This document shows, piece after piece, positions 1 through 34,371 of a stretch of DNA of 34,371 nucleotides (positions are counted from its first letter, which is position 1; each line of letters starts with the position of its first letter). The translations under genes and the position numbers were made by a program. Under the pieces are notes generated by a model, which searched no databases, had not been told where the DNA came from, and saw nothing but the letters and a program-made list of their open reading frames with translations. Origin of the DNA: Acidobacteriota bacterium (GTDB lineage Bacteria > Acidobacteriota > Terriglobia > Bryobacterales > Bryobacteraceae); the NCBI GenBank assembly GCA_016871115.1, contig VFZP01000013.1, forward strand, positions 1 through 34,371, given 5' to 3'.

Positions 1-92
1 CGCCCGGTGCGGGCATCACAGTATCTGGGTCGACCCCTTTCCGCCGCTGCCCCGTCATCTCCGGTCGGCCCGAAGATCAAAAAAATACGTTT

Positions 93-3000
93 TTACATGA
101 TCGCTAACAAAACGCGCAGCAACCACCCACGCGCGGGCTGTTTTGTGAGCTGAGCGGCCGCGTGGACGTACCAGCGGAGCTGCGTCTCGTAGTGCCGGCG
201 GCGCGAGTGGAAGTCCGCGTCGGTCTTGTAGTCGACGATCTGCCATGACGCGCCGTCGAAGTAAGCGAGGTCCACAATGCCTTCGAGGAGGCGGCCGTCC
301 GCCGCGCGGAAGCGAACCGGCCACTCGCGGTGGACGCGTGGCGCGGCGGCGGCCGCTTGCAGCAGAGGATGCGCGAGCGTGGCGGCCACGGCTTCCGCCG
401 CGGCGGCGCGCTCTTCCTCCGGCGCGCCCATGATGCGGCTCTGCAGTTCCACCTGCGTCTCGACGGTTTCACGCGTGGCGCGGAAATCGATGTCGCGCAT
501 CACCACATGGAGGAGCACTCCGAAATGCGAGCCGAAGGCGCGCGGCGTTGCCGTGTCGCGGCGGGCATCCGCCACGTCCACTGGCAGCACGGCGGGAGGC
601 GGCTCAGTGGCTTCGCTCGGCGAGAAGATTGTGAAAGCCGGTGTGGCTCCGCGTGCGGCGATGGCCTCACGCTGCTCGCGCCACGCTTCGTACGCCGTGA
701 TGCTGGCAGACTCTTCGTCGCCCGCCAACACCTCCTCCTGCCGGAAACCGTAGTTGGCTTCGACGCCCAACTTCAATGCCCCGGGGTCCCACCACACCAA
801 GCGGTGCGCGCCGGCCGAGGGAGTGACCAAGCCGGGCCTCACCGACATCTCTCCGCCCCGGTTCATCTCCGGCGGCCGGCTGAGCACGGAGCTGTCTCCG
901 AAACGCGGGCAGCCATCGGCTTGCGGCTCGGAGCGGCGGAAGGCGCCCTTCTCCGGATACACGGCACGCCACAGCGGCGATAGCCAACTGTCCTGCACTT
1001 CTTCGTCGCCCACCGTGGGCACCACCAGAAGGTCACGCGCACGGGTGGCCGCGACGTACGCCACGCGCACGCCCTCGGCTTGCTCACGCGCCAGTTCGCG
1101 GTCACGATGTGCAAGCAGCGGCCACGGCGTGCATTGCAGCAGGCGCATGGCGCACAGGTGGCGCTCGGAATCCACGTAGCGATCCGGCTCGCGAGGCGAC
1201 AGGTTCGCGGTCATGTCGGCGAGGATCACCACGGGAAACTCCAGGCCCTTGGCGGCATGCACGGTCATCATGCGGACGCCTTCGGAGCCTTCTTCGAGGG
1301 CGGGCGCTTCGGACGACTCGGCCTTTTCCACCTGCGCTTCCAGCATCTCCACAAAGCCACGGAACGAGATGCCGCCTTCGCTTTCATAACCGCGCGCCAC
1401 GTCGGCCACGCGATACACGTTGGCCAGCACCTGTTGGCCACCGGGGCGCAGAGCAAAGCCCGCGTGCGCGCGGGTGAATTCGAGGAGCTGATGCACGGTG
1501 GCCGCCACGGGCCGCCAGTTGCGCTGGCGGTGCAGTTCGCGCAGCAACTCCAAGGCCTGGCGAATCGGCGTGAACTTTGCGTCGAGTTGATCGAGGTCCG
1601 GCAGGTACGGCGACAGCCGCTTGTACAAGAGCCGGAACTCGAGCAGCAATGCATCGGGGATCGCGAACAACGAGCCTTTGAGCGCCGCGAAGACCGAGAG
1701 TTCATCGCCCGGCCACTCCACGGCGGCCAAGGCCGCGCGCAGCGTTTCCACCTCCTCGCGCGCGTGGAACGAACGCGAGCCCACGAGCAGGTGGGGGATG
1801 CCGCGGGCTTCGAGGCTGCGTGTATAGTCGCGCGTGAGGTCACGCCCGAAGCTGGTGAAGCGGCGGAACAGCAAGCAGATGTGGCGCGCGGAGATGGGCG
1901 TGAACGCACCCGTGTCGGGGTCTTCCACCTGCCAGCCGCTTTCGTTGATGAGCCACTCGGCGTAGGCGGCGATCGTGTCCGGCAGGCAGTTGTTGATCTC
2001 GATCTTCGAGAGCCGGAACATGCCATAAGGACGCGGCGCGGGTAGCGCGACGACGGAGGGCTGCCCGGTGAGCGGGGTGCGAACTTCTTCGAGAGGTGAG
2101 TACTCGGCTTGGCCCGCTTCCATGTCGCCCGTCATCTCCGGCGCGAAGGCGGCGTTCACCATTTGCTGAATCGGGTGCACGGAACGGAAGCTGCGAGTGA
2201 GGCGGACCACGCCCACGCCGCGCCCGGCGAGCCGGTCTCGCAGGCCGCGATACAGCACGACGTCCGCGCGGCGGAATTTGTAGATGGACTGCTTGGGGTC
2301 GCCCACGAGGAACAGCTTGCCCGGCACGGGCGTGACGTCGAGCCAGTCATCCGCGGCCGCGGCGTCTGAGCAGAGCAGCAGGAGGAGTTCCGCTTGCACC
2401 GGGTCTGTGTCCTGGAACTCGTCAACGAAGATATGCGAGAAGCGGCGCTGGAGGAACTCGCGCACTTCGCGGTTGTCGCGCACGAGGTCGCGCGCCTTCA
2501 GCAGCAGGTCATGAAAATCGAGGAGCCCCGCCTGGCGCTTGAGTTCTTCGTAACGCTCAACGAGGCCTGACATTTCTTCCCGCAACGCGTGCGCAAGATC
2601 GGCTTCAGACTGCACGCGGAACTGGTCCAGCGCGTACGTCAACTCCTCAGCGCCTTTCGCCTTGATGCGGGTGAGATCGCGCAGGAGCTTGAGGAGCAGC
2701 GCTTCAAGCGTATCGTAGTCACGTGCGCCAACCGCTTCAGACCGCTCGATCCACGCGGCGAGATCCGTGACCACCTGGAACTTCTGGTTCACGCGCGGCG
2801 CCATCTGCCGCACACGCTCGGCCAGTAGGTCCACTTCCGTGGCGCGGTCCCACTCCACGCGATCCCACGGCGTGGGATAGTCGCGCCATTCAATCAACGC
2901 GCGGCCCGCGGACTTCAGCCGGTCCAGCGGGGCTTCCTCGCCGGGCTGCAGCGCGAGGCGGATCAGCGCGCGGCGCAGCCCGGGCGCCGTTTCGTTGAGC

Positions 3001-3473
3001 TGCTCCTGGATCCAGGCGCGAAACGCCCGCTCCTGGATCTGGCGGCTTGCGAGTTCGGTGAGTTCGCGGAAGGCCGGATCCACGCGCGCCTCCACCGGGC
3101 GCTCACGCAGGATCTGTCCGCAGAAGGCGTGGATGGTGCCGATGGACGCTTCTTCGAGATGCGCCAGCGCGCCTTCGAGCGCCGCGCGCCGCTGATCGCT
3201 GTCTTCCTCGGCGCGTGCACGGTCAAGCTCCTGCCGCAGGCGAAGCTTCAACTCGCCGGCGGCTTTGTTGGTGAAGGTGACGGCGGCAATCTTGTCGATG
3301 TCAGCGCCTTCGGCCAGCACAGCCACGATCCGGCGTACCAGTTCCGTCGTCTTGCCCGTGCCCGCGGAGGCCTCCACGATGAGGCTTTCTTGTAGCGATG
3401 TGCGGATGCGCTCACGCGCCGCCGCGTCTTCGTTGTCGCGCGGTACGAGCCGAAGCCCTGCGCCGCTACTCAT
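93..3473 (-). CDS. addA: AddA/RecB-like UvrD-family helicase-nuclease
   Basis: ATP-dependent SF1 helicase with a C-terminal nuclease, expected to work with the neighbouring AddB in processing double-strand breaks for recombination. Visible helicase motifs: Walker A ASAGTGKTT (about residues 35-43), motif Ia AAVTFTNKAAGEL, Walker B FVDEFQDTD (about 350), motif III LVGDPKQSIYKFRRAD, a TVHAAKGLEF motif V and a YVAATRARDLL motif VI. The C-terminus keeps a PD-(D/E)XK nuclease core, GIVDLAY then IVDYKTD (about 1063-1083). Length is about 1126 residues, normal for AddA. The ORF track starts 27 codons earlier, but I choose the ATG at 3473: it overlaps the addB stop as ATGA and has GAGGG five bases upstream. 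Third gene of a ku-addB-addA operon. No Chi-recognition assignment can be made by eye. Confidence 0.93.
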   Translation of the reverse strand: MSSGAGLRLVPRDNEDAAARERIRTSLQESLIVEASAGTGKTTELVRRIVAVLAEGADIDKIAAVTFTNKAAGELKLRLRQELDRARAEEDSDQRRAALEGALAHLEEASIGTIHAFCGQILRERPVEARVDPAFRELTELASRQIQERAFRAWIQEQLNETAPGLRRALIRLALQPGEEAPLDRLKSAGRALIEWRDYPTPWDRVEWDRATEVDLLAERVRQMAPRVNQKFQVVTDLAAWIERSEAVGARDYDTLEALLLKLLRDLTRIKAKGAEELTYALDQFRVQSEADLAHALREEMSGLVERYEELKRQAGLLDFHDLLLKARDLVRDNREVREFLQRRFSHIFVDEFQDTDPVQAELLLLLCSDAAAADDWLDVTPVPGKLFLVGDPKQSIYKFRRADVVLYRGLRDRLAGRGVGVVRLTRSFRSVHPIQQMVNAAFAPEMTGDMEAGQAEYSPLEEVRTPLTGQPSVVALPAPRPYGMFRLSKIEINNCLPDTIAAYAEWLINESGWQVEDPDTGAFTPISARHICLLFRRFTSFGRDLTRDYTRSLEARGIPHLLVGSRSFHAREEVETLRAALAAVEWPGDELSVFAALKGSLFAIPDALLLEFRLLYKRLSPYLPDLDQLDAKFTPIRQALELLRELHRQRNWRPVAATVHQLLEFTRAHAGFALRPGGQQVLANVYRVADVARGYESEGGISFRGFVEMLEAQVEKAESSEAPALEEGSEGVRMMTVHAAKGLEFPVVILADMTANLSPREPDRYVDSERHLCAMRLLQCTPWPLLAHRDRELAREQAEGVRVAYVAATRARDLLVVPTVGDEEVQDSWLSPLWRAVYPEKGAFRRSEPQADGCPRFGDSSVLSRPPEMNRGGEMSVRPGLVTPSAGAHRLVWWDPGALKLGVEANYGFRQEEVLAGDEESASITAYEAWREQREAIAARGATPAFTIFSPSEATEPPPAVLPVDVADARRDTATPRAFGSHFGVLLHVVMRDIDFRATRETVETQVELQSRIMGAPEEERAAAAEAVAATLAHPLLQAAAAAPRVHREWPVRFRAADGRLLEGIVDLAYFDGASWQIVDYKTDADFHSRRRHYETQLRWYVHAAAQLTKQPARGWLLRVLLAIM

Positions 3474-6400
3474 GGCAACCCTCGCAGGCGATTCAATGCG
3501 TCCAACCGCTCCGCCGGTTTGCGCCGCAAGCGCTCTTCTTCGCGCGGGCCGCACACACGCTCGTAGTCACACATCGTGCACGCTTCGCGCGCGGGGGCGG
3601 CCGGCAAGAACCCTTGCGCGAGCGCTTCGTCGATTCCCTCCAGCACCTGCTCCAGATGCTGCCGGGCGATCGGCTTCACCGGCACGCTGTATTCCTTGTA
3701 GCCGCCACGCTGCGTGCAATAAAACAGACGCCCCATGGAAACGGGCTGTCCCAGCATCTGCCCGGCGGCCAGCGAATACAGCAGCGGCTGCAAAACCGCG
3801 CCGCCGCCCACCGCCATTGGAGCTTTGTCGAGGGGGCGGCCTGTCTTGTGATCCGTGATGCGAATCAGGCCTGACTCGCGGTGGCGCTCCACCAGATCGA
3901 TCGATCCGCGGAGCCGCACGCCTGCCATCGGCGCCACATCTTCGGCGCGCGAAGCATCGTCACGCGAGCCGCCGCGTTCTTTCAACCCGAAGCCCAGCTC
4001 AAAGTGAACCGGCGTCCATTCGTCGTCAATGGTGGCCACGTGCCGCGCCCATGTGCGCAGATCGGTGCGCAGGTCTTCGATCTCGCTCACCCACACGCGG
4101 TCAATCGCGGGCGCCAGCTTCTCGCGCCACTGCTCGGCTACCTGATTCAACGCGCGGTCTGCATGCTCCAGCGCGGGGGCGAGCCGCGAACGGTCCAGCG
4201 GCAAAAGACCTTCGTGCTTCATCGCCTGGAAGAACGTGAACTGCGCTTCGTGGAACAACGCGCCGCGCGTCAACGGGTCCAGTTGCTCCAACGCGGCAAT
4301 GCCGTCGCGTTCGCGAAGCCCGTGCACGGCCTGCAGAAAGAAACGATACGGGCACGAAGCATACTGCTGCAGCGAGGTGGCCGAATAGACGCGGGCGCTC
4401 AAACGGTGGGCCTCCAGCAAACCCGCCGTGGGCGCGTCTTTGCTCGCCACCAATCCATCCGCCCATGACCAGGCGTTCTTCCAACGCAACCACCGCGTGC
4501 GCAGCGAACGCGCCAAGTGGGTGTTGACCGCCAGCAGATACCGCCCCACGCCGCGACGGCGTTCCGGCGGCAAGTCTTCAAACTGCCGCAACGACGCAAT
4601 ATCGTATTCGGTATCGTCAATGGCCTCGCGTGGATCCGCCGGCGCGGGCCATCCCAAACGCGACGGCGCGGCCTTGGCGGCGCGCTCCTGAAACTTGCGC
4701 AACTCCGGCAATGCGCCTTCGGCAGCACGCACCACTTCCAGCGCATAAAACGACGGCACGCGCGGGCGCGATTGCGCGGTATCCATGCGCGGATAGGACA
4801 CCACCAGTTGCTGCTCGGCGGCACCTGCCGCGACGGCTAACAGGAGCCGCTCGCGCGCCACTAGTTGATCGCGCCCGGGCAGCGGATGCGGCAAGGCGCG
4901 GCGGTAATGATCCAGTAACAGCGGATCCTCGTACGCTTTGCGCGGAAAGACTCCCTCGGTAAGGCCCGGGAGAAACACGACGTCGAACCGGTGCGCGCGG
5001 GCCTCCTCAATCGTGCCGCAGAACACCGCGCCATATCGCCGCGACGGTGGGTCGGCGCGCAAGAAGCGCAGGCGATCCTGCAACACGCCGTACACTTCAT
5101 CCAGCGTCGCGGGGCCCACTTCGCCCATCGGCCGCAGTTCATTTAGTACGGCCAGCACGGCTTCCGGCGCGCGCAGCGTCGTCTCGGCGAGTTCGATTAG
5201 TGCCGTCAGCCACTCGGTCCACTTTGCGCGGCGAGGCAAGGCGTCCAACAGCCCGATCACCGGCAGCGCGAAGCCTCTCAACGCGCTGAGTTGCTCCAGC
5301 CGGCGTGATGTGCCCTCGCTCTCGGCGCTGCTCAGTTGTAGCTTCAACTCTTCCTCGTAACCGTCAATGCGGCGCTCCCAACGCGCGCGCCCGCCCACCA
5401 CGGCGGCATCCACCAGCAACTGCTCCCAGCCGCGCGGCGCGGTGATCACCGGGCCCGGTCCAGCAGCCTCGCCCTGCGGCGACTCACCCGTGTCGGCGTC
5501 CGGTTGGAAGCCTGCCAGCAGTTCGTCCTGCGGCGGCGTGAAACCACGTTCCACACGCACCGGGCCGCCGCCGGCATCGAGATCCGGCACCTGCGCCAGC
5601 GATAGATACTCAGCAAAGCGCGACGCTGAACAATCTTCCGCCGCGCATTGCAGCAGCGCCAGAAACGCACGGCCTGCCGGATCCGGACGCGCGGACCCAC
5701 GCGGAAAAAACGCCGGAATGCCAGCCCGGCGCAACGCGTCCTCGAGCAACGGCTGATACTTCTCCGGGTTGCGCATCAGTGCGGCCATCGCGTCGAACGG
5801 CAGTCCTGCTGCCGCGAGCTTCTGGATGCGGCGCGAGATCTCCACACACTCCAGGCCCTCGCCCGGCGCCGAGAACACTGCCAACGAGTCATCCACCGGT
5901 GCGGCTTCGAGGTGTGTTTCAAACACCTGCCGCCGCAGGCGCGCCAGAGTTTTCTCTTCCCGCGCATCGCCGTCCACTGCGCCGATTTCAGCCGCTACGC
6001 CGAGCGCCGCTTCCAGATGCTTGCGCGATTCTTCGTCCGCCTCGAGCGTCACGGCCAGTACCGCGGGCGAGCGCTGTACGAACGCCGCCACCAACTCGCG
6101 TTGCCTGGCAGACCGCACAGCCACGTCGAGCATCAGCACCGGCAATCCCAGGACGCGGTGCGTGCCATCGCCGGCGGCCTTCAGCGCGAGGCCGTAGAGC
6201 GTGGCTTGATCAGAGAGAGACTGCTGCTGCAGTTGCGCCGCGAAGTCCAGGTGCAGCCGCGCAAGATCCGCCCCGGGCGCGCCGGTGGCGGCGAGTTCGG
6301 CGGCCCCCACGTTCTCCATGCGCAGCTCGGTGAGCGTGCGTGCCGCCGCGCGCACAAAGCCCGGCGTATCGGCGACGGGGTGGAAATAGGGTAAGCGCCG

Positions 6401-6700
6401 GCTCGCGCGCAACTCATGCACCACGCGCGCCACCAGCGCTTCGAGCCCCAGCATGCTGACCGGAGCCAGCCCCCAGCGCGCGAGTTCGGGAGAAGCAAGC
6501 TGCGCGGCGAGGTGCGACAGCGTGAGCGTATGGACGCCGAGGAGCCCTTCGCCGCACACTTTGCGAAGAAGATCGTCCGCCGCGCTGCGCGATGGAGCCA
6601 GCACCAGCATTTCCGATGCGCCGCCGCGATGCGCCTCCAGAAACGCGGCCGCTTCGGCATGCATGGCCGCGGCGGCCGGAAAGCGAACGAGCCGCGTCAC
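3470..6700 (-). CDS. addB: AddB-like PD-(D/E)XK exonuclease subunit
   Basis: Partner subunit of the AddAB helicase-nuclease. At 1076 residues it has the length and layout of AddB: an N-terminal inactivated helicase-like region and a C-terminal nuclease with GSIDLVE (about 930) and IRITDHKTG (about 948). The four cysteines of the AddB iron-sulfur staple are visible: one in YASCPYRFFL (about 780) and three in ACTMCDYERVC (about 1040, C-x2-C-x5-C). The N-terminus shows no Walker A GKT, so this subunit probably does not hydrolyse ATP, unlike Bacillus AddB. It starts at a GTG that overlaps the ku stop (GTGA), and its own TGA overlaps the addA ATG, implying translational coupling on both sides. Function is inferred from family knowledge and gene order. 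Confidence 0.9.
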   Translation of the reverse strand: MTRLVRFPAAAAMHAEAAAFLEAHRGGASEMLVLAPSRSAADDLLRKVCGEGLLGVHTLTLSHLAAQLASPELARWGLAPVSMLGLEALVARVVHELRASRRLPYFHPVADTPGFVRAAARTLTELRMENVGAAELAATGAPGADLARLHLDFAAQLQQQSLSDQATLYGLALKAAGDGTHRVLGLPVLMLDVAVRSARQRELVAAFVQRSPAVLAVTLEADEESRKHLEAALGVAAEIGAVDGDAREEKTLARLRRQVFETHLEAAPVDDSLAVFSAPGEGLECVEISRRIQKLAAAGLPFDAMAALMRNPEKYQPLLEDALRRAGIPAFFPRGSARPDPAGRAFLALLQCAAEDCSASRFAEYLSLAQVPDLDAGGGPVRVERGFTPPQDELLAGFQPDADTGESPQGEAAGPGPVITAPRGWEQLLVDAAVVGGRARWERRIDGYEEELKLQLSSAESEGTSRRLEQLSALRGFALPVIGLLDALPRRAKWTEWLTALIELAETTLRAPEAVLAVLNELRPMGEVGPATLDEVYGVLQDRLRFLRADPPSRRYGAVFCGTIEEARAHRFDVVFLPGLTEGVFPRKAYEDPLLLDHYRRALPHPLPGRDQLVARERLLLAVAAGAAEQQLVVSYPRMDTAQSRPRVPSFYALEVVRAAEGALPELRKFQERAAKAAPSRLGWPAPADPREAIDDTEYDIASLRQFEDLPPERRRGVGRYLLAVNTHLARSLRTRWLRWKNAWSWADGLVASKDAPTAGLLEAHRLSARVYSATSLQQYASCPYRFFLQAVHGLRERDGIAALEQLDPLTRGALFHEAQFTFFQAMKHEGLLPLDRSRLAPALEHADRALNQVAEQWREKLAPAIDRVWVSEIEDLRTDLRTWARHVATIDDEWTPVHFELGFGLKERGGSRDDASRAEDVAPMAGVRLRGSIDLVERHRESGLIRITDHKTGRPLDKAPMAVGGGAVLQPLLYSLAAGQMLGQPVSMGRLFYCTQRGGYKEYSVPVKPIARQHLEQVLEGIDEALAQGFLPAAPAREACTMCDYERVCGPREEERLRRKPAERLDALNRLRGLP

Positions 6701-7572
6701 GCCTTCTTGCGGGGTTTCCGCGCGGGCGCGGCATCGTTGGTGCCGGTTAGCAGCAATTGTTGTTCGGGCTCGGCCTGATCGGAGTCTGCCCCCGCGGCGG
6801 CGGGCTTCTTGAAGGCCGCCAGACTGGTCTTCAGGGCTTCCATGATGTCGATCACCGGCGCGAGTTCCTGCGCGGCGGGTGGCGCCACCACATCCTGATC
6901 CTTCACCTCGGACTCAATCATGTTCTTCAGCGACTCGCGGTAGGTGTCCTTATACTTCTCCGGCTCGAAGTGTCCGCCCAGCGCCATCACCAGACTCTTG
7001 GCCATCAGCAGTTCTTTGTCCTGGACCATTCCGGTGTTGACGCGGAACTCGTCAATGGCGCGCACTTCGTCCTGGTAGTACATGGTGTGCAGCAGGATGC
7101 CGTGGCGGCCCGGGCGCAGCACTACCGTGTGCTCGCGGTTGTGCATGGTAATCTTGGCCAGCGCAAATTGTCCGGAGTCGTTCATCGCCGCATACAACAG
7201 CGTGTAGGCCTTTTCGCCCGCTTCGTCCGGCTGCAGGTAGTAGCTGCTTTCGAGGTACACCGGGTCGAGTTCAGACGCGGGCACGAACTCGAGGATTTCC
7301 ATCACTTTTGCCGTTTTCGGCTGGATCTTCTTGATGTCCTCTTTCTCGATGATGACGTAGCGGTCTTTCTCATACTCGAAGCCCTTGACGAGTTCGCTAC
7401 GCGGCACCGGTTTGTCCGTACTGGCGGAGAAAAGCACCTGCTTGACGCGCGAGTGGTCCGCCTTGTGGAGTTGATTGAAGCTTACGGTTTCCGGCCGCGC
7501 GGCGACGGTCATCTTCACGGGAATGGAGACCATGCCGAACGTGATATGACCTTTCCAATTAGTCGCTGCCAT
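6697..7572 (-). CDS. ku: Prokaryotic Ku, non-homologous end-joining protein
   Basis: DNA-end-binding homodimer of bacterial non-homologous end joining. The opening NWKGHITFGMVSIPVKM, with a central stretch reading QFALAKITMHNREHTVVLRP and LLHTMYYQDEVR, is typical bacterial Ku. Length 291 residues fits the family. The C-terminal tail after about residue 255 is low complexity and ends basic (RKPRKKA), as in many bacterial Ku tails that touch DNA or ligase. ATG start at 7572; only a weak purine stretch precedes it. The usual partner, LigD, is absent from the window. Instead Ku is the first gene of a coupled operon with addB and addA, whose products act in resection for recombination. No operator or dedicated promoter was recognised in the 139 bases upstream. 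Confidence 0.95.
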   Translation of the reverse strand: MAATNWKGHITFGMVSIPVKMTVAARPETVSFNQLHKADHSRVKQVLFSASTDKPVPRSELVKGFEYEKDRYVIIEKEDIKKIQPKTAKVMEILEFVPASELDPVYLESSYYLQPDEAGEKAYTLLYAAMNDSGQFALAKITMHNREHTVVLRPGRHGILLHTMYYQDEVRAIDEFRVNTGMVQDKELLMAKSLVMALGGHFEPEKYKDTYRESLKNMIESEVKDQDVVAPPAAQELAPVIDIMEALKTSLAAFKKPAAAGADSDQAEPEQQLLLTGTNDAAPARKPRKKA

Positions 7573-7711
7573 TCTCGTTTCATAGCACTAACTGCGCTGC
7601 GCCCGCAACTACGAGATCCGCCCGCGGCCTTCAAGCCCGTGGTTTGACCGCCGGCCCGCGAATAGGTTGCACTTCTCCCGGCGGGCGCACCTTCGGTTTT
7701 TCCGAACACCG

Positions 7712-7957
7712 CTATAACCAGGCGTTCACTTCGGCGGAATGAAAGCGCCACTGTCCCATCGCCTTGAACCCAGGCAATCCTTCGACGCCGTGCGAATCCT
7801 CGTGCAGCCGCGCCCAGCGAGTCACTGTGCCGGCCGACATACGCAGCCAGCGCGCCACGTCCGCCGCGGTGAGCGCGCCTTCGCGCTGCGCAATCAGCGT
7901 TACGACTTTACCGTTCCGCCGCCAGAACCACGCTGCCGCCGCCGCTGCCTTGGCCAT
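7712..7957 (-). CDS. Small helix-turn-helix DNA-binding protein
   Basis: A protein of about 81 residues with a predicted winged or excisionase-type helix-turn-helix: LTAADVARWLRMSAGTVTRW forms the helices and QWRFHSAEVNAWL resembles the C-terminal strand/helix seen in HTH_17 (AlpA/excisionase/MerR-like) proteins. I start it at the ATG at 7957 rather than the ORF-track 8020, because TAGGAAC lies at good Shine-Dalgarno distance and the upstream gene ends only 8 bases before. It is the last gene of the rimP operon by arrangement. Its target is unknown; a role as a local regulator is an inference only. Confidence 0.7.
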   Translation of the reverse strand: MAKAAAAAAWFWRRNGKVVTLIAQREGALTAADVARWLRMSAGTVTRWARLHEDSHGVEGLPGFKAMGQWRFHSAEVNAWL

Positions 7958-7965
7958 GTCTGTTC

Positions 7966-8629
7966 CTATCTCGTGATCCGCAGATTTGCGAAATGCGCTT
8001 CGGTTCCGGGTCCGATCCAAAGAGCCACCGCGCCTTTGGCGCCCGGGCCCAGCTTGAGATCATTGACGACCAGCGTGGGTTGGGCGTTGCCATGCACGTA
8101 CAAGCGCGCCTGTTCGCCTTGCACGGCGATGCGCACCTTGGTCCACGCCCCTGGCTCGAGATCCACATACGACTCATACTTCTCCGGCGTTTCCTTGCGC
8201 GACCGCGCCCAGGGATACTCGGGAAAAGAGATGTACTGCACCGAGTGATTGCGCCTTCCCTGGTCTTCCGCCCGGCCGTTGGCGGGCCGCAGATAGATGC
8301 ATTCGAACTTCGACACGTCGGGCGCCACGCGAAAGGCGACACCCACAAAGCCGCACGCCTGTCCGGATGCACCGGCGCCGGGACGCCCCGCCAGATCGAT
8401 CTCAATGACGCCGTTGGTGAAGTCCTCGGTGCCGCCGATCAGCACCAGCTTGTCTTCGCTCTCCCGCGGACTCCGGCGTCACGCACAGCCCCGCACGGCC
8501 TTGATGAACCGCGGCGGCAATGGCTGTCTGGTGTGCCTTGAGTCCGTCCGGACCGTCCAGCGAGCGCGACAACGTCGTCTGCGCTGAGAGGGCGGCGGTA
8601 CACAGCAATACGACTCCTGTCAGCTTCAT
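7966..8629 (-). pseudogene. LamG/concanavalin-like exported protein, frameshifted
   Basis: The 5' part (8402-8629 frame) encodes a Sec leader, MKLTGVVLLCTAALSAQ, and about 40 further residues. The 3' part (7966-8445 frame) encodes a beta-sandwich resembling LamG or 3-keto-disaccharide hydrolase (DUF1080-like) domains, with DFTNGVIEIDLAG, GFVGVAFRV, VDLEPGAWTKVRIAVQG and AHFANLRI. The two parts are in different frames. In the 3' frame a TGA sits just upstream near 8480 and coding resumes as ESEDKLVLIGG, so a one-base change between about 8460 and 8485 splits the gene. GGAG seven bases ahead of the ATG supports the start; the upstream gene stops one base before it. Could be true decay or a sequencing error. 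Sugar or glycan binding is inferred from fold only. Confidence 0.75.
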
Positions 8630-8630
8630 C

Positions 8631-9236
8631 CTAATACTCCAGTTTCCCGCGATACACGAGGTCTTTCACTTTGAATTCCGCTTCAGCGAACGGCCTGGGA
8701 TTGCCGGGCACATACAGCAAGACGTGGAGCGTGTGCACTCCTTCGAGCGGCAGCCGTGGAAACAGAATGCGCAGATACGGATCGCTCGGCGTGGGCGGAA
8801 AATGCCCCATCGGGAAAATCTTCTTGCGGCCGCCCACGCGGATATAGCACTCTTTCTCCATCTGCTTCAATTCGCGCGATTCGCTGAAGGCGGTCAGATT
8901 CGCCACGCGCGTGGCCACCACGATACGCTTGCCCGGATTCTGGGAAATGTAGGTGAAGTAGTCGTCCTCGTCCGCCCGCGCCTCGGCTTGGCCTTCCGCC
9001 GCCCCGCGCGTGCGCAACTGCAGTTCGGCGTCGCGCATGGGACTGGCTGAGGCCAGAAAAACCGGCGAGGCCGAGTTGAGCGCGGTGGCGCCCCAGGGCG
9101 AGAGGGTGAAGATGGACTCGATTTCCTCGCGGGTCCACTGTGCCGGTGGTTTGGACTCCCAGAACGGCGCCTGGGCCGCAGTGGCAGCCGTAACCGCACT
9201 CAGCACAGCGGCGGCGATGGCGCGGCGGCGAGTCAC
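8631..9236 (-). CDS. Exported protein of unknown function
   Basis: A protein of about 201 residues that I do not recognise as a named family. The likely start is the GTG at 9236, giving a clean Sec leader MTRRRAIAAAVLSAVTAATAAQ; the ORF-track start at 9302 would overlap the preceding gene. The mature part begins with a conserved-looking segment, PPAQWTREEIESIFTLSPWG, and ends with a strand-rich region (DPYLRILFPRLPLEG, HTLHVLLYVPG, AEAEFKVKDLVYRG) suggesting a beta-rich domain. It follows the DUF503 gene by 7 bases and precedes the LamG-like gene by one base, so it is probably co-transcribed with both. Periplasmic location is inferred from the leader. Confidence 0.7.
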   Translation of the reverse strand: MTRRRAIAAAVLSAVTAATAAQAPFWESKPPAQWTREEIESIFTLSPWGATALNSASPVFLASASPMRDAELQLRTRGAAEGQAEARADEDDYFTYISQNPGKRIVVATRVANLTAFSESRELKQMEKECYIRVGGRKKIFPMGHFPPTPSDPYLRILFPRLPLEGVHTLHVLLYVPGNPRPFAEAEFKVKDLVYRGKLEY

Positions 9237-9243
9237 CCTACTG

Positions 9244-9531
9244 TCATACCAGCCATTCAATCCCGGCGCTGATGAGCATGCCGCCCAACTCGGCCGCGGC
9301 ATCCCGTTCCACGGCGTTGAGTACCTGCTCGGCCAACTGGCGCGAGGCCGATACCGTCACGGCAGCCACCAGCGCCGACTGCCAGACGTCCTGATAGTCA
9401 ATCTCGGCAATCGCGATGTTGTGGCGGTGGGCCAGCCTGTCTTTCAGGCTCTTCACCACGTGGCGCTTTCCCTTGAGCGAACGGGCGTGCTCAATATGGA
9501 GTTCCATGGTGAGCACGCCGAATGCGGGCAT
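9244..9531 (-). CDS. ylxP: DUF503 family protein (YlxP-like)
   Basis: A 95-residue protein beginning MPAFGVLTMELHIEHARSLKGKRHVVKSLKDRL, the signature opening of DUF503, with the usual NIAIAEIDYQDVWQ and AELGGMLISAGIEWL. In many bacteria this small protein lies directly after infB, near or in place of rbfA, as here (12 bases after the infB stop). The family role is poorly defined; a link to ribosome function is suggested by gene order only. No rbfA follows in this window. The start ATG at 9531 has no strong ribosome-binding site, consistent with coupling to infB translation. Confidence 0.9.
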   Translation of the reverse strand: MPAFGVLTMELHIEHARSLKGKRHVVKSLKDRLAHRHNIAIAEIDYQDVWQSALVAAVTVSASRQLAEQVLNAVERDAAAELGGMLISAGIEWLV

Positions 9532-9543
9532 GACAATAGATTC

Positions 9544-12669
<3,126 letters not shown>

Positions 12670-12699
12670 AGTATTCAGGCTCGTCTCTGTAAAAGACGC

Positions 12700-14097
12700 C
12701 TACTGCCCTTGGACTCCTGTGGCCGGCTCTGATATCGTAGCAGATTCGTTTTCGCCGGGCGTCGCGGAAGATTCCGCATTCTCAGCGACTTCCGGGGATT
12801 TTGGCACGGGGTCGCCACCCGCGGCCGCTCCGTCCGTTTCGTATTGGCCGTAGTATCCACCCACGGCCAGATGAATCCGCGCCGCGTCGGCCCCCGGAGC
12901 CGCCTCGGCAATCTGCTCGGGCGTCATCGCCCCCAAATTTTCCACTGTCGAAATGCCGGCGTCCACCAACTGAGTGACTTCGCCGTCATCCCATCCGTAG
13001 TCAGCCAGCACTGCTACCGGCGTGCCCGGCACCGTCAGGGCAGCCATCGTCGATTCTACTTCCTGGCGCTTTTCCTCTTCACTCTTGATATCCACGCGCC
13101 AGCCCATCAGCTTGGCGGCCAGGCGCACGTTCTGACCCTTCTTGCCGATGGCCAGCGAAAGCTGCGAGTCGTCGACAATCACTTCCAGGTGTTTGTCCGC
13201 CGAACTTAGAATCGCCACGCGCAAAATCTTGGCCGGGCTCAGCGCATGCGTGGCAAACACCACGGGATCTTCGGAGAATTCAATGATGTCTATCTTTTCG
13301 CCGCGCAACTCGCGGATGATGGACTGTACGCGCATGCCCTTCATACCCACGCAGGCGCCCACCGAATCCACGTCGCGGTCGCGGCTGAAGACGGCAATCT
13401 TGGTACGCTCGCCGGCTTCGCGCGCGCAGCCTTTGATCACGATGGTGTTGTCGTAGATCTCTGGCACTTCCTGTTCGAACAGGCGCATCACCAGTTCCGG
13501 GGCGGCACGGGAAACCAACACGCCCGCGTTTTTTCCGCTCTTTTCCACGCTCTTGATGACACAACGCAAGCGCTCGCCGATGGAGAAGTTCTCCAGGCGC
13601 GACTGTTCTTTTTTCGGCAGACGCGCTTCGGTCTTGCCCAGGTCCACCACCATGTCGCCGGCTTCGATGCGCTTCACCGAGCAGTTGGCGAGTTCGCCCA
13701 CGCGCCCGGTGAACTCCGAAAAGACGTTCTCGCGCTCGGCTTCGCGTATTTTCTGCAGGATCACCTGCTTTGCCGTTTGCGCGGAAATGCGCCCAAGCGC
13801 ATCGGCCTTCTTGGCCAGACGGACCTCCATGCCGAGTTCGGGCACCAGCCCTTTCTGCAGCTTGCGCGCCTGATCAGGCGTGACCTCGTTGAGCGGATCG
13901 TTCACCTGCTCCACCACGGTCTTCACCAGGTAGAGCTCAATGTCGCCCTTCTCGTTAAAGTCGATCGCCATGTTTTCGTTCGCTCGGAACTGCTTGCGCG
14001 CCGCCACCAGCACGGCGTCCTTGACGGCATCGAAGATCACTTGCGGGTCGATGCCCTTCTCCTTGGCGAGCATTTCAATGGACTGATAAATCGACAC
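12700..14097 (-). CDS. nusA: Transcription termination/antitermination factor NusA
   Basis: RNA polymerase-associated factor affecting pausing, termination and antitermination. Residues 1 to about 120 form the N-terminal domain (IDPQVIFDAVKDAVLVAARKQF), then an S1 domain (EFTGRVGELANCSVKRIEAGDMVVDLG), KH1 (SVGACVGMKGMRVQSIIREL) and KH2 (LSLAIGKKGQNVRLAAKLMGW). After KH2 lies a helix-hairpin-helix-like segment (ADYGWDDGEVTQLVDAGISTVENLGAMT), then a disordered acidic tail. Length 465 is normal. It starts with GTG at 14097, with GAGGT ten bases upstream. It lies 60 bases after rimP and 30 before infB, the classic rimP-nusA-infB order. NusA often autoregulates this operon, which is relevant to the hairpin ahead of rimP. 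Confidence 0.98.
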   Translation of the reverse strand: MSIYQSIEMLAKEKGIDPQVIFDAVKDAVLVAARKQFRANENMAIDFNEKGDIELYLVKTVVEQVNDPLNEVTPDQARKLQKGLVPELGMEVRLAKKADALGRISAQTAKQVILQKIREAERENVFSEFTGRVGELANCSVKRIEAGDMVVDLGKTEARLPKKEQSRLENFSIGERLRCVIKSVEKSGKNAGVLVSRAAPELVMRLFEQEVPEIYDNTIVIKGCAREAGERTKIAVFSRDRDVDSVGACVGMKGMRVQSIIRELRGEKIDIIEFSEDPVVFATHALSPAKILRVAILSSADKHLEVIVDDSQLSLAIGKKGQNVRLAAKLMGWRVDIKSEEEKRQEVESTMAALTVPGTPVAVLADYGWDDGEVTQLVDAGISTVENLGAMTPEQIAEAAPGADAARIHLAVGGYYGQYETDGAAAGGDPVPKSPEVAENAESSATPGENESATISEPATGVQGQ

Positions 14098-14157
14098 GAC
14101 CCGATTGACCTCGACTTTCTTTATCCTCTACTGGTGCTTTTGGCTTTTTGAAAACGG

Positions 14158-14646
14158 CTACCACTCGAACTTCAGGTTGGCTCGATCCACCTGAGCGAGA
14201 GGAATTGACACCGGTTCGCCGCCCGCAGGCGCCAGCGTGATCGCCTCGCCGTTGAAGCCGGAGAGCGTGCCTTCCCAGAAGGTGCGCTGGTCACCGGGCG
14301 TCAGCGGCTGGCGCAGGACGATTTTGACTTTCTGGCCCTGGAACCGCTCGAAATCGCGAGGCCTGGTGAGCTTGCGCTCGACGCCCGGCGAACTGACTTC
14401 GAGCGTATAAGGGCCGCCCGGGATCAGATCTTCGGCATCCACCACGGTACTGACGTATTGAGAGATCATTTCACAATCGCCGTGTGTAACGCCGGCGGGT
14501 TTGTCGATAAAGATCCGCAGCACGCGGTGGCCGCTGCGCCCGCCGCCGCCGAGCCATTGAGTTTCCACCGATTCAATGCCGTCAGCCCGGCCGGCACGGT
14601 CCACGATCTCCGTGACCTTGTCGATCCAGGCGGCGGCTTTTGTCAC
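14158..14646 (-). CDS. rimP: Ribosome maturation factor RimP
   Basis: Factor for 30S subunit maturation. The core is clear: VLRIFIDKPAGVTHGDCEMISQ, then DLIPGGPYTLEVSSPGVERKL and RPRDFERFQGQKVKI, ending in the C-terminal SH3-like domain (WEGTLSGFNGEAITLAPAGG). The ORF-track start (GTG 14715) would place a terminator-like hairpin inside the coding region, giving the unlikely N-terminus MGVGPTFLLGRPFLN. I prefer the GTG at 14646 (MTKAAAWIDKVTEIV), giving 162 residues, close to the family norm; TTG codons slightly upstream cannot be excluded. First gene of the nusA-infB operon. Confidence 0.92.
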   Translation of the reverse strand: MTKAAAWIDKVTEIVDRAGRADGIESVETQWLGGGGRSGHRVLRIFIDKPAGVTHGDCEMISQYVSTVVDAEDLIPGGPYTLEVSSPGVERKLTRPRDFERFQGQKVKIVLRQPLTPGDQRTFWEGTLSGFNGEAITLAPAGGEPVSIPLAQVDRANLKFEW

Positions 14647-14674
14647 AAATTCTTCGTTGGTAGCGGGCAAATTC

Positions 14675-14713
14675 AAAAAAGGGCGGCCCAATAAAAAAGT
14701 GGGCCCTACGCCC
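14675..14713 (-). terminator. Intrinsic terminator or attenuator ahead of rimP
   Basis: On the minus strand the sequence reads GGGCG, a TAGG bulge, GCCCA, loop CTTTTTTAT, TGGGC, CGCCC, then TTTTTT. That is two stacked 5-bp GC stems followed at once by six T: a strong rho-independent terminator. It lies between the decayed dinB gene and the preferred rimP start, so it either ends upstream transcription or attenuates the rimP-nusA-infB operon. Hairpins just ahead of rimP are known in other bacteria; regulation here is inferred. Confidence 0.75.
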
Positions 14714-14768
14714 ACTCGCCGCTTTCACCTAGTTCGGATTATAGCAGGTACCGACGCGCGCGGGTTGA

Positions 14769-15292
14769 CTACCGTTCGTCCGCCGAGGGTCCGTACATCG
14801 CCGGACCGGTACGTCCAGCATGCGGAGGCACACCGACAACTGGCCGCGGTGGTGGACGATGTGATTGCAGATCATGCCGCGGACCACGGCGACCCTGGGC
14901 AACGTGAACATGGTCTGGCCGGCCAGCTTCAACGTCCAGGGCTACAGCCACGGCGCGTCGTCAGGAGCCTGTTCGAGCGACCGCAGCAGTTCGGCGGCAG
15001 CCTCGTCGAACTTGACGAGCACCTGAGCCGTGGTTGTGGCCTGGAAGCCCTCGCGCTTCGGTCCATCCACCGGAGCCAGATCCAGTTCCGTGGTGGCGAG
15101 CGTGACCGGTAACCACGTATGTATTTCCGTCAGATGGCTGGCAAGTTGTCCGAGGGTCATCGATTTTCCGTGCGGTTTCCAATCGAAACGATCGTCAGGC
15201 AGCCGGCTCAGCAGTTTCCGGGTGGTGGCGAGTTCCTGGGTCAATTCTCCGAGTAGCGACCGGTTGATGGGCATGGCCACAGAGTATGGCAT
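14769..15292 (-). pseudogene. DinB/YfiT-like four-helix protein, decayed
   Basis: The 5' part (14942-15292) encodes INRSLLGELTQELATTRKLL, DWKPHGKSMTLGQLASHLTEI and a normal DinB-like middle. It is cut by an in-frame TAG at 14942-14944, after APDDAPWL. Immediately beyond, in the same frame, the family sequence resumes as PWTLKLAGQTMFTLPR and NHIVHHRGQLSVCLRMLDVPV, including the metal-binding HHRGQL motif. Near 14799-14810 the frame shifts again, and the expected end MYGPSADER is read from another frame. Two independent lesions make a single sequencing error unlikely. DinB-family proteins are metal-binding thiol-transferase-like proteins; no activity is expected from this copy. Confidence 0.82.
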
Positions 15293-15399
15293 GACCGGAG
15301 CGGGTTGCGATTTCGCCGTAGTTCCGAACAGGGCGCTTTCCCCGGACGCCAGATCCGGGGCGTCCGTACCGGTACTGTGATTGATGGCCTAGGGCCCTC

Positions 15400-16230
15400 C
15401 CAACGTGACTTATCCTCGTTAGTGAGTTTTTGGCCTCTGTGCGTCCTGTTTGTCCCGCTGATTGGCGTAACAGTTGCGGGTTCCATGGTGGACGACTCGT
15501 CGAAACCCATTTCTCTTTGCCGGACTTCGGTCTGTTCTGCGTGTGCGGTTTCCAGGAAGGCGCCGGCGTTTACTCGATATCTGTCCAATGAGTAGTCAGG
15601 TGGCACGGCAACATCAACCGCGCGGGCGGCTGCCGCTGTTCCTTACGGACGGCCAGCCCACTCGGCCAATATGGCGAATCTGCAGGATAAGGCCGGCGAT
15701 TCCTGTAGCAGCGATGCGCCCAAGAACGGCTGGTTGGCGCTGGCGCCAGTGGGTCGAAGCGTGGCCTGTTTGCGCCTATACCGCGGCGCCGCCGGCAGAC
15801 AACGATGCGATCGCCGCTTCTAGATCGTCAGGTTGCAGCTACGCAAGCAACCTGTCCAATCTGAACAACGGTATCTTCCACCTCACCGGCGGCGGCGCGA
15901 ACCTGCTGACGGGCACAAGTACGTGAGCCGATTCGATCGGCCGCATTCGGGTTGACGGCTGCCAAACGCTCATCAAATCAATCAATGTGGCCACGAACGC
16001 CCGGGCCAGCGCGGCCAGCCGGGCGCGTGCGGACGCCGTCAGCCGCGGCCTGGAATTGGCGACCCTCGCCATCGGAGTGGGTGCACAGGCGCGGGATTGC
16101 CAACACCGCCGTCAGTGCCAGCTACGGCAATACGAAGCCGACGCGCATGTATATCGGCGCCGACAACCTCACGCAGCTTGACGAAGCGTTTGCCGCGCTT
16201 GCTTCGGAGACGATGCGCTTTGCCAAATAA
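15400..16230 (+). pseudogene. Tad-like (TadG-type) membrane-anchored VWA protein remnant
   Basis: The plus strand holds pieces of one protein in several frames. A hydrophobic anchor, LVSFWPLCVLFVPLIGVTVAGSM, lies at about 15419-15487. A VWA-like strand with LPLFLTDGQPT follows near 15632, then GCSYASNLSNLNNGIFHLTGGG and YVSRFDRIRVDGC near 15830-15955, then INVATNARASAASRARADAV and GLELATLAIGVG near 15980-16090. The last frame gives ANTAVSASYGNTKPTRMYIGADNLTQLDEAFAALA, ending at TAA 16230. Anchor, DGQP motif and a C-terminal helix after a Y-IGADN-like strand match Tad-type VWA proteins of acidobacteria. Several frameshifts and an apparent loss between the anchor and VWA part show long-standing decay. 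Family assignment is by pattern memory. Confidence 0.6.
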
Positions 16231-16250
16231 GTAAGCCGCGCGCCGGCGTG

Positions 16251-17435
16251 TTACTTCTTCTCGGGCGGTGGGGGCCAGCCCACGATGGACTTGGCGTCCA
16301 CCGCCACACTCAGCCGGAACGGTTCAGCGGAAAACGCGACCGGCTTGCCCTCAAACTCCAACGCAATACCCACCTCCGGGCAGCGCGGCTGGGCGGCGTC
16401 GAGCTTCAGGACCACTTCCTCAACGGCTGAGTCCTGCAAGCCCAGGTACACTTCGGTGGGCTTGGGGTCCGCGTCGCAGCGCACCACGTAGCCCTTCACC
16501 AGCGGCAAGGCGCCTTCTGCCAGTTTCTGATACTCGGCCTGTGCGCCCGCGCCGGTCAGCCGGCGGCGGATCTTGACCCAGGTGAACAACTGCGGATTGG
16601 TAGCCTGCATCTGTTCGTCTGCCTTGCGCTGGGCTACTTCGGCGGCGGTCTCGATCTTGAAATCCGCGGCCGGTTTGTTGACGGCGGCTGCCTTGGCCGC
16701 CGCGCCGATCTCATCGAGACCATCGAGCGCGCCATGATAGCCCGTGTAGGCGGCTTCGAGCAATGTGCGCACGTCGCGGCGCTGCGCCGCGGCCAGTGCG
16801 CCGGCGCCATCGGTATAGGAGGCGCGGGCCAGATGCCAGATGGCCTCCACTTGCCTCGACGGCTCTTTCTGCGTGGCCATCATCGCGCCCAGCCACGCCG
16901 ATACTTCGGCGTTGCGCGGCGCGGCGGCGAGAGACAGGAACAGTTCTTTCTCGGCTGCCGCCGCATCGCCGCGCTGCCAGGCGGCCCAGCCCAAGGTGCG
17001 ATGCGCCAGGGCGGTGACTTCGTCTTTCTGCGCGGCGGGCTGCGTGGCGGCCACCTTCACCAGGCGGCGCGCCCACTGCTCCGCTTCAGCCAGCGCGGCG
17101 GGCGTGGGGGCCAGGGGCGCTTGCGGGGCGAACAAGGTCAGCCAGTAGAGTCCGGTGAAGTGATCGGCGTTCACGGCCACCAGTTCGCGCGCGGCCTCCG
17201 TCATCTTTGTCTTGTCGCCCAAAAACTGCGCGGCGGCGAGGATCATCTCAGCGCGCTGCGGACGAAGCGCGGAGTTGGGAAACTTCTGCTTCCATTGCTC
17301 GAGCAGGGGCAGGCGTTGCGCGGGGGCTTTCTGCGCGCGGACGGCGAGGGCGAGGTCATACTCGTCGCGGCTGGTCCAGTCTTGCGCCAGCGCGGCCGAT
17401 GTGGCCAGTAGCAGGGAAGGGAACAGGCGTCTCAT
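16251..17435 (-). CDS. Exported repeat-rich protein, third gene of caspase operon
   Basis: A 394-residue protein with a Sec leader (MRRLFPSLLLATSAALAQ). Residues about 20-250 are alanine-rich helices resembling degenerate TPR units (LPLLEQWKQKFPNSALRPQR, ALAHRTLGWAAWQRGDAAAAEKELFLSLAAAPRNAEVSAWLGA). The last roughly 90 residues form a beta-rich domain (LPLVKGYVVRCDADPKPTEVYLGL, VGIALEFEGKPVAFSAEPFRLSVAVDAK) ending in WPPPPEKK. I know no named family for it. Its ATG overlaps the caspase-like gene's TGA (ATGA), so translation is probably coupled. Periplasmic or cell-surface location is inferred from the leader; a scaffold role for the peptidase is conjecture. Confidence 0.75.
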   Translation of the reverse strand: MRRLFPSLLLATSAALAQDWTSRDEYDLALAVRAQKAPAQRLPLLEQWKQKFPNSALRPQRAEMILAAAQFLGDKTKMTEAARELVAVNADHFTGLYWLTLFAPQAPLAPTPAALAEAEQWARRLVKVAATQPAAQKDEVTALAHRTLGWAAWQRGDAAAAEKELFLSLAAAPRNAEVSAWLGAMMATQKEPSRQVEAIWHLARASYTDGAGALAAAQRRDVRTLLEAAYTGYHGALDGLDEIGAAAKAAAVNKPAADFKIETAAEVAQRKADEQMQATNPQLFTWVKIRRRLTGAGAQAEYQKLAEGALPLVKGYVVRCDADPKPTEVYLGLQDSAVEEVVLKLDAAQPRCPEVGIALEFEGKPVAFSAEPFRLSVAVDAKSIVGWPPPPEKK

Positions 17436-19156
17436 TGCAGGTCCAGGTCCGAAGTGACATTGGCGCGCACGCGCACGCGCCGCTCCTGCGTCTTGCGGCC
17501 CGCTTCCATGAGCCGCAGCTCATACTCGCCGGCGGGCAAGCGCAGCGTATAGGGGAGTTGACGCGCGACGGCCTTGCCGTCCAGCATCACGCCCAGGCCT
17601 TTCTTGGTAGACCGAACCGTGAGTTCGCCGAACTCTTCCGAGACCAGATCGCGGGCGCCAGCTACGGACTTTACCTCCACATACAAGTCATCCAGCGTGA
17701 TGCGCGGCTCATCGGCGGCCGGGGCGGGCGCCGCGGCGGCGGTTTGCACCGGTTGCTCGGCGGCTGCTGCTGCCGGCGCCGGCGCCGCGGCGGGCTGCTC
17801 CTTCGGCGCCGCCGGCGGAGGAGGCAGTTGCTTGATCAGCCCCGCATAGTCCACCCGCACCGGTTGCCGCGCCCAGCGGCGCCCGGCTTCCCAATCGGGC
17901 ACGCCGAAGCGCAGCCCCGGAAACAGTTCCGCCAGCGGCGGAGGCTTCATCAGCCCGCCCTTCAACGCTTCGGCCGCGGCGGGTTCAGCGGCGGCCAGTT
18001 CCTTCAACATTGTGCCGGCGCGCTGCACGTCGGGCGTGGCTCCGCGCTGGCGTACGGCTTCGAGCGCCGCCACCGCGCGCTTCAGGTCTGCCGTGAGGAG
18101 CGCGCTGTTGGCTGCTTCGAGGCCCGCGTCCACGGCAAAGGGGTCCAGTTTCAGCGCGGCCTCGGCTGCGGTCGCCGCCGCCGCAAATTCGCCGGCGTCG
18201 AACTTTGTCTCTGCTTCGTAGCGCGTCTTCAGATACGGCAAGCGCGCCCGGGCGGCTTCTTCCACGGATCCGCCGGGTTTCTGCTTGATGATGCGCCCGG
18301 CCAACTCCATCGCCTCCGGCCAGTTTTCGTATTGCTCGTTGCGCAGCATGTCGCCGAGCCACTTGGCCACGATCGACTCGTCATTTTCCGCCACGGCGTT
18401 GCTGGGCGGATGAAAGTAGAACTTCGATGTCAGGCTGGTGTTGGACCACGGTGTTTGCTTGCCGCCGGTGGCGTCTTCCACCCTCTTCCGGACGCGCGTG
18501 AACACGTCGTCCACGGTCAGGTTTGGCTGCGCGATCGCTTCGGCGAGCGCTTCGGTGAACCAGGAGTTGGTCCCGTTCGGGTTGTCGGTTGCCACGTTGC
18601 CGGGCTGCGTGGAAAACGCGATGTAGGTGCGGGCGCCCGCCGCGCCGGTGGGGTCAGCGAGGCCAGCCTTCAATTGGTACGTCTCGGCCACCGGATTGGT
18701 GCGGCAGGCATCGAGAACCACAATGATGCTCTTGGCCTTCGAGCCCTTCAACTCATCGAACACCAGCTTCAGCGAGAACGACTTCAGCTTGGCGTCAATC
18801 AAACTCCTGGCGGACTCGAAATCCGTGGGGATCAGGACATTCTCGCCGCCCACCTGGATGGCATGGCCGGCGTAGAAAATCAACGCTACATCGTTGGGGC
18901 CGATGTTGAACAGGAACTCGCTGACGGCTTCTTCCATCGCCGCCTTCGCTGCATTCTCACGCTTGATCACCTTGAAGCCCGCGCCTTGCAACGCTTTCTC
19001 CATCGCGCGCGCGTCGTTCACGGCGTTCTGCAGCGGCCGGATCGAATAGGTGTCGTTGCCAATCACCAGCGCAATGCGCTTGCCCTCCTCAGCTGCCGGC
19101 TGCGCCCACAGGGCCGCGGCCGCCGCGAGTGTCCACAAACCAACCAGCTTCTTCAT
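17432..19156 (-). CDS. Exported caspase-fold (metacaspase-like, C14) peptidase with PEGA-like domain
   Basis: A 574-residue protein: Sec leader (MKKLVGLWTLAAAAALWAQ), then a caspase fold opening KRIALVIGNDTYSIRPLQNAVNDARAM. The catalytic pair is present: His98 in IFYAGHAIQ and Cys151 in VVLDACRTNP. The peptidase part extends to about 265 (STQPGNVA, SWFTEALAEAI). Residues about 280-420 are TPR-like helices (FDAGEFAAAATAAEAALKLDP). A proline/alanine linker (about 455-490) leads to a C-terminal PEGA-like beta domain (LGVMLDGKAVARQLPYTLRLPAGEYELRL). Caspase-fold peptidases cleave after Arg/Lys or Asp depending on subfamily; substrate specificity cannot be told by eye. Its ATG overlaps the upstream gene's stop and its TGA overlaps the downstream ATG, placing it in the middle of a coupled export operon. 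Confidence 0.9.
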   Translation of the reverse strand: MKKLVGLWTLAAAAALWAQPAAEEGKRIALVIGNDTYSIRPLQNAVNDARAMEKALQGAGFKVIKRENAAKAAMEEAVSEFLFNIGPNDVALIFYAGHAIQVGGENVLIPTDFESARSLIDAKLKSFSLKLVFDELKGSKAKSIIVVLDACRTNPVAETYQLKAGLADPTGAAGARTYIAFSTQPGNVATDNPNGTNSWFTEALAEAIAQPNLTVDDVFTRVRKRVEDATGGKQTPWSNTSLTSKFYFHPPSNAVAENDESIVAKWLGDMLRNEQYENWPEAMELAGRIIKQKPGGSVEEAARARLPYLKTRYEAETKFDAGEFAAAATAAEAALKLDPFAVDAGLEAANSALLTADLKRAVAALEAVRQRGATPDVQRAGTMLKELAAAEPAAAEALKGGLMKPPPLAELFPGLRFGVPDWEAGRRWARQPVRVDYAGLIKQLPPPPAAPKEQPAAAPAPAAAAAEQPVQTAAAAPAPAADEPRITLDDLYVEVKSVAGARDLVSEEFGELTVRSTKKGLGVMLDGKAVARQLPYTLRLPAGEYELRLMEAGRKTQERRVRVRANVTSDLDLQ

Positions 19157-21624
19157 CGCTTCCCTCTTGCCCCGGCGCCAGCCGCGGCGAAAAATACTTC
19201 TCTCGACCGCTGATCGAGCGACTCATCCTTGTCGCATTCAGCCGAAACCAGCGTGGCCCCGTTCCAAACGTATTTGATCTTGCCGTCTTTCTGGCCGGCG
19301 CGAAACTCCTCGCCCACCAGACGGTCTTGCTGATACTGCATCGTGCGTTCGTAGATCTGCGGGCCGCGCGGCGCATCGGCCGCCGTCAACTGATACACGC
19401 GCACCGCCTGCAAGCGCATCTCGTTCCACTCAAACTCGGCCAACACCGGCGGCCGCGCGCCCGGCTCCTTTTCGGCCAGTTGGCGCGCGCTCTTCACGCG
19501 TCCGCGCTCGTCATATTCAAATGCAAAGTAGTAGGGCCGCTCCCACACAAACGGATGGAAGAAGCGATTGCCCGCCACGCCCACCGTGGCCTGACGCCCG
19601 GTGAGCCGGCCGAGCATGGCGGTGTCGATCAACGGGCTGTTGGGCAGAATCAAGTTCGATGCCGCCAGCAGCGCGTCGGTCCCTTCGGGCGCTTTGTGCG
19701 CGGCGTCCGCCGCGTCGGCCGCAAACGGATGCGGGATCTTATCGGTGTGGGAAAACGTGATGGTTTTTTCGGCCGCGCCGGCTGACGCCTTTTCAAACGT
19801 GGGTACGATGGAGCGCAGCCGCGGACCGTCCCAGTTGAACTTGGTGGACAGTTTGCCCGACGCTTCAATGCGGTCGATGCGCGCCGCAAAGCCGAGACTC
19901 AGCGGACAGTAGGCCGCGCCCGCCGGCGTGGGTGCGCCGGAGAGCCAGTGGCCGGCGGCATCCGCCGCGGTGAGATTCGCCGCGGGCGCCGTGGCCGCCA
20001 GGCCCAGCCAGCGCGCCACGCGGGCGCGCTGCTCACCGTTCGCATCGAGCGAGTCCGACACGTCCAGATACTTGTTCAGCCGCGCCAGGCCCGTCTTGCG
20101 GTCATGCGTCACCAGCGCGCCCAAGCCGCCGTAGTAGAGAAACACCGGGTCGTTTTCGTCGGCCAGCAGGGCCTTTTTCGCCAGAGCGGAGGTTTCGTGA
20201 TACTGCGCGGCCTCCCAGGCCTTCGCCAGCCGTTCGCGCACGCTCGTGCGCAGGTCGTCCAGCTGGAAGGCCAGTTCCCCGCGCAGCTTGTTGCCCGCTT
20301 CGCGTTCGCGCTCGATGGCCAGCAGATCGTAGTTGTCCAACGTGCGCAGTGCCCGCGCCGTTTCGCCCCGCGCGCCGAGTACACTTGCTTTGGTCAACAG
20401 GAGCGGCAACGATTCCGAATCGATCCGCTCGGCCACGGCGATCTTCTCCATGGCCTCGTCCAGCTTGTTCTGCTGACGGTACCGGTCTGCCATGTTGCGG
20501 TTTTGTTCAATCACGTCGAGATCGCCCGGCGAGAGCTGCTTGCGGCGATTCTGCCGGTCGACGGCCGATTGGCGCGAGTAGTTGGCCCAGGCGCGCGCCA
20601 CGTCGCTGGAAAGATCAGCCTGCGAAGGCTTGCGGAGGCTCGCCAGGCGCAGTTCGTTGAAGGCCCTGCGAAACTCGCCGCGGTCCGTACGCGCGCGGCC
20701 AGACTTCCAATGTCCGTCCAGGCTCGCCTGCATCGCCGCGCGCTGCTGCCTGGACAATTCCGGGAACGAGCCCTGGTGTTTTTCAAACGGCCGGTACGCC
20801 AGCAGAAACGCATCCCATTGCCGCCCGGCGGCGAGGGTTTTGAGAATCGCGATGCGTTGATCGAGCCAGGCTTTGCCCGCCGCCAGCTTTGCGCGGGCTT
20901 CTTTGTGTTCGGGCACGTCGGCATACGCTTTGGCCGAGAGCTCCGACATCTTGAGGCCTTCACTGAGCGACTGCGCGCTGTTTACGCCGGCATCGAAGCG
21001 CTCCCGCCGCACGCGGAGGAACTCGGCCACGCGCCGCTCCACCGTGGCCATCGCCGGATCCGATCCATGCGCCGCCACGGCCGCCGACGTGAGTTCGATC
21101 TGCACGGGAAACACGCCTGCTTCGCCGCCGCCTAATAGCGCCAAGGCGGTGCGGTCCATGCATATCGCCGCCAGTTCCTTCACTCCGCCCGCCAGATACG
21201 CGACGAACTCGTTCGCCGGCACAGGCAGCGGCGTCTTGCCCTTCTCCGCCTTCTTGTAGGTGAGCGCGGCTTCCTTCCATGCGTCAGGCGGCGCGGGGAA
21301 CGGTTTCTTTAAAATCCCCTGCGGATACACATATTGCAACGAAGGGCCGTAGTGCACCAGCACGCCGGAGCCCGTGTCGCGCAGCAGCGTCGCACCGAGC
21401 TTCACATGCTGAAGCTTGTTGAAGGGAGTTGCCGTGGCGGGCTTGTCGCCGAGAATCTCCACGCGGTCTTTGCCGTTCACCTCGAGGTCCCAGGCGGGCG
21501 CAAAGCGCAGCCCGTCGGCCGCGCGCGTCACCAGTAAGCCCTGCGCGGCGGCAGGCGGGCACAGCAGGGCAGCAGCAGCCGTAGCGGCAATCGAAAACAG
21601 ACGGACGAACGCAGCAGGTTGCAT
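19153..21624 (-). CDS. Large exported repeat protein, first gene of caspase operon
   Basis: An 823-residue protein with a Sec leader (AFVRLFSIAATAAAALLCPPAAAQ). The N-terminal ~110 residues look beta-rich (LLVTRAADGLRFAPAWDLEVNGKD). The centre (about 200-560) is helical with TPR-like units, for example MADRYRQQNKLDEAMEKIAVAERIDSESLPLLLTKASVLGARGE. The C-terminal ~220 residues appear beta-rich (YYFAFEYDERGRVKSA, LQAVRVYQLTAADAP, KIKYVWNGATLVSAE). No family recognised. Its start at 21624 faces the PSD1 gene across a 98-base divergent spacer. It ends in a 4-base ATGA overlap with the caspase-like gene, so the two are very probably made together. Confidence 0.8.
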   Translation of the reverse strand: MQPAAFVRLFSIAATAAAALLCPPAAAQGLLVTRAADGLRFAPAWDLEVNGKDRVEILGDKPATATPFNKLQHVKLGATLLRDTGSGVLVHYGPSLQYVYPQGILKKPFPAPPDAWKEAALTYKKAEKGKTPLPVPANEFVAYLAGGVKELAAICMDRTALALLGGGEAGVFPVQIELTSAAVAAHGSDPAMATVERRVAEFLRVRRERFDAGVNSAQSLSEGLKMSELSAKAYADVPEHKEARAKLAAGKAWLDQRIAILKTLAAGRQWDAFLLAYRPFEKHQGSFPELSRQQRAAMQASLDGHWKSGRARTDRGEFRRAFNELRLASLRKPSQADLSSDVARAWANYSRQSAVDRQNRRKQLSPGDLDVIEQNRNMADRYRQQNKLDEAMEKIAVAERIDSESLPLLLTKASVLGARGETARALRTLDNYDLLAIEREREAGNKLRGELAFQLDDLRTSVRERLAKAWEAAQYHETSALAKKALLADENDPVFLYYGGLGALVTHDRKTGLARLNKYLDVSDSLDANGEQRARVARWLGLAATAPAANLTAADAAGHWLSGAPTPAGAAYCPLSLGFAARIDRIEASGKLSTKFNWDGPRLRSIVPTFEKASAGAAEKTITFSHTDKIPHPFAADAADAAHKAPEGTDALLAASNLILPNSPLIDTAMLGRLTGRQATVGVAGNRFFHPFVWERPYYFAFEYDERGRVKSARQLAEKEPGARPPVLAEFEWNEMRLQAVRVYQLTAADAPRGPQIYERTMQYQQDRLVGEEFRAGQKDGKIKYVWNGATLVSAECDKDESLDQRSREVFFAAAGAGARGKR

Positions 21625-21722
21625 GGAAACGATACCGAAAGGAACGAAAAGTCATCCCCAGTCTACCGACTCGCTCTTACAGGCGCAATTCACCCGCAAA
21701 GAGGGACGTAGAATACGAATTA

Positions 21723-24134
21723 GTGCAACCGGGCGCCATTTCGTTTCTCGGCCTCGCCGCGGCCTTACTCTTGACGGCGCAGGAGGAGCCTGCCCGCAAG
21801 GTTTTTTGGGCCTTCCGCGCGCCTGCGAAGACTACGCCGGCCGCCGGGTTCGCCGAGCATCCTATCGATGCGTTTGTGCTGGCGAAGCTCAAGACGAAGG
21901 GGCTGGCGATATCGCCGCGCGCCGCTGGCCGCGAACTGACGCGCCGCTTGCACTTCGATCTCACCGGCTTGCCGCCTGCGCCCGCGGACTTCGACACGCC
22001 TTACGAGGAGACGATCAAAAAGCTCCTCGCTTCACCGCGGTACGGCGAACGCTGGGGCCGGCATTGGCTGGACGTAGTGCGTTTCGGTGAGACAGACGGC
22101 GGCGAACACAACTACGAGCGCTGGCACGCCTGGCGCTATCGCGACTACGTGATCGGCGCCTTCAAGGAAGACAAGCCCTACCCAGAGTTCATCCGCGAAC
22201 AGATTGCCGGCGACCTGCTGGAGCCCGGGAATCCGCGGATGGCCGCGGCGACGGGATTCCTGGTGGCGGGCCCGTGGGACCAAGTTTCGGCTGAGCTCAA
22301 CAAAGACAAGATCATGGTCATGACCGCGCGGTTGGATGAGCTGGACGACATGGTGACCACCACCTTCCATACGTTCCAGGCGCTCACCGTCAACTGCGCG
22401 CGCTGCCACAATCACAAGTTCGATCCGATTCCCGCGAAAGATTTCTACAAACTCACCGCGGTGTTTCGCGGCGTTACGTTCGGCACGCGCACCGTGGCGC
22501 CCGCGGCGGACGTGGCGGCCTACGACGCGCGCGTGAAGCGGTTGAAGCAGGAGCTGGGGGCGTTGCAGCAGGCGTTGGGCAAAATCGAAAACCCCGTGCT
22601 TGCGCGCCTGCAACGGGCGCGCTACGAAGCATTCGATCGTGCCCGTGCGGCGGAGCCGCGCCGCATTCCGCTGAACCCGGTCTTCAACCGCAATCAGTTT
22701 GCCAGGCGCGAAGCGGCGCACTGGCGGCTGGCGATCAGCAAGGTGCAGGGCAAACGCGCCAAGCTCGCCGAAGTGCGGTTGGGCGATGCCGTGGCGCTAC
22801 GCAACTGGACCGCCGAAGCCGAAGTGAAAGACGACGCGCCGGTGTACGCTCCGCTGGCTGCGCCGCCGGGCGCGGTGAGCGAGGTCCGCTGGTGGACCGA
22901 CGCCGCCACTGCGCAGCGTGACGGCATGCCGATGGTGTACCGGCTCGAAGCGTCCGCGGACGGAACGGCCTGGACGGAAATCTGCTCTTCGCTCGATCAC
23001 ATCCGGAGCCTGGAACTCGATCTGCCCGCCGTCTCGCCGGTTGATGTGGCTGCGCAACTGGACGCCGCGTCCGCCGCTGAACGCGCGCGTTTGCTCGGCG
23101 AGATGGCGCGCGTGAATCGCGCCATTGAAGCCGAGCCCGAGCCCGCCAAGGTCTACGGCGCCAAACCCGCTACGCTCACCAGCGCGCATCTGCTCGACCG
23201 CGGCAGCGTCGCCAAGCCCGTTGAAGAAGTGCTGCCCGGCGCGCTCACCGCCGTCTCGCAAATGCCGCCGGACTTTGGCCTCACGCCCCAGTCGACGGAT
23301 CGCGAACGGCGCCTGGCGCTGGCCGATTGGATCGCCAGCCCGAACAACCCGCTCACCGCACGCGTGATGGTGAATCGCGTGTGGGCTTATCACTTCGGCA
23401 CGGGTCTGGTGAACACGCCGAGCGACTTCGGCGTGATGGGAGACCGCCCGTCGCACCCGGAACTGCTGGACTGGCTGGCGGTGTGGTTCATGGAAAACGG
23501 CTGGAGCGTAAAGAAACTCCACCGCCTCATACTGACCTCGCGCGCCTATCAGCAATCGTCCGCCGTCAATGCCGAAGCGGCTGCGGTGGATTCGGACAAC
23601 CGCCTCTACTGGCGCATGACGCCGCGCCGCCTGGACGCCGAATCGCTTCGCGATGCGATGCTGGCGCTCTCCGGGAACCTGCGCTTGGAAGCGGGCGGCG
23701 GCCCCAGCTTCCCGTTGCAAAAGCGCGGTGACCGCGGCAGCTACATCTACAAGGCGCTTGACAACGACGGTCCGGAGGTGTGGCGCCGCGCCGTGTATCG
23801 GTTCGTCGTGCGCGGCGGCGAGCGGATCATGATGGACAGCTTCGATTGTCCGGATCCGGCCGTGGCCTCGCCGCAGCGCACGGTGTCGAACACCGCCGTG
23901 CAAGCGTTGACGCTGTTCAACAATCAGTTTGTGCTGCGGCAATCCGGGCTGCTCGCGCAGCGCCTCACGCGCGAACATGCCGCCGACCCCGTGGCCGGCG
24001 CGTATCGCCTGCTTTTCGGCCGCGCGCCGCGCGAGACCGAACGCCGCCGCGCCGAGACGTTCCTGCGCGACAATTCCCTGGAACTGTACTGCCGCGTGCT
24101 ACTCAATACCAACGAGTTTGTTTATGTTCCCTAG
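21723..24134 (+). CDS. PSD1 family protein (DUF1549 + DUF1553), heme-type CxxCH
   Basis: An 803-residue secreted protein starting at GTG 21723 with a leader (AISFLGLAAALLLTAQ). DUF1549 spans about 45-240: HPIDAFVLAKLKTKGLAISP, LTRRLHFDLTGLPP and RYGERWGRHWLDVVRFGETDG. It ends with CARCHNHKFDPIPAKDFYKL, which carries a CxxCH heme-attachment motif (about 226-230). A discoidin-like middle region follows (LAEVRLGDAVALRNW, MVYRLEASADGTAW), then DUF1553 (about 500-770): NPLTARVMVNRVWAYHFGTGLV, SDFGVMGDRPSHPELLDWLA and FDCPDPAVASPQRTVSNTAVQALTLFNN. The N-terminal cytochrome c (PSC1) domain found in many relatives is absent. Biochemical role is not established for the family; it is common in planctomycetes, verrucomicrobia and acidobacteria. 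Its stop overlaps the DUF1501 start by 11 bases. Confidence 0.92.
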   Translation: MQPGAISFLGLAAALLLTAQEEPARKVFWAFRAPAKTTPAAGFAEHPIDAFVLAKLKTKGLAISPRAAGRELTRRLHFDLTGLPPAPADFDTPYEETIKKLLASPRYGERWGRHWLDVVRFGETDGGEHNYERWHAWRYRDYVIGAFKEDKPYPEFIREQIAGDLLEPGNPRMAAATGFLVAGPWDQVSAELNKDKIMVMTARLDELDDMVTTTFHTFQALTVNCARCHNHKFDPIPAKDFYKLTAVFRGVTFGTRTVAPAADVAAYDARVKRLKQELGALQQALGKIENPVLARLQRARYEAFDRARAAEPRRIPLNPVFNRNQFARREAAHWRLAISKVQGKRAKLAEVRLGDAVALRNWTAEAEVKDDAPVYAPLAAPPGAVSEVRWWTDAATAQRDGMPMVYRLEASADGTAWTEICSSLDHIRSLELDLPAVSPVDVAAQLDAASAAERARLLGEMARVNRAIEAEPEPAKVYGAKPATLTSAHLLDRGSVAKPVEEVLPGALTAVSQMPPDFGLTPQSTDRERRLALADWIASPNNPLTARVMVNRVWAYHFGTGLVNTPSDFGVMGDRPSHPELLDWLAVWFMENGWSVKKLHRLILTSRAYQQSSAVNAEAAAVDSDNRLYWRMTPRRLDAESLRDAMLALSGNLRLEAGGGPSFPLQKRGDRGSYIYKALDNDGPEVWRRAVYRFVVRGGERIMMDSFDCPDPAVASPQRTVSNTAVQALTLFNNQFVLRQSGLLAQRLTREHAADPVAGAYRLLFGRAPRETERRRAETFLRDNSLELYCRVLLNTNEFVYVP

Positions 24135-25524
24135 CCGCCGAGAGATGTTGTGGCGGGCCGGCGGCGGGCTCGCCGGCATTGCGCTGGCCGCGCTCGAAGC
24201 CCGCGCCGCGACGAATACGCCGCGCCCGCCGCATCGCGATTTTTCCGCGCGCGCCAAGAATATCATCATGGTGTTTCTGCCCGGCGGCATCAGCCACGTA
24301 GACACGCTCGACTATAAGCCGGCGCTGGAAAAACATCACGGGCAGGAGACCAGGGGCGCCAACACCATCACGCCGTTTTTCGGGCGCCGCGGCACGGTGA
24401 TGAAGTCGCCCTTCACGTTCAGGCAGTACGGCCAGAGCGGGCAGTGGGTGTCGGAGATTCTGCCGCATCTCGGCGGTGTGGTGGATGACCTCACGTTCGT
24501 CCACTCCTGTGTCGCGCGCTCCAACGCGCACGGCCCGGCGTTGTTTCAGATGTCCACCGGGTTCATCTTTCAGGGCTTTCCGTCCATCGGATCGTGGGTG
24601 AGCTACGGCCTGGGTAGCGAGAACGACAACCTCCCCAGCTTTGTGGTGCTGCCGGACCGCCGCGGGTTGCCGCCGTGCGGGGCGGCGTTGTGGGGCAACG
24701 GATTCCTGCCTGCCGCGCACCAGGGCGTGATCCTCGGCGGCGCCGAGATGCCGATTGCCGATCTCGCTCCGCCCGCGCCGGTGAGCGCGCGCCAGCAGGC
24801 CGCGAGTTACGATCTGCTCTCGGCGTTGAATCAGGATCACCTGCATCACCACGAAGGCGAAGACGCGCTGGCCGCCCGCATCCGTGCGTATGAACTCGCC
24901 GCGCGCATGCAGCTTTCCGCGCCCGCCGTCACCGACGTCAGCGGTGAGTCCGAAGCCACTCGCGAGATGTACGGCCTCAATCGACCCGAAACGCGTGACT
25001 TCGGCTGGAACTGCCTGATGGCGCGCCGTCTGATTGAAAAGGGCGTGCGCTGCATCCAGATGTACAACGGCGGCCACTTCGGTGAACCGCGGGTGAACTG
25101 GGACGGCCACGAGGATCTACGCGCCAATCACACGAAGAACGCGCGTGTGCTGGATCAGCCGCTCGCCGCACTGCTGCGCGATTTGAAACAGCGCGGGCTG
25201 CTGGATGAAACGCTCGTAGTCTTCACAACCGAGTTCGGGCGGCTGCCCATCAGCGAAGGCCTCGGTGAGGGCGGCCGCGACCACAACCCCGAGGGCTTCA
25301 CCAGCTTTCTGGCCGGCCCGGGTTTGAAGAAGGGTTTGCGCTATGGCGCGACGGATGAACTCGGCTACAAGGCCGTGGTGAATCCGGTGACGGTGTACGA
25401 CCTGCACGCCACCGTGCTGCAGTTGCTCGGGCTCGAGCACACGCAGCTTTCCTGGTATCACAACGGCGTGCGCCGGAAGCTGACGGACGTGCACGGCCAT
25501 GTGGTGAAGGATCTGCTGGCTTAG
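24124..25524 (+). CDS. DUF1501 family Tat-exported protein
   Basis: A 466-residue protein of the DUF1501 family (alkaline-phosphatase/sulfatase-like fold). It opens with a twin-arginine leader, SRREMLWRAGGGLAGIALAAL. Family landmarks: IIMVFLPGGISHVDTLDYKP, EILPHLGGVVDDLTFVHSC, NAHGPALFQMSTGF, CLMARRLIEKGVRCIQMYNGG, WDGHEDLRANHTKNARVLDQP, LVVFTTEFGRLP and GGRDHNPEGFTSFLAGPGLK. The ORF track runs back to 23929, but the ATG at 24124 gives the proper Tat leader and overlaps the PSD1 stop. The pairing of PSD1 and DUF1501 in one operon is common in these phyla and suggests a joint extracytoplasmic task, possibly in polymer degradation; this is not proven. Confidence 0.93.
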   Translation: MFPSRREMLWRAGGGLAGIALAALEARAATNTPRPPHRDFSARAKNIIMVFLPGGISHVDTLDYKPALEKHHGQETRGANTITPFFGRRGTVMKSPFTFRQYGQSGQWVSEILPHLGGVVDDLTFVHSCVARSNAHGPALFQMSTGFIFQGFPSIGSWVSYGLGSENDNLPSFVVLPDRRGLPPCGAALWGNGFLPAAHQGVILGGAEMPIADLAPPAPVSARQQAASYDLLSALNQDHLHHHEGEDALAARIRAYELAARMQLSAPAVTDVSGESEATREMYGLNRPETRDFGWNCLMARRLIEKGVRCIQMYNGGHFGEPRVNWDGHEDLRANHTKNARVLDQPLAALLRDLKQRGLLDETLVVFTTEFGRLPISEGLGEGGRDHNPEGFTSFLAGPGLKKGLRYGATDELGYKAVVNPVTVYDLHATVLQLLGLEHTQLSWYHNGVRRKLTDVHGHVVKDLLA

Positions 25525-25533
25525 TTGCCGCCG

Positions 25534-27206
25534 ATGAACCGCCGCTCGTTTGTGCGCTCGCTCTGCCGTACGGCTGCGGTGTTTGCCTCTGACGACCTGC
25601 TGCGCGGTGTTCCACTCGGCGTGCAGTTCGTGAACGTCGCGCGCGAGGCTGGACTGCGCAGCCCGACGATCTACGGCAGCGAGCGGCGCAACAAATACCT
25701 CATTGAAACCACCGGCTGCGGCGCGGCGTTTTTCGACTACGACGGCGACGGGTGGCTCGATATTTTTCTCGTCAACGGCACGCGCTTTGAAACGCGCTGG
25801 CCCGCGGGCGCGGCGCCCGTCAGCCGCCTGTACAAGAACAACCGGGACGGCACGGTCACCGATGTGACCGTCGCCGCCGGCCTCGCGCGCGCCGGTTGGG
25901 GCTCTGGATGCTGTGTGGGGGACTTCGACAACGACAGCCACGACGACCTGTTTGTCACCTACTGGGGCGATTGCGCGCTCTGGAAAAATCTCGGTAACTG
26001 CAAGTTCGTTGACGTGGCTGCGAAGGCGGGCGTCACGACGCGGACCGCGCCGGGTCTCAAGCGCTCAGCCACCTCGATCTGTTCGTGGCCAACTACATTG
26101 ACTTCGACCCGAAGACTGCGCCACTTCCCGAGTCCGGCCCGTGCAAGTACAAGGGGCTGCTCGTGGCTTGCGGTCGGCCGGGGCTGCAGGGCGGCAAGAA
26201 TACTCTTTTCCGCAATCGCGGCGACGGCACGTTTGAAGATGTTTCGCAGCAGGCAGGCATCCTCAACGCGCCGGGCACCTATGGGCTCGGCGTGGCGGTA
26301 GCGGATTTCGACAACGACGGCTGGCCCGACATCTACGTCGCCAACGACTCGACGTCCGCGGCGCTTTACCGAAACAACCACGACGGCACGTTCACCGAAA
26401 ACGCCATCGAGCGCGGCGCGGCCTATTCGGCTGACGGCAAGCCGCAAGCCGGCATGGGCGTGAGCGTGGACGATTATGACGGCGATGGCCGCTTCGATAT
26501 CGTGAAAACGAACTTCGCCGGAGACCCGGCGAGCCTGTATCGTGGCCTCGACGCCGGCGTGTTTGAAGACCGTACGCTGCAGGCCGGGCTCGGGCGAGTG
26601 ACGCGTTTTCTCGGCTGGGGCGCGGCGTTCATGGATTTCGATAACGACGGCTGGATGGACATTCTGTTGTGCAACGGGCACGTCTATCCAGAGGTGGGCG
26701 AGAGCGCGCAGGAGTCCGGCTACAGGCAGCGCAAAGTGGCCTACCGGAACCTGCGCAATGGGCGTTTTGAAGAAGTCTCGGAACAACTCGGCTCTGAGAT
26801 CCTGGAAAAGGTGACGGGCCGCGGGATGGCGCTGGGCGGTTTCGACAACGATGGCGATCTCGATGTGCTGGTGAACTGTATCAACGATGTGCCGCAACTG
26901 CTGCGGTGTGACTCGGCGCTGAAGCAGGCGTGGCTCAAGGTGAAGACGGTGGGCACCAGATCGAACCGCTCGGGCATCGGCGCGCGGGTCGTCTGCACGG
27001 CCACCATCGGCGGCCAACTTCGCCGGCAAATGGATGAAGTGCGCAGTGGCGGCAGTTATCTTTCTCAGAACGATCCGCGCGTACACTTCGGCTTGGGCGA
27101 TGCGACGGAGGCGGACATCGAAGTGCATTGGCCGAGCGGACATGTGGATCAACTGCCGGGCGTTGCCGTCAATCGCGTGATCACGGTGACGGAAGTAAAG
27201 CCGTGA
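25534..27206 (+). pseudogene. CRTAC1-type FG-GAP/UnbV protein, internally deleted
   Basis: A Tat-like leader (MNRRSFVRSLCRTAAVFAS) is followed by FG-GAP/VCBS repeats with calcium-type motifs: FFDYDGDGWLDIFLVNG, GDFDNDSHDDLFVTYWG, ADFDNDGWPDIYVAND, DDYDGDGRFDIVKTN, MDFDNDGWMDILLCNGHVYPEV and GGFDNDGDLDVLVNC. A C-terminal ASPIC/UnbV domain follows (SNRSGIGARV, GGSYLSQNDPRVHFGLG, EVHWPSGHVDQLPG). The frame used to about 26055 reads KAGVTTRTAPG, then nonsense; the frame from 26085 resumes with DLFVANYIDFDPKT. The expected FG-GAP core just before DLFVANYIDFD is missing, so roughly 30-40 bases with a frame change appear lost near 26050-26078. It starts 9 bases after the DUF1501 stop and ends in a GTGA overlap with the TPR gene. 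Confidence 0.85.
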
Positions 27207-28329
27207 GGGCACTGGTGGCGCTGCTGCTGTTAGCGAGTGGCGGGCTGTTATCGGCCCAGTCGCCGGGGCGTGCGCAAGCCCGCGCGATGAAGGCGAAGGG
27301 CGACGCGGCCGGCGCGCTCGCCGCTTTTGAACAAGCCGCGACCGCTGAACCCAAAGCCGCGGACCTGCGGGATGAGATCGGCTTTCTGCTGGCGGTGTTG
27401 GGCCGGCGCGATGAGGCTGTGTCGAGCTTCCGCGCCGCGCTGGCGCTGAATCCGTGCTATGCGCCCGCGCACTTTCATCTCGGCGTTGCGTTGTGGCTGA
27501 AGCCCGTGCGGGTGCGCGTCTCACTCCGCCGCGCCCGGAGCTATGGAATCTGATCGGGACGATTGAGCAGAGCCGCGGCGCGCTCGAGGCCGCGCGTGAT
27601 GCGTTTGCCCGAGCTGTCGCACTGCGCCCCGCCGACGCCGAGTATCGGAACAATCTCGGCTTCGTCCTGCTGGATCTCGGTCTCGGCGGACAGGGCCTCG
27701 CGCAGTTCCGTGCCGTTTTGCATCGCGACCCCGCGAATCTCCGCGCGCAGGTGAACGTCGGCCCAGCGCGACTCCAGCAAGGCGATTACGACGCGGCGTT
27801 AGCGCACTTCACGCGCCTGGCGAAACTGCACCCGGAGCACGCCGTGATCCGCCATGACCTTGGCCTCGCGCTCAAGCAAAAGGACCGGCTCCACGAAGCC
27901 AAACGCGAGTTTCGCGAAGCGCTGCGCTTGAATCCTGACATGGCCGAAGCCTACTGCACGCTCGGCATCACGGCCTGGCAGGACGGCGATTTCGCCGAGA
28001 CGGTGACGGCGATGCGCGGAGCTGTTGAGCGCCTGCCGGACTACGCCGCGGCGCAATACATGCTGGGCACCGCGCTCAAGCAGCAAGGCGAGTTCTCAGC
28101 GGCGGCTGAAGCGTTGGAGGCCGCCATTAAGCTGGATCCCGATTCGCCAGGGCCGTTCAACACGCTCGCGCAGATCCGGCAGTCGCAGGGCAACGCGGAG
28201 GCGGCCCGCCGGCTCTTTGCGCAGGCCGCCGAAGCCAAGCGCGCTTTGGAAGCGAATCAGGCGCGCAAGCTAGGAGCGATGGGGCCAGCCACGCGCGATA
28301 CCGCGCCGTTGCCGCGCGGGGTGCGGTAG
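27203..28329 (+). pseudogene. Exported TPR-repeat protein, frameshifted
   Basis: It starts at GTG 27203, inside the CRTAC1 stop (GTGA), with a Sec leader VRALVALLLLASGGLLSAQ. TPR units follow: AMKAKGDAAGALAAFEQAATAEPKAADLRDEIGFLLAVLGRRDEAVSSFRAALALNP and HFHLGVALWL. The frame then runs to a TAG-type end at 27553, while the TPR protein continues in another frame from TPPRPELWNLIGTIEQSRGALEAARDAF to 28329. About one TPR helix seems missing between ALWL and PPRPELW (about 27495-27530), so a small deletion rather than a single-base slip is likely. Such TPR proteins commonly follow CRTAC1 genes in these operons. Protein-protein interaction is the general TPR role; the partner is unknown. Confidence 0.8.
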
Positions 28330-28455
28330 GGGCCGTCACTAATCAACGCGCAGCAGACGCCCGCCCGACGGCCTCTGGAAGCGCGAACCCTGAATCGCCT
28401 TCAGCAGATGAAGGTACTCGCGCCCATTGACCTTGCAGAGGACGATACAGTTCGC

Positions 28456-28474
28456 GAGGGCTGCGCCAGCCCTC
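28456..28474. repeat. Perfect 8-bp inverted repeat at receptor stop codon
   Basis: GAGGGCTG, loop CGC, CAGCCCTC overlaps the TGA of the TonB-receptor pseudogene between two convergent genes. It could act as a transcript 3' hairpin. No T-run follows on either strand, so I do not call it an intrinsic terminator. Confidence 0.5.
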
Positions 28475-31400
28475 AGAACGCGTACTTCAACGCCATCTGC
28501 CATTGCCGCGGCACATAACTCGGGAACGCGCCAAAGATGTGCTCCGCGACGCCCGGGCAATCTACGCAGGCGTTCGGATTCGCCAGGTTCGTGTGGTTGG
28601 TGAAGTTGAATGCCTCGGCGCGGAACTGCACGCTGTGGCGTTCATTGAAGCGGAACGTCTTGAAGAACGACATGTCGAGTTGTCCGAACGCCGGTCCGAC
28701 AATCGCGTTGCGTCCCACCGTGCCGAAGCGGCCGCGTTGCGGAAGCTGCCATGGCCCGTCGGTCTGCCCGTTGGCCGTCAGCGGCGCAGCTGCCGTTCTG
28801 AACCAGCCGAACTGGCCCGGGTTGTTCACCGTGAAATCGCCCACCAGATTCGGGCGGCACCAGCCGGTGTCGCGGTCGGCATTGCAGTCGCGGTAGCTGG
28901 GCGTGAAGGGCTGGTCCGACATGTAGCTCCAGGTGCCGTTCATCTGCCAGCCGCCGACCAGGAAATCGAGCGCCTTGGGTGCGTTGGCCAGATGCGCGCG
29001 GCCTTTGCCGAACGGAAGCTCGTAGAGCGATGCCAGGAAGAACACATGGGCGCGGTTGTTGTTCGAAATGCCGCGTGCGGGCTTGGCGTCGCGCGGATAG
29101 TACGTGCCGTCAAAGTCGATGTTCTTTGAGAACGTGTGGTGCGACATCACGTTGAAGCCGCCTGAAAAGCGCTTGTCAAAACGCATTTGCACGGAGTGGT
29201 AGTTGTTGCTCGCGTCGCTTCCGTAGTAGCGGAGGTTTTGCGACCATCCGAACTTCTTGAAGAACGGCTTGCGCTGGTTGGTGGTCGTCGTGCCGAAGCC
29301 GTTGATGTCGGCCTGATTGGGATTGTAGTCGCCGCCGATGCCCGCAAATGTGTGCGTGCCCTTGGTGCCTACGTAGGCCACCTCGGCCGAAGACGTGCTG
29401 CTCAACTGGCGTTGAATGGTGAAGTTCCAGGCGTCCACCGTGGGGAAGCGGATAGGGTTGGTGATCACAAACGCCGTCACGCCGTTCGGCAGAATGTTTT
29501 TGCCGTTCGGACCCTTGCGCTGCGCGGCGAGAATGCTGGCCGAATCGAGCGGTTGCGGGCCGTTGTTCAGCATGAACACCGCATCGAAGTTGTTGGCCGG
29601 TTGCACGGACTGAATACCCAGAATCGGCAGATTCTGCGTGACATTGTGGCCGAATATCGAGCCGAACACGCCGAGGTTGAAGCCGCGCCCGTAGCCCGTG
29701 CGAATCACGGTTTTCGGAATGAGTTGATAGGCGATGCCGAGGCGCGGCGCAAAGAGCTTGTTCGACGTTTTCACGTTCAGATCGAGTCCCACGCCGTCGC
29801 GGCCCGCCACCAACGCTTCGCCGGTTTCCATGTTCAAAAAGCCGCCGTTACCCGGTGCGTTCACGCGCTGCGGCCGGTAGGTTTCCCACCGCAGGCCGTA
29901 GTTGACTGTCAGCTTGCTCGTGACGCGCCACTGGTCCTGCGCGAAGAAGAACAGGCGGTTCTGCGTCTCACTCGCGTCGAGCGCGTTCGAGACATAACGT
30001 TCAAAACGCGAAACGTCGCCCATCAGGAACGAGGCGAGGCCGGAGCCTCCGCCGCTGGGGCCTTGTGTGCGCGCCGCATCTAAGTTGAGCTCGCCAGACC
30101 AGTGACGGTCGCTCGGCACGCGCAGGTTGTAGGCGCGGCGGATGTCAGCGCCGAACTTGAAGGTGTGGTTGCCCTGGATGCGCGTCCAGTTGTTGACGAA
30201 CTGGAACTGCTTCTCGTCCTGAATCAGCGGGCAGTTGCAGCCGTTCCACCGAGGGCGTAGCCAAAGCGGAACAGGTTGTTGCCGTAGCCGTTGATGAAGA
30301 ACGCGGGCATGCCGGAATTGAAATTGTCATCCACGTTCAGGCCCGGAATCCCGGCGTCTTTGACCGGCGCCGTGCCGATGCCGTCCGGTTGGCCGAACAC
30401 GTGGTAGCGCATGAATCCGAAGCGGAAATCGGTGAGCAGGTTGGGCCGCACGTTGTAGTCGAAGCCGCCGGCAATCGAGTGATTGCGGGAGTCCGACGCG
30501 CCGGCGTAGGCGTTGGTGCATCCGTAAGCATCGAGGCCCGGCCCGCTCGCCACGAGGCCGAACGAGCCCGGCGCAACCATGCGGAAGTCCTGCATCGAGT
30601 AGCGGCCAAAGACGTGGATCTTGTCGGTGGTGAAATGAGTAATCCGGATGTTGAAGGCATTGTCGTTTAACCGCACGCCGCCAGAGGACGCGAAGTTCGG
30701 CTGGTCGAGCGCGGCATTGGTGTTCGGGCCCGGTATCAGTTTCAGCAGATTCTGCGTCTGCGGCGACAGGCGGTTGGCGGGAATGATGTTGCCCGCAAAC
30801 GGCATCCGGCTGGCCGGCGCGGCGCCGCTCCGCGGATCGAAGATGTTGATCCCGGTGGCGCTCATGTCGCCGGCGCGTTCGGCCAGGGACGGCACGCGCA
30901 ACAGCGTTCCGCCTCCCGTGTTCCGGCGCGTCCCCTGGTAGTCGCCGAAATAAAACAACTTGTTCTTGACCACCGCGCCGCCAATTGAGCCGCCAAACTG
31001 GTTCCATTGCGTGAGCAAAATCAGCCGGCCGTTGGAGTTCGGAATCGGCCGCGATTGCGTGAACGGGTTCCGCGCGTTCATCCTGCCGTTGCGCAGGAAT
31101 TCAAATGCCGACCCATGAACTGAGTTGGTGCCGGACTTTGTCTGCGCGCTCACCACGCCCGCGCTTGCCACGCCGAATTCAGCGTCGTAGTTGGCGGTCG
31201 TGATCTTGGCCTCGGTCACCGATTCCAACGTCGGGTTGATGACGATCCACCCGAGCACAGCGTCGTGGTTATCCGTGCCGTCCAGCAAGTGCGAGGTGCC
31301 GGCAAAACCCTGGCCGTTCACCAGCATGCGGTAGGAGCCCTACGGGTTCTCCGCCGACGCTGACGTCAGCGACGTGGGGAACGACACGACGCCGAGGGTC

Positions 31401-31549
31401 ATCAACTGAAAATTCGCGAAGCGCCGGTTTAAGACCGGCAATTCCGTTACGGTGCGCTCCGTGTAGGTAGAGGCTACGTCGCTGCGCTCGGTCTTCAACA
31501 CGCCCGCGCCCGACGTTACTGCCATCGTCTGCGTCACCTCGCCTACTTC
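28473..31549 (-). pseudogene. Oar-like TonB-dependent receptor, multiply disrupted
   Basis: An outer-membrane receptor of the acidobacterial Oar-like kind. Read 5' to 3' on the minus strand: a fragment with TERTVTELPVLNRRFANFQLMTLG, then ENP, an in-frame TAG (31340-31342) and GSYRMLVNGQGFAGTSHLLDGTDN, where a Gln is expected (ENPQGSYR; CAG to TAG). The plug region follows (ESVTEAKITTANYDAEFG, GVVSAQTKSGTNSVHGSAFEF). A frameshift near 30226-30262 interrupts FGYALG and GCNCPLIQDEKQF. The barrel then runs to 28473 and ends WQMALKYAF with a terminal Phe, as outer-membrane proteins do. The 5' end, with leader and carboxypeptidase-like domain, is missing, cut by an IS630-type end at about 31549. 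Not expected to give a working receptor. Confidence 0.9.
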
Positions 31550-31800
31550 TAGTGTCCTGCAATTGAATTGCCTTTAAATAAAGGCGGAACTGTGCCATAC
31601 TTAGCCGTGGCACGCCCTGTCTCGACCATCGAGCTCACTCCAGAAGAGCGATCCACGCTGCGCCGCCGTGCTCACTCTCCCACCAGCGCGCAGCGCGACG
31701 CACTGAGGGTAAGGATTGTCCTGATGCGAGCCGAAGGGCACAAGGAAACCGACGTAGCTGCTGCTACCGGCTTGAGCATGGCGACGGTATCGCTTGAGTA
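31549..31800 (+). mobile_element. IS630-family element, left end and transposase N-terminus
   Basis: The transposase fragment most likely starts at GTG 31607 (VARPVSTIELTPEERSTLRRRA) and keeps the N-terminal helix-turn-helix part (AQRDALRVRIVLMRAEGHKETDVAAATGLSMATVSL). It stops at a junction near 31798. The probable element end begins TAGTGTCCTGCAATTGAATTG, immediately after receptor coding sequence; a TA target is typical of IS630/Tc1-mariner elements. The catalytic DDE region is missing, so the element is dead. Family assignment comes from the helix-turn-helix pattern plus the adjoining fragment. Confidence 0.75.
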
Positions 31801-31846
31801 GGATCAGCGCCTTTTCCGGTGGGTTCAGATACAGGCCGATGACCTG
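31798..31846 (-). mobile_element. Inverted internal fragment of IS630 transposase
   Basis: The minus strand reads QVIGLYLNPPEKALIL, the well-known IS630 transposase stretch just before the VDEKSQIQALDR catalytic segment. It faces the N-terminal fragment on the plus strand head to head, and about 80-100 intervening residues are gone. This indicates an inversion plus deletion inside an IS630 element or between two copies. Confidence 0.75.
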
Positions 31847-32111
31847 ACTGCGGCGGATTCTCCACGGTCACCACCGAGTCCACATTATGGATGAAACCGT
31901 TGGCCGCGGCGTCGGCATAGGCCGCCGAATTGGCTGAAGTCGAGCTTTGCGTCCGCTTCAGTTCAATGGCCGCCGCCCGCGCCGCCTGCGCCGCCGCGTC
32001 CGCCGCGGTTTGCGCCTTGCGCTTCCACATCTGAAGATAGGCAACGTCTAGAGCGAGGCCGGCGAACTCGCAGAGCATGAAGGCGCCGATTGCGAATGTA
32101 ACAATCAGCAC
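31846..32111 (-). pseudogene. TadE/TadG-like pilus-assembly N-terminus, truncated
   Basis: The fragment opens with a hydrophobic anchor, VLIVTFAIGAFMLCEFAGLALDVAYLQMWKRKAQTAADAAAQAAR, the usual Tad-type pseudopilin/TadG N-terminus. It continues SANSAAYADAAANGFIHNVDSVVTVENPP and is then cut at the IS630 fragment near 31846. The ORF track starts at GTG 32111, but the reading frame continues upstream (NLAHFRQSKRKG), and a GGTGGAG stands ahead of a possible ATT start near 32160; the true start is unclear. The missing C-terminus would normally carry the rest of the TadG domain. Confidence 0.7.
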
Positions 32112-32204
32112 GCCTTTGCGTTTGGATTGGCGAAAGTGAGCGAGGTTGAAATTTTTAATTGCTGTGACTCCACCGTCGTGAGAGAATTCGGCGGGTCACG
32201 GAAC

Positions 32205-32251
32205 AAAAAATAGGCTGGGCATAGCTCCTAAGGGATAGTTGGCCCAAGCCT
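32205..32251 (-). terminator. Intrinsic terminator of the Ntn-hydrolase gene
   Basis: On the minus strand AGGCTTGGGC pairs with GCCCAGCCT (nine pairs, one bulged T) around a 21-base loop, followed by ATTTTTTG. It begins about 40 bases after the stop of the Ntn-hydrolase gene, the right place for its terminator. Confidence 0.8.
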
Positions 32252-32291
32252 CGGCAATCACACCTATGCAAGATTCGCCCGGTTTGCGTAA

Positions 32292-33386
32292 TTATTTCCG
32301 TTCGTGCAAAAACACACACTTCTCCAGCCGGCTCTGCCCGCCATCGTTCACCGCAAACTGCGCGCTGGTGAACCCGGTTCTCCGCTGCCGCCCGTTCCAC
32401 AAGGCGGCGCCCGCGTACGCGCCGTCTTTGCGGAGGCAGTAGAAATTGATGTCGAACTTCTCCAGCCGCTTCAGGTCATTGCCGTAGTTGCGCGCCACGC
32501 GCTTCAGGCAATCGAGCACGGCGTCCTTCGGCTCCATACCGTGCCGCATATTCTCAATAATCGTGTGCGCGCCGGCCACGCGAATGTTCTCTTCGCCGCG
32601 CCCGGTGGAGCCCGCCGCGCCCACCTCCTGATCCACGTACAGGCCCGCGCCGACGATCGGCGAGTCACCCACGCGGCCAGGGATCTTCCAGGACAATCCG
32701 GATGTGGTGGTGACGCCGGACATCTCGCCCCTGGCATTCAGCGCGAGGCAATTGATGGTACCGGTCACCGGATGCGCGGCGCGGTCCCAGGCGTAGGCGA
32801 GCAGTTCGTCCGTCACGCCTGGAAACACGTTGCGGAGCGCCGCCGCGGCTGCCTTCGGCGGGGCGTCCAGCCCGTCGGTCCAATTGTTGTGGCCGCCGGC
32901 GTCGCGTTGCGACTGCTTCCAGGTGAGCCACGCCAGGCGCGACCTCTCGGTGAGCAGATTCTCCTCGCGCATCCCGAACGCCTTGGCAAACCGCAAGGCG
33001 CCTTCACCCACCAGCATGATGTGGTCGGTCTGCTCCATCACCAGTTTGGCGAGGCGCGATGGATACTTGATGTTCCGCACGCTTGCCACCGAACCGGCGC
33101 GGCGCGAAGGACCGTGCATCACGCTGGCGTCGAGTTCCACGATGCCTTCTTCGTTGGGCAGCCCGCCATAGCCCACCGAATCGTCCTCCGGATCTTCTTC
33201 ATTGATGTTCACGCCGGCGATCACGGCGTCGAGCGTGTCTTTGCCCTGCTTCATCCACTCCACGGCGCGCGCGGTGGCGCGCAGCCCGTTGGCGCTCGAA
33301 ATCGAGATCGTCTTCGGGCCACTCTGCGCTGCCGCTGCTGAAGCCAGCGCGGCGGTGCCCATCATCCAGTCGCGACGGTTCCACAT
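32292..33386 (-). CDS. Tat-exported N4-(beta-N-acetylglucosaminyl)-L-asparaginase/asparaginase-2 family Ntn hydrolase
   Basis: N-terminal-nucleophile hydrolase of the aspartylglucosaminidase/type 2 asparaginase family, which splits itself in two and uses the freed Thr as nucleophile. The likely nucleophile is Thr210 in HPVTGTINCLALNARG, where many relatives have an H-D/G-T-I pattern. Further signatures: VTTTSGLSWKIPGRVGDSPIVGAGLYVDQEVGAAGSTGRGEE and, in the alpha part, DPEDDSVGYGGLPNEEG. A twin-arginine leader (NRRDWMMGTAALASAAAAQ) sends it out of the cytoplasm. I choose ATG 33386 over the ORF-track GTG at 33395, because it sits about 7 bases after a TATAGT -10 box. Glycoasparagine or Asn-dipeptide substrates fit the family; the exact one is unknown. 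364 residues, intact. Confidence 0.9.
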   Translation of the reverse strand: MWNRRDWMMGTAALASAAAAQSGPKTISISSANGLRATARAVEWMKQGKDTLDAVIAGVNINEEDPEDDSVGYGGLPNEEGIVELDASVMHGPSRRAGSVASVRNIKYPSRLAKLVMEQTDHIMLVGEGALRFAKAFGMREENLLTERSRLAWLTWKQSQRDAGGHNNWTDGLDAPPKAAAAALRNVFPGVTDELLAYAWDRAAHPVTGTINCLALNARGEMSGVTTTSGLSWKIPGRVGDSPIVGAGLYVDQEVGAAGSTGRGEENIRVAGAHTIIENMRHGMEPKDAVLDCLKRVARNYGNDLKRLEKFDINFYCLRKDGAYAGAALWNGRQRRTGFTSAQFAVNDGGQSRLEKCVFLHERK

Positions 33387-33393
33387 ATGACCC

Positions 33394-33401
33394 ACTATAC
33401 T
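33394..33401. promoter_or_regulatory. Symmetric bidirectional -10 element with leaderless starts
   Basis: ACTATACT is its own reverse complement apart from the outer pairing logic: it contains TATACT on the plus strand (33396-33401) and TATAGT on the minus strand (33399-33394). Both boxes end about 7 bases before a start codon, GTG 33409 on plus and ATG 33386 on minus, where transcription would begin. No clear -35 was found either way. Confidence 0.6.
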
Positions 33402-33408
33402 GAACGAT

Positions 33409-33828
33409 GTGACGCGCAGGGGTTGGTTGGCTGGCGTGGCGGCAGCGCCGTTGGCGGTGCACGCGCAGGTTCGTCAGCGCGCGGGCCGGGGCAAGAAGGA
33501 CAAAGAGAAGCCGCCGGATCTAGAGATCGTTGAGTTGAAAGTCCGGCGCGATGAAAAACTCATCACCGTCGACGGGCGCGTGCGGAACATTTCCGCGAAG
33601 CCGATGAAGGGCGTGGTGCTGTTTTTTGAGTTTCTGGAGGCTGACCACAAGATGATCAGCCGCATGATCGCCGAAGTGACCAAGGACGCAGTGGCGCCCG
33701 GCGAAGACGGTACGTTCGAAACCCAAATGAGGGACCAGTCGCGTGCCGTGGCCGTGCGCCTGGATGCCGAGGATATCGATGGGCGCTACTTCAATGTAGA
33801 CAAGCCCGGTCCTTACGAAATCGAATAG
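33409..33828 (+). CDS. Small Tat/Sec-exported FxLYD-like protein
   Basis: A 139-residue protein with a leader TRRGWLAGVAAAPLAVHAQ, a basic stretch (RAGRGKKDKEKPP), then one beta-sandwich domain: LEIVELKVRRDEKLITVDGRVRNISAKPMKGVVLFFEFLEADHKMISRM and VAPGEDGTFETQMRDQSRAVAVRLDAEDIDGR. The 'new-bonds-versus-old' pattern (VDGRVRNISAKPMKGVVLFFEF) is that of FxLYD/DUF-type extracellular domains. The start is GTG at 33409, with no room for a ribosome-binding site, so the mRNA is probably leaderless. It is divergent from the Ntn hydrolase gene 22 bases away and may be co-regulated with it. Function unknown. Confidence 0.8.
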   Translation: MTRRGWLAGVAAAPLAVHAQVRQRAGRGKKDKEKPPDLEIVELKVRRDEKLITVDGRVRNISAKPMKGVVLFFEFLEADHKMISRMIAEVTKDAVAPGEDGTFETQMRDQSRAVAVRLDAEDIDGRYFNVDKPGPYEIE

Positions 33829-33835
33829 CGGTCCA

Positions 33836-34012
33836 GAATGGCCGACAATGCCCCGCGGCCATTCGAACCGGCTCGGCTCCCAGTCTGCTCCGCGCGGCTT
33901 TCTCCCACCGTTCGGGATTGATCGCTCGGTCCTCGGTGCAGGAGATGTACAGCGAGGGAACGGCAGCGGGCCAATTCTCGAAAGGGCTGGCTTCGGTAAC
34001 TAACAGCTCGTT
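33836..34012 (-). pseudogene. Remnant of alpha/beta hydrolase C-terminus
   Basis: The minus strand reads LLVTEASPFENWPAAVPSLYISCTEDRAINPERWEKAARSRL and GAEPVRMAAGHC in one frame. This matches the last strands of an alpha/beta hydrolase: the strand-acid (CTEDRAI) and the catalytic His (AGHC). The expected GHCPF then becomes GHCRPFWTAI and the frame is lost. No N-terminal part with the nucleophile elbow is visible. Only a fragment is left, abutting the end of the plus-strand exported gene. Confidence 0.55.
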
Positions 34013-34277
34013 TGGTGAACATCGATCGCAGGGTCGAAACTGCCCATCGGGCTACTTCGGGCGGGCAGTCATGGAAGAGAAGCGCCAGAGAAACCGCGGC
34101 CGAGAGCGATTCCGTCTCGGGCGCGGCCGATCATTTCCAACTGCCGAGACTGGGACTTCGCGATCGTGTCAGTTGGATCCGAGATCTGTACGAGTAGCCG
34201 ACTCCGGAGCTGTCTCGATCGGCTCGGCGGGCCTAAACGCGCACGACATCCTTCTTCATACTGTAAAGAATGGCTCG
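34013..34277. other. Stretch without recognisable gene
   Basis: Open frames here (for example 34012-34197 plus) are short and look like chance. No RNA gene, repeat or clear promoter was seen. Flanked by a hydrolase remnant and a transposase tail, it is probably decayed insertion debris. Confidence 0.4.
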
Positions 34278-34371
34278 TCAGAAAAATTCGTGGGCAAGTG
34301 GCGGCTCGGGCAGCTTTCCAAGTGTGTGATGTAGCGCGAGTTCGAGGATGCGATAGGTGCGAAAGCCGTAC
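34278..34371 (-). CDS. C-terminal tail of a probable transposase, cut by window end
   Basis: The last 31 codons of a minus-strand gene read YGFRTYRILELALHHTLGKLPEPPLAHEFF followed by TGA at 34278. The ending LYHTLGxLPEPxxTHxF resembles the tail of a transposase group common in acidobacterial and planctomycete genomes; I am not sure of the IS family. The rest lies outside the window. Confidence 0.45.
   Translation of the reverse strand, partial: YGFRTYRILELALHHTLGKLPEPPLAHEFF

Follow-up and report, generated by a model that had tools for sequence, protein, structure and literature searches.

Organization of the ku-addB-addA locus

Three genes lie in a row on the reverse strand of the window, by which we mean the whole 34,371-nt stretch of DNA analyzed here, the start of contig C13 of a 6.3-Mb genome in 639 contigs. 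The run opens with ku (6697..7572; 291 aa, ATG start), which encodes an intact bacterial Ku, and continues with addB (3470..6700; 1076 aa, GTG start), encoding a helicase-like protein with a PD-(D/E)XK nuclease, and addA (93..3473; 1126 aa counted from the ATG of its overlap with addB), encoding a UvrD-type helicase with a C-terminal PD-(D/E)XK nuclease. The TGA stop of ku and the GTG start of addB share the bases GTGA (6697..6700, reverse strand), and the addB stop and addA start overlap in ATGA (3470..3473, reverse strand). An earlier note on this DNA had described the run and its two overlaps, and the open reading frames place them exactly where it did.

Gene overlaps of 4 bases are frequent in bacterial operons, so the overlap by itself is weak evidence; the other addB-addA junctions that we compared have the same 4-nt overlap as in the window. 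The ribosome-site-like motif AAGAAGG ends 1 base before the GTG of addB in the window's species, too near to serve well, and re-initiation after ku is therefore likely. Upstream of ku is a 139-nt gap (7573..7711, reverse strand) that could hold a promoter, in which a scan for the sigma-70 consensus gave no match. Beyond this gap, a small helix-turn-helix protein weakly like MAD1, from a defence system, is encoded on the same strand (7712-7978); it was not found 5' of ku in the other genomes with ku next to addB.

Sequence analysis of Ku, AddB, and AddA

The Ku protein scored 283.4 bits against TIGR02772 (Ku_bact; cut-off, 150) over residues 4 to 251, which identifies it as a full-length bacterial Ku, and 163 bits against the Pfam Ku domain. 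Its relatives in the PDB are 9vnq, 8v53, and 9i91. Proteins of this family are homodimers that encircle DNA ends and stimulate LigD. The Ku of the window retains 78 of 81 residues that are otherwise invariant, and its branch, at 0.69, exceeds all others of its clade in the Ku tree.

AddB contains a PD-(D/E)XK domain (PDDEXK_1, 126 bits). Its cysteines C783, C1041, C1044, and C1050 and the stretch D950-H951-K952-T953 are invariant among 12 relatives, and we take the four cysteines to be the pattern expected of an Fe-S nuclease. AddB combines, in sum, a helicase-like fold with a PD-(D/E)XK nuclease carrying Fe-S cysteines, and its best solved relative, weakly, is Bacillus subtilis AddB. AddA, whose gene adjoins addB, has a UvrD-type helicase (UvrD-helicase, 192 bits; UvrD_C, 75 bits) followed by a C-terminal PD-(D/E)XK nuclease (PDDEXK_1, 34 bits), with B. 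subtilis AddA as its best solved relative. Neither protein reached the cut-off of the corresponding NCBIfam equivalog model (AddB, 65 of 904 bits; AddA, 271 of 708 bits, AddA being its best match). The models are meant for Firmicutes or alphaproteobacterial proteins, so the scores argue against membership in the named subgroups and not against AddAB in general.

Distribution of the ku-addB junction

We searched a 150-genome sample of the family (Bryobacteraceae-like Acidobacteriota) for Ku, AddB, and LigD and then all 237 family genomes with Ku of the clade described below. Across the family, the usual neighbor of ku is a divergent ligD. Two loci titled 'Acidimicrobiia bacterium' and 'Bordetella parapertussis' (L010 and L044) carry a Bryobacteraceae-type ku-ligD pair and are probably mislabeled metagenome bins.

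Among the 237 genomes, 8 from 5 genera were found with ku immediately before addB (termed linked genomes: G000, which is the window's, G022, G087, G117, G082, G012, G011, and G102). The spacing ranges from -4 to +9 nt in all eight, with a 4-nt overlap in G000, G087, and G117, a TAATG junction in G011, and gaps of 2 to 9 nt in G022, G082, G012, and G102. The exact overlap is not conserved among them; only the closeness is kept. What exceeds chance is the recurrence of this tight junction in eight genomes and five genera, at AddB identities of about 50 to 54% and without other shared neighbors. These eight genomes rule out an oddity of a single genome, which the earlier note had named as one way for its proposal to fail. 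Chimeric contigs from metagenome assembly would suit the draft state of the linked genomes and the position of the window at the end of a contig. The same junction in eight separate assemblies, from five genera and with different flanks, nevertheless rules out such an artifact in practice, and we give it next to no credence.

The best 15 Ku matches in the 237 family genomes comprise the linked genomes and G091, G030, G110, G070, G069, G109, and G132. In the first four of these unlinked genomes, ku faces ligD and addBA is located elsewhere; in G069, G109, and G132, ku has neither ligD nor addB as a neighbor. A ligD was seen in all linked genomes, though only as an edge fragment in G102, and the LigD frame is free of stops in six of the linked genomes other than G000. 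In G011, ligD, ku, addB, and addA stand in a row, with ligD divergent from ku, and in G102, a 28-residue piece of LigD, likewise divergent from ku, is encoded at the contig edge beside ku-addB.

Outside the family, none of the 34 Acidobacteriota genomes with Ku and a strong AddB match (two of them with Ku fragments only) had ku near addB on a contig. The comparison outside the clade likewise gave no Ku within 1.5 kb of AddB at any of the 29 AddB loci fetched from genomes other than the window's. Nor was addB found beside ku in Firmicutes, proteobacterial, and other Ku loci, where the AddB query has little power at such distances. The presence of AddB strongly predicts that of Ku across Acidobacteriota, in counts that shared ancestry inflates and that use a 200-bit threshold of our choice: Ku was present in 46/48 family genomes with AddB versus 48/102 without it and, in the rest of the phylum (phylum sample, 257 genomes), in 34/42 versus 51/213.

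Origin and stability of the junction

All eight linked genomes fall into one 15-genome Ku clade (support, 100/99) and into one LigD clade (100/100); in the AddB tree they are a compatible set (88/98), which is weak and has no resolution inside. On the Ku tree, four changes are required to account for the linked and unlinked states, the number that a single gain with three losses would give. Judging from these trees, ku and addB most likely became joined once, in an ancestor of this Bryobacteraceae clade, and would then have been separated three times within it, about as often as addB and addA (twice). Since the joining probably dates to the ancestor of the 15 genomes, it is not a recent rearrangement in the window's genome. 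The earlier note had considered that ligD might adjoin ku in close relatives, with a recent rearrangement here; ligD does adjoin ku in relatives, but the rearrangement is not recent.

We then looked into the surroundings of the linked loci. The only genes that they have in common are ku, addB, and addA; no flanking gene is shared, even among three species of genus g23, and no shared upstream neighbor was found. The ku-addB pair has thus persisted while the gene order around it has changed. It has also stayed intact in two genomes where addA lies on other contigs, with unrelated neighbors in each, namely G022 (loci L145 and L203; ku-addB spacing, +9 nt) and G117 (L147 and L204; -4 nt). The gene convergent with addA in the linked genome G102 occupies the same place in the unlinked G091, G030, G069, and G132, a pattern that points to addBA having kept its position, with ku and ligD moving in front of it.

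These observations bear on a possible, although rather less probable, reading in which the arrangement is a frozen accident. A rearrangement would have put ku before addBA and left a compact junction, with addB riding on ku transcription and no functional tie between Ku and AddAB; the link would persist only because addB would lose its promoter on separation. Such a history fits the lack of the link in 7 of the 15 clade members, the confinement of the arrangement to one clade and its absence from the 34 other Acidobacteriota with both genes, and our sequence comparisons of Ku and AddB, in which the linked genomes showed no shared change that would set them apart. It accounts less well for the persistence of ku-addB amid fully scrambled flanks and for the two genomes in which addA, the partner of AddB, left the cluster and ku did not.

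ligD in the window's genome

No ligD is encoded in the 34-kb window, which begins at a contig end next to addA, and within the part of its surroundings that the contig covers, ku does not have a ligD within about 10 kb, as a conventional nonhomologous end-joining (NHEJ) locus would. The earlier note was correct in finding no LigD in the window, but the gene is not absent from the genome: it lies on contig C210, at 3275-5860 of locus L150. The PE, LIG, and POL domains are all in one frame, with two stops inside the POL part (TAA near 5219 and TAG near 5726 of L150), and in-frame coding similarity runs on past each. By the same leave-one-out count, this LigD retains 265 of 308 positions invariant in eight relatives (86%; 43 lost), compared with 94 to 99.6% for the relatives themselves. 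The losses of invariant residues by domain are 6/71 in PE, 8/95 in LIG, and 13/112 in POL, and no other branch in its clade of the LigD tree is as long (1.04). We read this sequence as a gene probably in early decay or one that has lost its polymerase domain; the stops could also be sequencing or assembly errors of the draft genome. A truncated LigD may work, since its PE and ligase domains remain open and the KWDG motif is present. A ligase on contigs C88 and C378 (loci L003 and L005) was rejected as a LigD copy. It is a single ATP-dependent enzyme of the 'cisplatin damage response' type, split over the ends of these two contigs, and a DEAD-box helicase, which we read as Lhr-like, comes next.

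The state of ligD counts in favor of a doubtful proposal, that Ku is a physical partner of AddAB (as a loader, brake, or processivity switch) acting independently of LigD at least in the window's species. There, Ku is intact next to a ligD with two in-frame stops in its POL part and 43 of 308 invariant residues lost, and the survival of ku-addB beyond addB-addA in two genomes points the same way. The six linked genomes with an uninterrupted LigD frame speak against this idea, as do the open PE and ligase domains of the window's own LigD and the chance that two stops in a single draft genome are assembly errors. Moreover, no extra domain, tail, fusion, or length change was found in Ku or AddB; the loading or limiting role for Ku that the earlier note had raised is hypothetical. 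We consider it at least as doubtful that, in the window's lineage, Ku moved from LigD-dependent joining to the service of AddAB, where it would act as a dedicated gatekeeper or loader at ends through contact with AddB while ligD decays.

A proposed joint message for Ku and AddAB

We propose, with a probability of roughly 58%, that the run is an operon that coexpresses an end-binder, Ku, with an end-resector, AddAB, and so would tie protection of DNA ends to their resection. The usual divergent ligD-ku pair would have come to sit directly before addB-addA once, in the clade ancestor, and descendants would later have dropped ligD, addBA, or addA from the cluster, with ku-addB kept in 8 of 15. 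As predicted from the gene order, one message would carry Ku and AddAB. Ku would be translated first and, in the window's species, AddB by re-initiation, so that translation of the two would be coupled. The joint message would tie protection and resection of ends to each other in a set ratio, with a possible effect on pathway choice: ends bound by Ku would be passed to LigD or another ligase for joining, and free or released ends to AddAB and RecA. In most species, Ku most likely still serves LigD.

Published work on each component bears on this proposal. Ku reportedly protects ends from exonucleases and brings in a dedicated ligase (PMC1533848); on its own, it has been described as a possible block to recombination at break ends (PMC7719229). 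Ku and AddAB are non-epistatic in B. subtilis (PMC1533848). The coordinated pathway choice suggested by the earlier note is in keeping with a confirmed gene run that one clade conserves and that changes less than the DNA around it; the ligD that the note had found missing from the window is present elsewhere in the genome. The link is not essential, as ku and addBA are apart in 7 of the 15 clade members.

Ku and AddAB or RecBCD are as a rule encoded in separate places and investigated separately, which leaves the choice of bacteria between end joining and resection unsettled. A natural operon that apparently makes Ku and AddAB from one message, and whose ku-addB pair has been kept through extensive gene shuffling, offers a direct handle on the choice of repair route. 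The arrangement is old and persists in eight species of one Acidobacteria group, where a single message may govern two repair routes that compete. Within the clade, relatives that carry the link can be matched with others that lack it, and ligD occurs beside ku, away from it, or in broken form.

Comparison with known systems

No report of a ku-addAB operon was found in the titles and abstracts of the open-access literature on NHEJ or Ku with AddAB or RecBCD. The locus is an operon-like arrangement of known parts, unreported in the open-access literature searched and conserved in one clade.

A possible likeness in action, and a lead on mechanism, is offered by the Gam protein of phage Mu, a Ku-type end-binder that keeps the exonucleases of the host off linear DNA (PMC1378119). 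Gam is, however, a phage protein that does not share an operon with the nuclease, and we liken the two in action only.

In a survey, 75% of the bacteria with conventional NHEJ had ku and ligD at most 10 kb apart (PMC7719229). The locus described here resembles this two-component system in its genuine bacterial Ku and in its relatives, in which ku lies head-to-head with a gene for a three-domain (PE-LIG-POL) LigD; G011 and G102 retain ligD beside ku-addB. It differs in that the tight downstream partner of ku is addB-addA, whereas ligD, interrupted by stops, lies on a different contig.

With B. subtilis AddAB (PDB entries 3U44 and 3U4Q), the proteins share the UvrD helicase of AddA, a PD-(D/E)XK nuclease in both subunits, and the invariant cysteines of AddB. 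The genes share the order of addB before addA, here with the ATGA overlap. The relationship is distant, with scores far below the NCBIfam AddA and AddB equivalog cut-offs. The B. subtilis addB-addA pair is joined downstream by the repair genes sbcD and sbcC (PMC1533848), whereas here the additional repair gene, ku, lies upstream.
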